A DNA stretch of 64,000 bases. Origin: Acidobacteriota bacterium (GTDB lineage: Bacteria; Acidobacteriota; Terriglobia; Acidiferrales; UBA7541). The translations under genes were made by a program, and so were the position numbers. Where the stretch lies: assembly GCA_023481105.1 (NCBI GenBank), contig JAMCWK010000136.1, positions 1-64,000 of the forward strand. The letters run 5' to 3'. Of the stretch, positions 1 to 64,000 are shown piece by piece (the stretch's first letter is position 1; each line of letters starts with the position of its first letter). Under the pieces are notes generated by a model. The model saw only the letters and a program-made list of their open reading frames with translations, did not search any database and was not told where the DNA came from.

Positions 1-444
1 AAAGAACACTTTCCGCGCACGCTCCGCGATGAAGTGTTGTGCACGTGCGGCGCCGGCAACCACGTCCGCCTGCTGTTCTTCCGCGTGGACGGGCAGCCGG
101 TCACGGTCGTGGTGCCGGAAGGGTTGTCGATGACCGCCGAACAGATTGGCGGGGCAATCGGAAGCCCGCATGTGCAAGCGCTAGAAGAGCCCGAATTGGA
201 AGCCATTTATCCCGACTCCGAACTGGGCCACATGCAGCCGTTTGAGAATCCATTTGGTGCAGCCGTTTACTGCGATGAAAGCCTGCTGACCTGGAAAGAA
301 CTGGTCTTCTGCCCGCGCATGTTTGCCGGGCAGCGGGGCGAGTGCTTCCGCGCGACCACGCAAGAATTCCTGAGCTTGACCCGGGCCATCGTGATGCCGC
401 TGGGCGGAACGCCGGTGCAGGAACAGGACCTCTGGGCGGTCTAG
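1..444 (+). CDS. YbaK/EbsC-type aminoacyl-tRNA deacylase-like protein (5' truncated by window edge)
   Basis: Open frame runs to base 1; protein resembles the YbaK/prolyl-tRNA deacylase fold (VVVPEGLSM...IGSPHVQALEE...ELGHMQPF). Confidence 0.6.
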   Translation, partial: KEHFPRTLRDEVLCTCGAGNHVRLLFFRVDGQPVTVVVPEGLSMTAEQIGGAIGSPHVQALEEPELEAIYPDSELGHMQPFENPFGAAVYCDESLLTWKELVFCPRMFAGQRGECFRATTQEFLSLTRAIVMPLGGTPVQEQDLWAV

Positions 445-511
445 CCGCCAGACCCCGCCACGCGCGACGGGAGAATTTCCCCCAGGCGACGGGATCCGGG
501 AGAAGACTCAC

Positions 512-1882
512 ATGAAACGTCGCCTGATTATCCTCGGCGCAGCCGGACGAGACTTCCACAATTTCAACACCTGCTTCCGCAATTCGCCGGAACATCACGT
601 CGTGGCGTTTACCGCCACGCAAATTCCGGATATTGCCGGGCGCAAATATCCGGCGCAACTGGCCGGGCCGCTCTATCCCGAAGGGATTCCCATTGTCGAG
701 GAATCGCAGATGGAGCGGCTGATCCTCGAACAGTGCGCGGACCTGGTGGTGTTCAGCTACAGCGATATTTCTCACAACAACGTGATGCATCTGGCGTCGC
801 GGGCTGCGGCGGCGGGAGCGGACTTCCTGCTGCTCGGCGCAGACAGCACCATGCTGGAAGCGCACGTGCCGGTGGTGAGCGTCTGTGCGGTGCGCACCGG
901 TTGCGGCAAGAGCCCAGTGTCGCGGCGCGTGGTGCAGATCCTTCGCGAGCAGGCGCTGCGCGTGGCAGTGGTGCGGCATCCCATGCCCTACGGCGATTTG
1001 CTGCGGCAGCGCGTGCAGCGGTTCGCGACCCTCGAAGACATGCAGCGGCACAACTGCACTATCGAAGAACGCGAGGAGTATGAACTGCACATCGCGGCCG
1101 GCACGGTGGTCTATGCCGGCGTGGACTATGAGGCCATTCTGCGCGAGGCGGAAAAAAATGCCGACGTCGTCGTGTGGGACGGCGGAAACAACGACACGCC
1201 TTTCTTCCGCTCGGACATGGAAATCGTGGTGGTGGACCCGCACCGCGCAGGCCATGAATTGAGCTACTACCCGGGCGAAGTGAACCTGCGGCGCGCGGAC
1301 GTGGTGCTGATCAATAAAGTGGACACGGCTAGCGAGGCGGCCATCGAAACGGTCCGCCACAACGTGAAAGTGACCAACCCAAAAGCGCACGTCATCGAGG
1401 CGGCTTCGCGGGTGACAATGGATGGCGGCACGGACGTGCGCGGCAAGAAGGTGCTGGTCATTGAAGACGGCCCCACGCTGACGCATGGAGAAATGGAATA
1501 TGGCGCTGGAGTGGTGGCGGCGCGCGCGGGGGGCGCCGAATTGGTGGACCCGCGCCCCTATGCGGTGGGCTGCTTGCAGGAAACCTTCGCGAAGTACCGG
1601 CAGATTGGCGCGCTGTTGCCGGCGATGGGCTACAGCCCGAAACAACTGGAAGAATTGGAAGCCACGATCCGCCGGACGCCTTGCGACTTCGTAGTGGTCG
1701 CAACGCCGGTGGATCTCGGCCGCGTGATTGCCATCGAGAAGCCTGCGCTGCGCGTGCGGTATGAAGTGGAAGAGCGCGGCGCGCTGCGACTGGACGACGT
1801 GCTGCGCGAATTCGTGCTGCTGGCGCACGCCCATCGCTTGGCGCGCGTGGCGCCGTCGGAACTGGTCGGAGCAGAACACTGA
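512..1882 (+). CDS. COG2403-type predicted GTPase (cyclic 2,3-diphosphoglycerate synthetase-like)
   Basis: 456 aa; MKRRLIILGAAGRDFHNFN start, SVCAVRTGCGKSPVSRRV P-loop-like region, VLINKVD motif. Confidence 0.75.
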   Translation: MKRRLIILGAAGRDFHNFNTCFRNSPEHHVVAFTATQIPDIAGRKYPAQLAGPLYPEGIPIVEESQMERLILEQCADLVVFSYSDISHNNVMHLASRAAAAGADFLLLGADSTMLEAHVPVVSVCAVRTGCGKSPVSRRVVQILREQALRVAVVRHPMPYGDLLRQRVQRFATLEDMQRHNCTIEEREEYELHIAAGTVVYAGVDYEAILREAEKNADVVVWDGGNNDTPFFRSDMEIVVVDPHRAGHELSYYPGEVNLRRADVVLINKVDTASEAAIETVRHNVKVTNPKAHVIEAASRVTMDGGTDVRGKKVLVIEDGPTLTHGEMEYGAGVVAARAGGAELVDPRPYAVGCLQETFAKYRQIGALLPAMGYSPKQLEELEATIRRTPCDFVVVATPVDLGRVIAIEKPALRVRYEVEERGALRLDDVLREFVLLAHAHRLARVAPSELVGAEH

Positions 1883-1949
1883 GTTTTCGCCGCCCCCGAT
1901 CCCGAACCTTCGGGACTGCAGACCGCCGCGCGGGAACAGGAGAAATTCC

Positions 1950-2939
1950 ATGGCACAGATGACTCCGGTGCTTTCCCCCGTGTCCCGGCGGTTGCCGCCC
2001 GCTCCGGGCCACACCAAGCGGGATTTGCTGTCGTTGCACAACCTGAGCATTGCCGAATTTTCCGCGCTGCTGGACCTGGCGGAGGAAATGAAGCAGCACC
2101 CGGAAGCGTTTCGCGGCCAACTCGCGGGACGCACGCTGGCGCTGATTTTCGAAAAGCCGTCGCTGCGCACGCGGGTGACGTTTGAAGTGGGCATGGTGCA
2201 GCTTGGCGGGCATCCCATTTATCTCGCCCCCGGGGACATCGCTCTGGGCAAGCGCGAGGCGGTCAAGGATGTGGCGCGCAACCTGGCGCGTTGGGTCGAT
2301 GGCGTAACGGTGCGCACGTTTGCGCACCATACGCTGGAAGAAATGGCGACGGAAGCGAATATTCCCATCATCAATGCGCTTTCCGACTTGCTGCATCCGC
2401 TACAGGCCATGGCCGACCTGCTGACCTTGCGCCAGCTGAAGGGCGGCTTGCGCGGGCTGCACATGGCCTACGTCGGCGACGGCAACAACGTCGCCAATGC
2501 GCTGGCGCAGGCCGCGGCGAAAACGGGAATGCACTTGACCATCGCTTCGCCGCGCGGCTACGAGCCGGCCGCTTCCGTTTTCATGCAGGCCCGCGCGGAT
2601 GCGATTCCCTCCGGCGCGCAGATTAGCGTGGTGCAAGAGCCTGCTGATGCGGTGGCCGGCGCGGACGCGGTCTATACGGACGTGTGGACCAGCATGGGAC
2701 AGGAAATGGAAGCGCGGGAGCGTCAGAAACGATTCGCCGGTTATCAGGTGAATTCCATGCTGATGTCGCTGGCCAAGCCTGACGCCGTTTTCATGCACTG
2801 CCTGCCGGCGCACCGCGGCGACGAAGTCACCGACGAAGTGCTGGATGGCCCGCGCTCCGTGGTGCTGGAACAGGCCGAGAACCGTTTGCACGTGGCCAAG
2901 GCGGTGCTGCTGGCGCTGATGGGAAACCCGCCGAGCTAA
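1950..2939 (+). CDS. argF: Ornithine carbamoyltransferase
   Basis: FEKPSLRTRVTFEVGM carbamoyl-phosphate site and MHCLPAHRGDEV ornithine-binding motif; ATG at 1950 preferred over the longer ORF from 1728. Confidence 0.92.
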   Translation: MAQMTPVLSPVSRRLPPAPGHTKRDLLSLHNLSIAEFSALLDLAEEMKQHPEAFRGQLAGRTLALIFEKPSLRTRVTFEVGMVQLGGHPIYLAPGDIALGKREAVKDVARNLARWVDGVTVRTFAHHTLEEMATEANIPIINALSDLLHPLQAMADLLTLRQLKGGLRGLHMAYVGDGNNVANALAQAAAKTGMHLTIASPRGYEPAASVFMQARADAIPSGAQISVVQEPADAVAGADAVYTDVWTSMGQEMEARERQKRFAGYQVNSMLMSLAKPDAVFMHCLPAHRGDEVTDEVLDGPRSVVLEQAENRLHVAKAVLLALMGNPPS

Positions 2940-3132
2940 GCCGCGTTCCTTTGCATCCTCGAGAGCTCTTCAAAAGCGGGTAGTGGGTCAGTTTCCGACG
3001 AGCCGACTAACCGGGAGTTAGTCTGCCGCTGCCAGGCCAGATAACTAGTGATAGGGAGATTCATCAACAGTTATCTGTTCCGCGACACTGCGCGTAGCAT
3101 TTAATGCGCTCTGGATCAAATTAGAGCACCGT

Positions 3133-3843
3133 GTGAACAGCATGACGAAACACTTGGTGCTTCTTCCGGGCCTGGATGGAACAGGGCAGTTGTTTGCGGG
3201 TTTTCTCGCGGCACTTCCCGATACACTGACAGCCACCGCGGTCGCTTATCCAGCAAGTAAATTCCTTTCGTACGTTGAATTGCGCCCAATTGTAAGCGCG
3301 GCAGTTCCTAGAGCTGAGCCATTCGTGCTCCTGGCGGAATCGTTTTCAACACCCCTGGCACTTGAGTATGCTGCCTCGAATCCGCCAAATTTAGCCGCTG
3401 TGATCATCTCTACGGGCTTTGTTTTCAAGCCCATCGGAGGTTGGTCACAACTAGCGAAAGCGATCGCAAGACCCTGGTTTTTCAGGCTAAGGGCACCTCC
3501 ATGCATTCTCGAATATTTCTTGGTCGGACGTGATGCGCCTCCAGCGCTGATTCAGAAACTCCGCCAAGTGTTGCGATTGGTTAGTCCGGAAGTGCTGAGC
3601 GGCCGTGTGTGTGAGGCGTTGAATTGCGACGCGAGAAATGCCTTAGCTCGAACCACGGTTCCACTCATGTACGTGCAGGCGGCGCAAGACAGGGTGCTGG
3701 CGGAGTCTTGTGTCACTGAGATGAAGCGGATCAAGCCGGACATTTTGTTTGCGCAAGTCGACGGGCCACATTTACTTTTGCAACGTGAACCGCAGAAGGT
3801 GGCCAACATCATCTCAACGTTCGTTCAGGAAATGGGAAGGTAA
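3133..3843 (+). CDS. Alpha/beta hydrolase
   Basis: LVLLPGLDGTGQLF oxyanion region, LLAESFSTPLAL nucleophile elbow, GPHLLLQREP C-terminal His. Confidence 0.75.
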   Translation: MNSMTKHLVLLPGLDGTGQLFAGFLAALPDTLTATAVAYPASKFLSYVELRPIVSAAVPRAEPFVLLAESFSTPLALEYAASNPPNLAAVIISTGFVFKPIGGWSQLAKAIARPWFFRLRAPPCILEYFLVGRDAPPALIQKLRQVLRLVSPEVLSGRVCEALNCDARNALARTTVPLMYVQAAQDRVLAESCVTEMKRIKPDILFAQVDGPHLLLQREPQKVANIISTFVQEMGR

Positions 3844-3904
3844 ATCGATATGTTTCGCAATTTTTCCCACAAGTCGGCTAACCAGGCACTAACCGCGAAG
3901 CGCC

Positions 3905-3926
3905 CTGCAAATAGAACTATTTGCAG
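3905..3926. repeat. Perfect palindrome CTGCAAATAG-AA-CTATTTGCAG between convergent genes
   Basis: 10-bp arms, 2-nt centre; overlaps the stop codon of the 3917..4489 gene. Confidence 0.7.
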
Positions 3927-4489
3927 CCGCTCTCCGACATGAGTCGCCGCAACTCTTCGATGCTTTTGACTGGTCCGTAGAAACCGCGCCACAAGCCAAT
4001 TGCAGTTTCTGACGATTTCAAACGGAAGAACTCAACGACAAAGTATCTGCCTATTCCGCCCTGCTCGTAGTGAACAAAAGCGCGGTCTTGAGCAACGCCC
4101 GCGAACACGAGTCGCCGAAGTGGCAAGGTTGGGTCCGTAATTACATCGGTTGCCTCAAATCTTTTTCCAGGGTCCGCCATCCCAGTCCAAGATTCACCCT
4201 TCGCCGCGTACAACTTCTGGATTCCTCCAGGAAGGTCACTTACGCTCCGCAAAATCTTATAGTCCCCAAGGAGAAATGCTCGGCGCTCGGAACAATTCAT
4301 ATCGGGTTCGACAAACATAATTGGCACAGGCCCACCGGGCTCAGGCTCAGGCCCCTTTTTCAAACGCGAAAGAGAAATCTCCGGTTTGTCCTTTGACGCA
4401 GTCCGCCAAACTCTGAAGTAAAACCAAGCACCAAAACCGGTCGCAAGTATTAATAACCCAAGCAGCGAGCCTTTTGAGAAATGCGACAT
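3917..4489 (-). CDS. Hypothetical protein with N-terminal transmembrane helix
   Basis: 190 aa ORF; N-terminal LLGLLILATGFGAWFYF hydrophobic segment. Confidence 0.55.
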   Translation of the reverse strand: MSHFSKGSLLGLLILATGFGAWFYFRVWRTASKDKPEISLSRLKKGPEPEPGGPVPIMFVEPDMNCSERRAFLLGDYKILRSVSDLPGGIQKLYAAKGESWTGMADPGKRFEATDVITDPTLPLRRLVFAGVAQDRAFVHYEQGGIGRYFVVEFFRLKSSETAIGLWRGFYGPVKSIEELRRLMSESGCK

Positions 4490-4808
4490 TGCCTCAGAAT
4501 CTCCTCATTCGCGCCTATCAACACTTAGACACCATACGCCAGAGAAAGCCTCAAAGCTTGTCAACTCCTGACTAACGCGCTGATCGGAAACTGACCCCCA
4601 GCCAAGAGAGGACGGCTCGAGCGGCAAAGCGTGGCCGCGCAAGGGCTTGCCTCGAAAAACGCTACCTTTTGTTGGGATTGCCTGGAGGTGCGCGGATTGG
4701 CGCGAGGAATCGCGGATTTTCAATCCAGAGACCTGCATTCTCTTTAGGGAGTGGTTTCTAACACATTCACATAAAAGGCTTTAGAGTCTTGGGAAGCGGC
4801 TGCATAGA

Positions 4809-4823
4809 TGGCACATGGCGTGC
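4809..4823 (+). promoter_or_regulatory. Candidate sigma-54 (-24/-12) promoter TGGCACATGGCGTGC
   Basis: GG-N10-GC spacing with TGGCAC and TGC elements, 67 nt upstream of ATG 4890. Confidence 0.45.
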
Positions 4824-4889
4824 CCCAATGACTTGATGGGGTGGCTTGGCCGCGACAGATTACGGTTGGAGGGGCCCAGGGAGGCAGTC

Positions 4890-5333
4890 ATGATCGCGCA
4901 GCGGATGATTGACCTGATTGAAGTCCACTCTGACCAACTGGCCAAGGGACTCATTGAGCGCTTACTAAACTCGGAAAAAATGTCCGACATGCGCAAGGTG
5001 CCGCTGCCCGAATTGCAGCAGCGTGTTTACGAAATCTACCACAACTTGAGCGACTGGCTGGAAACGAAAACGGAAGCGGACATCGAGCGCTGGTTCACGG
5101 CGGTCGGTACGCGCCGCGCTGCGCAAGGCGTGGCCTTGAGTCATCTGGTCTGCGCTTTGCTGGCCGTCAAAGAAAATCTCTGGGACTTCCTAGCGCGGGA
5201 AGCCATGCTCGACCGCCCGCTCGAGGTGTACCAGGAAATTGAGCTGCTGCGCCTGATGGATCAGTTTTTCGACCGCGCCGTGTATTACGCCGCGCGGGGA
5301 CACGAACGCGGAAGCAGAGCCCTGGCGTCCTGA
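4890..5333 (+). CDS. RsbRD-N-like sensor domain protein
   Basis: 147 aa helical protein (MIAQRMIDLIEVHSDQLAKGLIERL...WLETKTEADIERWF); ATG at 4890 preceded by purine-rich RBS-like GGGAGG. Confidence 0.55.
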   Translation: MIAQRMIDLIEVHSDQLAKGLIERLLNSEKMSDMRKVPLPELQQRVYEIYHNLSDWLETKTEADIERWFTAVGTRRAAQGVALSHLVCALLAVKENLWDFLAREAMLDRPLEVYQEIELLRLMDQFFDRAVYYAARGHERGSRALAS

Positions 5334-5353
5334 AGGCAGAAAAGAGAAACGTC

Positions 5354-6688
5354 ATGCACTGGCTTGATGATTACCGGCAAAAGCAGGTGACTGCGGAAGA
5401 GGCGTTGCGCTGCGTGCAATCCGGCATGCGCGTGTACATCCAGCCGGGTTGCGCGGAGCCAGAAGCCCTGGAATCAGCGCTGGTAAAGCGCGCACCGTTT
5501 GTGCGCGACGTGGAGATTGTCCACCTGCTGACCATGGGCCACGCGGATTACGTGACGCCGGAAATGGCCGGGCACTTCCGGCACAACGCCATGTTCATCG
5601 GCGGCAACGTGCGTAAGGCGGTGAACGAAGGGCGCGCCGACTACACTCCCATCTACCTGAGTGAAATCGAAGGCCTATTCGAAAGCGGCGCCATGCCGCT
5701 GGACGTGGCGCTGATACAAGTTTCGCCGCCGGATCCGCACGGGTTCTGCAGCTTCGGCGTGGGCATTGATACGACCCTGACGGCGGCCAAGGTGGCTAAG
5801 TACGTGGTGGCACAGGTGAACGACCAGATGCCGCGCACCTACGGCGACAGCTTCATCCACGTGAGCGACATCAACGCGATCGTGGACGTGTCGCAGCCGC
5901 TGTGCGAACTGCCGTACGAACCCATCACCGAGCTGCAACGCCAGATCGCGCGCAACGTGGCGAAGCTCATCGTGGACGGCGATACCCTGCAACTGGGAAT
6001 CGGCGGCATCCCGGACGCGGTGCTGCTGGAACTCACGGACCGCAAGGATTTGGGAATCCACACGGAAATGCTCTCCGACAGCGCCATCCCGTTGATCGAA
6101 TCCGGCGTAATTAACGGCGCGCGGAAGTCGCTGCATCCGCGGAAAATTATCCTCGGGTTCGTTCTGGGCACGCGCAGACTGTTCGACTTCATCAGCGAGA
6201 ACCCCAGTTTTGAATTCCATCCCGTGAGCTACACGAACAGCCCGTTCATCATCGCGCAAAACGACCGCATGGTGTCGGTGAACTCCACCCTGCAAATGGA
6301 CATCACCGGGCAGACTTGCTCGGACTCCATCGGGCAGTACCTTTACAGCGGATTCGGCGGGCAGGTGGACTTCATCCGCGGGGCGCGGCACTCCAAGGGC
6401 GGCAAGCCGATTATCGCCATGCCCTCGACGGCCAAGAACGACACCATCTCGCGCATCGTGCCCACGTTGACGCCGGGCTCGGGCGTGGTGGCCTCGCGCG
6501 GCTCGATCCATTACGTGGTGACGGAATACGGCATCGCTTACCTGCACGGCAAATGCATCCGCGAGCGCGCGGAGGCCTTGATCCAAATCGCGCATCCGAA
6601 CTTCCGCAATGAACTTTACGACTACTGTGCGCACACGAAGTGGCTGCAAAAACCGCTGGCGGATTTATCCGAGCTGGCACAGGGGTGA
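5354..6688 (+). CDS. Acetyl-CoA hydrolase / 4-hydroxybutyrate CoA-transferase family protein
   Basis: 444 aa; LQLGIGGIPDAVL and VVTEYGIAYLHGKCIRERAEALI motifs typical of the family. Confidence 0.88.
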   Translation: MHWLDDYRQKQVTAEEALRCVQSGMRVYIQPGCAEPEALESALVKRAPFVRDVEIVHLLTMGHADYVTPEMAGHFRHNAMFIGGNVRKAVNEGRADYTPIYLSEIEGLFESGAMPLDVALIQVSPPDPHGFCSFGVGIDTTLTAAKVAKYVVAQVNDQMPRTYGDSFIHVSDINAIVDVSQPLCELPYEPITELQRQIARNVAKLIVDGDTLQLGIGGIPDAVLLELTDRKDLGIHTEMLSDSAIPLIESGVINGARKSLHPRKIILGFVLGTRRLFDFISENPSFEFHPVSYTNSPFIIAQNDRMVSVNSTLQMDITGQTCSDSIGQYLYSGFGGQVDFIRGARHSKGGKPIIAMPSTAKNDTISRIVPTLTPGSGVVASRGSIHYVVTEYGIAYLHGKCIRERAEALIQIAHPNFRNELYDYCAHTKWLQKPLADLSELAQG

Positions 6689-6691
6689 TGA

Positions 6692-6970
6692 ATGGCAAGC
6701 CAAGCACGCGGTAAGGTGACGATTGACATCAATGAATGCAAGGGTTGCGGGCTGTGTGTGGCAGCGTGCCCGCCGAAGTGCCTCGAACTCGAGGATGGAT
6801 TGAATTCCTACGGCGTGCACCCCGCGCATTACCTGGGCGTGGATTGCACGGGCTGCGGAATTTGTTTCTATACCTGCCCCGAGCCGGGCGCCATCACGGT
6901 GTACAGAATGTCCCCGCCGCCCAAGGCGGTCATCACCACTACGGAGGAGCGCAATGCGCCAGCTCACTAA
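6692..6970 (+). CDS. 2-oxoacid:ferredoxin oxidoreductase delta subunit (4Fe-4S ferredoxin)
   Basis: [18 protein letters not shown] and [17 protein letters not shown] ferredoxin motifs; operon context. Confidence 0.85.
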
Positions 6971-8009
6971 GGGCAACGTCGCCGTGATGAAAGGCGCAGT
7001 CCTCGCGGGCTGCCGCGCCTACTACGGCTATCCCATCACGCCGGCCAGCGAAATTGCCGAAGCTGCGGCGCTCTATTTGCCACAGGTGGGGGGAACCTTC
7101 CTGCAGGCAGAAAGCGAAGTGGCCTCGATCAACATGGTGTACGGCGCATCGTCTGCCGGCGTGCGCGTGATGACGGCGTCCTCCGGACCCGGGCTGAGCT
7201 TGATGCAGGAAGGGATTTCCTATCTCGCCGCGGCGGAACTGCCTTGCGTGGTTGTGGACGTGGTGCGGGGTGGCCCGGGCCTCGGCAACATTGCGCCAGA
7301 ACAAAGCGACTACTTTGCCATCGTCAAGGGCGGGGGGCACGGCTGCTACCGCAACCTCGTGGTCGCGCCGGCTTCCGTGCAGGAAATGGCCGACCTGACC
7401 ATGCTCGCTTTTGAACTGGCCGACCGCTATCGCAATCCCGCGCTGGTGCTCACCGACGGATTCATCGGACAGATGATGGAGCCGCTCGAGTTGCACCCAC
7501 ACATCGCGCAGGCTCCTGAAAAGTCCTGGGCCGTGAAAGGCACACCGGAAACGCGGCCCAATGCGGTGACCTCCATTCATCTCGAGCCGGACACGCTGGA
7601 AGCGCACGTGCGCAAGTTGGAAGCGAAGTACAAAGAGGCGGAAAAGGTCGAGGCGCGGTCCGAGACGTATTGCGCGGAAGATGCCGACGTGCTGCTGGTG
7701 GGCTATGGGATTGTCTCGCGCGTGCTGCGCTCCACGGTGGACCAGTTGCGCGAGCGGGGCGTGCGCGCGGGGCTGTTCCGCCCGGTGACGCTGTACCCCT
7801 TCCCCTCGCGCGCGCTGCTGCAAGAGGCCAAGAAAGCGCGCGTGGTGCAAGTGGTGGAAATGAGCACGGGGATGATGGTGGAAGACGTCCGGCTGGCGAT
7901 TGAGGGCCGCGTGCCGGTGGAGTTCTACGGGCGCGTGGGCGGGAACGTGCCCTCCGCCGAAGAAGTGCGCGAACACGTAATGCAATTGGTGGCTGCGCCC
8001 GTGGCGTGA
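6954..8009 (+). CDS. 2-oxoacid:ferredoxin oxidoreductase alpha subunit
   Basis: [12 protein letters not shown] and [12 protein letters not shown] motifs of KorA/VorB-type proteins. Confidence 0.9.
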
Positions 8010-8059
8010 GGCGACGGGCTCAAGGCCCTCGCTTAGGCTCGGGCCAAGGAGGAGGCAAC

Positions 8060-9511
8060 GTGTCCGATTACCAGGTGACACATTCCAAGTCGCAGGTCTT
8101 CTACGACGTGTTCGAGCGCAAGGCCGAACTGAAACACCAGACGCACTACTGCCCGGGCTGCGGCCACGGCGTGGCGCACAAGCTGGTGGCGGAAGCCATC
8201 GCGGACATGGGTCTCCAGGACAAAACTATTTTCGTCAGCCCGGTGGGCTGCTCGGTTTTCGCTTACTACTACTTTGACACGGGCAACGTGCAGGCCGCGC
8301 ACGGACGCACGCCGGCTGTGGCCACGGGCCTAAAGCGCGCGTGTCCGGAAAGCATGGTGGTCGCGTACCAGGGCGACGGCGATTTGGCGGCGATCGGCAC
8401 GGCGGAAATTCTGCACGCGGCCAACCGCGGCGAAAAAATCAGTGTGTTCTTCATCAACAACGCTATCTACGGCATGACCGGCGGGCAGATGGCTCCTACC
8501 ACGCTGGTCGGGCAGACCAGCACAACGTCGCCGTTTGGGCGCTGGCCGGGCAATGAGGGTTATCCGTTGCACGTGTGCGAGCTGCTGGCCACGTTGGAGG
8601 CGCCTGTTTACATCGAGCGCGTGGCGCTGTGCGACAACAAAAACACCATGAAGGCGCGCAAGGCTGTGCGCAAAGCGCTGGAGCTGCAAAAGAACGGCGC
8701 GGGATTCACCTTCGTCGAAATCCTTTCGCCTTGCCCGACCATCTGGAAAATGGATCCGCTGGATGCGCGGCGCTGGATCGAAGAAAAAATGCTGCCCGTG
8801 TTCCCGCTGGGCGTGTTCCGCGACCGCCCCGCTCCACAGATGAAAGAAAGCCCGGTGCCCCACCACACATTTGTCGAAGCACTGGAGCTGGACACCAAGG
8901 ATGGGGACACCCACGAGCGCGCGCAGACTTCCAAGCAGGCTGGCCGGAGTCTCACCCTGAAGATGGCCGGGTTCGGCGGGCAAGGCGTGCTGCTGCTCGG
9001 ACAGATCGTGGCGGAAATGGGCATGCGCGAAGGGCTGGAAGTGAGCTGGCTGCCGTCGTACGGGCCAGAGATGCGCAGCGGCAGCGCGCACTGCCACGTG
9101 TGCCTGGCGCAAGAGCGCATCGGCTCACCACTGATTTCTCACCCGGACGTGCTGATTGCCATGAATGAAATTTCGCTGCGCAAGTTCGCGCCGCAGGTGA
9201 AGTCCGGCGGCCTGATCCTTTACAACCGTTCGGAATTGCCCGAAGGCTTCGAAATGCCCCAGGCGCGCGTGGTGTGCGTGCCGGCGTCGGACCTCGCCGA
9301 TCAACTGGGCATGGCGAAAGTGGCCAACGTCATCATGCTCGGCGCGTTGATGGCAGAAAACGACTTGCTCACCGAAGAATCCGCGATGTCCGTTGTGCAG
9401 TCCACGCTGGGCGCAAAAGCCAAGTCGGCCTCCGTGCTGGAGATGAACCGCAAGGCGCTCCAAGCCGGGCGCGAGTTTATGCAGAAAGCCGCGACCCCCG
9501 TACAAAATTAA
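8060..9511 (+). CDS. 2-oxoacid:ferredoxin oxidoreductase, fused beta (TPP-binding) and gamma subunits
   Basis: N-terminal HYCPGCGHGVAHKL...GDGDLAAIG (TPP) and C-terminal AGFGGQGVLLLGQI...GPEMRSGSAHC (gamma) in one frame; GTG at 8060 follows AAGGAGGAG. Confidence 0.88.
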   Translation: MSDYQVTHSKSQVFYDVFERKAELKHQTHYCPGCGHGVAHKLVAEAIADMGLQDKTIFVSPVGCSVFAYYYFDTGNVQAAHGRTPAVATGLKRACPESMVVAYQGDGDLAAIGTAEILHAANRGEKISVFFINNAIYGMTGGQMAPTTLVGQTSTTSPFGRWPGNEGYPLHVCELLATLEAPVYIERVALCDNKNTMKARKAVRKALELQKNGAGFTFVEILSPCPTIWKMDPLDARRWIEEKMLPVFPLGVFRDRPAPQMKESPVPHHTFVEALELDTKDGDTHERAQTSKQAGRSLTLKMAGFGGQGVLLLGQIVAEMGMREGLEVSWLPSYGPEMRSGSAHCHVCLAQERIGSPLISHPDVLIAMNEISLRKFAPQVKSGGLILYNRSELPEGFEMPQARVVCVPASDLADQLGMAKVANVIMLGALMAENDLLTEESAMSVVQSTLGAKAKSASVLEMNRKALQAGREFMQKAATPVQN

Positions 9512-9539
9512 TGCCGCGCTGAGTGAACGGGAGGATGGA

Positions 9540-10493
9540 ATGGAAACCACGCTGGATCCGAATCTGATTGTCTATTTTGAAGACACCTACAAGCCGCTGG
9601 CGGAAGCCAAGGTGGGCTTGCTCACTCATGCACTGCACTATGGCTCAGGAATTTTCGAAGGCATCCGCGGCTACTGGTCGGCGGAGGATGAGGAGCTGTA
9701 CCTATTCCGCGCGCGCGAGCACTATGAACGCTGGAAGTCCAACGCGCGGCTGCTGAAGATCGAAATACCGCTCTCCGCGAAACAGCTTTGCGACATCACC
9801 TGCGAACTCATCGCCCGCAACCAGTTGCGCACGGACGTGTACGTCCGGCCGCTGGTGTTCAAGTCGCGCCAGGGCATCGGCGTGGCCTTTGGTCCGGAAT
9901 TCGAATTGGCCATTGTGGCTGTGCCCTTCGGCACCTACATTGACAGCACAAAAGGCCTGCGCGTGGCTGTTTCGTCTTGGCGCCGCGTGGACGACAACGC
10001 CATCCCTGCGCGCGGAAAGATCTGCGGCGCGTACGTCAACAGCGCCCTCTCCGGCGACGAAGCGCGCGCGAACGGCTTTGACGAAGCGGTCGTGCTGACC
10101 AACGACGGCCATGTGGCCGAAGGCGCGGCGTCCAATCTTTTCCTGGTGCGCAGCGGACAGCTCATCACTCCGCCCGTGTACGACAACATCCTCGAGGGCA
10201 TCACCCGCGCCACGGTGATTGAACTCGCGCGCGACATGTGGATTGAAACGATCGAGCGTCCCGTGGATCGCACCGAGCTGTACGTGGCCTCGGAGGCATT
10301 CTTCGCGGGCACGGCCTTTGAAATCGCACCGATTATTGAAGTGGACCGCCACCCGGTAGGGACAGGGAGCATTGGCCACATCACCCGCCGACTGCAAGAA
10401 GCCTACGTGGAGGTCACACGCGGCCGTACCGCCCGCGGAAGTCATTGGCGACTGCCGGCGTATCGCGAAGTCGGTGTCCGCTCTGTCACCTAG
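9540..10493 (+). CDS. ilvE: Branched-chain amino acid aminotransferase
   Basis: HALHYGSGIFEGIRGY, VAEGAASNLFLV, GITRATVIELA (PLP fold type IV). Confidence 0.88.
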   Translation: METTLDPNLIVYFEDTYKPLAEAKVGLLTHALHYGSGIFEGIRGYWSAEDEELYLFRAREHYERWKSNARLLKIEIPLSAKQLCDITCELIARNQLRTDVYVRPLVFKSRQGIGVAFGPEFELAIVAVPFGTYIDSTKGLRVAVSSWRRVDDNAIPARGKICGAYVNSALSGDEARANGFDEAVVLTNDGHVAEGAASNLFLVRSGQLITPPVYDNILEGITRATVIELARDMWIETIERPVDRTELYVASEAFFAGTAFEIAPIIEVDRHPVGTGSIGHITRRLQEAYVEVTRGRTARGSHWRLPAYREVGVRSVT

Positions 10494-10518
10494 CAAGTTT
10501 CTGCGTCGTCTCCCTACC

Positions 10519-10554
10519 GGGCCGCTTCGGAAAGCCGGAGCGGCCCTTTCGTTT
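10519..10554 (+). terminator. Rho-independent terminator after ilvE
   Basis: GGGCCGCTTCGG-AAAG-CCGGAGCGGCCC followed by TTTCGTTT. Confidence 0.8.
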
Positions 10555-10855
10555 GCAATTCACACAATCAAATGACGCCGAAGAGGCTGGAATTAGGCGC
10601 GGCGGCTTCGGTGTTGCGAATCTAAGCAGGGCCTATTGCGAAATTAAGCGACGACAAACGCCTCACAACTCACTGATTCCACGGACGAGGCGCAGCGATG
10701 GCCACCAAGTGACCTTTTTGCCCGTTCATTTTCTCAACAAACTGCTGTTGCGAACTTCTGCGAAGAATCTGGAGTGCGTTTTGCTCGCACCTGCATCTGC
10801 TTTCCCACCTAGCAATTACACCGATTCCCTCCTCTCGAAACGATTCGCGCGATTG

Positions 10856-10871
10856 CGGCCCGGCAGTTGCC
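10856..10871 (+). promoter_or_regulatory. Candidate sigma-54 promoter (CGGCCCGGCAGTTGCC)
   Basis: GG-N10-GC spacing with TTGC at -12; 78 nt upstream of ATG 10949. Confidence 0.45.
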
Positions 10872-10948
10872 TTAATAGAAGGTGCAGGCGCCCAACGAGA
10901 GGCGACCCACCGCGGGCGCAACAAGCGAGTGGGCCGGAGAGGTGAGTC

Positions 10949-11614
10949 ATGACAGTCATTCTGGTCCTCGCAACCTTCGTAGTTCTGCTGACGCTGGAGT
11001 ACTTCATGCACCGCGTTCCGGCGCCGCAACCGGCCGAGCAATTGGCCGAGCCGAAACCGCCCCGCGCGTTGCCGGAATTTGTCGCCGGCTTTGCGTTGCC
11101 TGAAAATCTCAGCTATCACCCGGGCCACACCTGGGCGCTGAGCGAAAGCCCGAATCTGGTACGCGTGGGCATGGACGATTTCGCCGCGCGCCTGTCAGGA
11201 AACGTGGCCAGCATTCAGTTGCCGCAGCGCGGGCAGTGGGTGCGCCAGGGGCAGAAAGTCGCCACGCTCCTGCGCAACGGGGCCAAGGCGGAGATGGTCT
11301 CCCCAATGGAAGGGATCGTTTCGGACGTGAACGACGCTGTGCAGCTTAACCCCGAGCTGGCGCGGCGCGACCCCTATGGCGAAGGGTGGTTGGTGAAACT
11401 GAATGCGCCCGACGCCAAGCTGAACTTCCGGAATTTGCTGAATGGAATGGTGGCGCGGCGCTGGATGGAAGAGGCGGCTGCGCGTCTTCGCCTGATGGTG
11501 GAAACAGCCGCAGCGGCATTGGCGCAAGACGGCGGCGTGGCAGTGGAAGACGTCAGCGGACTTCTGACTGACGAAAAATGGGCCAGCTTGATGCAAGAGT
11601 TCTTCCTTTCGTGA
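10949..11614 (+). CDS. Membrane-anchored glycine-cleavage H-protein-like (lipoyl-domain) protein
   Basis: N-terminal TM (VILVLATFVVLLTLEYF), then H-protein-like YHPGHTWAL...GMDDFAARLSG...VSPMEGIVSDVN; Lys113 lies where the lipoyl-Lys is expected. Confidence 0.72.
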   Translation: MTVILVLATFVVLLTLEYFMHRVPAPQPAEQLAEPKPPRALPEFVAGFALPENLSYHPGHTWALSESPNLVRVGMDDFAARLSGNVASIQLPQRGQWVRQGQKVATLLRNGAKAEMVSPMEGIVSDVNDAVQLNPELARRDPYGEGWLVKLNAPDAKLNFRNLLNGMVARRWMEEAAARLRLMVETAAAALAQDGGVAVEDVSGLLTDEKWASLMQEFFLS

Positions 11615-11642
11615 GCTGCATGGGCCTCACCTCTCTGCAAGG

Positions 11643-11683
11643 AAATGGGCGATCCCGCAACGCGGGATTGCCCATTTTTGTTG
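11643..11683 (+). terminator. Rho-independent terminator
   Basis: AAATGGGCGATCCCGC-AAC-GCGGGATTGCCCATTT followed by TT. Confidence 0.88.
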
Positions 11684-11862
11684 TTTCCCGAAGTGGCTTT
11701 GGGGGATAGGTGGAAATTCCCATTGGCACCCGCAGAGTAGCGTTGAATTTATCAGCAGCTAATTTTTGCAATGGAGAAATCTCGACAGTCCTTCAAGCCC
11801 TTTGTAACTAATTGTATTAGTAGCACTTAACGTTGCAAGGAAAGGCGCAATCCGGCAAGAGC

Positions 11863-11877
11863 TGGCAGGCCAATTGC
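11863..11877 (+). promoter_or_regulatory. Strong candidate sigma-54 promoter TGGCAGGCCAATTGC
   Basis: One mismatch to TGGCACGNNNNTTGC; 33 nt upstream of ATG 11911. Confidence 0.65.
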
Positions 11878-11910
11878 CCTTTCCAATCCTAGCCGCGCCG
11901 TGGAGCCCAG

Positions 11911-12681
11911 ATGAGCAAGTCTATCCTTTACGATGCTACCCTCTGCATCAACTGCAAGCAGTGCGAAGTCGCCTGCGCGGAACAGAACAAACTCCCGTAC
12001 AACGAAACTATCGCTGCGGAGCAAAAACAGTCCGCGCACAAATTCACCGTTGTGCTGGAGTCTGCCGCGGCGGACGGCAAGTTCATGCGGAAGCTTTGCA
12101 TGAACTGCGCAGACCCGACGTGCGTTTCGGTGTGCCCCGTCGGAGCCTTCACCAAAACAGCAGCCGGCCCGGTGGTGTACGACGAAACTAAATGCATGGG
12201 CTGCCGCTACTGCATGCTGGCGTGCCCCTTCGGCGTGCCGAAGTACGAATGGGATAAGGCGCTGCCGCTGGTGCGCAAGTGCGATATGTGCGCGGACCGC
12301 GTGAGCGCAGGAAGACCCACGGCCTGCACGGAAGCTTGTCCGACGGGCGCCACGATATTCGGAGAACGCGAGACCCTGATTGCCGAAGCGCAAAAGCGCA
12401 TTAAGGAAAAACCCGACCAGTACGTGAACCACGTCTATGGCGTGGAGGAAGTCGGCGGCACGTCAGTGCTGCTGCTTTCCAGCGTGCCGTTCGAGCAGTT
12501 CGGCTATCGCAGCGATTTGATGCACGACCCACTGCCCATGCTCACGTACCGCGTGCTGGCTCGGATTCCAGACCTGGTGGGGCTGGGCGGAATGCTGCTG
12601 GGCGGCATCTGGTGGATCACCAACCGGCGCGCTGAGGTTGCCGCTGCCGAAGCGCCTGTGCGCGCGCACGAGGAGAAATGA
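11911..12681 (+). CDS. HybA-like 4Fe-4S ferredoxin oxidoreductase subunit with C-terminal TM anchor
   Basis: Four Cys clusters (CINCKQCEVAC, CMNCADPTCVSVCP, CMGCRYCMLACP, CDMC...CTEACP); C-terminal hydrophobic segment; no N-terminal Tat signal. Confidence 0.88.
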   Translation: MSKSILYDATLCINCKQCEVACAEQNKLPYNETIAAEQKQSAHKFTVVLESAAADGKFMRKLCMNCADPTCVSVCPVGAFTKTAAGPVVYDETKCMGCRYCMLACPFGVPKYEWDKALPLVRKCDMCADRVSAGRPTACTEACPTGATIFGERETLIAEAQKRIKEKPDQYVNHVYGVEEVGGTSVLLLSSVPFEQFGYRSDLMHDPLPMLTYRVLARIPDLVGLGGMLLGGIWWITNRRAEVAAAEAPVRAHEEK

Positions 12682-13886
12682 CGATGCCGGAAAAATTCCA
12701 ACTGCCAAAACTAACGTTCTGGAAAGCGGCGCTGGTGCTGATTGCCCTCACCGGGCTCTACGCCACGTTTGTGCGGTTTGCGCAAGGACTGGGCGCTTCA
12801 ACCAACTTGTCAGACGAGTTTCCGTGGGGGATCTGGGTAGGCTTCGACGTGTTGTGCGGAGTCATGCTGGCAGCGGGTGGATTCACGCTTACCGCCACCG
12901 TTTATATTTTCAATCTCGAACGCTTCCGTCCCATCGTGCGCCCCACGGTGCTGACGGCGTTCCTGGGCTACTCGCTGGTGTGCGTGGCGCTGCTGTTCGA
13001 CCTGGGACGCAGCTACCGCATCTGGCACCCGCTGGTGATGTGGAATCCCAGGTCGGTGCTCTTCGAAGTGGGTTGGTGCGTGACGCTGTACACCACGGTG
13101 CTGGCGCTGGAGTTTGCGCCCGTGGTGTTTGAGCGGCTGCAACTGGAACGGCCGCGGCGCATCCTGCGGGGGATTTCGATTCCTCTTGTGATCGCCGGCG
13201 TCATGCTCTCCACGCTGCACCAGTCCTCGCTGGGAAGCCTGTACCTGATCGTGCCGCAAAAGCTGCATCCCTTCTGGTACTCGCCGCTCCTCCCCGTCTT
13301 CTTTTTCATTTCGGCCATCGCAGTGGGGCTGGCGATGACCATCTTCGAATCCTCGATGACCTCCAAGCATTTCGGCAAACAACTGGAGTTGCCGCTGCTG
13401 CGGGAACTCGGCCGCATTTTGGCCGTAGTGCTGCTGGTGTACACGGTGCTGCGCACACAGGACCTCTACCATCGTGGCGCGTTGAAGCTGGTGCTCCAGC
13501 CAAGCTACGAAACTTGGCTGTTCTTGCTGGAGGTGCTGCTCGGCCTCGCGGCGCCCATCGTGCTGCTGCTGATTCCCCGGGTGCGGCAGGCGGCCGGGGG
13601 CCTCTACCTGGCGGCCGTGCTGACTTTGCTGGGTTTCATTACCAACCGGCTGAACGTGAGCACCACCGGCATGGAAACTTCGGCGGGAATGCACTACGTC
13701 CCGAAGTGGACGGAGTTGGCGGTGACCGCCAGCATCATTGCCGTGGGCTTTGCGGCCTTCGCGCTTGCAGCAAAACATCTGCCCATTTTTTCAAACCATA
13801 CCGGCGCGCCGCCGGAAGCCGGCTCGCGCCGGTCCAAGGCGATCTTCGTTGAGAAGAAGGAGGAGGGCGTTCTGGTTGGAAGGTGA
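12678..13886 (+). CDS. HybB/NrfD-family integral membrane subunit
   Basis: 402 aa multi-TM; PWGIWVGFDVLCGVMLAAGGF and STLHQSSLGSLYLI motifs. Confidence 0.88.
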   Translation: MTMPEKFQLPKLTFWKAALVLIALTGLYATFVRFAQGLGASTNLSDEFPWGIWVGFDVLCGVMLAAGGFTLTATVYIFNLERFRPIVRPTVLTAFLGYSLVCVALLFDLGRSYRIWHPLVMWNPRSVLFEVGWCVTLYTTVLALEFAPVVFERLQLERPRRILRGISIPLVIAGVMLSTLHQSSLGSLYLIVPQKLHPFWYSPLLPVFFFISAIAVGLAMTIFESSMTSKHFGKQLELPLLRELGRILAVVLLVYTVLRTQDLYHRGALKLVLQPSYETWLFLLEVLLGLAAPIVLLLIPRVRQAAGGLYLAAVLTLLGFITNRLNVSTTGMETSAGMHYVPKWTELAVTASIIAVGFAAFALAAKHLPIFSNHTGAPPEAGSRRSKAIFVEKKEEGVLVGR

Positions 13887-15577
13887 GCATGCCGGAACCG
13901 GAAACACAACCATCGCCTCCACACCACCCGTGGACACGCAGCCTGAGCGTGAAACTCACGGCCATGCTCGTGCTCGGGATGGTGGTCTGCTTCGGTTTGC
14001 TGGGCTACTTGAATATCCGCCTGCATCGCAAGCATCTGGAACAATCTGTACTGGTCAGCGCGGAGCGAAACAGTGAGGTCATCAAGCGCAGCACGTCGTA
14101 TTCGATGCTGCGCAATGACCGCGAAGGGCTGTATCACGCCATCCAGACGATGGCTGCGCAGCCCGGCGTGGTGCGCATTCGCATCTTCAACAAGGAAGGA
14201 CGGATCAGCTACTCCACCGACCCGGCGGAAGTAAATGCGCTGGTGGACAAGCGAGCAGAAGCTTGCTACGCGTGCCACGCGCAGGCCCAGCCGCTGGCCC
14301 ACTTGGACCGGCCGGACCGCTTCCGCATCTACCGCGCTGCGAACGGAGAGCGCGTGCTGGGCATCATCAATCCCATCGAAAACTTGCCTTCGTGCTCGAC
14401 GGCGGAATGCCATGCGCATCCTGCCGGGCAAAAGATCCTCGGCGTGCTGGACACCAATCTTTCGCTGGCGCTGACAGACCAAGACTTGGCGGAAAGCTCG
14501 CGGCAGATGACCTATTACACGGTCTTGGCGGTGGCGGCGATTTCTCTGCTGAGCGGGCTGTTTGTATGGCGCATGGTGTACCGGCCGATCCGTGTGCTGC
14601 GCAGCGGCACCGAGCGGCTGGCGCGAGGTGAACTGGGCTACCAGATCGAAGATGCGTCACGCGATGAAGTAGGCGCGCTGGCGGATTCCTTCAATGCCAT
14701 GAGCCGCGAGCTGCGCGAAGCGCGCGAGGAAATCACGGCGTGGGCGCGCACGCTCGAGGTGCGCGTGGAACAAAAGACGGGCGAGCTGCAACGCGCGCAG
14801 GAATGCATGCTGCAAGTAGAGAAGATGGCGTCCATCGGGAAACTGGCGGCCGTGGTGGCGCACGAAATCAATAATCCGCTCGCGGGCATCCTCACCTACA
14901 CCAAGCTGATGAGGAAATGGGTGGAGCGCGGCGAGTGGGACGAAGCGCGGCGCGCAGAAATGCGCAGCTCGCTGGACCTAGTGGAAAGCGAAAGCCGCCG
15001 GTGCGGGGAAATCGTGAAGAACCTGCTGGTCTTTTCGCGCTCCGCACCCATGAACTTGGGGTGGACAGACCTAAACTCCGTGGTGGACCGCTGCGTCTGC
15101 CTGGTGCGCCACCAACTCGAACTGGCCAACATCGAGCTGCAACTGGAATTGGCCGAAAGCTTACCGGTGGTGCACTGTGACGCTGCACAAATGGAGCAAG
15201 TGCTGCTGGCGCTGGTGATGAACGCCATTGACGCCCTGCCCCGCGGCGGGCGGCTGCGGCTGTGCAGCCGACTGGCTTCGGACCGCGCACTGGCAGAACT
15301 GGAAGTGCAGGACGACGGTATTGGCATTCCGCCCGACCTACTCCCCAACCTGTTCGAGCCGTTCTTCACCACCAAAGAGCGAGGTCACGGAGTGGGGCTT
15401 GGCTTGGCCATCAGCCGCGGCATCATCGAGCGGCACGGCGGGAAAATTTCTGTGGTCTCGGAGCCGGGCCGTGGCACGACGTTTACCATCCGGCTGCCGC
15501 TGGAAACCCGCCCGCCGGAAACTCCGAAACCGGAAAAAATCGAAACGCAACCTGTTGCTGCAGTCAAAGCGAGGTGA
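13883..15577 (+). CDS. Membrane sensor histidine kinase with putative c-type heme motifs, HAMP and HATPase domains
   Basis: N- and mid-protein TMs, periplasmic CYACH and CSTAECH, HAMP region, AVVAHEINNPLAGILTYTKL H-box, DDGIGIPPDLLPNLFEPFFTTK and GVGLGLAISRGII. Confidence 0.88.
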   Translation: MSMPEPETQPSPPHHPWTRSLSVKLTAMLVLGMVVCFGLLGYLNIRLHRKHLEQSVLVSAERNSEVIKRSTSYSMLRNDREGLYHAIQTMAAQPGVVRIRIFNKEGRISYSTDPAEVNALVDKRAEACYACHAQAQPLAHLDRPDRFRIYRAANGERVLGIINPIENLPSCSTAECHAHPAGQKILGVLDTNLSLALTDQDLAESSRQMTYYTVLAVAAISLLSGLFVWRMVYRPIRVLRSGTERLARGELGYQIEDASRDEVGALADSFNAMSRELREAREEITAWARTLEVRVEQKTGELQRAQECMLQVEKMASIGKLAAVVAHEINNPLAGILTYTKLMRKWVERGEWDEARRAEMRSSLDLVESESRRCGEIVKNLLVFSRSAPMNLGWTDLNSVVDRCVCLVRHQLELANIELQLELAESLPVVHCDAAQMEQVLLALVMNAIDALPRGGRLRLCSRLASDRALAELEVQDDGIGIPPDLLPNLFEPFFTTKERGHGVGLGLAISRGIIERHGGKISVVSEPGRGTTFTIRLPLETRPPETPKPEKIETQPVAAVKAR

Positions 15578-15580
15578 CCC

Positions 15581-16969
15581 ATGGTGCGCGAAAAAGGGAA
15601 ACTGCTGATCGTGGATGACGAGCCGATCGTCCGAGATTCGCTCGGAAAATGGTTCCGCGAAGAAGGCTACGAAATCGGCACGGCGGAAAGCGCCAACGAG
15701 GCCTTGACCCGGCTGGCGGAACAGGCATGGGACCTCGCGCTGGTGGACATCAAGATGCCGGGCACGGACGGGATCCAACTGCAACGCCGCCTGCACGAAA
15801 TAAATCCCGAGCTCATGGTCATCATTATGACCGGCTACGCCTCGGTCGAAACGGCCGTGGAAGCGCTGAAGAACGGCGCGTACGACTACATCACGAAGCC
15901 GTTCGACCCGGATGACGTGGCGCACCTGGTGCGCAACGCGCTGTCTCATCGCCACGCCGAGCGGGAAAATGTGCGCCTGCGCGAAACGGTGGTGGAGGTG
16001 TCGCGGCCCAGCGAACTTATCGGGCAGAGCGCGGCCATGCAGCGCGTCTTTGAAGCCATCGAGACCGTGGGGCCGACGGACGCAACCGTGCTCATCACCG
16101 GCGAAAGCGGCACGGGCAAAGAGCTCGTGGCGCGGGCCATTCATACGGCCAGCGCGCGGCGCTACCACCCGCTGGTGGTGATTCATTGCGGCGCGCTGAC
16201 GGAAACGCTGCTCGAATCGGAGCTGTTCGGGCATGAAAAGGGCGCGTTTACAGGAGCGCAGTACCGCAAAAAGGGGAAATTTGAAATTGCCGAGGGCGGC
16301 ACGGTTTTCCTCGATGAGATCGGCGACATAAGCCTGAAGACACAAACGGACCTGCTGCGCGTGCTCCAGGAACGGGAAATCACCCGCGTGGGCGGGAACC
16401 AGCCGATCAAGCTGGACTTCCGCTGCATCGCTGCGACCAACAAAAACCTCGAAACATTGATCGAAGAAGGCAAGTTCCGGCCCGACTTGTTCTATCGTCT
16501 GAATGTCTTCCACATCGAAATACCACCTCTGCGGGATCGGAGAGAGGATATTCCCCTGCTTGTGGATCACTTCGTGCGCAAGTTCTCACTGGCCATGTCC
16601 AAGAAAATAGCGTGCGTGGCGCCGCTGGCCATGAAGATTTTGCAGGAACACGCCTGGCCAGGAAATGTCCGCGAGTTGGAAAACGCCGTGGAGCGCGCCA
16701 TGGTGGTGGCGCAGGAACCCGAACTGCGCGAACAGGACTTCACGCTAAAGCTGCAGCAGAACGGCGCCGAGGGCCGCCGGCTCGAGGATATCGAGCGCTC
16801 GCACATCCTGCGCGTGCTGGAGGAGTGCGGCGGCAATCAGACGCGCGCCGCAATCGTGCTGGCCATCGACAGGGTGACGCTCTACAACAAGCTGAAACGC
16901 TACGGTTGGAAACGGCCACACAGTGAATCACCGAACGAGGAACTAGCTTCGTCGGACCGGAAAAAATGA
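15581..16969 (+). CDS. Sigma-54-dependent NtrC-family response regulator
   Basis: Receiver domain (VDDEPIVRDSL...VDIKMPGTDG), AAA+ GESGTGKELVARAIH, GAFTGA loop, Fis-type C-terminal HTH. Confidence 0.95.
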   Translation: MVREKGKLLIVDDEPIVRDSLGKWFREEGYEIGTAESANEALTRLAEQAWDLALVDIKMPGTDGIQLQRRLHEINPELMVIIMTGYASVETAVEALKNGAYDYITKPFDPDDVAHLVRNALSHRHAERENVRLRETVVEVSRPSELIGQSAAMQRVFEAIETVGPTDATVLITGESGTGKELVARAIHTASARRYHPLVVIHCGALTETLLESELFGHEKGAFTGAQYRKKGKFEIAEGGTVFLDEIGDISLKTQTDLLRVLQEREITRVGGNQPIKLDFRCIAATNKNLETLIEEGKFRPDLFYRLNVFHIEIPPLRDRREDIPLLVDHFVRKFSLAMSKKIACVAPLAMKILQEHAWPGNVRELENAVERAMVVAQEPELREQDFTLKLQQNGAEGRRLEDIERSHILRVLEECGGNQTRAAIVLAIDRVTLYNKLKRYGWKRPHSESPNEELASSDRKK

Positions 16970-17529
16970 ACGGGATCGAGCTGCTGCCAGTAGGCGAAGT
17001 GGACGGCGCAGTGCTGGAGGAACTGCGCAACGGGCTGCGGTCCGTCTTTCGGGTTTCGTCTTTGGTGCTCGATCGTAAGCTGGATCCGACTTTTGCGCGG
17101 CACGCCGTGCGCAATCAATTCCACTCCAGCGAAATCCTCGCACAAATGCATGACGGCCTGCGGGCCGGCGTGCGGCGGGTGGGCGTGGCGAGCGTGGACC
17201 TGTACGTCCCCATCCTGACGTTTGTCTTTGGCGAAGCGGAGGTAGGCGGCGCGTGCGCCGTGGTGTCCATACATCGCCTGCGACAGGAATTCTATGGGCT
17301 GCCGGCGGACCCCGACCTCGAACGGGAGCGGCTGTTGAAGGAAGCTGTGCACGAATTGGGGCACACATTGGAGCTGACGCACTGCAACGACTACCGCTGC
17401 GCTATGGCCGCGTCGCATTCCGTGGAATGGATTGACATGAAAGAGGCGCAGTTTTGCGAGGACTGCCGCAACTCCGTTTCCCGGCTGGGAAGCGGCAACT
17501 CGGTTCGCGCTGGAAGGTATTGGATTTGA
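16966..17529 (+). CDS. amzA: Archaemetzincin-like zinc metalloprotease
   Basis: HELGHTLELTHCNDYRCAM...FCEDC matches the HExxH...HCx4CxM...CxxC archaemetzincin signature. Confidence 0.85.
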   Translation: MNGIELLPVGEVDGAVLEELRNGLRSVFRVSSLVLDRKLDPTFARHAVRNQFHSSEILAQMHDGLRAGVRRVGVASVDLYVPILTFVFGEAEVGGACAVVSIHRLRQEFYGLPADPDLERERLLKEAVHELGHTLELTHCNDYRCAMAASHSVEWIDMKEAQFCEDCRNSVSRLGSGNSVRAGRYWI

Positions 17530-17631
17530 GCGCGAAGACCAGGTTGGGGGAAATTGTTTAGAACGCGCAACCGTTTTCCGTCAGCAGGCGCACAGTGGTT
17601 CTTCGGCGGCGCCTTTCTTCCCAAGCAGAGA

Positions 17632-18396
17632 TCACATTAACAATTTGGTGAGGGCAGCGACCAGCACAAAGCTGGCCATGAGGCCGAGCGAGGGCGCTTT
17701 GGCGTCGGGCCGCTGGCGGCTTTCCGGAATGATCTGATCCGAGGCGACAAAAATCATGGCGCCCGCGGCGACAGAAAGTGCGAAGGGCACCAAGGGGCCT
17801 GCGACAGCCACAAAACCGACGCCAAGCGCCGCAGCAATCGGCTGGCCGATGCCGGATAGCAGCGCCCAGGTCGCCGCGCGCAATCGTGAGGATCCCGCAG
17901 CGCGCAGCGGAACCGCAATGGCCAGCCCTTCGGGCACATTTTGCAGCGCAACTGCCACCGCCACAATCACACCAAGAGAGGGCTCACCGGCTGCGAACGC
18001 CACGCCGACGGCCAGTCCTTCGGGAATGTGGTGGAGCGTAATGGCACTGCCGAGGAGAATGCCCAGGCGCTTTTCCGGGCCGCTGATTTCCGGAGCAAAG
18101 TGAGGCTCGAGGTGAGGAACGAAGCGCTCGAGCAGGAAGACGAGAAGCGCGCCGCACAACAGCCCAGCGGTGACGGAGCCGATTCCGTTCTTTTGCAAGG
18201 CGGGGCCGAGCAGCGTGATGGAGCCCGCCGCCAGCATAACGCCCGCAGAAAACCCAAGCAGGGCGTCATACCAAGCACGCGACATGCGCGGGAACACTAC
18301 CAGAATAATTCCGCCTATGCCTGTGCCGAGCGCGGCGAGAATGCTGGCGAGGAGTGCGGTGCGCATCAAGTCCCTTTGGCTTGCTTCCGCGTTCAA
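17632..18396 (-). CDS. ZIP-family metal transporter
   Basis: HHIPEGLAVGVAFAAG and LQNVPEGLAIAVPL His/Glu motifs in multi-TM protein. Confidence 0.9.
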   Translation of the reverse strand: MNAEASQRDLMRTALLASILAALGTGIGGIILVVFPRMSRAWYDALLGFSAGVMLAAGSITLLGPALQKNGIGSVTAGLLCGALLVFLLERFVPHLEPHFAPEISGPEKRLGILLGSAITLHHIPEGLAVGVAFAAGEPSLGVIVAVAVALQNVPEGLAIAVPLRAAGSSRLRAATWALLSGIGQPIAAALGVGFVAVAGPLVPFALSVAAGAMIFVASDQIIPESRQRPDAKAPSLGLMASFVLVAALTKLLM

Positions 18397-18443
18397 TCAC
18401 ACGAGTACACAGCACGGCGCGGCGGAAGTCTCCAGCTGCGCAA

Positions 18444-18989
18444 TCACTCGAACGAGGCCTGAGGCACGGGAGAAGGTGTCTCCGGTGTGGCAACGAGCAG
18501 AGCTTTCAAATTCTCGCAAGACGGGGCAGAGCGATACACGCCGCAGAAGTAACAGTCTTCCATACCCTGGCGGCGCGCTGGCTTCGTGCTGGCGGATTTC
18601 TCGGCAGGCGACACGAAGGAACGGAGCGGCTCTGGACAGTCCGCCGCCAAGCAGCAAGCAGCGCGATTGGACCAGCAGGGTTTGGAGGCGTCGGCGATGA
18701 CGTCGCACCCGACGCGCCGATTGAACCCGCACTGGCGAATCTCCCAACACGGCAACAACGCCAACAAACGGCGGATACCGGCAAAATTCAAACGCGCTTC
18801 TCGAACCAGGCGCAGGATGGTGCCGATCCACAGGAAATCGTGCTGGGTGTAGTAGCGCGTGCCGCGGGGAGATTTGAGCGGGATCAGCAGCCCTTCCCTT
18901 TCATACAGCCGGAGGAGGTCCACGGAGACCGCAAAGTGTTTGGCAACAGCCCCGATTTTGATGGTGCCGTTGGAGAGCTGACCGTTCAT
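18444..18989 (-). CDS. MerR-family transcriptional regulator with Cys-rich C-terminal (two-CW-like) domain
   Basis: KIGAVAKHFAVSVDLLRLYEREGLLIPLKSPRGTRYYTQHD HTH; PCWEIRQC...PCWSNRAACC...CYFCGVY Cys pattern; start uncertain (18989 or 19010). Confidence 0.82.
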   Translation of the reverse strand: MNGQLSNGTIKIGAVAKHFAVSVDLLRLYEREGLLIPLKSPRGTRYYTQHDFLWIGTILRLVREARLNFAGIRRLLALLPCWEIRQCGFNRRVGCDVIADASKPCWSNRAACCLAADCPEPLRSFVSPAEKSASTKPARRQGMEDCYFCGVYRSAPSCENLKALLVATPETPSPVPQASFE

Positions 18990-19231
18990 CCTGCGTACGG
19001 CGATTCTCATGAGGGACCTGCGATTCTGGACTGATGCATCCAGATTTACCCCTCCGTAGGACAATAGGCGCACTTGGGTTGCCACGAGGTTTGTTATCGT
19101 ATGTCATTGAAGGTGCACGGTTTACGGAAACGCTGAAATTGACCCAGTAGTTTCTTGAGCGGCCGTTCGGGGTATTTCGCCCACGCGCGGCGGATTATTG
19201 CTCAAGGATTCTCGCGCCGTGCTCGCCCCAT

Positions 19232-20935
19232 TCACTTGTTGGGAGGAGGCTCGGGGATTGCGGCGCCGTCTTTGCGGGGGTCGGAGGCGCCGTAGTTGAC
19301 TTTCGCGGCAAAGTCTCTCAGAACCGCCTGCCCACCGCCCATTTGCGGAGAAAAGTCGCCGCGCAAAATGATCTTGTGACCCCGCGTTTCAAGCTCCGCG
19401 CGAACAGCAGCGGGGATGCGTGCCTCCATCTCTAACTCGCAACCGGTGAACGAATCCATGGTGAAGCGGGCTGCCTCGAGGGCGGCCTGAATGTTCATGC
19501 CGTGGTCCACGACGTTGGACACAAACTGCGCGTGAGCCTGCGACTGGTTCCATCCACCCATGATGCCGAAGGCAATGCGCACGTCGCCTTTCTCCATGAA
19601 CGCGGGAATGATGGTGTGCAGCGGGCGCTTGCGTCCGGCGAGGACATTGGGGTGGTTGGGATCGAGTGAGAAAAGCGCGCCACGGTTCTGGAGCGCAAAG
19701 CCAGTGCCGGGCGCCGACAGACCGGTTCCAAAACCAACGCTAGAATAGTTACTCTGGATGAGAGAAACCATGTTTCCCTCGCGATCCACCACGGTGAGAT
19801 AGACGGTGTCGCCACCAGGCCCGGGCGGCTTCCCCGCCGCGGGGCTGCAATTCGCTTTCGCTGCATCAATGAGCTTGCCGCGCTCGCGAGCGTAGTCCTT
19901 GGAAAGCATCCCGGCGACGGGCACTTTGCTGAATTTCGGATCGGCGACGTAGCGCAACATGTCGGTGTAGGCCAGCTTCTTCGCTTCGATGAGCGTGTGC
20001 AGCGCGCGAGCGGAGTTGTGGCCGTACTCGCTGATGGTGAATTTCTCGGCGATGTTCAGCATCATCAGCGCGGCGATGCCCTGCCCATTGGGCGGAATTT
20101 CGTACACCGTCCAGCCGCGATAAGTGGTGGAGATGGGCTCGACCCATTCGGCACTAAACTCGGCCAAATCCGCGGCAGTCATCGTGCCGCCCTTCTGTCG
20201 CATGAAGTCGAGAAGCTTTTTCGCGATTTCGCCGGAATAGTAGGCGTCGCGGCCGTGTGCGGCGATTTGCTTGTAGGTCCAGGCGAGATCGGGGTTGTGA
20301 AAGATCTCGCCCAGCTTGGGCACGCGGCCGCCGGGATAATACGTTTGCCGCAGGCCGGGGTCTTCTTTGGCGCGGCGCTCGCTGCTGGCCCACAGACCGG
20401 AAACGAATTCGGTCACGGGAAATCCCCGCTCCGCATAGTGGATCGCAGGAGCGAGGTCGTCGGCTAATTTGAGGCGGCCGAATTTGGCGAGAAGCTGGCT
20501 CCAGCCTTCGACGGCGCCGGGCACGGTGACGGCGTGAATGCCGCGTTGCGGCATTTCCGTAATGCCTTTGTCGAGCAGGAATTTCGCATTCAGATTCGCC
20601 GGGGCCCAGCCGCTGGAATTCAGGCCATAGAGCTTTCCAGTCTTCGCGTCATAAACGATAGCGAAGAGATCGCCGCCGATGCCGTTGGACATCGGCGCGA
20701 CCAGGCCCATGACCGCGTTGGCGGCGATGGCGGCGTCCACGGCGTGGCCGCCGCGCGCCAGAATTTGCGCACCGGCCTGCGCCGCCAGCGGGCTCTCCGC
20801 CGCGACGATGCCATTCTGCGTAATCACCATCGAGCGCGCCTGCGTACGATCCTGCGAATCGCTTTCGCTTGAAAGCATGAGCATCCCCACAATGACGAGC
20901 AAGATTGCGCTGCCGAGCTTCTTCATGCGAAGCAC
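19232..20935 (-). CDS. ggt: Gamma-glutamyltransferase
   Basis: VAAESPLAAQAGAQILARGGHAVDAAIAANAVMGLVAP, GGDTVYLTVVDREGNMVSLIQSNYSSVG catalytic Thr region. Confidence 0.92.
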   Translation of the reverse strand: MLRMKKLGSAILLVIVGMLMLSSESDSQDRTQARSMVITQNGIVAAESPLAAQAGAQILARGGHAVDAAIAANAVMGLVAPMSNGIGGDLFAIVYDAKTGKLYGLNSSGWAPANLNAKFLLDKGITEMPQRGIHAVTVPGAVEGWSQLLAKFGRLKLADDLAPAIHYAERGFPVTEFVSGLWASSERRAKEDPGLRQTYYPGGRVPKLGEIFHNPDLAWTYKQIAAHGRDAYYSGEIAKKLLDFMRQKGGTMTAADLAEFSAEWVEPISTTYRGWTVYEIPPNGQGIAALMMLNIAEKFTISEYGHNSARALHTLIEAKKLAYTDMLRYVADPKFSKVPVAGMLSKDYARERGKLIDAAKANCSPAAGKPPGPGGDTVYLTVVDREGNMVSLIQSNYSSVGFGTGLSAPGTGFALQNRGALFSLDPNHPNVLAGRKRPLHTIIPAFMEKGDVRIAFGIMGGWNQSQAHAQFVSNVVDHGMNIQAALEAARFTMDSFTGCELEMEARIPAAVRAELETRGHKIILRGDFSPQMGGGQAVLRDFAAKVNYGASDPRKDGAAIPEPPPNK

Positions 20936-20986
20936 TCCTGTGAAAGGGGGACTTTAGAACGAAACGGGGAGCGAGGCAATGGCGGA
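20798..20986. repeat. Direct repeat copy A (5' end and upstream region of ggt)
   Basis: High identity by eye to 21602..21789. Confidence 0.85.
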
Positions 20987-21098
20987 GCCGCGCGATGGGA
21001 AGATGCGGGACTGAAGGCCGCCGCTACAATCTTGTCCCGGAAAAGTCCTGCGCGCGGCGCAGCTGGCCGGGCTTTTGCTGACGCCGTAAGCGTCTGGC

Positions 21099-21491
21099 CT
21101 ACTTCGCCGGCGCCGCCTGAGCGGATTTCACTTCCACGCCGATTACGTGCAGATTGCCCGCCAGCAGCTCCCAAGAATGCTCCGCGTTCTCCAACCAAAG
21201 CACAGTCCCCGGACGAAGATCGAGAATCTGTTTGCTGCCATCTGGCAGTGTCAGCTTAACCCGCGCCGAGCCCAGGCTGGCAAGGACAAAGGGCGGATGG
21301 GAATGCATCGGACTCTTTGCTCCGCCGCCAGCCCGGGCTTCGAATACCCGAACGTGTTTGTTTTCCAGCACAACGTTGTGCACGTCGGGATCCACGACCA
21401 CGGCATCCTTCACCTTCACCTTCTGAGCCAGGGCCGTCGTCAGCCCAACGCCGAGAATAAACGCAAGAAGTAAGCCGATCAGCCTGCGCAT
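21099..21491 (-). CDS. Secreted cupin-domain protein
   Basis: Signal-like N-terminus; HVRVFEARAGGGAKSPMHSHPPFVLASLGSARVKL cupin motif. Confidence 0.8.
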   Translation of the reverse strand: MRRLIGLLLAFILGVGLTTALAQKVKVKDAVVVDPDVHNVVLENKHVRVFEARAGGGAKSPMHSHPPFVLASLGSARVKLTLPDGSKQILDLRPGTVLWLENAEHSWELLAGNLHVIGVEVKSAQAAPAK

Positions 21492-21546
21492 AGTTTTGCC
21501 TCCCGTGGCAGAAGTTTCCCCTGAAATTTCCGATTTCAGCTTGGTA

Positions 21547-21738
21547 CTAATGCACTAATCGGCTTCTTGTGTCAAGCCGAGCTTGCTGTGGCAGGTTTTC
21601 CGCCGCCACCACGCCGTACTGCGTAATCACCATCGAGCGCGCCTGCGTACGGTCCTGCGAATCGCTTTCGGCTGAAAGCATGAGCATCTCCACGATAACC
21701 AGCAAGATTGCGCTGCTAAGCTTCTTCATGCGAAGCAC
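21547..21738 (-). pseudogene. Truncated duplicate of ggt 5' end
   Basis: MLRMKKLSSAILLVIVEMLMLSAESDSQDRTQARSMVITQYGVVAAE nearly identical to GGT N-terminus, then diverges and stops. Confidence 0.8.
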
Positions 21739-21789
21739 TCCTGTGAAAAGCGGACTTTAGAACGAATTGAAGCGAGAGGCAATGGCGGA
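21602..21789. repeat. Direct repeat copy B (truncated ggt 5' end and upstream region)
   Basis: High identity by eye to 20798..20986. Confidence 0.85.
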
Positions 21790-21801
21790 TTGGAAGAAGA
21801 G

Positions 21802-22947
21802 CTACTGGTTTCCGGCAAAGAGTGGCGCGAAAAAATCGGCAATGGCTTCGCGGGCATCTTTGGCAAATGGCGAGCGGCTATGGTTGCAAATCATGGCGAC
21901 GACGATTTTGGAGTCGGGATGGAGCAGCAGCACGGACGTACCGCCCACCGAGCCGCCGGTGTGCATCAGAATGCGATGGCCCGAGGCATCCTTCAAAATG
22001 CTCCAGCCGATGCCGTAGCCGGTTTCCTTGCCGTCCGAAGTTTTCTGCGAAGTGAAGAGCAGCTCGAGCGTTTCTTTCTTCAAAAAGCCGGGCTGCAGGT
22101 GCGCGGAGCCGAAGCGGACGAGATCCTCGGGCGTGGACAGGAAGCCGCCACCGGCCCACTTGTAACTGCAGTCCACTGTGGGGGCGATGGCGAACTTGAC
22201 TTGCGGGTCGGTGTCGTAAAACTGCGTGCGTTGCGGATCGGCTGCGCCGGCGCGGTCCGGGCGCGTGCTTTTCATCTTCAGCTTTTTGAAGACCTTCTGC
22301 TCCATGAAGGAAAGGAATTCTTGCTTCGCGGCGGTTTCCATTACGGCGCTGATCAAATTCCAACCATACGTTGAGTAGGAATATTTCGTGCCGGGCGGTG
22401 CGACCAGCGGATCGTTTTCGAAAATCGCGAGGCCTTCACGCACACACTTGAATGGTCTATTCAACAAAAACTCGTCGCCCTTGTAATGGCGGATTCCAGC
22501 GAGATGTCCAGCAAGCAGCCGCGTGGTAATCACCGCTCCCTTGTCGGGAAAATCGGCGACATACTTCTGCACCGGCGCATCCAGATCGAGCTTGCCGCGC
22601 TCGACAAGCAACGCGAGGCCGGCGGCGGTGACGGATTTCGAAATGCTGCCGATGCGGAAACGCGTGGCCGTGGTCACAGGCGTTTGCTTTTCCAAATCGG
22701 CAAAACCGAATCCCTCCGACCAGACGATCTTTCCGTTCGCCGCCACGGCGACGGAGAGGCCCGGCACCTTCGGCGCGAGCTGAGCTTTGATGAGGGCACG
22801 GGAGCGCTCAATGGCTTCGGAAAGCGTGGTTGGTGGAGGAGCCGATGCGACGGGGGATTGAGGTTGCGCCCAAAAGGCTCCCGCAACCAATACAACTAAG
22901 CCAGCGAGGAAAAAAGAAAAGCGCAGACTTCGGAACCGAAGTTTCAT
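21802..22947 (-). CDS. Serine hydrolase, beta-lactamase/class C family
   Basis: FRIGSISKSVTAAG (SxxK), YSYSTYGWNL (YxN), HTGGSVGG motifs. Confidence 0.88.
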   Translation of the reverse strand: MKLRFRSLRFSFFLAGLVVLVAGAFWAQPQSPVASAPPPTTLSEAIERSRALIKAQLAPKVPGLSVAVAANGKIVWSEGFGFADLEKQTPVTTATRFRIGSISKSVTAAGLALLVERGKLDLDAPVQKYVADFPDKGAVITTRLLAGHLAGIRHYKGDEFLLNRPFKCVREGLAIFENDPLVAPPGTKYSYSTYGWNLISAVMETAAKQEFLSFMEQKVFKKLKMKSTRPDRAGAADPQRTQFYDTDPQVKFAIAPTVDCSYKWAGGGFLSTPEDLVRFGSAHLQPGFLKKETLELLFTSQKTSDGKETGYGIGWSILKDASGHRILMHTGGSVGGTSVLLLHPDSKIVVAMICNHSRSPFAKDAREAIADFFAPLFAGNQ

Positions 22948-22990
22948 ACCGGTGATCCTTCGCTAGGCTTCTGACATTCCGCGAGCAACG

Positions 22991-23560
22991 TTACTTTCGC
23001 GGGCGCGATTCCGGCGGCACCATTTTGTTCACGCGGTAGTACACCACCAACTGCCCATAGTGCTCGCCGGCATGCTCGACAGCGGTGTTAAACAGGCCAT
23101 GATTCGTAACCGTCCAGCCGTCCACATGGATGGTTTCCGCCAGCTTTGCGTCGCCCATGGCTTCCATGGCCTTGGCGCCGTCGGCAAAACACCTCTTCAC
23201 GTAAGCGACCACATCCGCCTTGGTCTTGAAGTTGGCGCGCGGCGGATCCTCCTCCTTAGGGCGCAGCCCCTTCGCGACTTCCTGCACATGGCAGGCGTAG
23301 CCGGCGGCATGCAAGACCTGTTCGGCAAACGATCGTACTTCCGGAGCGGGTTTCCAATCGTACCTGTCAGCGGGAAAATCTTCGGCCATAGCAGCCAAGC
23401 GGCGTGCAACTCCGTTCCACTGTCTCACAAGGTCTTTCCCTGGTGTGCTGGTAGCCGGCGGCGCTTTGGGCGCTTGTGCGGCAGCAATTCCCGCGAACAA
23501 CAGCATCGCGCAAACCAATGTGATTGCTTGCGCGCGCATTCCGTTTTTCGAGTGAAACAT
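22991..23560 (-). CDS. Secreted DinB-family protein
   Basis: AEDFPADRYDWKPAPEVRSFAEQVLHAA DinB pattern; ATG 23560 preceded by AGGAG. Confidence 0.8.
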   Translation of the reverse strand: MFHSKNGMRAQAITLVCAMLLFAGIAAAQAPKAPPATSTPGKDLVRQWNGVARRLAAMAEDFPADRYDWKPAPEVRSFAEQVLHAAGYACHVQEVAKGLRPKEEDPPRANFKTKADVVAYVKRCFADGAKAMEAMGDAKLAETIHVDGWTVTNHGLFNTAVEHAGEHYGQLVVYYRVNKMVPPESRPRK

Positions 23561-23746
23561 TCGATTCTCCTGCCTTTCGCCCGGACATTTCCGGGAGAGT
23601 ATGTTTTTCTCCGCCGACCGTGCCACCGAATGCAGGAAACTCTAATCCGGATGCCGGCGTTTGGCAACCTTGGCCGCAATGCGGCGAGCGCACAATTGCT
23701 CCTCGCAATGGTTGGGGACTCAGGCGCGCTTCTGTAGAATGATTGG

Positions 23747-26002
23747 TTGGCGCAATTGCCGGAGAATCGGTTGCCCAAGACCAGCCAGCCAAAGCCGACC
23801 GTTCGCGCGGGAGACCTGGAAAGTATCGTTCGCGCGGAGTGCACGGATCCGTTCCAAGTGCTCGGGCCGCACCGGATCGAGCGCAAGAGCGGCGAGTGCA
23901 TCGCCGTGCGCGCCTTCCTGCCGAGGGCGAAGGAAATCGAAGTAGTGCCCCACGGCACGGGTGTGCCCGTCCATGCGGAGCGGATTCATGAGGCGGGATT
24001 TTTTGAAGCGCTGCTGCCGCCGCCCGCCGGTGAAGCGGCGTTTGAATACCGACTGCGGGTGACGTACTTCGACGGGCACACGGAAGAAGTTTTCGATCCC
24101 TACTCCTTCCCTCCCCTGCTTTCCGATTTCGATTTGCACCTGATGGGCGAGGGCACGCACTTCGAAAAATACGAAAAGCTGGGCGCGCACGTGCGCAAGG
24201 TGAACGGCACGTCCGGCGTGCACTTCGCCGTGTGGGCGCCGAACGCGCGGCGCGTGAGCGTGGTTGGGGATTTCAATCTCTGGGACGGGCGCGCGCATGC
24301 CCTGCGCATCCGCGGTGGCAGCGGAATTTGGGAGCTGTTCGTTCCCGGGTTGGATGAAGGGCTGATCTATAAGTTCGAAATTCTCACGCGCTCCGGGATT
24401 TTGCTCAAGGCCGACCCTTATGGGTTCTCGAGCGAGTTGCGGCCGAAGACGGCGTCCATCGTCGCCGACATCGACCGCTACGAGTGGCACGACGCGGACT
24501 GGTGCGTGGCGCGCGAAAAACGCGACTGGCTGGCAGCACCGATTTCCATTTATGAAGCGCATCTGGGTTCCTGGCGGCGCGGCGGGCTGACCGGCAAGAG
24601 CTGGTTGAGCTATCGCGAATTGGCTGAGCAAATGGTGCCGTACGTCAAAAAGCTGGGCTACACGCACATCGAATTAATGCCGGTGATGGAACATCCTTTT
24701 GACGCATCTTGGGGCTACCAGACGCTGGGCTACTTTGCTGCAACGAGCAGATTCGGCGCGCCAGCGGACCTGATGTACTTCATCGACCGCTGCCACCGCG
24801 AGGGCATCGGCGTCATTTTGGATTGGACGCCCGCGCATTTCCCGCGCGACGCGCATGGGCTGGCACTCTTCGACGGCACGCACCTCTACGAACACGCCGA
24901 CCCGCGCAAGGGCGCGCACCCGGACTGGGGCACGCTGGTCTTCAATTACGGCCGCAACGAAGTTCAGAATTATCTGATTTCGAACGCGCTCTTCTGGATG
25001 GACAAGTATCACGTGGACGGGCTGCGCGTGGATGCGGTCGCGTCCATGCTCTATCTCGATTACTCGCGCAAACCGGGCGAGTGGATTCCGAACCCTTACG
25101 GTGGCAGAGAAAATCTGGAAGCGGTGGCGTTCATCAAACGGCTGAATGAAGTCGTGCACAGCCGTCATCCGGGAGTGCTCACCATCGCCGAGGAGTCCAC
25201 GGCCTGGCCGATGGTGTCGCGGCCGACCTACCTGGGCGGACTGGGCTTCAGCCTGAAATGGAACCTCGGGTGGATGCACGACACGCTGGATTACTTCAGC
25301 CACGATTCCATTCACCGCAAGTTTCACCACAACCGCATGACGTTTTCGATGCTGTACGCCTTCACGGAAAATTTCGTGCTGCCGTTCTCGCACGACGAAG
25401 TGGTGCACGGAAAGCGCTCGATGCTGGGGCGGATGCCGGGCGACCCCTGGCAGCAGTTCGCCAACCTGCGCTTGCTCTACGGCTACATGTGCGGGCACCC
25501 CGGCAAGAAACTACTCTTCATGGGCAGCGAGTTCGGACAGTGGATTGAATGGAACCACGACCAGAGCTTGGACTGGCACCTGCTCGATTACGATGCGCAT
25601 CGCGGCGTGCAGAATTTGGTGGCGGACTTGAACCGGCTCTACCAGAGCGAGCCCTCGCTGCACGAAGTGGATTTCGACTGGCATGGCTTTGAGTGGCTGG
25701 ACTGCAACGACGCTGACGCCAGCGTGCTTTCTTTTCTGCGACGCGGCAAGAACCCGGACGACTGCGTGCTCGTGGTCAGCAACTTCACGCCGGTGCCTCG
25801 CCAAGACTACCGCGTTTGGGCCCCTGGGCCCGGTTACTACGCGGAACTTCTGAATACCGACGCCGGCATCTATGGCGGCAGCAACATGGGCAATTGCGGC
25901 GGAGTCCACGCAGAACCCGTGCCGTGGCTCGGCCATGAATACTCCCTTCGGCTTACGCTTCCTCCGCTGTCCGCACTGTTTCTAAAACTTCAGCGTGCCT
26001 GA
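23747..26002 (+). CDS. glgB: 1,4-alpha-glucan branching enzyme
   Basis: GH13 motifs: [62 protein letters not shown]. Confidence 0.95.
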
Positions 26003-26037
26003 AGGCGGCCCTTCCCCTGTGCAACTTGCGCTCCAAG

Positions 26038-26065
26038 GGAACATTTTGCGTGGCGGTTGCGTTCC
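26038..26065 (+). promoter_or_regulatory. Candidate ECF-type promoter GGAAC-N17-CGTTCC
   Basis: Spacing and sequence resemble ECF sigma promoters, 36 nt upstream of ATG 26101. Confidence 0.35.
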
Positions 26066-26100
26066 TAGGGTTGACGGGGCAAGTCCAAGGAGGAATTCCT

Positions 26101-26742
26101 ATGTCGCAAAGACGGATGTGGGTCGTAGCGGCGGTGCTGACACTCGCGCTGGTGACAGCCGGGTCGGTGGTGACACCGATCACGAGCGCCCAGGTGACCA
26201 CAAAATCTTCTGAAAGATGGCTGCACGTGAGCGTCATTGCCAAAGAAGCAGACGGCGAAACGGTGCGCGTCAACGTGCCGCTGGAACTTGTCGAGAAGGT
26301 GCTTCCTGCCATCAGCAAGGACAAGCTGCACAGCGGAAAAATCCGCGTGCACGAGCTGCACGTGAATGAAGTGGACCTGCGCGCGGTGTTCGAAGCCGTG
26401 CGCGACACCAAGGACGGCGAGTTCGTCACCGTGCAGAGCCGCAAGAATAATGTGCGCGTGGCCAAAGAAGCCGGCTATTTGCTGGTGAAGGTCCGCGAAA
26501 CGAAAGAGCCGCGCAAGACTGACAAGCCGGACGAGAAACCGGCAGTGGCGTACGAGGAGCGTGTGGACGTCCGCGTGCCCATGTCGGTGGTGGAGGCGCT
26601 CCTCTCCGGCGCGAAAGACGAGCTGGACCTGGTAGCGGCGATCCGCGCACTTTCGGCGCATGGCGACGCCATCCTGGTCACCGTGGAAGACCGGAAGAAC
26701 ACCGTGAAGGTGTGGGTGGATTCGAAAAATACTGGACAGTAG
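26101..26742 (+). CDS. Secreted hypothetical protein with two internal repeat units
   Basis: ATG 26101 after AAGGAGGAATTCCT; signal peptide; repeated V.V.VPl..VE.lL / lVTV..RKN.V+V units. Confidence 0.7.
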   Translation: MSQRRMWVVAAVLTLALVTAGSVVTPITSAQVTTKSSERWLHVSVIAKEADGETVRVNVPLELVEKVLPAISKDKLHSGKIRVHELHVNEVDLRAVFEAVRDTKDGEFVTVQSRKNNVRVAKEAGYLLVKVRETKEPRKTDKPDEKPAVAYEERVDVRVPMSVVEALLSGAKDELDLVAAIRALSAHGDAILVTVEDRKNTVKVWVDSKNTGQ

Positions 26743-26751
26743 GAGGCCGCG

Positions 26752-27243
26752 ATGTCGGTGAAGATGGTGTTCCTGACGGGAACGCTGGTGGTAGCAGGCA
26801 TTGTGGCCGACGGCGGCATCATCGGCGTGCGTGTCCATGAAAAGAAACCGGATGGGACCAACTTGCGGTTGTACGTGCCGGCGGTGCTGGTGCCGCTGGG
26901 GGTGAAGCTTGCTCCGGAGCGCGAGCTGGAACGAGCCTTGCGTCATGCCAAGGAGTTTCTGCCCGCCGTGCGCATCGCCGCGGAAGAGCTGGAGCGCATC
27001 CCGGACGGACTACTGGTGGAAGTGCGGAGCCCCCGCGAGTATGTGCTCGTCGAGAAGCGTGGCGGCTATCTCGTGGTGGACGTGGATAATGAGCGCGAAA
27101 CCGTGCACGTGTCCGTCCCACTAAAAATGGTGCGCCAAGTGGCGCGGAACATGGAAGCACGGGCGCTGCGAGCCAATTCAACGCAGGACAGTCAAGACAA
27201 GTTCCCCGGGCGCGAGACGCTTGACACCCCTCGAGTGAAGTAG
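26752..27243 (+). CDS. Hypothetical protein related to 26101..26742
   Basis: Adjacent ORF with the same repeat pattern (LRLYVPAVLVPL..., LLVEVRSPREYVLVEKRGGYLVVDV, VHVSVPLKMVRQV). Confidence 0.65.
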   Translation: MSVKMVFLTGTLVVAGIVADGGIIGVRVHEKKPDGTNLRLYVPAVLVPLGVKLAPERELERALRHAKEFLPAVRIAAEELERIPDGLLVEVRSPREYVLVEKRGGYLVVDVDNERETVHVSVPLKMVRQVARNMEARALRANSTQDSQDKFPGRETLDTPRVK

Positions 27244-27285
27244 CAGGATTCTTCTGTGGGGTCGGCCCCAAGAAGGAGGAATTAG

Positions 27286-27666
27286 ATGAAAATTGCAGGG
27301 AAGATTCTTGCGTTGTTTGTTGCCATCGTCCTGGTGTGCGCCACTGCAACATGGGCGGCACAGTCGAGCCAGGCAACCACTGCGCCAGGCAAGACCAAAG
27401 AAGAAGGCAGCAAAAAAGCTGAAGGCAAAGCGAAAGGCAAAGCGACGGCGCCCGGTCTGCCCAAGGCCGAAGCGAAGCGCGAGGCCAGTGCTGACAAGAA
27501 GGAAGCCAAAGAAGCCGCCAAAGACACGAAGAAAGAAATGAAGGGCGACGCCAAGGAAACAAAGAAGGAAACGAAGGCCGAAGCCAAAGAGAAGAAGAAG
27601 GAAATGAAGACCGAGGCAAAGGAAACAAAGAAGGAAACAAAGAAAGGCCCGTCGAAGAAACCGTAA
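27286..27666 (+). CDS. Secreted Lys/Glu/Ala-rich LEA-like protein
   Basis: AAGAAGGAGGAATTAG RBS; signal peptide; C-terminal five 11-mers KKE[AMT]K....K.. Confidence 0.7.
   Translation: MKIAGKILALFVAIVLVCATATWAAQSSQATTAPGKTKEEGSKKAEGKAKGKATAPGLPKAEAKREASADKKEAKEAAKDTKKEMKGDAKETKKETKAEAKEKKKEMKTEAKETKKETKKGPSKKP
27496..27660 (+). repeat. Five in-frame 33-nt repeats encoding 11-residue units
   Basis: KKEAKEAAKDT / KKEMKGDAKET / KKETKAEAKEK / KKEMKTEAKET / KKETKKGPSKK. Confidence 0.85.
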
Positions 27667-27693
27667 ACTCAGCAGTCCCCTCTTGGAAATGAA

Positions 27694-27740
27694 CCGGGCT
27701 CAGGCCGCCGTGCAAGCGGTTTCCTGAGCCCGGACCTTTT
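27694..27740. terminator. Hairpin terminator between convergent genes
   Basis: CCGGGCTCAGG...CCTGAGCCCGG perfect 11-bp arms followed by ACCTTTT. Confidence 0.75.
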
Positions 27741-27751
27741 CAGGTTGCTGT

Positions 27752-28414
27752 TCAGGGCCGCCGCATCATGTCTTCCATTTTTCGGGGAGTGCCGCGGATT
27801 TTGGTCTTGGCGTTGGAAATGACGCGCACCAAGGTCATCGTCTCGTCCTTCGAGGTCATCTTGACCATCCCCCACGGCGAGACCTTGTCGGTAACCCAAA
27901 AGTCGGCGGACTTATCCTTGGCACGCCAATGCTCGCACTCGAAAGTGCCAGCGGGAGTGGTGATGGTTTCGGTACCTACGCGTTCGGCTTCGTCACGCAC
28001 GTCGGACTTCTGCGGTTTCTGTTGTTGACCCATCATGCCCATCATCTCCATGGAGATTTCCATGGGCTCTTCGTTGCCTGGCTGCACCACCATGCGAAGG
28101 GTGCGGAGCTCCTTACCGTCCATAGCCAATAGCGTGCGCATGACCATCGGACCTTCCTCGCTTTGCACCACCATTTCCATCCAGTGGCCGGGCTTCCCTT
28201 CGGAAGTCTCCGCGCCGACAATCGCTACTTCCATTTCGCGCTTCCCTTCCCGCTTGCTTTCCATCTGATAGGCAGCGCCGGAACCGACCGCGGGCTTCCA
28301 TACACCGCGCATGGACGGCCCCTTCATTCCCATTCCCATTTGCGCCATGCCAACTTGCGGGAAAGCAATGACGCCAAGCACGAACAAAACAACGACGTTC
28401 CAGAAACGCTTCAT
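27752..28414 (-). CDS. Secreted Met-rich hypothetical protein
   Basis: Signal peptide; Met-rich segments MAQMGMGMKGPSM and MEISMEMMGMMGQQQ. Confidence 0.65.
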   Translation of the reverse strand: MKRFWNVVVLFVLGVIAFPQVGMAQMGMGMKGPSMRGVWKPAVGSGAAYQMESKREGKREMEVAIVGAETSEGKPGHWMEMVVQSEEGPMVMRTLLAMDGKELRTLRMVVQPGNEEPMEISMEMMGMMGQQQKPQKSDVRDEAERVGTETITTPAGTFECEHWRAKDKSADFWVTDKVSPWGMVKMTSKDETMTLVRVISNAKTKIRGTPRKMEDMMRRP

Positions 28415-28448
28415 AACTCTCTCCTCCTGAAGCTAGATTCGGCCTTGG

Positions 28449-29183
28449 CTACTGAAAATCAGGGCCGGCCTTGCTGACCATCTTCTGCGGATCAAAACTC
28501 TGGCGAATGCTCACGTCTTTCGTGCGGCATTCGAACTCGACACCTTTTTCATCCGGGGCAATCAGCGGCTCGCCCGCTTCGGACTTCATCGAAAAATAGA
28601 AGACGATCCCGTCGATCTTCTTGCCGTCCGGCGACCGCTTGATTTCCACCCGAGTAGGGGAAATTTTCTGCTTGCTGCTTTTGAGCTTGATGGATGTGCT
28701 TTGCAGGAGACTCATTTCGTCGCTTTTGGCAAATGGAATCATGTCGTTGCCAAACAACACGATCTGATGTTCGGTCACGGGCATGCTCAAGGCCTTTTCG
28801 GCCTCCGATTCGGCTGTGCCTCGAAGCACAGCCCGGCGAGCCAGCGCCGCGCGCAAAGTGCGGCAGGAACCCCATCGAAGCGTGAAATGCGCTTCGGGGG
28901 TATCTCCCCCGCCTCCCGCTCCACCTCGGCCACCAGCAGCCGCTTCGCCGCCCTCGCTGGCTTGGCCGCCCCCGCCTCTGCCACCCACATTCACGCCGGC
29001 GCCGCCACCAGTTCGCCAGAATGCCAGCACAGTGACTGGGCGCGACCACGGGGAGTCGCTCAAAATCTTGTTCACGTCCTTTTCATCCCATTCTTTGTAC
29101 GACTTGTCCTTCCATGGATCACCTGCCCACGCCGCGACCGCCAACGCCAGGCAGGCCAGCAAGACTGCAATTCGGCTTCGCAT
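28449..29183 (-). CDS. Secreted hypothetical protein with Gly-rich linker
   Basis: ATG 29183 followed by signal peptide MRSRIAVLLACLALAVAAWAG; longer ORF to 29555 lacks plausible coding upstream. Confidence 0.6.
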   Translation of the reverse strand: MRSRIAVLLACLALAVAAWAGDPWKDKSYKEWDEKDVNKILSDSPWSRPVTVLAFWRTGGGAGVNVGGRGGGGQASEGGEAAAGGRGGAGGGGDTPEAHFTLRWGSCRTLRAALARRAVLRGTAESEAEKALSMPVTEHQIVLFGNDMIPFAKSDEMSLLQSTSIKLKSSKQKISPTRVEIKRSPDGKKIDGIVFYFSMKSEAGEPLIAPDEKGVEFECRTKDVSIRQSFDPQKMVSKAGPDFQ

Positions 29184-29350
29184 GATTCCTCCAACCCTAT
29201 CGAAGCCCGGGCCCAAACGGCCGGGATTATTCAATTCACTTCTTCGCAATTCCGAGCTTTCGGCGTCCGTCCCTCCCACACGGGCTCGAACCGACTCGCG
29301 TTGTCTAGATGGAAGCGCGTTCCACCGTTCATCCGCTCTTCCCTGTGGAC

Positions 29351-29584
29351 TTAGATGCCGCGCAGCGCCGCTTCGTACTCGCCAGGGTCGAAGCCCATGA
29401 CTACGCGGCTGCCAGCGACAAGCGTGGGGGTGGAGCGGCTCTGATGGACACCCACCAGCTCGCGAATGAACTCCGAATCGCTGCGGATGTTGCGTTCTTC
29501 GAATTCGATGCCACGAGACGAAAGAAACTCTTTCGCCACAAGGCACGGCGGTCAACCGGGCTGAGTATAGAGAAGAATCTTCAT
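29351..29584 (-). CDS. Candidate selenoprotein: glutaredoxin-like with in-frame UGA (UxxC)
   Basis: ATG 29584, TTGAGGAG RBS, MKILLYTQPG-UGA-PPCLVAKEFLSSRGIEFEERNIRSDSEFIRELVGVHQSRSTPTLVAGSRVVMGFDPGEYEAALRGI-TAA; UGA at complement(29552..29554). Confidence 0.75.
29517..29537 (-). promoter_or_regulatory. Candidate bacterial SECIS hairpin
   Basis: GGCGAAAG-AGTTT-CTTTCGTC, beginning 15 nt after the UGA; apical loop has G at position 2. Confidence 0.55.
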
Positions 29585-29599
29585 CAACTGCTCCTCAAT

Positions 29600-30718
29600 T
29601 CACTCATACGAAAGGGCATCCACCGGGTCAAACCCAGCCGCCCGAAAAGCAGGAAAAACCGCGCCCGCCACCGCTCCGATGATCGCCAACGCAATCGTCC
29701 GCAAGATCCAATCCTGCGTGATGAGTACGGTCAGCGTTGGCGACGTTTCGCGCAAGACAGCAACCAAGGCGAATGTCGAAGCCAGGCCCAACACAATTCC
29801 AAATCCAGTCAAAAGAAGAGTTTCACCAATGAACAAGCGAATAATGTCCAGCCGCGAGGCGCCCAGGGACTTGAGGATGCCGATTTCCTTCGTGCGTTCG
29901 AGCACCATCGTGTGCATGGATAGCAAAACCACCAGGAAACTGATGACCACTCCAATTCCTAACATGGCGCGAATAAACGGCTTGAATTGCGGCAGGTTGT
30001 CGGAGTTCATGAGCGTCATATACTCGCCGACAGATCGAACACGATCGGACGGAAGCAGCTTCACGATTTCCTGCCGCGCAAGCTCAGTGTTTCCAGTGCT
30101 GCGCACATAAAATAACGAAACTCGACCAACCGCACCAGAGATCTCCTGCGCGACTTGCAACGGAATGAAAAATCTTGCGCCTTTGCCGTGTGCCACAATT
30201 CCGCAAACGGTGAATTCTCGCCCCAGGAGGGTGACTTTGTCCCCCACCGAGATTCCTTTTGTGTGCGCTTTGATATCATCAACGATGACTTCGTCCGGGG
30301 ACTCAAAAGCCTTTCCTTGTAGGAAGAGGAACCCTTTGCTGAGTGCATTGAAGCGCTGGTAATCGATTCCATAGACCACGTCCATCGTGCTGGAGTTCAT
30401 CACCGCGAGGACTGGCGCGACCTCATCTACGTTGCTCAGCTTGGCAATTCGGTCCGCCACACTTTCCTGCATCACCGCCGGCGAGAAGACCAGAAAAATG
30501 GATGCGTTGGGAGGCTGCACTAATATATCGGCACCTACGCCTTCCACGCGCTTGGCCCATTCGGAAACGATTCCCGCCGTAAGGCCAACAAAAAACAACA
30601 CCATAAAAACCTGGATGCCAATGGCCACAATGCCCAGCAAAGTGCGCATTGGCCGCGCGCGCAGGTTGCTCCAGAGCAACTGCACCATCGAGAATCCGTT
30701 CCTGTTTCGCCAATCCAC
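29600..30718 (-). CDS. ABC transporter permease, MacB/FtsX-like
   Basis: N-terminal TM, periplasmic MacB-like region, C-terminal LERTKEIGILKSLGASRLDIIRLF; start may be 30688. Confidence 0.88.
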   Translation of the reverse strand: MDWRNRNGFSMVQLLWSNLRARPMRTLLGIVAIGIQVFMVLFFVGLTAGIVSEWAKRVEGVGADILVQPPNASIFLVFSPAVMQESVADRIAKLSNVDEVAPVLAVMNSSTMDVVYGIDYQRFNALSKGFLFLQGKAFESPDEVIVDDIKAHTKGISVGDKVTLLGREFTVCGIVAHGKGARFFIPLQVAQEISGAVGRVSLFYVRSTGNTELARQEIVKLLPSDRVRSVGEYMTLMNSDNLPQFKPFIRAMLGIGVVISFLVVLLSMHTMVLERTKEIGILKSLGASRLDIIRLFIGETLLLTGFGIVLGLASTFALVAVLRETSPTLTVLITQDWILRTIALAIIGAVAGAVFPAFRAAGFDPVDALSYE

Positions 30719-30784
30719 GCGTAGTCCCTTCGCGGCGCTAATTTAGCACTCACTTGCCACGCGGTCAAAGCACGGGGGATAGGC

Positions 30785-31885
30785 GTGTCTTTTGTGGTAG
30801 ATTGCGCCGGAAGCACCACGAGGTGGGCCATCGAGCCGCAGAAAGTATCCACGAAGATTCAGCGCGTGCTGGTCACCGGGATTTCCGGAAACCTGGGGAG
30901 AAGAGTTGCACCGCTCTTAAGTGCATACGATCTGGTGACCGTGGACTTATTCCCCCCTCTCCAAGGCGCACCCTGCGGAAAGTTTGTCCAGCTCGACTTG
31001 TCGGAGCCATCCGGTCAAGCGCAGCTGGCGCAGCTTCTGAAAGACGAAAAGATCGAAGCCGTACTGCATCTCGCATTCGTGATCGATCCGGTGCGCACAG
31101 GCATCGTGGATGTGCCACGCATGTGGCGGGCCAATGTGGAAGCAACACAACGTTTGCTCGATGCGATTGCAAGTGCTAACTCCAATGGAACGGCAGTTCG
31201 CCTGTTTGTATTTCCGTCCAGCGTTTCCGCCTACGGACCGGACCTGCCCGGACAGGTGACAGAGGAAGCGGAATTGCGAGCACACACGCTGCCATACGCC
31301 ATCCACAAGCGTGAAGCCGACGAGATTTGCCAGAAAATGTATCGAGCGCTAGGAGGCTGCGCGCTTTATGTCTATCGCCCGAGCATCTTCGCGGGCAAGA
31401 CGATGGACAATTTCATCCTGCGAGCCATTCGCGGCAAACCCAGCGGACGCGGTTGGATGGCCCGCGTCTTTGAACGCGCCGGCTGGAAACTGCCGATGGT
31501 GATGCCCGCAACAGCCAGCGGGGAGAATTTGTTTCAATACGTGCATGTGGATGATGTTGCGCGTGTGCTGCTGTGGACGCTGGGACACTTCCAGCCGGGA
31601 CAACTTAGAATCATCAACTTGGCGGGCCGAGGCGAAGGCGTAACCTTTGCTGAATGTGCGCGGCTTGCCGGCACGTCCGTCGTTCGGCTTCCGTCGGAAG
31701 CATGGGTTGTCGCACTGCTGCGCTTCTTCTGGGCGATTGGACTCTCCGGAATGCCTCCGCAAGCTATTCCCTACTTTCTTGGCTCCTACACCATGGACAC
31801 CACGAGACTGCGTAAAGAAATTGGCGCCGATTATGAAAGTGTCGTGCGTTTCACTTCGCGGGAAGCGCTGCTCGATTCACTTTGA
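30785..31885 (+). CDS. NAD-dependent epimerase/dehydratase
   Basis: VLVTGISGNLGRRVAPLL Rossmann motif, YAIHKREAD (YxxxK); exact start uncertain. Confidence 0.82.
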   Translation: MSFVVDCAGSTTRWAIEPQKVSTKIQRVLVTGISGNLGRRVAPLLSAYDLVTVDLFPPLQGAPCGKFVQLDLSEPSGQAQLAQLLKDEKIEAVLHLAFVIDPVRTGIVDVPRMWRANVEATQRLLDAIASANSNGTAVRLFVFPSSVSAYGPDLPGQVTEEAELRAHTLPYAIHKREADEICQKMYRALGGCALYVYRPSIFAGKTMDNFILRAIRGKPSGRGWMARVFERAGWKLPMVMPATASGENLFQYVHVDDVARVLLWTLGHFQPGQLRIINLAGRGEGVTFAECARLAGTSVVRLPSEAWVVALLRFFWAIGLSGMPPQAIPYFLGSYTMDTTRLRKEIGADYESVVRFTSREALLDSL

Positions 31886-31903
31886 AACGGGGGGCCTCGC
31901 AAA

Positions 31904-31925
31904 TTTTCAACAACTTTGTTGAAAA
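31904..31925. repeat. Palindrome TTTTCAACAA-CT-TTGTTGAAAA in AT-rich intergenic region
   Basis: Perfect 10-bp arms; followed by a T-rich tract. Confidence 0.7.
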
Positions 31926-32095
31926 GTTTGTGGAAAAATTTTTTTTGGAGAGGCTAAGCGCAGGGCATCACGATGCTTCTTCCTGTTTGCACCATTTTAG
32001 GGCAATTCGCGATTCGAGTATGGCCAGAAAATTGCCTCTCACAAGAAAGCAAACAATTTTTCAAATTGATCGCGCAATTGAGGGGGAGAAAAATC

Positions 32096-32563
32096 TCAGT
32101 ACCAGCGTGGAGGCTTCTGCAGGCGGATCTTGATAGTCTGCTCGTCTTGGTCCAAATCGTACCACTGGCCAAACGTTTTCCAATTGGGCGCAATGACTTG
32201 AATCAATACTTTGCCGCGCGGTACATCGGGAACTTTGACGAAGCCATCTTTGTTGGTTTTCCAGTTCTGTTCGACTTTCTTGTCTCTGCGGAGCTTGCGG
32301 TCTTCATTCCACTTGACATACACGCTGGCCCCTTCCACAGGCGTGCCTTCGCTTCCGGCGGTCACCTCAATGCGCAGCTTGGTGGTTCCCTCCTGCTTTT
32401 CCTTGGCAGGTTTATCGCCAGTCTGCGCGCTCAATAGGAGCGGCACAAGGATGGCCGACAATGCGAACAAACAAATGGATACCGCGCAACCCCGTTGCCG
32501 GGTTCGGGAAGGAAGGTGCTCACTGTGTGTGATGCCAGCGATCATTTGCTTTCCTATCGTCAT
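32096..32563 (-). CDS. Secreted protein with carboxypeptidase-regulatory-like domain
   Basis: Signal-like segment CLFALSAILVPLLLSAQ; beta-sandwich pattern GTPVEGASVYVKW...GFVKVPDVPRGKVLIQVIAPNWK; start uncertain. Confidence 0.6.
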   Translation of the reverse strand: MTIGKQMIAGITHSEHLPSRTRQRGCAVSICLFALSAILVPLLLSAQTGDKPAKEKQEGTTKLRIEVTAGSEGTPVEGASVYVKWNEDRKLRRDKKVEQNWKTNKDGFVKVPDVPRGKVLIQVIAPNWKTFGQWYDLDQDEQTIKIRLQKPPRWY

Positions 32564-32743
32564 TAGGATGCGCGGTGAATTCCTGGCGATGCCCGAGGCC
32601 CGCTTTGTGCCGGCCGGACACATTGACTCCGAACCAGCGGTGCGCTACTTTCGACGTCCCGCTCCCGTGACCTCGGGACGAGGGATGCCGAACCTTTTTT
32701 AACATGAGCAAGGCGCATCGTCTAGTTTCTCACACTTGCCAGC

Positions 32744-32802
32744 GGAACTGGAATGCCACTTCCGCGGAAGGCCCGTTTCCGGGCACGTGCGCAACCAGTG
32801 CC
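32744..32802 (+). other. Candidate structured 5' leader upstream of trans-sulfuration enzyme
   Basis: Closing stem GGAACTGG/CCAGTGCC enclosing hairpins CTTCCGCGGAAG and GCCCG-TTTC-CGGGC. Confidence 0.3.
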
Positions 32803-32827
32803 ACGCATCATCTCCAGGAGGACCCGT

Positions 32828-33967
32828 ATGGGTTTTGCAACTGACGCGATACACGTTGGGCAGGAGCCGGAGCCAGCCACAGGCGCCATCGTGGCGCCTA
32901 TCTTCCAGACTTCGACGTATGTCCAGGAAGCGCTTGGGAAGAATAAAGGATACGACTATGCCCGGACGGCTCACCCGAACCGTAAGGCTCTGGAGCGTTG
33001 CCTGACCAAGCTGGAGGGCGGACTGACATCCTATGTATTCTCATCAGGCATGGCGGCCATTGACGCCGTGTTCCGCCTGCTGCGGCCGGGCGACCATGTC
33101 ATTGTTTCGCAAGCCGTCTATGGCGGTGTGTTCCGCCTGAGCACCCAGCTTCTGGTGCAGTTCGGCCTGCATTTCGACTACGTGGACACTTCGGACCTCG
33201 GCAAGGTGCAGGCCGCAATCAAGCCCAACACGAAGATGATCTACGCCGAAACCCCTACCAATCCTACGATGATTATCACGGACATTGCTCAGGTATCGCG
33301 GCTGGCGCGCGAGCGCAATATCACTCTGGTGGTGGATAACACCTTCATGAGCCCGTACTTGCAGCTGCCGCTGGCGCTCGGCGCGCACATCGTGGTGCAT
33401 TCCATGACCAAGTACTTGAACGGCCACAGCGACTGCACGGGCGGCGCCGTCATCCTGTCGCGACAGGACGACGCGGACAAAATTTTCTTCATCCAGCGCT
33501 CGGCCGGCTCCGGGCTCGCTCCCATGGACTGCTGGCTGGTGGCACGAGGAATCAAGACATTGGCGGTGCGCATGCAGCAGCACGACAAGAACGGCATGGC
33601 CATCGCCAAATACTTGGAAAAGCACCCTAAGGTGAAGCGTGTGCTCTATCCCGGGCTGACTTCGCACCCGCAGCACGAAGTGGCGAAAAAACAACAAAAA
33701 GGGTTCGGAGCGATGATCTCGTTCGACTTGGGCGATGTCGAGGCCGCGAGGCGCCTGCTGAACAAGGTGCACTTGTGCTCGCTGGCGGAGAGCTTGGGTG
33801 GGGTAGAGACGCTCATCTCGCTACCTGCGCTGATGACCCACGCGTCGGTGCCACCGAACGTGCGCGCGGAGATCGGCATCACCGACGGTCTGGTGCGGAT
33901 TTCGGTTGGCATCGAAGACGTCGAGGACTTGATCGCTGACCTCGACCAGGCACTAGCTGCGGTCTGA
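32828..33967 (+). CDS. Cys/Met metabolism PLP-dependent enzyme (cystathionine gamma-synthase/lyase family)
   Basis: TDAIHVGQEPEPATGAIVAPIFQTSTY, VVHSMTKYLNGHSD PLP-Lys motif, SLGGVETLISLPALMTHA; RBS AGGAGG before ATG 32828. Confidence 0.92.
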   Translation: MGFATDAIHVGQEPEPATGAIVAPIFQTSTYVQEALGKNKGYDYARTAHPNRKALERCLTKLEGGLTSYVFSSGMAAIDAVFRLLRPGDHVIVSQAVYGGVFRLSTQLLVQFGLHFDYVDTSDLGKVQAAIKPNTKMIYAETPTNPTMIITDIAQVSRLARERNITLVVDNTFMSPYLQLPLALGAHIVVHSMTKYLNGHSDCTGGAVILSRQDDADKIFFIQRSAGSGLAPMDCWLVARGIKTLAVRMQQHDKNGMAIAKYLEKHPKVKRVLYPGLTSHPQHEVAKKQQKGFGAMISFDLGDVEAARRLLNKVHLCSLAESLGGVETLISLPALMTHASVPPNVRAEIGITDGLVRISVGIEDVEDLIADLDQALAAV

Positions 33968-33984
33968 GCCACAAGGAGAGAATC

Positions 33985-35472
33985 ATGTCTGAAAGCAAAC
34001 CGGATACCGTTCGCGCAAAGATTGTGGTCGGCTCTGTGATGTTGCTGAGCGCTTGTTTGCTCTTCATGCCGCAGACTACAGGGTTCGCTTCGCCCAGCAC
34101 GCAGGCGAAGCGGGGAATAGACTATGCGCGATTGAACGGCGCCTACCGCTTCGAAAGAGGCGGGTGGATTTACGTCCATCTCGAGGGATCGCCAGCAAAC
34201 ATCGGCTATCAGCATGGCGCCTTGCTGGCCAGTGAGATTGAGGACGCCTTCAAGGCCGTCCGCCTGGACAGCACTCACCGCACCAAGCGCGACTGGAATT
34301 TCTTCCGTGAAACGGCGCGCGACATTCTGTGGCCGCGTATCGACGTTGAGTATCAGCAAGAGCTGAAGGGCATTGTTGAAGGCGCACAGGCCAAAGGCGT
34401 CAAGATGGACATCGACGACCTGGTGGCACTGAACGCATTCGAGGAAGTGCCCGACTACTATGTGCCGTGGCTGAACCGCCAGCAGAAAGTGGCCAACGCG
34501 CCGAAACTGGTGAGTCCCGGCAACTGCAGCGCTTTTGTGGCCACCGGCAGCTACACCAAAGATGGAAAAATTGTGATTGCCCACAACAATTGGACCAGCT
34601 ACTGGTCCGGCGCGCGCTGGCGGATTATTTTTGACATTGTACCCACGCGCGGCCATCGCATGCTGATGGACGGCTACCCCGGCGTCATTACCAGCGACGA
34701 CGACTTCGGCGTGAACGACGCCGGAATGGTCATCACCGAAACGACCATCACGCAGTTCGAGGGCTTCGATCCGAAAGGCAAGCCGGAGTTCGTGCGCTCG
34801 CGCAAGGCCATGCAGTACGCCACCTCCATTGACGAGTACGTGAAGATCATGCTCGACGGAAACAACGGCGGCTACGCCAACGATTGGCTCATCGGCGACC
34901 GCAAGACCGGGGAAATCGCGCAGCTCGAGCTGGGCTTGAAAAATCACAAGCTGTGGCGCTCGAAGGATGGCTACTTCGTTGGCTCCAACTTTGCGAGTGA
35001 CCCAAAGGTGATTCAGGAAGAAACAAAATTCGATCCCAAGAATCCCGGTAGCTCACCCAACGCCCGCCGCGCTCGATGGGAACAACTGATGAAGCAGGCC
35101 AAGGGCAAAATTGACGCGGCGTGGGCCGAAAAGGCGATGGCGGACCATTACGACGTGGTCCTGAAGAAAGAAGAGGCCGACGAGCGCACGCTGTGCGGCC
35201 ACGTGGACTCTTCATCTCGCGGAGTGCCCGAGTGGGAGTGGGGAGCGAACTATCCGGGTGGCGCGGTGCAAGGCAAAGTGATGGACGACGCGATGGCTGC
35301 GGCCATGACACTGCGCGCGCGCATCGGACATCCTTGCGGCGCGGACTTTATTGCCGCGCCGTTCCTCAAGGCGCATCCGGAATATTCCTGGCAGGCGCCC
35401 ATCCTGGGCGACATGAAGGCCGGCCCGTGGACCACGTTTCGCGCCGGGCAGAAATCGCCCGCCGGAAGGTAA
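33985..35472 (+). CDS. C45/phospholipase-B-like Ntn-hydrolase family protein (secreted)
   Basis: GNCSAFVATGSYTKDGKIVIAHNNWTSY nucleophile region; signal-like N-terminus. Confidence 0.7.
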   Translation: MSESKPDTVRAKIVVGSVMLLSACLLFMPQTTGFASPSTQAKRGIDYARLNGAYRFERGGWIYVHLEGSPANIGYQHGALLASEIEDAFKAVRLDSTHRTKRDWNFFRETARDILWPRIDVEYQQELKGIVEGAQAKGVKMDIDDLVALNAFEEVPDYYVPWLNRQQKVANAPKLVSPGNCSAFVATGSYTKDGKIVIAHNNWTSYWSGARWRIIFDIVPTRGHRMLMDGYPGVITSDDDFGVNDAGMVITETTITQFEGFDPKGKPEFVRSRKAMQYATSIDEYVKIMLDGNNGGYANDWLIGDRKTGEIAQLELGLKNHKLWRSKDGYFVGSNFASDPKVIQEETKFDPKNPGSSPNARRARWEQLMKQAKGKIDAAWAEKAMADHYDVVLKKEEADERTLCGHVDSSSRGVPEWEWGANYPGGAVQGKVMDDAMAAAMTLRARIGHPCGADFIAAPFLKAHPEYSWQAPILGDMKAGPWTTFRAGQKSPAGR

Positions 35473-35487
35473 CGGCCGCTCGAGTCC

Positions 35488-36408
35488 TTACAACCAGCCT
35501 TTTCGTTTGAAATACCAGAGCATTCCTGCGCCGGCCAGCAGCATGCCGACGGTAGCCCAAATCGCGCCAAGCGGATTGTGCAGCAGCGGCAAATTCTCAA
35601 AATTCATTCCATAGAAACTGGTCACCAGCAAGAACGGCGTGGCAATTGTGGCAAAAATGGTGAGCACCTTCATGATGTCGTTGGTGCGGTTGGCAGTGGC
35701 GGTCAGGTGCACATCGAGGATGCCGGTTAGAATGTCGCGATAGGTGTCCACGAAGTCGAGCGCGCGCACCACATGGTCGTACACATCGCGCAAATACATC
35801 TGCTGCGAGCGGATCCACGGCTCCGGCCGGTTCAGGAGCTGGTTAGAGACTTCGCGCATGGTGGTGCATACGCGGCGGAACTCAATCAGCGCGCGCTTGA
35901 GGCTGAAAATCTCCGCGAGAATTTTGGGCGATGGCCGCGCGTACGCTTGCTCTTCGATCGCATCCATGCGCTCTTCAATCGTGTCCAGCACGGGCATGTA
36001 GCGGCCAACCACGACACGTAGCAGCGCATACAGCAGCCGGGCGGGCTGCGCCATCTTCGGTTCCGCCGCAAATCGTGGCTTCACTTCGGCTGCTGTGCGG
36101 CTCGGGCCATCGTGTACCGTGATTAAAAAATCTTTGCCGACGAAAATGTCGAACTCGCCAAACCGGCAGGAATCCTTTTCACTTTCAAAGTGCAGCGTAT
36201 TGACCACGATGAAGAGATGGCCTTCATACTCTTCAATCTTCGCGCGCGTGCCCGCCGAGCGGCAATCTTCCACCGCCAGTTCATGCAAATGAAATTCCGC
36301 GGCCAGCGCCGTTAGCGCCGGCCCCTTCACATTTTCCACGTGGAACCAGCGAAAGCCGTTGCGTTCGCCGAGCAAATAGCGCGCTATGGCTGGAGGTGTT
36401 TCCGTCAT
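35488..36408 (-). CDS. corA: CorA-family magnesium transporter
   Basis: C-terminal two TMs with YGMNF (GMN) motif. Confidence 0.92.
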   Translation of the reverse strand: MTETPPAIARYLLGERNGFRWFHVENVKGPALTALAAEFHLHELAVEDCRSAGTRAKIEEYEGHLFIVVNTLHFESEKDSCRFGEFDIFVGKDFLITVHDGPSRTAAEVKPRFAAEPKMAQPARLLYALLRVVVGRYMPVLDTIEERMDAIEEQAYARPSPKILAEIFSLKRALIEFRRVCTTMREVSNQLLNRPEPWIRSQQMYLRDVYDHVVRALDFVDTYRDILTGILDVHLTATANRTNDIMKVLTIFATIATPFLLVTSFYGMNFENLPLLHNPLGAIWATVGMLLAGAGMLWYFKRKGWL

Positions 36409-36767
36409 GGGTTGCTCCTGCCCGCACTTTGCCTCGGTCTGCGGGATTCATCGACACATTCGTCCAGCCAGGAAAGATAAGCCTTCGAGCCCGCTGCGAT
36501 TGGCAGGGCTATGAATTCGGGTACTTCGTAGCTGTGCAGGTGCTTCACAAGGGCTCGCAGCGCAGCGAGTTTCTTGCGCGAGGTCTTCATAAGCACCAGC
36601 ACTTCCCTTGCCTGCTCGACTTTGCCTTTCCAGCGGTAAACCGATTCGATCGGCGCGCCCAACACGTTGACGCAGGCAGCGAGACGCGCTTCCACCGCGG
36701 TGCGCGCGATGCGCTTCGCTTGCTTCGTATTCGCACAGGTCACCAGCACGACCACTTTGTCCGTCAC
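36405..36767 (-). CDS. cutA: Divalent cation tolerance protein CutA
   Basis: VTCANTKQAKRIARTAVEARLAACVNVL...YRWKGKVEQAREVLVLMKT; overlaps the corA start. Confidence 0.92.
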   Translation of the reverse strand: MTDKVVVLVTCANTKQAKRIARTAVEARLAACVNVLGAPIESVYRWKGKVEQAREVLVLMKTSRKKLAALRALVKHLHSYEVPEFIALPIAAGSKAYLSWLDECVDESRRPRQSAGRSNP

Positions 36768-36894
36768 CGAGTGTCTCCGGGCGCCCAGCGCGCTTCTTTA
36801 CTCATACTGGTCATGCAACGCCGACTGCTGTGCGCTGGCCTGTGCGCCACGATACAATATGTTCGAGGGCGCCTTGTGCCGTCAATAGCCGGTC

Positions 36895-38331
36895 ATGGCG
36901 GGCAAACCAATCGCGACTCCGACAATTAAGTTCGGCACTTCGGGCTGGCGCGCCATCATCGCCGACCAGTTTACCTTTGCCAACGTGCGCCTCGCCGTGA
37001 CGGCCATCGCCGGGCACGTCCTGAGCAAAAACAAAAAGCCCACACTCATCGTCGGGCACGACCCGCGCTTTTTTTCGGAAGACTTTGCCGCGACTGCAGC
37101 GGCCGTGCTTCGCGCGCACGGCGTGCGCGTGCTGCTGTGCGATCATTCCACTCCGACGCCGGCCATCGCGTACGAAATTCTGCGACGGAAGACCGATGGC
37201 GCGATCAATTTCACGGCCAGCCACAACCCCGCCGAATATCACGGCCTGAAGTTTTCCGGGCCGGATGGCGGGCCTGCGCTGCCGGAAGTCACCAAGGATA
37301 TTGAATCGCGCGTCGCGCAGCTCGCTGGAAAAATGCCGGCGCCGCCTCCGCATGAAGCGCGCGAGTCCAGCGATGGTGTCGAGCGCATCAACCCGCGCGA
37401 GCCGTACCTGGCGCGACTCCTGCAACTCGTCAATTTTGGCGCGCTGCGCAGCGCCAAGCTCCATTTCGTCTGCGACCCACTGCACGGCTGCGGCGCAGGC
37501 TATCTCGACCGTGCTCTGACCGACCAGGGCGTCTCTGCGCGCGCCATTCGCACCAACCGCGATGTGCTCTTCGACGGCACGGGGCCCGATGTCTCCGAAT
37601 CCAATTTGAAGCCGTTGCGAGAAGCCGTGCTTGAACACGGCGCCAGCGCCGGCTTGGCTACCGACGGTGACGCCGATCGCTTCGGCATCATGGACGCCGA
37701 CGGAAGTTTTGTGCAGCCGAATCACATTCTGGCGTTGCTCTACGATTACGTCGTGGAAACGCGCGGCTGGAAGCTGGGCACGGCGCGCAGCGTGGCCACT
37801 ACGCATCTGCTCGACGCCGTGGCGAAGTTTCACGGCCAGCCCGTCTATCAAACGCCGGTGGGGTTCAAGTACGTCGGCGAATTGATCAAGCAGGACAAGA
37901 TCGCGCTGGGCGGCGAAGAGAGCGCGGGCCTGAGTATTCGCGGGCACGTCCCTGAGAAGGACGGCATTCTGGCCTGCCTGCTGGTTGCGGAAATGATTGC
38001 CGTGAGGCGCGCCTCGCTTGCGGAGCAATTGCGCGCACTCTTCAAAAAAGTCGGCGCGGAATTTTGGCCCGTGCGTGTGAATTTGCATTTGCCAGCCGAC
38101 GTGCAGGCGCGGCTGCTCGTTCGTCTGAAGCAGGAATTCAAAGATTTTCTGGGAAGGCGCGTCGCGAAGGAAGACCGCACCGACGGGCTGAAGTTGATTT
38201 TCGAAGACGGCACATGGGTCTTGATGCGGCTCTCCGGCACAGAACCGCTCGTGCGTGTTTACACGGAAGCCGGTTCACGCGACGCCGCCAATGCGTTGGC
38301 CGCTGAGGTACAAAAATGGGTGTACGCGTAA
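36895..38331 (+). CDS. Phosphomannomutase/phosphoglucomutase
   Basis: TASHNPAEYHGLKFSGPDGGPA, GDADRFGIMD, GGEESAGLS, RLSGTEPLVRVY. Confidence 0.93.
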   Translation: MAGKPIATPTIKFGTSGWRAIIADQFTFANVRLAVTAIAGHVLSKNKKPTLIVGHDPRFFSEDFAATAAAVLRAHGVRVLLCDHSTPTPAIAYEILRRKTDGAINFTASHNPAEYHGLKFSGPDGGPALPEVTKDIESRVAQLAGKMPAPPPHEARESSDGVERINPREPYLARLLQLVNFGALRSAKLHFVCDPLHGCGAGYLDRALTDQGVSARAIRTNRDVLFDGTGPDVSESNLKPLREAVLEHGASAGLATDGDADRFGIMDADGSFVQPNHILALLYDYVVETRGWKLGTARSVATTHLLDAVAKFHGQPVYQTPVGFKYVGELIKQDKIALGGEESAGLSIRGHVPEKDGILACLLVAEMIAVRRASLAEQLRALFKKVGAEFWPVRVNLHLPADVQARLLVRLKQEFKDFLGRRVAKEDRTDGLKLIFEDGTWVLMRLSGTEPLVRVYTEAGSRDAANALAAEVQKWVYA

Positions 38332-38672
38332 AACGATCGGCGAAAAGCACGCGCGCCCCGGCACGGAAGTCCGGGCCACAGCAAACTTTTCTTCAGCGCT
38401 GGGGCAGTACCATCTTCGTGCTGCTGCTGATGGCGCTGGTGGCGCACGTGCTCTTTGCGGAGCATGGTTTTCTGGCCATGCGCCGCGCACAGAAAGAAGT
38501 GGAAAAACTGCGGCAGGATATCGCGCAGCTCAATGCGGACAATCAAAAGCTTTCCAACGAAATTCAGGCATTGAAGTCGGACCCGAAGCTGATCGAGAAG
38601 ATTGCGCGTGAAGAAATGGGACTCGCCCGCCCGGGCGAGATGATTTACAAGCTCCCGCCGAAAAAACAGTGA
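38316..38672 (+). CDS. FtsB/DivIC-like septum formation initiator
   Basis: Single TM followed by coiled coil and REEMGLARPGEMIYKLP. Confidence 0.85.
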   Translation: MGVRVKRSAKSTRAPARKSGPQQTFLQRWGSTIFVLLLMALVAHVLFAEHGFLAMRRAQKEVEKLRQDIAQLNADNQKLSNEIQALKSDPKLIEKIAREEMGLARPGEMIYKLPPKKQ

Positions 38673-38679
38673 CACGGAA

Positions 38680-39798
38680 CTAGCCCTCCTGCGCAGGTCG
38701 CAATGTCCGACGAAGCCAACCGAGGACTTCGGCGCCGCGCCCCTTCATTCGCGTGCGCGCCAGCGAGAGCAGCACCATAGCCACAAAAATTGCCAGCAGG
38801 CCAAGGCTGGCCGTTTGGATGCTCACGTCGCGCTTCGGCAAAATCGAAAATCGCCCGTACACAAATTCGATGTGCACCCAGTAAACCAGCAGCGACGTCT
38901 GGCCGAGCTGGATGATCGGGCTGAAGCCCCATTCGCCCGCGCCCCAGCGGCACCACGCATAGCACGCAAACAAAATCATCAGCAGGATGCCGATGCGCGC
39001 GAGGAAAAAGTTCGGGCTGGTGTGCCAATAGTCGTACACGGCGTAGATTTGCACCGGTGCCGCGTCAAGCCAGCCCGCCACAAAATACAGCGCGGCGCCG
39101 CCTGCACCGAATAGCGTCGCCGTGAGCGCTTCGCGCTGCTTGGCCCAGTCGCTGAACAGCACAAAGCCGACAGCGAGCCCGGCAAACGCGATGGCCGACC
39201 ACGGAAAAATCGGAAAGAGCCACGGCTGCGGGTCGGGATACGTGTGCACGCCGTTGATGTACGACTCGAGCGGCCAGGGCAGCCAGCGTGCCCGCAGTGT
39301 CGTCCACAGCGGCGGCGTCGCCAGTGCAATGGCCACCGCTACAGCCGACGCAGAGATCACCGTCGCGCTGGGCGTACGCGCCACGCGGCACAGCGCACCC
39401 ATAGCCATCATCGAAACGCCCATCATGTTCAGGATGTCCACGCGCAGCAGATCCGTCCACGGCGCCCACGGCAAGCCAAGGATGTATTCCTGCACGCGAA
39501 AGAGCATGGCGATGCCGAAGATTTCCGCGCCGCGCTTGATGGTAGTGCGGGCAATGTCGTTGTCGGATGCGCCGCGCCGCCGCATCTTGTCGGTCACCAG
39601 CGCGAACGACACGCCGGCAAGAAATAAAAACAGCGGCGCGGGAAGCGTCCCGCCAAGCTGCGACCATTTGAAAAATGTGCTCTGACGCGCGGAATTGGAA
39701 AGCCAGGAATCGTAGCAATGCGTCTGAAACATCGCCAGACACGCCAGCCCGCGCATCCAGTCAATGTAGCTGAGCCGCAGTTTCGGTTTTTCAGTCAT
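38680..39798 (-). CDS. DUF1624/heparan-alpha-glucosaminide N-acetyltransferase-like membrane protein
   Basis: RLSYIDWMRGLACLAMFQTHCYDSW and multiple TMs. Confidence 0.75.
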   Translation of the reverse strand: MTEKPKLRLSYIDWMRGLACLAMFQTHCYDSWLSNSARQSTFFKWSQLGGTLPAPLFLFLAGVSFALVTDKMRRRGASDNDIARTTIKRGAEIFGIAMLFRVQEYILGLPWAPWTDLLRVDILNMMGVSMMAMGALCRVARTPSATVISASAVAVAIALATPPLWTTLRARWLPWPLESYINGVHTYPDPQPWLFPIFPWSAIAFAGLAVGFVLFSDWAKQREALTATLFGAGGAALYFVAGWLDAAPVQIYAVYDYWHTSPNFFLARIGILLMILFACYAWCRWGAGEWGFSPIIQLGQTSLLVYWVHIEFVYGRFSILPKRDVSIQTASLGLLAIFVAMVLLSLARTRMKGRGAEVLGWLRRTLRPAQEG

Positions 39799-39840
39799 GC
39801 GCAGGGCTGCATGCTTCGTTCGTGTGCTTGTCCGGAAATT

Positions 39841-40617
39841 TCAGCGCACAACGCCCGTCAGCGGGCTGGACGCGCTCGCGTAGAGTTTCTTCGCGATGCG
39901 CCCTGCCAAGAACGCCTTGCGGCCCGCGGCGACGGCGTCGTGCATGGCTTCCGCCATCAGCACGGCGTCCTGTGCTTCGGCGATGGCCGTGTTCATCAGC
40001 ACGCCGTCGGCGCCCAATTCCATGGCCAGTGCGGCGTCGGACGCGGTACCCACGCCGGCATCCACGATGAGAGGAACTTCCGTGATTCGCTCACGAAGTA
40101 TGCGCAAATTTGTCGCGTTTTGGATGCCCAGGCCGGAGCCAATCGGCGCGGCCAGCGGCATCACTGCCGCGGCACCGGCATCAATCAGGCGGCGTGCGAC
40201 AATCAGGTCGTCGTTCGTGTACGGGAGCACGACGAAACCTTCCTTCACCAGCACGCGCGTCGCTTCAATCAGCGCAGCGGTGTCGGGAAAAAGTGTCTGC
40301 TGGTCGCCGATTACTTCCAGCTTCACCCACTCGCTCAATCCCACTTCCCTTCCCAGCCGCGCCGTGCGAATGGCTTCTTCGGCGGTGAAGCAAGCCGCCG
40401 TGTTAGGCAAAATGAAAAATTTGCTGCGGTCAATGTAGTCGAGCAGCGACTCCTTCGATTTGTCGGTTAGGTTTACGCGTCGCACCGCGACGGTGACCAT
40501 TTCCGAGCCCGACGCGGCGTGCGCACGGGCCATTTCCTGAAAGCTGCGGTATTTTCCGGTGCCCACGATCAGCCGCGAGCGGAACGCGCGGCCATTGATT
40601 ACTAGCTGGTCGTTCAT
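39841..40617 (-). CDS. thiG: Thiazole synthase
   Basis: [66 protein letters not shown]. Confidence 0.92.
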
Positions 40618-40669
40618 CTCAATCCTCTCCCCAGCGATATTGTAGCGCGGCGGCCGCCAATTTGGCGCG

Positions 40670-40697
40670 TTGACTTGCGCGCGCAGGCTGCTAAGAT
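40670..40697 (+). promoter_or_regulatory. Sigma-70-like promoter TTGACT-N16-TAAGAT
   Basis: Near-consensus boxes upstream of the M28 peptidase. Confidence 0.55.
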
Positions 40698-40762
40698 TTC
40701 GCGCTGCCTTTGAATTTATGCTCTTCGACTTACGAGGAACCGTGCTGAAGCAAACGAAAATC

Positions 40763-42175
40763 ATGCGCGCGCTGCTTGCGTTTGCAATCGTGGTCGCCCT
40801 AGCAGGCGCCGGACTGGCCCAGGAAGCGAAATTCACTCTCGCCGAGCAGTACCGCGAAACCGCCGGGAAAATCATCGGCGCGGCGCTGGTGGACAACGCC
40901 GGATGGGACAAGCTCACCTACATGACGACGCAAATCGGCCATCGCCTGAGCGGCTCGCCGCAACTCGAGCGCGCGGTAGCCTGGGCGGCGGACACGATGA
41001 AGGCCGACAAGTTCGACGACGTGCGGCTTCAGCCGGTGAAGGTGCCGCACTGGGTACGCGGGCGTGAGTACGTCAACATCGTGGCGCCGGTTGAGCGCTC
41101 AATTCCCATGCTCGGCTTGGGCGGCAGCATTGCCACGCCGCCCGAAGGTATCACCGCGCCGATCGTCGTCGTTTCCAACTTCGATGAGCTCGAAGCGCTC
41201 GGCCAGGAAAAAGTGTCGGGGAAGATTGTCCTCTTCGACGTGCCGTGGGCTGGCTACGGGCCGACGGTGCGCTACCGCTCGATTGGCGCGGCGCGCGCCG
41301 CCAAGCTGGGCGCGGTTGGTATGCTGCTGCGTTCTGTCACCGGCCGCAGCCTTTACACTCCACACACCGGCGCGATGGACCCCAAGCCCGGCGAGCCCAC
41401 GGTCCCCGCGGCGGCCATCACCGCAGAAGATGCGGCGTGGATGCATCGCATGAGCGACGCGGGCAAAGAAGTCCGCGTCAAGCTCTACATGGAAGCGCAA
41501 ATGCTGCCGGACGCGGACTCCGCCAACGTCATCGCTGAAATCCGTGGCAGCGAAAAGCCGGATGAAATTGTCGTGATGGGCGGGCACTTCGATTCGTGGG
41601 ACGTCGGCCAGGGTGCGCACGACGACGGCGCAAGCTGCATTGCCGCCTGGCAGGCGCTGACGATTCTGAAACAGCTCGGACTCCGGCCGCGGCGCACGCT
41701 GCGCGTCGTGCTCTGGACGAACGAGGAAAATGGCTCGCGAGGCGGCTTGGCCTACCGCGAAGCGCTGGGCACCGATATCGAGAAACACGTTGCTGCGATC
41801 GAGATGGATGGCGGCGCGGAGCGGCCCGTCGGATTCGGCTTCAGCATCAGCGGCGTGGATCCCAACGCAAATGATCCTCGCTACACAGCGGCCATGGCTC
41901 GCTTGCAACAAATCGGAAAATTGCTCGATGGCATCGAGGCCGCCGAGATTACGCGCGGCGGTGGCGGCGCGGACATCGGCCCGCTGATGCGCGATGGCGT
42001 GCCGGGCCTGGCGCTGCGCACCACCGGCGAACATTACTTCGATTGGCACCACACCAACGCGGACACGCTCGACAAAATTGAGCCGGCCAATTTTCGCAAG
42101 GCCATTGCCATGCTGGCGGTGATGGGTTACGTGCTGGCGGACATGCCCGAGCGTCTGGCGGAGCCCGCAAAATAA
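40763..42175 (+). CDS. Secreted M28-family metallopeptidase
   Basis: Signal peptide [39 protein letters not shown] zinc-site motif, [11 protein letters not shown]. Confidence 0.88.
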
Positions 42176-42219
42176 GCGCGTCGCAACGGCGCGCTCAAAT
42201 CCAAAGCACCAATCTGCAT

Positions 42220-44046
42220 TTACGATTGCGCGTGGCATTCGGGCGCAGGCGCGGGCTCTTCTTTTTCCGCGTACAGGCCGGCGATGAGTTCCCGGTAGCG
42301 CTCCGCGATGACGTGACGCTTGATCTTCATCGAGTAAGTCATGTCGCCGCCCTCAAAAGAAAAATCGTGGTCGAGGAGCGCGAACCGCTTGATCGTCTCG
42401 TACTGCGCGAGGTGCGCGGTGAGCCGCTCGACTTCCCCGCGGATCAATTCGCGCACCCACGGATGAGCGGCCGTTTCCGCGGGCCCAGTGAACCTGAGAC
42501 CTACTTCGCGCGCCTTGGCCCCCACCGCCGCGAAATTCGGCACGATCAGCGCGATGATGAAGCGTTGGCGGTCGCCCAGGACGATCGCGCCGGAGATGTA
42601 GGGGCTGGTGCGCAAGCGGTTTTCAATCGGCTGCGGTGCAACAAATTTTCCCGCTGCTGTTTTGATCAAATCTTTTTTGCGGTCGGTCACGTATAGAAAT
42701 CCGTCGGCGTCGAGGTAGCCGATGTCTCCTGTGCGCAGCCAGCCGTCGGCGGTCAGCACTTCGCTCGTTTCTGCTGGCAAGTTGTAGTAGCCCTTCATCA
42801 CGCACGGCCCTTTGACCAGGATCTCGCCATCCTCGGCGATACGCACGTCCACGTTTGCAATGGGCTTGCCCGATGCGCCGACGCGGTTCGCCAGCGGGCT
42901 GCTGGATGAAACGATGGGGGAAGTTTCCGTTAGCCCGTAGCCCTGGTACACGCGTATGTCCACCGACCAGAAAAATTCCAGGAGCTCCTTGGAAAGCGGC
43001 GCCGCGCCGGAAATAAATGCGCGCACGCGTCCGCCAATGCCGCGGCGGATTTTCGAAAACACCAGCCGGTTCGCGACGTGCCACTGCAATTTCAATAGCG
43101 GTGAAACACTCTCGCCGTACGCGCGCCACGGTACGCAGCGGCGCGCCACGTCTTCGGCCCACAGGTCCACCTTGCGCCGCAAGCCGGAAGTGGCTTTTTC
43201 GTGCGCCTTGATGTTTGCGTACACTTTTTCAAACACGCGCGGCACCGCGGCCACGATGGTAGGCCGCACTTCGCGCAACGCCGCGGCCAGGTGTTCGATT
43301 TTCCCCACGTACGCGATGGGCACGCCGTAAAAAAGATAACCGTAGTCCACGGTGCGTTCGTACACGTGGGCCAGCGGCAAAAACGAAAGGCCAATGTCGC
43401 CCGCCACCGGCTTCAATGTCTGAAATGAATCCACCGTGTTGGAAACGACGTTGGTGTGCGTCAGCATCACGCCTTTGGGCACACCGGTGGTGCCGGAGGT
43501 GTAAATGAACGTGGCGAGATCGTCACTTTTCACTTGCGCGGCGCGGCGGCGGTATTCGGCCACATCGGCTTCGCTGGCTGCAGCGATGAGCGCGTCATAG
43601 CGCAGAACATCCGGCGGAATTTCCGGCGGCGCCGCGCCGGCGATGAAATGCATGACTGCATTCGCTCGCTCGTGACAGCCCATCAACCGGCGCGACTGTT
43701 CTTCCCCAAACACAATCACTACTTTTGCGCCGCTATCGTTCAGGATGTAGGTGATGCGCTCCGGCGATTCGTTGAAGTAGATGGGCACATTGACGGCGCC
43801 GAGCCCGAGGATGGCGAAATCGGCGATGTGCCATTCCGGACGGTTGGTGGAAAAAAGTCCGACGCGGTCGCCGGCTTTTACGCCGAGGTCCGCGAGCGCT
43901 CGCGAAAGTCCCGCAATGCGCCGCAACACTTCGCGCGCAGAGATGCTTTCCCACGCATCGCCCACCTTGTGCAGCATCACCCCTTTGTCGGGCGGCTGGC
44001 GGTCCAACGAATCCAGCAGACTCTGTGGCAGCGTGGGATAGGCCAT
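42220..44046 (-). CDS. Long-chain fatty-acid-CoA ligase (AMP-forming)
   Basis: TFIYTSGTTGVPKGVMLTH, YGLTETSPIVS, GWLRTGDIGYLDADGFLYVTDRKKDLIKTAAGK. Confidence 0.93.
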   Translation of the reverse strand: MAYPTLPQSLLDSLDRQPPDKGVMLHKVGDAWESISAREVLRRIAGLSRALADLGVKAGDRVGLFSTNRPEWHIADFAILGLGAVNVPIYFNESPERITYILNDSGAKVVIVFGEEQSRRLMGCHERANAVMHFIAGAAPPEIPPDVLRYDALIAAASEADVAEYRRRAAQVKSDDLATFIYTSGTTGVPKGVMLTHTNVVSNTVDSFQTLKPVAGDIGLSFLPLAHVYERTVDYGYLFYGVPIAYVGKIEHLAAALREVRPTIVAAVPRVFEKVYANIKAHEKATSGLRRKVDLWAEDVARRCVPWRAYGESVSPLLKLQWHVANRLVFSKIRRGIGGRVRAFISGAAPLSKELLEFFWSVDIRVYQGYGLTETSPIVSSSSPLANRVGASGKPIANVDVRIAEDGEILVKGPCVMKGYYNLPAETSEVLTADGWLRTGDIGYLDADGFLYVTDRKKDLIKTAAGKFVAPQPIENRLRTSPYISGAIVLGDRQRFIIALIVPNFAAVGAKAREVGLRFTGPAETAAHPWVRELIRGEVERLTAHLAQYETIKRFALLDHDFSFEGGDMTYSMKIKRHVIAERYRELIAGLYAEKEEPAPAPECHAQS

Positions 44047-44128
44047 AGCTACGGCGCTGACTGTATCGTAGGCCGCGTGATTTGTGCAACGAAAGCCGTA
44101 AGGATAAGATGCGCATTGGAGAACGGCT

Positions 44129-45805
44129 ATGAGCAAACTGGCAACGGAAAACGGCGTCACCTATCAGCCGGTGCGCGCGCCGCGCGGCACGCAGATTTCT
44201 TGCAAGGGCTGGCAACAGGAAGCCGCGCTGCGCATGTTGATGAATAACCTCGACCCGGAGGTTGCCGAAAAGCCGGAAGAGTTGATCGTCTATGGCGGCA
44301 CGGGCAAGGCCGCGCGGAATTGGGCGTGCTTCCACGCGATTGTTGAATCGCTAAGAAAACTCGAAAACGACGAGACGCTGCTGGTGCAGTCCGGCAAGCC
44401 GGTGGGGATTTTCCGCACGCACGAACACGCCCCGCGCGTGCTCATCGCCAACGCCAACCTCGTCGGCCACTGGAGCAACTGGGAAAAATTCGGCGAGCTC
44501 GAGCGCGCCGGCCTGATGATGTACGGCCAGATGACCGCGGGAAGCTGGATTTACATCGGCACGCAAGGAATCTTGCAGGGCACCTACGAAACATTCGCCG
44601 CCGCCGCGCGCAAACATTTCGGCGGCAGCCTCGCAGGCAAACTCGTCGTCAGCGGCGGCATGGGCGGCATGGGCGGCGCGCAGCCGCTTGCAGCCACCAT
44701 GAACGGCGGCGCGTTTCTCGGCATTGATGTGGATCCCGAGCGCATCAAACGCCGCCTCAAGACCGGCTACTGCGACGTTATGGTCACCGATCTCGACGAA
44801 GCCCTGCGCATTCTGAAAAATGCCGTGCGCAAGCAAGAGGCCTCGTCCGTGGGCCTCGTCGGCAATTGCGCCGACCTGATTCCGCAAATGGCGCAGCGCG
44901 GCGTCGTGCCTGACCTGCTCACCGACCAGACCAGCGCGCACGATCCGCTCAACGGCTACGTGCCCAACGGCATGACGCTGGAAAAAGCGCTCGAACTGCG
45001 CCGCAAAAATCCCGGCGAATATCAGAAGCGCTCGCTCGACGCGATTGCCGCGCACGTTCGCGGCATGCTCGCGCTGCAAAAACTCGGCGCGGTGACTTTC
45101 GATTACGGCAACAACATCCGCACCTTCGCTTTCGAAAACGGCGTGAAGGACGCCTACGACTTCCCCGGCTTCGTGCCCGAGTACATCCGTCCGCTTTTCT
45201 GCGAAGGCCGTGGGCCGTTCCGCTGGGCCGCGCTTTCCGGCGCGCCGTCGGACATTCACCGCACCGACGAACTCGTCCTGCAAATGTTTCCGCACGACGA
45301 AATTCTCTGCCGCTGGATCAAGCTCGCGCAAAAGCGCGTCAAGTTCCAAGGGCTGCCCTCGCGCATCTGCTGGCTGGGCTACGGCGAGCGCGACAAATTT
45401 GGCCTGGCCATCAACGATCTCGTCGCCCGCGGCGAATTGCAGGCGCCCATCGTCATCGGTCGCGACCATCTCGATTGCGGCTCGGTGGCCTCACCCTTCC
45501 GCGAAACCGAAAAAATGCGCGATGGCTCGGACGCTGTCGCCGATTGGGCGCTGCTCAGCGCCATGCTCAACACCGCCAGCGGCGCAAGCTGGGTCTCCAT
45601 CCACAACGGCGGCGGCGTGGGCATCGGCTACTCGCAGCACGCCGGGCAAGTCACCGTCGCCGACGGCACCAAGGAAATGGCCGCGCGCATCGAGCGCGTC
45701 CTGAGCAACGATCCCGGCATCGGCGTCGCCCGCCACGCCGACGCCGGCTATCCCGAAGCCATCGCCTTTGCGAATAAGTCCGGCGTAAGAATTCCAATGT
45801 TGTGA
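44129..45805 (+). CDS. hutU: Urocanate hydratase
   Basis: [55 protein letters not shown]. Confidence 0.95.
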
Positions 45806-46107
45806 GTGGGACAAAACCTATGTCGGCTTTGGAGATTGGAATTTTCATTGCTTTCACTGGCTTCGCGGCTTTTCGCATGTTTCTCCTGAAGAAATTGCTT
45901 CAGGTGCCGGATCTTGCTCCGGTCCGTGGCGGTTTGGTACTTCGCCACTTCGCTTTGGCGATATTCTTTATGTGTATTGCGCTTCATGTCTATATTCCTT
46001 CTGACTGGAATGGCGTCTGGTTTGACTTAAGCGCGGTGTGTCTGCTTGCGTATGCACTTAGCTTTTTCGTCGTGTACTTTCAAAGGCATCGCCGGAAAAA
46101 GGCCTGA
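45802..46107 (+). CDS. Small multi-TM hypothetical protein
   Basis: 101 aa with three hydrophobic segments; start may be ATG 45820. Confidence 0.5.
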
Positions 46108-46112
46108 CGAGT

Positions 46113-46135
46113 AGCACAGGCTTGTGGCCTGTGCT
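46113..46135. repeat. REP-like palindrome AGCACAGGC-TTGTG-GCCTGTGCT (copy 1)
   Basis: 9-bp perfect arms; same element at 48763. Confidence 0.8.
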
Positions 46136-46182
46136 CGCTGAAAGAGATGGTCAGACTGAAAGCTTGTCCTACGGGAGAATCC

Positions 46183-47070
46183 ATGTACGTCATCACCGGC
46201 GCAACAGGAAACACTGGAAAAGTTGTTGCTGAAACCTTGCTCGCAATAAGTGAAAAAGTCCGTGTCCTCGGCCGCAGCGCTGAAAAACTCCAGCCATTCG
46301 TCGCCAAAAGCGCCGAAGCCTTTGTCGCCGACGTGACCGACGAAGCGGCGCTGACGAAAGCCTTCTCCGGCGCGACGGCGGTGTACGCCATGCTCCCGCC
46401 GGACATGAAGGCCGAGGACATGCGCCAGCGCCAGCTTGGCCAGGCGCGCGCACTTGTCGCCGCAATCGGCAAGGCGGGCGTGAAGCACGTCGTGTTTCTG
46501 TCGAGCGTCGGCGCGCAAAACGCCGAGGGCTGCGGGCCGGTCAGTGGCCTCCACCACGTCGAGAACATGCTGAATAGCATCGCAGGAACAAACGTCCTCA
46601 GCCTCCGCCCGGCCTACTTCATGGAAAATTTTCTGATGCTCATCGGCATGATCAAGAGCATGGGCATGATTGGCGGCGTCATCAAGGCCGATGTTCCCCT
46701 CCCCGTCATCGCCACGCGCGACATCGGCCCGGTGACCGCCGAGGCGCTTTTGAAGCGCGGCTGGACCGGCCACGCCACGCGCGAATTGCTCGGCCAGCGC
46801 GACATCACCATGGCGGAAGCAGCAAAAATTCTCGGCGCAGCCATCGCCAAGCCCGGGCTCGGCTACACCGCGTTTCCCGGCTTCATGGCCAAACCCGCGC
46901 TGACGCAGATGGGCCTCTCGAAATCCGTCGCCGACGGCCTCGTCGAAATGTCCGAAGCCATCAACGACCGCCGCATGGTGCCGCTCGAAAAACGCGCGCT
47001 CGCCAACACCACGCCGACTTCCCTCGAATGGTTCGCGGAGCACGTCTTTGCCCCCGCTTTTTCCAAATAG
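46183..47070 (+). CDS. NmrA-like NAD(P)-binding protein
   Basis: MYVITGATGNTGKVVAETLL, VVFLSSVGAQ. Confidence 0.88.
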   Translation: MYVITGATGNTGKVVAETLLAISEKVRVLGRSAEKLQPFVAKSAEAFVADVTDEAALTKAFSGATAVYAMLPPDMKAEDMRQRQLGQARALVAAIGKAGVKHVVFLSSVGAQNAEGCGPVSGLHHVENMLNSIAGTNVLSLRPAYFMENFLMLIGMIKSMGMIGGVIKADVPLPVIATRDIGPVTAEALLKRGWTGHATRELLGQRDITMAEAAKILGAAIAKPGLGYTAFPGFMAKPALTQMGLSKSVADGLVEMSEAINDRRMVPLEKRALANTTPTSLEWFAEHVFAPAFSK

Positions 47071-47097
47071 CTTACAGAAAAGTGCATATTTTTGTGC

Positions 47098-47126
47098 TTG
47101 ACTTTACGTCTTCAGCGCGCTAGAAT
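47098..47126 (+). promoter_or_regulatory. Sigma-70-like promoter TTGACT-N17-TAGAAT
   Basis: Good boxes and spacing, about 380 nt upstream of hutI. Confidence 0.55.
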
Positions 47127-47508
47127 CGCCTGCGGCTTGTGTGCCGCTGCCTCATGCGTCCACAAACCAGTCCGCATTCAGCCCCGCTCTGGCCCGGCCA
47201 CCGGCATTCGGAGCAAGGGACGCACGCATCTCGCTCATTTGTGAGCCGATTTTTTGTTCTCGAAATTGACCTAGCGCCTTTTGTTTCAATCGCTTACGCA
47301 CTCTTTGGTGTTATGTTAACTCGCCAAAATGGGCTTATCCATTGTATTTTCAATAACCTGCGCACTCTTGTGCAAAATACCCAGGGGGGAGGGGGGGCTC
47401 CCAAGCAATATGTCGGGGCCTACGGGCGCTTCCGCCGGGCCAACTATGCGATTGCCCGGCTCGATGCCCTGCCCCGCTCGGATGGAATCCGAAGTAGAAT
47501 GACGCCGC

Positions 47509-48777
47509 ATGTCTGAAGCGCTGCTCATCACCGGCTGCCGTCAGCTCGCAACGCTGCGTGGCCCCGCGCCGCGCCGCGGCAAAGCTCTGCGCGACCTCGG
47601 CATCATCAATGATGGCGCGCTGCTGATTCGCGATGGAAAAATCATCGCGGTCGGAACCCGCCGCGCTATCGAGCGCCGCAAAGATTCGCGCCGCGCGAAA
47701 AAATTCGACGTCGGTGGACGCGTCGTGCTGCCCGGCTTCGTGGACTCGCACACGCATCTCGTTTTCGCCGGCAATCGCGCCGAAGAATACGAGCAGCGAA
47801 TCAGCGGCGCGACGTACGAGCAAATCGCCAAATCCGGCGGCGGAATTCTCTCCACGGTGCGCAAAGTGCGTGCCACGGATGCCGATGCGCTTTATGCGCG
47901 CGCATCCAAGTGGTTGAACGATTTTGCTGCCCACGGCACTACAACGGTCGAGGCCAAGAGCGGCTACGGCCTCGACGCGTCCAGCGAGCTGAAAATTCTG
48001 CGCGTGCTGGCTGCGCTTCGTAAACATGCGCGGCTTGAAATTGTCCCGACGTTCATGGGCGCGCACGTGGTGCCGCCGGAATTCCGGAAACGTCCCGACG
48101 CGTACGTGAATTTGCTCGCGCACAAGCTGCTCCCCTATGTTGCCAAGGAAGGCCTCGCCGAATTCTGCGACGTCTTCTGCGACCGTGGCGCATTCACCGT
48201 CGAGCAGGCGCGTCTCATTTTGACGGCGGCTCGCGCCTGCGGCCTCGCTCCGCGCATTCACGCCGAGCAGCTTGCGCGCACCGGCGCCGCGCAGCTTGCC
48301 GTGGAGTTGCACGCGGCAAGCGCCGACCATTTGGAAAAAGTGAACGCCGCAGACATCCGCGCGCTGGCAAAGTCAGACGTCACCTGCACGCTCTTGCCCG
48401 GCTGCTGTTTCCATCTCGGCCTTGAACACTACGCGCCCGCGCGCAAATTCATTGATGCCGGCGCGATTGTCGCACTGGCCACGGATTTCAATCCGGGCAC
48501 GAGTCCGTCGCTGAATATGCAGCTGGTGCTCTCGCTCGCGTGCACGCAGATGCGCATGACGCCCGCCGAAGCCATCTGCGCAGCCACGATCAACGCCGCT
48601 TATTCCCTGCGCCGCGCCGAGCGCATCGGCTCGCTGGAAGTTTGCAAATTCGCGGACCTCGCTGTCTTCGACGTGGAGGACTTTCGCGAAATACCGTATT
48701 ATTTTGGAGTCAACCGCTGCTGGCTGACGCTGAAGAACGGAAAGCAAGTGTTTGAGCGGAGTAGCACAGGCTTGTAG
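47509..48777 (+). CDS. hutI: Imidazolonepropionase
   Basis: LPGFVDSHTHLVFAGNRAEEYEQRISGATYEQIAKSGGGI, STVRKVRA, KSGYGLD, TDFNPGTSPS. Confidence 0.95.
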   Translation: MSEALLITGCRQLATLRGPAPRRGKALRDLGIINDGALLIRDGKIIAVGTRRAIERRKDSRRAKKFDVGGRVVLPGFVDSHTHLVFAGNRAEEYEQRISGATYEQIAKSGGGILSTVRKVRATDADALYARASKWLNDFAAHGTTTVEAKSGYGLDASSELKILRVLAALRKHARLEIVPTFMGAHVVPPEFRKRPDAYVNLLAHKLLPYVAKEGLAEFCDVFCDRGAFTVEQARLILTAARACGLAPRIHAEQLARTGAAQLAVELHAASADHLEKVNAADIRALAKSDVTCTLLPGCCFHLGLEHYAPARKFIDAGAIVALATDFNPGTSPSLNMQLVLSLACTQMRMTPAEAICAATINAAYSLRRAERIGSLEVCKFADLAVFDVEDFREIPYYFGVNRCWLTLKNGKQVFERSSTGL

Positions 48778-48784
48778 CCTGTGC
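48763..48784. repeat. REP-like palindrome AGCACAGGC-TTGTA-GCCTGTGC (copy 2)
   Basis: Overlaps the last codons and TAG stop of hutI. Confidence 0.8.
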
Positions 48785-48797
48785 CATCGGAAAAAGT

Positions 48798-50333
48798 ATG
48801 AATCGAATTGTTGAATGCGTGCCGAATTTTTCCGAAGGGCGAGACGCCGCCAAGGTGGACGCGCTGGTGGACGCCATGCGCGCCGTGCCCGGCGTCTACG
48901 TGCTCGACCGCGAGATGGACGCCGACCACAACCGCTGCGTCATCACGCTGGCTGGCGAGCCGGACGCCGTTGCCGAAGCCGCGCTGCGCGGCGTCGGCAA
49001 AGCGCTCGAGCTGATCGACCTCACTAAGCACACCGGCGCGCATCCGCGCATCGGCGCGACGGATGTGGTGCCCTTCATTCCAATCGAAGGCGTCACCATT
49101 GATGATTGCGTGCATCTCGCCAAAAAAGTCGGCCGCGAAATCTGGGAGCGCTATCGCATCCCCATTTATTTTTACGAGGCCGCGGCGCAGCACCCCGAGC
49201 GCACAAACCTCGAAAACATCCGCAAGGGCCAGTTCGAAGGGCTCGCACAAGAAGTGTTGACGAATCCCGATCGCGCGCCCGACGTGGGCGAGCCGCGCCT
49301 GCATCCCACCGCGGGTGCGACGGTGGTCGGCGCGCGAAAATTCCTGATTGCTTACAACATCAACCTGAACACGCCGGACGTGGAAATCGCCAAGAAGATC
49401 GCCAAGGCCATCCGCTTTTCCACCGGCGGGTTGCGCTACGCCAAGGCGATGGGCGTGGACTTGCGCGCGCGCAACTTGGCGCAAGTCTCCATCAACATGA
49501 CCGACTTCGAGCAGACGCCGCTGCACCGCGTGTTTGAAATGGTGAAGCGCGAAGCGGAGCGCTACGGCGTAATGATTGTCGGCAGCGAAATTGTCGGGCT
49601 GATTCCCAAGCGCGCGATTGAGCTCACCGCGGATTTTTATTTGCATTTGGAAAATTTTTCGCCCATGCAAGTGCTGGAAAACCGTTTAGGGGCTTCGCTG
49701 TCCAACGCCGTGCCGTCCGGCGAGAGCGCGGGAAAACTTGCGGCACTCGCGCAGCCTTTTCTCGATGCGGTGGCGGAGCCTTCTGCCACGCCAGGCGGCG
49801 GCAGCGTTGCTGCGCTCGCCGGAGCGCTCGCGGCGAGCCTGGGACAGATGGTCGCGGGCCTCTCGCGCAAGAAGAAATCGCAAGCCGCATTTGTAGATCA
49901 GTTGAGCGCGGCCGTCGAAGAGCTGCGCGCAGCCGCCTCTGCGCTGGCGAATGCCATTGACCGCGACGCCGCTTCCTACAACGCTGTACTCGCCGCGTTC
50001 AAAATGCCGAAGGAAACTCCCGCAGAGCAAGCGCAGCGCGAGGACGCTATCCAGCGCGCCACCAAAGGTGCAGCCGAAGTGCCCATGCAGGTGGCAGAAG
50101 CCGCGCTGGCCGTTTACGAGCGTCTCGGGCAACTGGAATCCATTTCCGGCGCGGCGATGATTTCGGATCTTCGCGTCGGACGCTTGATGGCCGCCTCTGC
50201 GGTGCGCGGCGCGCTCGGGGTTGTGGCCATCAACCTGGAGTCACTGACCGATGCGGCCTATGCGGCGCAAATGAAAGCCAAGTCAGCGGATTTGGAAGCG
50301 CGGCTCGCTGGCAGTCCGGTGGCGGCAGAATGA
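48798..50333 (+). CDS. ftcD: Bifunctional glutamate formimidoyltransferase / formimidoyltetrahydrofolate cyclodeaminase
   Basis: VECVPNFSEGRD N-terminal FT domain and C-terminal SATPGGGSVAALAGALAASLGQMVAGL cyclodeaminase domain. Confidence 0.92.
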   Translation: MNRIVECVPNFSEGRDAAKVDALVDAMRAVPGVYVLDREMDADHNRCVITLAGEPDAVAEAALRGVGKALELIDLTKHTGAHPRIGATDVVPFIPIEGVTIDDCVHLAKKVGREIWERYRIPIYFYEAAAQHPERTNLENIRKGQFEGLAQEVLTNPDRAPDVGEPRLHPTAGATVVGARKFLIAYNINLNTPDVEIAKKIAKAIRFSTGGLRYAKAMGVDLRARNLAQVSINMTDFEQTPLHRVFEMVKREAERYGVMIVGSEIVGLIPKRAIELTADFYLHLENFSPMQVLENRLGASLSNAVPSGESAGKLAALAQPFLDAVAEPSATPGGGSVAALAGALAASLGQMVAGLSRKKKSQAAFVDQLSAAVEELRAAASALANAIDRDAASYNAVLAAFKMPKETPAEQAQREDAIQRATKGAAEVPMQVAEAALAVYERLGQLESISGAAMISDLRVGRLMAASAVRGALGVVAINLESLTDAAYAAQMKAKSADLEARLAGSPVAAE

Positions 50334-50370
50334 AATCGCGCACAACCCCGCGTCGCAGATCGGGTTCTAA

Positions 50371-51357
50371 ATGGTGATGCACAAACAAAAAACACTTCTG
50401 ACGGTGGTCGCGCTGGCACTTGCTCTGGCTGTGACGCCCATGCGCGCGACGGCCGGCACCGTGCAGCCGGATATCATCGGGCTTTTCCCGAAAGACGTCG
50501 GCGAATTCGCCTACGCGGATCTGAAATCCGCGCGGAAATTCGCATGGTACGCGCAACTCAAGGAACAGATGCTGCCCAGCCGCTTCCGGCAGTTCGAAGC
50601 GTTTCTGGCTTCCGCGGGGATTGATTCGGAGCGCCAAGTCAACGAAGTCGTTTGGGCCGTCACCGCGCCCACCGAGGAAACCAGCGAGCAGATTGTCGGC
50701 GTGGCCCTCGGGCAGTACGCGCCCGAATCCGCCGAAGCCTACTTCAAACAGCAGAAGCTCCCCACGGCAAAGTTCCGCGGCTATACGCTGTTTGCTTTCG
50801 GCAGCGGCGTAGGACCGGGCGACATTTTCTTCTTTTTCGTGGACTCCAACACCGCGGCGTTCGGCCATCGCGCGATTCTCGAAAAATTGATCGAAGTCCG
50901 CTACGGTGCCGAGGAAAGCCTGTTGCGCAACGACACAATGTATCCGCTGATTGAGGAAGTGAACGGACGCGGATTGGTGTGGGCCGTGCTCGACCAGGGT
51001 TACACACGGCTGGCCATGCAGCAATTGGTGCCCGAAGCGGCTCAGTTTCCCGAATCGCCCAAGCTCATCGCCAAGATGCGCGCCTTGACCATCTCCATTC
51101 TGGCGGACCGCGGAATTGACGCGCGCTTCCAGGCTGTGTGCGAAACTCCCGACGACGCCAACCTGTTTGCATCCCTGCTGCAGGCGGGTCTGCTCTACCG
51201 GCGCTATCAGGAAAATCCGAATAATCCGGACCTGGCGAAAACACTGGACGAAATCAAGGTGACGCCGCGCGGCGACCGCATGAATGTGCAGATGAATCTT
51301 TCCGAGGAAATGATGCAGGCGTTGCTGCGACGAAACACCTTTGCGGTGAAAATGTAG
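50371..51357 (+). CDS. Secreted hypothetical protein
   Basis: 328 aa with signal peptide; DLKSARKFAWYAQLKEQMLPSRFRQFEAFLASAGID. Confidence 0.65.
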   Translation: MVMHKQKTLLTVVALALALAVTPMRATAGTVQPDIIGLFPKDVGEFAYADLKSARKFAWYAQLKEQMLPSRFRQFEAFLASAGIDSERQVNEVVWAVTAPTEETSEQIVGVALGQYAPESAEAYFKQQKLPTAKFRGYTLFAFGSGVGPGDIFFFFVDSNTAAFGHRAILEKLIEVRYGAEESLLRNDTMYPLIEEVNGRGLVWAVLDQGYTRLAMQQLVPEAAQFPESPKLIAKMRALTISILADRGIDARFQAVCETPDDANLFASLLQAGLLYRRYQENPNNPDLAKTLDEIKVTPRGDRMNVQMNLSEEMMQALLRRNTFAVKM

Positions 51358-51360
51358 GAT

Positions 51361-51795
51361 TTATTCCTTCGACGAACTGGCAGGAGCATTCTTGACGAGG
51401 GTCATGCGCTGCGTTCCGGCGACGGTCTGATACTGCACGCGGTCCACGAGGGACATCAGCATCATGCCGGACACCTCATCGGACGGGGCGTCCTCGGCCA
51501 CCGCGTTCAGAAACGTGTCCAGCCCGGCCGTGGGCACCGCTTCTCCCTGATGTTCGATGGTCATTTCGATGCGATCATCCAATTCAGCGATGACGACTCC
51601 AAGCATGGCGGAATCGCCGGAGAGCAGCTTGAAGGTGCCCACACAGGCATCCTGTGCGGCGCGCATCAGTGCCTGCACGGCGGCATCGTCGAGGTGTTTG
51701 CGCTGTGCGAAATGCTCTGCGGCAGCGACGACGCCGAGAACCAGGTGCGCGTCGGGAGCAAAGCGGAATTCGGCGCGGGTAAGTTCCTTAGCCAT
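51361..51795 (-). CDS. RsbW-like anti-sigma-factor/HATPase-fold protein
   Basis: RFAPDAHLVLGVVAAAEHFAQ...ALMRAAQDACVGTFK...MMLMSLVDRVQY arrangement resembling RsbW-like proteins. Confidence 0.6.
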   Translation of the reverse strand: MAKELTRAEFRFAPDAHLVLGVVAAAEHFAQRKHLDDAAVQALMRAAQDACVGTFKLLSGDSAMLGVVIAELDDRIEMTIEHQGEAVPTAGLDTFLNAVAEDAPSDEVSGMMLMSLVDRVQYQTVAGTQRMTLVKNAPASSSKE

Positions 51796-51967
51796 GACTT
51801 TCCGCGACCCGGATGTCGCACGCTTCACGGCAGTCGGGACAGTAGTAGAGGCCATCTTCGCAGAGCCGCACGCCGAATTCGCCTTTGCACATGTAGCAGA
51901 ACTTGTCGCACGTGCAGGCTCGCTCGGGCTGGTCACATTGCATGCAGAGAACCTCTTTGCCTCGCAT
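51788..51967 (-). CDS. Small Cys-rich zinc-ribbon-like protein
   Basis: 59 aa with ten Cys (CMQC, CTCDKFCYMC, CPDC); overlaps the start of the next gene. Confidence 0.6.
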   Translation of the reverse strand: MRGKEVLCMQCDQPERACTCDKFCYMCKGEFGVRLCEDGLYYCPDCREACDIRVAESHG

Positions 51968-52056
51968 GACGTCCTCCGGTCCAACTATATTCCACGCGTT
52001 AATCTGCGACAAGCCGCAAGTTGCGAACGCGGTTCGGCGGAAACACGTGCGTTTCC

Positions 52057-52085
52057 TTGACACACTTTGGAGCGCATGTTATTTT
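52057..52085 (+). promoter_or_regulatory. Sigma-70-like promoter TTGACA-N17-TATTTT for gcv operon
   Basis: Consensus -35 and good spacing upstream of GTG 52118. Confidence 0.6.
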
Positions 52086-52117
52086 CGCCTGCTTGCCGCA
52101 TTAACTGAGATTCTTCT

Positions 52118-53227
52118 GTGACGACTCCGGCCACGACTGCACTGCGCAAAACCGCGCTCAACGCCACCCACCGCCGCCTCGGGGCCAAGATGGTTGATTT
52201 TGGCGGCTGGGACATGCCCGTCGAGTACACAGGCATCATCGCGGAGCATCGCGCGGTGCGCACCGCAGCCGGCCTGTTTGACGTGAGCCACATGGGCGAA
52301 ATTGTGGTGCACGGGCCCGGCGCGCTCGAGTTGGTGCAGAAAGTCACCTGCAACAATGTCCAAGCACTTGCCAATGGGCAAGCCCACTACTCCGGCTTGA
52401 TGACGGAACAAGGGACGTTTGTGGACGACTTGCTCGTGCACAAGATGTCCGACACGCACTACTACCTTTGCGTCAACGCCAGCAATCAGGACAAGGATTT
52501 TGCGCACATCGTCCAGCACAACTCCACCGGCGCGCAGGTGGAAAATGCCGGCGATTACTACACGCAGCTCGCCTTGCAAGGGCCCAAGGCCGCAGCGATT
52601 TTGCAGCGCTGCACGAAAGTTCCGCTGGCAGAAATCAAATACTATCGCTTCGCGCACGGTTTGGTGAACGAAGTGGAATGCCTGATTGCGCGCTCTGGTT
52701 ACACCGGTGAAGACGGCTTTGAGTTGTATTTCGCGCCGGAGCATTCCGAAAAAATGTGGTTCGCGCTGCTGGCCGGCGGAGAGCCCGACGGCCTGATTCC
52801 CTGCGGGCTTGGCGCGCGCAACACGCTGCGACTGGAAGCTGCCATGTGCCTCTACGGGCACGAAATCGACGACACCACCACCGTGTGGGAAGCGAACCTC
52901 GGCTGGATTTGCAAAATGGATAAAGGGGAATTCCTGGGCCGCGCTGCGCTGGCAAAGCAAAAGGAAGAAGGCGTGAAGCGCATCCTGGTGGGCTTCGAGA
53001 TGACCGATAAGCTCATCGCGCGCGATGGCTATCCGGTGCTGCATAACGGCGAGAAGGTCGGGCACGTCACCAGCGGTTCGCCCGCGCCGTTTCTGGGCAA
53101 GAATATCGGCATGGCGTACGTGCCGCCGGCGCTGAGCGCAGTGGGCACACAAATTCAGATTGGCATTCGCAACCATCAGGCTGCGGCGCGAATCGTACCG
53201 CTGCCGTTCTACAAGCGCGCGAAGTAA
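52118..53227 (+). CDS. gcvT: Glycine cleavage system T protein (aminomethyltransferase)
   Basis: GAKMVDFGGWDMPVEYTGIIAEH, GYTGEDGFELYF, GLGARNTLRLEAAMCLYGHE. Confidence 0.95.
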   Translation: MTTPATTALRKTALNATHRRLGAKMVDFGGWDMPVEYTGIIAEHRAVRTAAGLFDVSHMGEIVVHGPGALELVQKVTCNNVQALANGQAHYSGLMTEQGTFVDDLLVHKMSDTHYYLCVNASNQDKDFAHIVQHNSTGAQVENAGDYYTQLALQGPKAAAILQRCTKVPLAEIKYYRFAHGLVNEVECLIARSGYTGEDGFELYFAPEHSEKMWFALLAGGEPDGLIPCGLGARNTLRLEAAMCLYGHEIDDTTTVWEANLGWICKMDKGEFLGRAALAKQKEEGVKRILVGFEMTDKLIARDGYPVLHNGEKVGHVTSGSPAPFLGKNIGMAYVPPALSAVGTQIQIGIRNHQAAARIVPLPFYKRAK

Positions 53228-53256
53228 GCCGCCGGGTTCATTCACGAGGAGCGACG

Positions 53257-53655
53257 ATGTATCCGACAAACTGCCGCTACACAAAAGAACACGAGTGGAT
53301 CAAGATGGACGGCGCGACCGGCACGGTCGGCATCACCGAGTACGCGCAGCACGAACTCGGCGACGTCGTGTTCGTCGAATTGCCAAAAATCGGCGCAAAG
53401 ATTTCTACCGGGCAGCCATTCGGCACCGTCGAATCGGTCAAGGCCGTCAGCGAGATTTATGCGCCGGTCTCCGGCGAGGTCATCGAGACGAATGCGGCGC
53501 TCGGCGACGCGCCGGAGAAAATTAATCAGGACCCGCACGGCGCCGCGTGGCTCATCAAGATCAAGCTTTCGAATCCCTCCGAGGTGAATTCCCTGATGGA
53601 TGCCGCCGCCTACCAGGCGTACATCGCGGAGAAACAGAAGGAAACCTCGGCCTGA
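53257..53655 (+). CDS. gcvH: Glycine cleavage system H protein
   Basis: YTKEHEWIKMDG, GTVESVKAVSEIYAPVSGEV lipoyl-Lys motif. Confidence 0.95.
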   Translation: MYPTNCRYTKEHEWIKMDGATGTVGITEYAQHELGDVVFVELPKIGAKISTGQPFGTVESVKAVSEIYAPVSGEVIETNAALGDAPEKINQDPHGAAWLIKIKLSNPSEVNSLMDAAAYQAYIAEKQKETSA

Positions 53656-55001
53656 TGCGCTACCTCCCGAAAAGTGATTCCGAGCGGCGCGAGATGCTGC
53701 GCGCGATCGGATTCGATAATTTCGAAAAACTTTTCCAGGCGATTCCGGAAGCGTTCCGGCTGAAGCGGCCTCTGGCTGTTCCGGGGCCGCTCTCGGAAAT
53801 GGAAATCATCGAGTACTTCCGCGGCCGCGCGGCGGAAAATTCGCGCGGCTACACGTCGTTTCTCGGCGCGGGCGTTTACCACCATCATCGCTCGGTCGTG
53901 GCGGATGCGCTGCTGCAGCGTGGAGAATTCCTGACGTCCTACACGCCCTACCAGGCGGAAATCAGTCAGGGCACGTTGCAGGCGATTTTTGAATTTCAAA
54001 CACTGATGTGCCAGCTCACCGGACAGGAAGTGGCCAACGCCTCGATGTACGACGGCTCGACGGCGCTGACAGAAGCGGTGTTGATGGCCGAGCGGCTCAC
54101 CGGGCGCCAGCGCGTGCTCATCGCGCATTCCGTTCACCCGGAATACAGGCAAGTGCTGAACACGTACGCGAAAAACACCGGGCTGCGCGTAGAAGAGTTC
54201 GGTTTTTCCGCAAGCGGACAACTTGCAATCGATGCGGTGCGCAAAGCGGCGAATGATGAAGTCGCCGCGGTAGTCGTGCAGTCGCCGAATTTCTTCGGCG
54301 TGCTGGAACAAATTCCGGCGCTGGCGGAAATCGCGCGTGGCTGCGGCGCGCTGCTGGTCGTGGGCATCACTGAAGCAGTTTCGCTGGGCATCGCGCGGCC
54401 GCCCGCGGATGCCGACATCATCGCCATGGAAGCGCAGAGCTTCGGCCTTCCGCCTAGCTACGGCGGGCCGTACGCCGGCGTTATTGCAACGAAAGAGAAA
54501 TTCGTGCGGCAGATGCCCGGTCGCCTCGCGGGACAAACCACGGACCATCAGGGTCGCCGCGGATTTTGCCTCACGCTGGCCACGCGCGAGCAGCACATCC
54601 GCCGCGAAAAAGCCACGTCCAACATCTGCACAAATCAAGCGCTGTGCGCGCTGGCCGCGACGATTCATCTTTGCCTGCTCGGCAAACAGGGTCTGCGCGA
54701 ACAGGCCGAGCAGAATGTGGCCAAATCGCAATTCGCGCTGGCGCAATTGGAAACCATTGCCGGCGTGCGGCGCGCCTTCAGCGGCCCCGTGTTCAACGAA
54801 TTTGTGATGGAGTTTCCGCGCTCGGTGAAGATGATCAACGCCCAGCTGCTCAAAAATAAAATCGTCGGCCCCATGGCGCTGGGACGTTTTTATCCGGAGC
54901 TGACGAAACGCGGACTCGTGTGCGTGACAGAGACAACCACACGGGAAGAAATCACGCGGCTGGTCGAGGGCATTGACCGGGCGCTGAAAGTGCCAGTGTG
55001 A
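53655..55001 (+). CDS. gcvPA: Glycine dehydrogenase (decarboxylating) subunit 1
   Basis: FLGAGVYHHHRSVVADALLQRGEFLTSYTPYQAEISQGTLQAIFEFQTL; ATG overlaps gcvH stop. Confidence 0.94.
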   Translation: MRYLPKSDSERREMLRAIGFDNFEKLFQAIPEAFRLKRPLAVPGPLSEMEIIEYFRGRAAENSRGYTSFLGAGVYHHHRSVVADALLQRGEFLTSYTPYQAEISQGTLQAIFEFQTLMCQLTGQEVANASMYDGSTALTEAVLMAERLTGRQRVLIAHSVHPEYRQVLNTYAKNTGLRVEEFGFSASGQLAIDAVRKAANDEVAAVVVQSPNFFGVLEQIPALAEIARGCGALLVVGITEAVSLGIARPPADADIIAMEAQSFGLPPSYGGPYAGVIATKEKFVRQMPGRLAGQTTDHQGRRGFCLTLATREQHIRREKATSNICTNQALCALAATIHLCLLGKQGLREQAEQNVAKSQFALAQLETIAGVRRAFSGPVFNEFVMEFPRSVKMINAQLLKNKIVGPMALGRFYPELTKRGLVCVTETTTREEITRLVEGIDRALKVPV

Positions 55002-55024
55002 AGTTCTGAGGGTTGAAACCAAGG

Positions 55025-56506
55025 ATGAGCGACAAAATTACGAAAGCGGGGCGTCACGTAAGCCAGGACGAAGGGCTGATCTTTGAAAAATCCTCGCCGG
55101 GCAAGCGCGGCATGGAACTGCCGCCGCTCGACGTGCCGCCCGCGGACGCGGCGAAGGCACTGGGCGCGGGATACGTGCGCGCGGGCGTGGAAGGCTTTCC
55201 GGAAGTCAGCGAAATCGAAGTCGTGCGCCACTTCACGCGTATTTCCACGTGGAATTACGCCATTGATTACGGCATGTATCCGCTGGGCTCCTGCACGATG
55301 AAGTACAACCCGCGCGTGAACGAATTCGTGGCGCGTCTCGAAGGAATTGCCGACGAACATCCTTATCAGCCGGTGGATTTGTCGCAGGGCTGCCTGCGCA
55401 TTTTGAAAACGCTGGAAGACATTTTGAAAGAAGTCACCGGCATGGACGCGGTCACACTCCAGCCAGCCGCCGGCGCGCAAGGCGAGCTGACCGGCTTGCT
55501 GTTGATCCGCGCCTATCTCGAAAGCCAGGGCAACCCGCGCAAAAAAGTGCTGATCCCCGATTCCGCGCATGGCACGAATCCGGCCACGGCGGTCATCGCC
55601 GGATACGCCGTGGAAAACGTGAAGTCCGATGCCAACGGCGGAATTGACATGGCGCGGCTCGCGGAAATTGTGAACGCGGACGTTGCCGCGCTGATGATCA
55701 CCAACCCCAACACGCTGGGAATTTTCGAGCGCAACATCGGCGAGATCGCCAAGATTTTGCACGCCAAGGGCGCGCTGCTCTACATGGATGGCGCGAATAT
55801 GAACGCGCTCGCGGGCATTGCGCGGCCGGGCGATTTCGGCGTGGACGTGATGCACTTGAATTTGCACAAAACGTTTTCCACGCCGCACGGCGGCGGCGGG
55901 CCCGGCGCGGGACCTGTGGCCATGAAGAAAATCCTAGGACCGTTCATGCCAACGCCTGTCGTCATCGAGAAAGAAGGAAAGCTGGCCTACGACTACAACC
56001 GGCCGAAGTCCATCGGGCGCGTGAAAGCCTTTTATGGAAATTTCGGCGTGCTGGTGCGCGCGCTGGCGTACGCGCTGGCGTACGGGCCGGGAATGCGGCA
56101 GGCCTCAGAAGATGCCGTATTAAACGCGAACTACATTCGCAAAAAACTCGAAGACGTGTACGAGCTGCCCTACAAGCTGCCGTGCATGCACGAAGTGGTG
56201 TTCAGCGATTCGCGGCAAAAAAAGAACGGCGTGAGCACCATGGACATCGCCAAGCGGCTGATTGACTACGGCTTTCATCCCTACACGACTGCATTTCCGC
56301 TCATTGTCCACGGCGCGCTGATGATTGAGCCTACCGAATCCGAGAGCAAGGAAGAGTGCGATCAGTTTATCGCAGCCATGCGCTCGATTGCGGAAGAATC
56401 CGCGACGAATCCTGAGTTAGTGAAGACTGCGCCGCACACGACGCGTGTCGGCCGCCTGGACGAAGTCACCGCCGCGCGCAAGCCCATCCTGCGCTGGAAG
56501 CCGTAA
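55025..56506 (+). CDS. gcvPB: Glycine dehydrogenase (decarboxylating) subunit 2
   Basis: GSCTMKYNPRVNEFVARLEG, DSAHGTNPATAVIAGY, NLHKTFSTPHGGGGPGAGPV. Confidence 0.95.
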   Translation: MSDKITKAGRHVSQDEGLIFEKSSPGKRGMELPPLDVPPADAAKALGAGYVRAGVEGFPEVSEIEVVRHFTRISTWNYAIDYGMYPLGSCTMKYNPRVNEFVARLEGIADEHPYQPVDLSQGCLRILKTLEDILKEVTGMDAVTLQPAAGAQGELTGLLLIRAYLESQGNPRKKVLIPDSAHGTNPATAVIAGYAVENVKSDANGGIDMARLAEIVNADVAALMITNPNTLGIFERNIGEIAKILHAKGALLYMDGANMNALAGIARPGDFGVDVMHLNLHKTFSTPHGGGGPGAGPVAMKKILGPFMPTPVVIEKEGKLAYDYNRPKSIGRVKAFYGNFGVLVRALAYALAYGPGMRQASEDAVLNANYIRKKLEDVYELPYKLPCMHEVVFSDSRQKKNGVSTMDIAKRLIDYGFHPYTTAFPLIVHGALMIEPTESESKEECDQFIAAMRSIAEESATNPELVKTAPHTTRVGRLDEVTAARKPILRWKP

Positions 56507-56583
56507 CAGAAAACTGAAAAAGCAGATTCCTCATCGCCCGCCTGCGGCGGACTCCTCGGAATGACACTCACGGGGTTTTCAGC

Positions 56584-58008
56584 CTAGCGCGGGAAGCGCA
56601 CGGAGCTGAGCATGTTCTGGAATGCCTGGTCAAAATTGTCGTAATCACGCTCGGGCGCGACGCTGACGAAATAGACCAGCCCTTCGGGCCGGAGCACGGT
56701 CACGAGCCACAAATATTCCTTGCCGCCGGTTGGAGAATCATTCGTGAGGTAAGTAGAAAGCGCGCGCAATCCTCCGATGCGCACGCGCTCATGCCGCCGC
56801 GCGATGCGTACCGCGGGATTGGAATGGCGCAAGTCGTCAATGAGCTGGTCGGTGGCATCCTCGAGCGTCACCTGGCCGGTGCGATCACTTTGCACTTCAA
56901 ATACGTTCACGATGACGCCGTAAGCCAGCGCGGCATTGCCGCGGCCGTCGTCCACGATGCCGCCTTCGGGCGCAAACGTCACTGCGCCTTCCTGTCCGTA
57001 GGACTTCCAATTGTCCGGATAGGACATGCGCAGCAGTCCATTCTGGTAACTCTGATAACGAGTGGACGGCAATTCCGGGCGTCCGGACCGTCCAGTGCTG
57101 CGAGTAGCACTTGACGTAGCCGCGCCTCCCTTCTCGGGTGCCGGAAGCGCCATCACCATGCGGCGGATCGAACGGAACTCCGCAGAGTCGGTCCGATAAT
57201 TTGGCGGAGCGCCGCCGAGTTTTTCGATTTCGCCGTTCACGCCGCCGACGCGGTTCTCCGGATTGGGATGGCTGCTCAGCCACTGCGGCATGCCTCCGCC
57301 TTTCGATTGCGCCTGCAATTTTTCGAAAAACTGCGGCATGCCGCGCGGGTCGTAGCCAGCGTCGTAGAGAATCTGAGCGCCGAGCAGGTCTGCTTGGCGC
57401 TCCGCATCGCGGGAATACTTCAGCAGGATGGAATTCGTGGCAAAACCCGCGCCAATTTGCGCCAGCACCGCGCCAACGGAATTGCTGCCCAGCATGCCGC
57501 CGAGCAGCGCCAGCGGCACTTGCGCGGCGTAGGCCTTGGACGCCTGGTTGGTGCCATGGCGCAGCGCGGCGTGCGAAATTTCGTGCGCCATCACGCCGGC
57601 AAGCTGCGCTTCGTTGTCCGCGTTTTCGATGACGCCGCGGTTGACATAGATGAATCCGCCCGGCAAGCAAAATGCGTTGATCGCGCGATCGTTCACCAAC
57701 TTGAATTGATAAGGATATTTCTCATAAGGAGCCTTCGCTGCCAGCCTGCGCCCGAGTGAGTTCAGATAATTTTCGATGCGCGAATCGTTCACAATGGGAA
57801 GCTGCCGCTCGGCGTCCTCGGCTACCTTGCGGCCAATTTCGACGTCCTGTGCCGGCGAAAAAAGATTCCAGCCGGGCTTGAACGGAGTGCGCTCGGCCTG
57901 CGCCACCGGCGCCCAGGCCAGTGTCAGCACCAGTGCCAAGGCGACCGCCTGGTGCAATGTGCCACGAAGCGAATGGGCCGCGTCGCTGCCAAAACGTCTG
58001 CTGCTCAT
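56584..58008 (-). CDS. Secreted M48-family metalloprotease
   Basis: Signal peptide; GVMAHEISHAALRH (HExxH), ERQADLLGAQILYDAGYD. Confidence 0.9.
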   Translation of the reverse strand: MSSRRFGSDAAHSLRGTLHQAVALALVLTLAWAPVAQAERTPFKPGWNLFSPAQDVEIGRKVAEDAERQLPIVNDSRIENYLNSLGRRLAAKAPYEKYPYQFKLVNDRAINAFCLPGGFIYVNRGVIENADNEAQLAGVMAHEISHAALRHGTNQASKAYAAQVPLALLGGMLGSNSVGAVLAQIGAGFATNSILLKYSRDAERQADLLGAQILYDAGYDPRGMPQFFEKLQAQSKGGGMPQWLSSHPNPENRVGGVNGEIEKLGGAPPNYRTDSAEFRSIRRMVMALPAPEKGGAATSSATRSTGRSGRPELPSTRYQSYQNGLLRMSYPDNWKSYGQEGAVTFAPEGGIVDDGRGNAALAYGVIVNVFEVQSDRTGQVTLEDATDQLIDDLRHSNPAVRIARRHERVRIGGLRALSTYLTNDSPTGGKEYLWLVTVLRPEGLVYFVSVAPERDYDNFDQAFQNMLSSVRFPR

Positions 58009-58155
58009 CGGTGTCTCCCTGTTGCCTAATCTCTTTCGCTGCGCCTGAGCGAACCGGCTGGGCCTCCGGCTCACGTAATTAGATGGCGCTTGCGGCGTCC
58101 GTGTCGCGCTGCCGCACACTTTTTCCTGTCAGCAAAGATTATCGCACAGGAGAGT

Positions 58156-58198
58156 AAAAAGGCAGGCGCGCCGGCTTGATGCGTGCGACCGGCGCGCC
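58156..58198 (-). terminator. Rho-independent terminator
   Basis: Minus-strand GGCGCGCCGG-N14-CCGGCGCGCC followed by TGCCTTTTT. Confidence 0.82.
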
Positions 58199-58210
58199 CC
58201 TGCTCTGAGA

Positions 58211-59428
58211 TTATCGTTGGGTGTCGTGGCGCCGCTTGGCGGCCACCGGCGCGGGAGCCGGAGGCGCCGAACTGGCCGGCGCTTGCGCCTCACGGGCGTT
58301 GGCTTGCGCGGGGATTTCAATCGAGCGTCCGCCCCACGCGGAAATAGCCTGCGTGGCAAAGAGCGGCGCCGGCGGCGCGAGCGTCACCAGCGTGCTTTCG
58401 CCCGTGCGGGCAAAGGAAAGCTGCTGCGTGGCTGAGTCCCAGTCAATCGAAAGGATGTCGCCCACCATAATCTGGCCGGTGGACAGCAGATTCGCCAGCG
58501 GATAGACCACGTGGCGCTCGATAGCGCGCTTCAAATGGCGCGCGCCGTACTTGATGTCCGTGCCTTCGCGCAGCAGGAATTCCCGCGCCGCACGCGTCAG
58601 GCGGAATACGAACTGGCCGCGCGCCGTATCGAGCACGCGCCGCTGCACCAGGTCCAGTTCGATATCCAGAACTTTTTCGAGCTGCTCCGGACGCAGCGGA
58701 TGGAACACGACGACCTTGTCGATGCGGTTCATGAACTCCGGCGAAAACTTTCGCTTCGCCGCTTCCGTGGCGGTGCGCTCGACCTTGGTGTCCATCGCGT
58801 CGGAAGGCTTGTCGGACGGCTGGACAAATCCCAGGCCGCCGGTCATCAGCGTGCTGATATCGGAGCCGCCGAGGTTGGAAGTCATGAAGATGAGCGTCTG
58901 CGAGAGGTCCACGCGGCGGTTGTCGCCGAGCGTCAGCGTGGCTTTGTCGAGAATGCCCAGCAGCAATTGCCACAGCGCGTCGGAGGCTTTCTCGATTTCG
59001 TCAAAGAGCAGCAGGCTCAGTTTCAGGTTCTCGGTGTGATAAAGCGAAAGCGTTTCCTGGGTAATCAGCGGATGGGTCTCGCGGTGTCCCAGATAGCCCG
59101 GAGGCGAACCGATGAGTTTGGCGATTTCGTGGGAGTGCTGAAATTCCGCGCAGTCCACTTTGATGACCGCGCGAGGGTCGCCAAACAGGATTTCCCCCAT
59201 GGCTTCGACGATGCGCGTTTTGCCGGAACCCGTCGGGCCGAGGAAGAGCAGGTTGCCCACCGGGCGGCCGGGCGAATGCAAGCCGGCACGGAACACCTGA
59301 TAGATGTCCACGAGAGCGCCCACGGCCTCGTCCTGTCCGACGATTTTCCTGCGCAGGGCCGTTTCGAATTCGCCGGATTCGGCGCTTCGGCGGCTGGGGT
59401 CCAGGTGCTGCATGTGTGCGGCGCTCAT
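58211..59428 (-). CDS. Single-ring ClpB-D2-like AAA+ ATPase
   Basis: KIVGQDEAVGALVD, GPTGSGKTRIVEAM Walker A, LLLFDEIEKASD Walker B, IFMTSNLGGSDIS sensor 1; Pro/Ala-rich tail. Confidence 0.85.
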   Translation of the reverse strand: MSAAHMQHLDPSRRSAESGEFETALRRKIVGQDEAVGALVDIYQVFRAGLHSPGRPVGNLLFLGPTGSGKTRIVEAMGEILFGDPRAVIKVDCAEFQHSHEIAKLIGSPPGYLGHRETHPLITQETLSLYHTENLKLSLLLFDEIEKASDALWQLLLGILDKATLTLGDNRRVDLSQTLIFMTSNLGGSDISTLMTGGLGFVQPSDKPSDAMDTKVERTATEAAKRKFSPEFMNRIDKVVVFHPLRPEQLEKVLDIELDLVQRRVLDTARGQFVFRLTRAAREFLLREGTDIKYGARHLKRAIERHVVYPLANLLSTGQIMVGDILSIDWDSATQQLSFARTGESTLVTLAPPAPLFATQAISAWGGRSIEIPAQANAREAQAPASSAPPAPAPVAAKRRHDTQR

Positions 59429-59440
59429 GGCTCTACCCTC

Positions 59441-59872
59441 CTATCGAAAACTGCGTGCGGCGCCTTCGGAATGCGCCGTTTGCTCGAACTGGCTCAACTT
59501 GACGTCCACGGTGGAGCGAAGCAGCCGGAGTTGAGCAATCAGTTCGGTGGCGGATTCCGGAGACTCACCCCACTGCAACAGGGTCGGGTACAGATCAGCC
59601 AGATCAAGATTCACAGTGCGAAGAGAGCGAACCAGATGCTGGACGAAGGGGGACCCGGGCTGGAAGAGCTCGACTCGGCTCTTGACCATTTCCCGCAGTT
59701 GAGGCCAGTCCACATCCAGCTTGGGATAAGTGCGCGAAACTTGGCGAACGACGTCGTCGGTAATGCGCGGGTGCTCGCCGAGGCGGGCCAGGTGAAGCTG
59801 CTTCACCTTGCCGCTGCGGCGCACGTTGTGCACCAGGTACCAGGCATTGCCTCTGCGTCGAATGAACGCCAT
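59441..59872 (-). CDS. Hypothetical protein, likely co-transcribed with the AAA+ ATPase
   Basis: 143 aa ORF 12 nt upstream of the ATPase gene on the same strand. Confidence 0.65.
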   Translation of the reverse strand: MAFIRRRGNAWYLVHNVRRSGKVKQLHLARLGEHPRITDDVVRQVSRTYPKLDVDWPQLREMVKSRVELFQPGSPFVQHLVRSLRTVNLDLADLYPTLLQWGESPESATELIAQLRLLRSTVDVKLSQFEQTAHSEGAARSFR

Positions 59873-60078
59873 TTCAGCAACCTCTTATTCGGCATCATCC
59901 AGTGAGCTTGAAACTCTCATCAATTGGTTAGATGCCTTATCGTTGCCTGCGGTAGCTAGTGTGAAGCGCGGGTAGTGGAATCACAATCCACCATGGGTAC
60001 AGGGCATGCAAACGAGCGGGCTAGGCGTACTGCTTGTACGATCGGGCTAGTACCTTTAGGCTGTCAGCGGAGGCAAGT

Positions 60079-60420
60079 ATGTCCTGGAGCGGCGTTTACA
60101 GCTTTGTGAAGCGTATCCCGCGCGGGCGCGTGGTCACCTACGGCCAAGTGGCCCGCGCGCTGAAGCTGCCCGGCGGAGCGCGCACCGCCGGCCGCGCCAT
60201 GTTCGCGTGCCCTTCCGGACGCGGCATTCCGTGGCACCGCGTGATCGGCGCGCAGGGACGAATCCTCATCCGCGAGCCGCAAGCTTCGCTGCAGCGAAAG
60301 CTGCTGGAAAGCGAGGGAACGCAGTTTGCCGGGCTGCGCGTGGATATGGCGGCGCACGAGTGGAAACCCGCTAGAAAAAAGAAGAAATCCGGGCGCAAAA
60401 AGCGCTCGCACAAGCGCTGA
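60079..60420 (+). CDS. MGMT-family alkyltransferase-like protein
   Basis: VPRGRVVTYGQVA-type motif and IPWHRVIG (Trp in place of the alkyl-acceptor Cys). Confidence 0.87.
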   Translation: MSWSGVYSFVKRIPRGRVVTYGQVARALKLPGGARTAGRAMFACPSGRGIPWHRVIGAQGRILIREPQASLQRKLLESEGTQFAGLRVDMAAHEWKPARKKKKSGRKKRSHKR

Positions 60421-60486
60421 TGCTGCTTCGAGCAAATTCCCGGATTTCCGGTTTCTGCACTTCTCCCTTATGATGTTTGGCTTGCC

Positions 60487-61407
60487 GTGAGCGACGCGAT
60501 TGTCCAAGTCGAGAACTTGAAGAAAAGCTACGGCTCCGTGGAAGCGGTCCGCGGCGTGAGTTTCGAGGTGCGCGAGGGCGAGGTGTTCGGCCTGCTGGGC
60601 CCGAACGGCGCGGGCAAAACCACGACGGTGGAAATCCTGGAAGGCTTGCGCAAGGCAGATGACGGACGCGTACGCGTGTGCGGGCTCGATCCGCAGGGCA
60701 GCGGGGCCGCTTTTCAAAACGTATTTGGCGCGGCGCTGCAATCCACAGCTTTGCCGGAAAAGTTGCGCGTGGATGAAGCCCTGGCGCTGTTCGCCAGCTT
60801 CTATCCCAAGCGACGCGACCCAGACGAATTAATCCGCCGGTTTGGCCTCGAGGAAAAGCGGAAGGCGTTTTATTCGCAACTTTCCGGCGGACAGAAGCAG
60901 CGCCTGGCGCTGGCGCTCTCGCTGGTGAACGAGCCGCGCGTGATCTTCCTCGACGAGCCGACCGCGGGCCTGGACCCGCAAGTGCGCCGCGAAATCTACG
61001 ACATCATCGAGGAGCTGCGTCAGGAAAAAAAGACCATCCTGCTGACCACGCACTACATCGAAGAGGCCGAGCGGCTGTGCGACCGCGTAGCCGTCATTGA
61101 CCACGGCAAAGTGATGGCCATGGGCACGCCGCGGGAGCTGAAGGCTCGCTCGGCGGGCACCACGCGCATCGAAGTTCGCCTGGCCCAGCCCGAGGATGAT
61201 GGCGCGCTGCGCCGGCTCGATGCCGTCACGGATTGCCATTCGTTGGACGGCAGCTACGTGCTGCACACCACACACACGCCGCAAACGCTCGTCGCACTGG
61301 TCAAGCATCTCGAATCGCGCGGCAATGAACTCCAGAGCCTGGAAATTCATTCTCCTTCGCTGGAAGACGTTTTCATCGAGCTGACGGGAAGGAGGCTGCG
61401 GGATTGA
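60487..61407 (+). CDS. ABC transporter ATP-binding protein
   Basis: GPNGAGKTTTVEIL Walker A, LSGGQKQRLALALSL signature, VIFLDEPTAGLDPQ Walker B. Confidence 0.95.
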   Translation: MSDAIVQVENLKKSYGSVEAVRGVSFEVREGEVFGLLGPNGAGKTTTVEILEGLRKADDGRVRVCGLDPQGSGAAFQNVFGAALQSTALPEKLRVDEALALFASFYPKRRDPDELIRRFGLEEKRKAFYSQLSGGQKQRLALALSLVNEPRVIFLDEPTAGLDPQVRREIYDIIEELRQEKKTILLTTHYIEEAERLCDRVAVIDHGKVMAMGTPRELKARSAGTTRIEVRLAQPEDDGALRRLDAVTDCHSLDGSYVLHTTHTPQTLVALVKHLESRGNELQSLEIHSPSLEDVFIELTGRRLRD

Positions 61408-62339
61408 GGAACATCTGGATCCTCACGGCGATTCGCATGCGGCTGGCCATGCGCAACCGCGCCTTCATTTTCTTCAGCCTGGTCATGCCGCTGGCATTCT
61501 TGTTTGTGTTTGCTTCCATCTTCGGCCGCAGCATGCCGCAGCAGGTCAAATATTTGCTTCCTTCGGTGCTGGCGCTGACGGTGATGGGCAGCTTCTGGGG
61601 ACTCAGCATCCAGCTCGTGCTCTTCCGCGAGCAAGGGATTCTGCGGAGATTTCATCTGGCGCCGGTGGGCCCGTTTGCGATGCTGGCTTCCAGCATCATC
61701 ACCAACTACGTCCTGACCATTCCGACGATCGTTATTGAGCTGTTCCTGGTTCGCACGGTCTGGCATGTGGAGTCCTTCGGAAACTTGCTGGGGCTGGTGG
61801 TGATGATCAGCCTGGGCGTTCTCACCTTTGCATCGTTTGGGCTCATCGTCGCCAGCGTGACGAACACCATGCAGGAAACGCAGGTGATCAACAACCTTAT
61901 CTGGTTTGCTTTCCTGTTTTTCTCCGGCGCCACGTTTCCGATTGCCATGTTCCCTGCCTGGCTCCACCGCGCCAGCGTGTTCCTGCCGGCCACGCATTTG
62001 ATCATCGGCCTACAACTGGTGGTTCTTGGCGGCTTGCCCATTTGGAAGGCCGGCCCGGAAGTCGTGGCGCTGGTCACAGGACTGGTGATGTCGCTCTTTG
62101 TCTCCACGAAACTCTTCCGTTGGGAGCCGGAGGAGCGCATTGACCGCCGCGCGAAGCTGATTGCCGCTGCCGTGGTGATTCCGTTTCTGCTGGTTGGCGT
62201 ATGGGAAAACGCGCAGAGCGAGCGGCGCCGCGCGTTGCAGTCATTTTTCGGCTCGGCGCAGCAGCGGGAATCTGCGCCGCCAAGTCCTTCGCAGGCACCC
62301 GCTCCTCAACAGCAGCCGCCCTCCGCTCCCCCGCGCTAA
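61404..62339 (+). CDS. ABC-2 type transporter permease
   Basis: Six-TM-like protein overlapping the ATPase gene; Pro/Gln-rich C-terminus. Confidence 0.88.
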   Translation: MRNIWILTAIRMRLAMRNRAFIFFSLVMPLAFLFVFASIFGRSMPQQVKYLLPSVLALTVMGSFWGLSIQLVLFREQGILRRFHLAPVGPFAMLASSIITNYVLTIPTIVIELFLVRTVWHVESFGNLLGLVVMISLGVLTFASFGLIVASVTNTMQETQVINNLIWFAFLFFSGATFPIAMFPAWLHRASVFLPATHLIIGLQLVVLGGLPIWKAGPEVVALVTGLVMSLFVSTKLFRWEPEERIDRRAKLIAAAVVIPFLLVGVWENAQSERRRALQSFFGSAQQRESAPPSPSQAPAPQQQPPSAPPR

Positions 62340-62408
62340 ACTAGGCGCCTCACACAATCCAATTTGGATGCTTAAATTTCCGCTTCTTCTCGCTCCGCTG
62401 CTTCGCGG

Positions 62409-62435
62409 TTGACACGCAAATTCGTGTGTTATACT
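62409..62435 (+). promoter_or_regulatory. Sigma-70-like promoter TTGACA-N15-TATACT
   Basis: Consensus-like boxes with a short spacer upstream of the second BCAT gene. Confidence 0.4.
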
Positions 62436-62604
62436 GCGGCTCGGGAACACGGAGCGCGGCTCCGCGATTTCGAACCCGCGGCTCCAGCGAATACCGAGTG
62501 CTTGCATCCACGCCAGCCCGAGCCGCCATTGCAACAACGCGCGCGGCTCTTCCTTCGAATCTTCATCCATCCCATAGAATCGAATCCACCAGCGGAGGGC
62601 ATCC

Positions 62605-63549
62605 ATGATTAAGCCGACCGAAAAAATCTGGCATAACGGCAAGTTCATCCCTTGGGACGAAGCGAAGATTCACGTCCTCTCGCATGTCGTGAGCTACGGG
62701 AGCGGCCTTTTTGAAGGCATACGCTGCTACCACACGCCGCAGGGCCCGGCCATCTTCCGCTTGAAGGAACACATGCAGCGGCTGATGAACTCCGCGCAGA
62801 TTTACCGCATGGAGATGCCGTACAAGCGCGAAGAACTGATGAACGTGGCCACGGAGCTGGTGCGCGTCAACAAAATGGACGCGTGCTATGTAAAACCGAT
62901 TGTGATTCGCGGCTACGGCGAAGTGGGCGTGAACCCGTTCCCGTGCCCGGTGGAAGTTTTCATGGCGTGCTGGGATTGGGGCAAATATCTTGGCGCGGAT
63001 GCGCTGGAGCAGGGCGTGGACGTTTGCGTCAGCTCCTGGGCGCGCATGGCGGGCAACACGCTGCCGGCAATGGCCAAGGCAGCGGCGAATTACATGAACT
63101 CGCAGCTCATCCGCATGGAGGCGATTACCAACGGCTATGTGGAAGGCATCGCGCTGGACGTGAACGGCTGCGTCAGTGAAGGCTCCGGCGAAAATATTTT
63201 TGTGTTGTACGACGGTACGCTGCTCACGCCGCCGCTGGTCAACAGCGTGCTGCCCGGCATTACGCGCAGCGCCGTCATCACGCTGTGCCACGACCTGGGA
63301 ATTCCCTGCCAGGAACAGATGATTCCGCGCGAAATGCTGTACATCGCCGACGAGGTGTTTCTGGTGGGCACAGCCACGGAGATTTCGCCGATCCGCTCGA
63401 TTGACCGCTACAAGATCGGCAAAGGCGTGCGCGGGCCAGTGGCTAAGAAACTACAAGAAGAGTTCTTCGCTCTTGCCGAAGGCAAAAAGCCCGACCGCCA
63501 CGGCTGGCTGACGTACGTCAACGTGCCGGTGAATGCCGTCGCTCGATAA
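62605..63549 (+). CDS. ilvE: Branched-chain amino acid aminotransferase (second paralogue)
   Basis: VSYGSGLFEGIRCY, VSEGSGENIFVLYDGTLLTPPL, PGITRSAVITLCHDLGI. Confidence 0.92.
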   Translation: MIKPTEKIWHNGKFIPWDEAKIHVLSHVVSYGSGLFEGIRCYHTPQGPAIFRLKEHMQRLMNSAQIYRMEMPYKREELMNVATELVRVNKMDACYVKPIVIRGYGEVGVNPFPCPVEVFMACWDWGKYLGADALEQGVDVCVSSWARMAGNTLPAMAKAAANYMNSQLIRMEAITNGYVEGIALDVNGCVSEGSGENIFVLYDGTLLTPPLVNSVLPGITRSAVITLCHDLGIPCQEQMIPREMLYIADEVFLVGTATEISPIRSIDRYKIGKGVRGPVAKKLQEEFFALAEGKKPDRHGWLTYVNVPVNAVAR

Positions 63550-63576
63550 GACTCTGGATAGAATTTTCTTGCCGCG

Positions 63577-63605
63577 TTGACTTGCTCAGCGCTGCATCTT
63601 AAGAT
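63577..63605 (+). promoter_or_regulatory. Sigma-70-like promoter TTGACT-N17-TAAGAT
   Basis: Good boxes and spacing upstream of ATG 63642. Confidence 0.55.
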
Positions 63606-63641
63606 GCCCGCCTGCTTGAAATCTGTGCTTACGAGGAGAAC

Positions 63642-64000
63642 ATGCTGAGGAAAGCGTTCGGAATTCTTGCCGTCATTATTTTGATGTTGCCCGCGGCTGT
63701 CGCGCAAAAGCCCAAGCCAAAAACCAAAGAGGCACCCGCAACTTTAGCGCCGGCTGCGGCGCCGGCGGCTCCCGCCGAGCCCGCACTCGATCCAGTGATG
63801 TTGAAAAATTTGAAGGCGCGGAGCATCGGCCCGGCGGTGATGGGCGGGCGCGTGGCGGACGTGGCCATTGATCCGAACGATGCGTCCACATTCTACGTCG
63901 CGCTGGGCACCGGCGGCGTGATGAAGACCTTGAACAACGGCATCACATTCGATGGAATTTTCGAAAAGGAAGCTGTGGCGGCGATTGGCGCGGTGGCCGT
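63642..64000 (+). CDS. Secreted BNR/sialidase-like beta-propeller protein (3' truncated by window edge)
   Basis: Signal peptide; LKARSIGPAVMGGRVADVAIDPNDASTFYVALGTGGVMKTLNNGITF. Confidence 0.8.
   Translation, partial: MLRKAFGILAVIILMLPAAVAQKPKPKTKEAPATLAPAAAPAAPAEPALDPVMLKNLKARSIGPAVMGGRVADVAIDPNDASTFYVALGTGGVMKTLNNGITFDGIFEKEAVAAIGAVA

Follow-up and report, generated by a model that had tools for sequence, protein, structure and literature searches.

The locus raises the question of whether a sensor histidine kinase with two c-type-heme-like motifs outside the membrane is a heme-based sensor and, if so, which of the motifs is the principal heme site, what the kinase would sense, and which genes it would control. 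These points were addressed in the window, meaning the whole 64-kb stretch of DNA that was analyzed, and in relatives of the kinase from other genomes.

Sensor histidine kinase and its two motifs

The kinase is the sole reading frame of more than 100 aa in the 64-kb window to contain at least two CX2-4CH motifs, and the four cysteines of its extracytoplasmic domain are all located in either CYACH or CSTAECH (Table 1). Codon reading confirmed the residue positions that the original prediction gave for these motifs (128–132 and 171–177, respectively), and the hydrophobic stretches at residues ~23–46 and ~209–231 bear out its placement of both motifs between two TM helices. The Pfam domains HAMP (7e-13), HisKA (1e-13), and HATPase_c (1.1e-28) were identified in the kinase; HisKA and HATPase_c, together with the adjoining response regulator, identify a histidine kinase two-component system. 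Genes for CcmF and other proteins of cytochrome c assembly are also present in the genome.

Table 1. Features of the kinase and its gene neighborhood, with coordinates in the window.
Feature	Coordinates	Strand	Evidence or remark
Membrane-anchored GcvH-like protein	10949..11614	+	Pfam GCV_H 4.4e-21; upstream neighbor in relatives
Sigma54-like promoter, TGGCAGGCCAATTGCC (putative)	11863..11878	+	Precedes HmcB-like gene
HmcB/HybA-like 4Fe-4S protein	11911..12681	+	NCBIfam HmcB 1.3e-78, under equivalog cut-off
HmcC/NrfD-like integral membrane protein	12678..13886	+	Pfam NrfD 3.3e-27; NCBIfam HmcC 4e-102, under equivalog cut-off
Sensor histidine kinase, 564 aa, GTG start	13883..15577	+	ORF and Pfam
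Kinase layout: TM1, Cache-type periplasmic sensor, TM2, HAMP, HisKA, HATPase_c	13883..15577	+	
TM helix 1, residues ~23–46	13949..14020	+	Hydrophobic stretch in sequence; helix in AF2 model
Met75, presumed heme 2 distal ligand	14105..14107	+	81/81 and 95/95; aligns with GSU0935 Met60
CYACH, residues 128–132, putative heme 1 site (additional)	14264..14278	+	78/81 homologs; absent in 6/95
CSTAECH, residues 171–177, putative heme 2 site (canonical position)	14393..14413	+	Cysteines 95/95
His179, accompanies wide-spaced site 2 motifs	14417..14419	+	79/85 CX3-5CH, 0/10 CX2CH
TM helix 2, residues ~209–231	14507..14575	+	Hydrophobic stretch; helix in AF2 model
NtrC-type response regulator (receiver, sigma54 activation domain, Fis-type HTH)	15581..16969	+	Pfam; conserved neighbor
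Archaemetzincin-like Zn metalloprotease, last operon gene	16966..17529	+	NCBIfam archmetzin 3.6e-46, over cut-off

Conservation of the motifs

When 60 related genomes were searched with the sensor part, without seeding on the motifs, there were 14 further proteins, all of which keep CX4CH and 12 of which keep CXXCH; with the window included, both motifs are present in 13 of 15 sequences. In a scan of genome contigs, for which CX4CH was contained in one of the two search patterns, the best 80 loci (nearly all from Acidobacteriota MAGs) and the window gave 81 sequences; 78 of these have both motifs, and Met75, Cys171, Cys176, His177, and His179 are present in every one. The retention of both motifs in 78/81 and 13/15 sequences argues that they are not chance occurrences. 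Motif conservation in homologs had been set beforehand as one point on which the original prediction could fail, and both motifs proved to be conserved; its reading of the protein as a c-type-heme sensor kinase is thus supported at the level of sequence, by this conservation and by relatedness to heme c sensors.

Relatives of the kinase sensor were identified by profile in 116 of 396 Acidobacteriota genomes in a survey of the phylum. Among 89 matches from this survey, 73 have exactly CX2CH at site 1 and CX4CH at site 2, eight have the X2/X2 combination, and three have X2/X3. Across 95 aligned sequences, Met75 and both site 2 cysteines are invariant; site 1 (CXXCH) is absent in six, and site 2 is lost in none. 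No kinase relatives were found in the plasmid collection searched, and phmmer, run with the single domain, yielded no useful match.

Relationship to heme c sensor domains

The best PDB match to a 36-sequence profile, with a weak score (E 0.0093), was the Geobacter heme c sensor domain 3b42 (GSU0935). The profile alignment consists of two co-linear pieces that place CX4CH on CQSCH and Met75 on chain position 26; both pieces are weak singly, and the aligned residues are invariant in the family. The aligned Met75 and site 2 residues are also present in relatives that have a heme motif at site 2 alone. In GSU0935, the His of CQSCH is a heme ligand, His144 (PMC8396549); with the motif His of 3b42, at chain position 110, taken as His144, chain position 26 corresponds to Met60, the distal heme ligand (PMC8396549). 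By this alignment, and with its cysteines present in 95/95 sequences, the heme c motif at site 2 lies at the strand 3–4 position, as in GSU0935.

AF2 models of the sensor (mean pLDDT 76 and 79) predict a Cache/PAS-like fold between the two TM helices, and Foldseek searches with these models matched WalK and CitA, both Cache sensors, and the heme sensor 3b42 (E <0.001), with 3b47 also matched in the first search. Structural superposition on 3b42 was poor (rmsd ~14 Å), perhaps because 3b42 is a domain-swapped dimer, and the CXXCH loop has low confidence in the models.

Based on the 3b42 alignment and the conservation data, CX4CH is the predicted ancestral or canonical heme site, and CXXCH is a predicted additional site. 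The first assumption had been the converse, with CXXCH canonical and CX4CH extra, and was reversed by these same data. The original prediction likewise described CXXCH as the classical heme c site and CX4CH as a rarer variant: the assignment of both as heme c motifs stands, but the ranking does not, with CX4CH at the canonical, invariant site.

Site 2 spacing and loss of the putative heme 1 site

The spacing at site 2 varies among the 95 aligned sequences (10 CX2CH, 3 CX3CH, 80 CX4CH, and 2 CX5CH). A His two residues past the site 2 motif accompanies 79 of the 85 wide-spaced motifs and none of the 10 CX2CH motifs (with or without heme 1). A role for His179 as the distal ligand of heme 1 is disfavored, this residue being kept in the absence of heme 1 and missing from two-heme CX2CH relatives.

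In a quick tree from which the motif columns were omitted, and in which the deepest branching is weakly supported, the X3 group and the X5 group each fall on one side of a branch. Three Acidiferrales proteins without heme 1 form a supported group inside the CX4CH two-heme proteins, and this placement indicates secondary loss of the putative heme 1 site. In these three proteins (L096, L099, and L103; Candidatus Acidiferrales/Acidiferrum), CXXCH is gone as a unit and CX4CH, Met75, and His179 are kept; by their motifs they are putative natural one-heme versions. The genome of the window and two of the MAGs without heme 1 belong to the same family. Two kinases on contigs titled Riflebacteria and Lentisphaerae (L066 and L078) are nested among the Acidobacteriota kinases in the tree, which reflects either horizontal transfer or misbinned contigs.

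It is possible, and we advance it tentatively, that Acidobacteriota have a widespread, operon-coupled two-heme redox kinase in which the spacing of the ancestral heme site has shifted between CX2CH and CX3-5CH with the extra His, and in which a second heme site occurs in most members and has been secondarily lost in some. If so, these proteins would constitute a natural series of sensor kinases that differ in the number of hemes and in the geometry of the heme site, alongside a quinone-module operon that is conserved.

Gene neighborhood and promoter

The order HmcB-like, HmcC-like, kinase, regulator, and archaemetzincin is retained in almost every close locus that has sufficient flanking sequence, and recurs in many distant relatives; four loci (L026, L065, L066, and L078) are without intact HmcB/HmcC-like genes directly upstream. 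The HmcB-like and HmcC-like proteins of the window scored 264 versus 420 bits and 342 versus 550 bits, respectively, against the NCBIfam equivalog cut-offs. No multiheme cytochrome gene was identified in the 64-kb window. The archaemetzincin-like gene is conserved as the last gene of the redox operon across Acidobacteriota; the literature searched held nothing relevant on archaemetzincin with a histidine kinase, or on Acidobacteria with HmcB/NrfD.

An N-terminal membrane anchor is present in the GcvH-like protein, the lysine of which, judged by eye, is off the lipoyl-lysine position of true GcvH. In relatives, the upstream GcvH-like gene is either co-oriented or divergent; the divergent copies come from loci read by hand, and the scripted neighborhood count covered the same strand only. 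A long terminator-like hairpin (11641–11679; 18 pairs followed by a T-rich stretch) lies between the GcvH-like and HmcB-like genes, consistent with a separate promoter for the latter.

The sigma54-like promoter site matches the sigma54-type (NtrC-type) regulator encoded in the same operon. Under a scoring scheme of our own weighting, and with 16 loci grouped after the first scan had been seen, a comparable site is present in 11 of the 16 loci where the GcvH-like gene is co-oriented, in none of the 51 other loci, and in 56 of 3000 random windows. Given this weighting and grouping, the sigma54-like site is supportive evidence for an operon promoter, not proof of one.

Proposed mechanism and alternatives

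The best explanation, and on balance a probable one, is a diheme redox-sensing two-component system that controls a quinone-linked electron-transfer module; heme binding, the ligands, redox as the signal, and the operon as the target are all parts that we infer. The periplasmic single-Cache domain of the transmembrane kinase would carry two covalently attached hemes, with heme 2 at CX4CH (171–177) in the ancestral site, His177 as its proximal ligand and Met75 as its distal ligand. Oxidation or reduction would alter Met75 ligation, and the resulting shift would reach the kinase by way of TM2 and HAMP. The heme at CXXCH (128–132), heme 1, would be accessory and located in a loop between strands 2 and 3; most likely it would relay electrons or tune heme 2, and it would be dispensable in some lineages. 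The kinase would phosphorylate the adjoining NtrC-type regulator, which with sigma54 would activate the operon; this operon encodes both the two-component system and a quinone-linked electron-transfer module of the HmcB/HmcC type. The switch is probably heme 2 (His177/Met75), with heme 1 as the accessory, based on the invariance of Met75 and the site 2 cysteines when CXXCH is missing in 6/95 sequences, and on homology with GSU0582/0935, in which oxidation detaches the axial Met and the spin state changes (PMC8396549).

In the main alternative, which we consider unlikely, the same two-heme protein would signal through the binding of NO (or CO) at heme 2, with Met75 displaced. A related heme c Cache protein with signaling architecture binds NO and releases it slowly (PMC12889525), and GSU0582/0935 bind NO and CO with displacement of Met60 (PMC8396549); however, the linked genes constitute an electron-transfer module rather than one for NO metabolism, and the distal Met is invariant, whereas the NO-sensing example is without a strong distal protein ligand (PMC12889525). 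Due to the linked quinone-type module and the invariant Met, we infer that redox is favored over NO as the signal. It is quite improbable that the protein is a one-heme sensor, with heme 2 alone present or functional and CXXCH unoccupied or structural: the loss of CXXCH, and never of site 2, in 6/95 relatives and the poor modeling of its loop would agree with this, but CXXCH is kept as a unit in 89/95 sequences and lost as a unit in Acidiferrales, as a functional heme site would be. Although CxxC with His can bind zinc in general, we give scarcely any credence to heme-free Cys-His motifs that coordinate a metal, zinc or another, or act as a thiol/disulfide switch, as site 2 aligns with a heme c site demonstrated by crystallography, the spacing varies from X2 to X5 while C...CH is kept, Met is invariant at the ligand position, and Ccm genes are present.

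Comparison with known systems

The favored diheme redox sensor resembles several described proteins. Geobacter GSU0582 and GSU0935 (PDB 3B47 and 3B42; PMC8396549) likewise have a PAS/Cache-like periplasmic domain flanked by two TM helices, carry heme c at the corresponding position, and have a distal Met in the N-terminal helix that aligns with Met75; they are, however, chemotaxis receptors, each with a single CXXCH, whereas the Acidobacteriota protein is a histidine kinase that has two motifs, with CX4CH in the position they share. The sCache_heme family (DUF3365/Tll0287, PF11845; PMC12889525) shares the Cache fold, a heme c motif between strands 3 and 4, and fusion to signaling modules, but its CXXCH is 99% conserved (PMC12889525), in contrast to the CX4CH at the homologous site and the second motif described here. 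The kinase of the window had no match to PF11845, which was matched by three of 15 members (best E 0.085). The Pfam heme-sensor family Mcp40H-20_sensor (PF21563) was matched at 21.2 bits (E 3.6e-4), under its 27-bit gathering cut-off, and was weakly matched by all 15 members (best 2.2e-5).

A possible parallel is Geobacter BccR (GSU0598), encoded beside GSU0599, a sigma54-type regulator of cbcBA, an inner-membrane quinol oxidoreductase used at low potential. Compared by description, GSU0591 and GSU0599 of Geobacter and Adeh_2011 and Adeh_3383 of Anaeromyxobacter are alike in having two heme c motifs, a periplasmic sensor, and CX2-4CH (PMC8396549, PMC3831638), and GSU0599 is annotated as a two-component protein (PMC8396549, PMC3831638). 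Twelve transducers from Geobacter whose one or two heme motifs have the signature CX2-4CH (PMC8396549) and two-motif Anaeromyxobacter proteins (PMC3831638) are on record. Since Geobacter (PMC8396549) and Anaeromyxobacter (PMC3831638) sensors are on record, one- and two-heme sensors are already known, and the Acidobacteriota kinase represents a conserved variant and not a new kind. In the literature searched, we found no description of the Acidobacteriota-wide operon, the loss of heme 1, the covarying His179, or the occurrence of CX4CH at the canonical site in a family whose described motif is strictly CXXCH.

Implications

The reading of redox potential outside the cytoplasm and the matching of the respiratory chain to it are poorly known beyond Geobacter. 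A two-heme sensor whose presumed ligand is conserved and whose gene is linked to a quinone module offers a small, testable example from a phylum that is dominant in soil, and the one-heme orthologs of Candidatus Acidiferrales, together with the X2–X5 variants, are ready comparisons for the roles of heme 1, spacing, and His179. If the proposed mechanism is correct, soil and groundwater Acidobacteriota would tune an electron-transfer operon to the ambient redox state.
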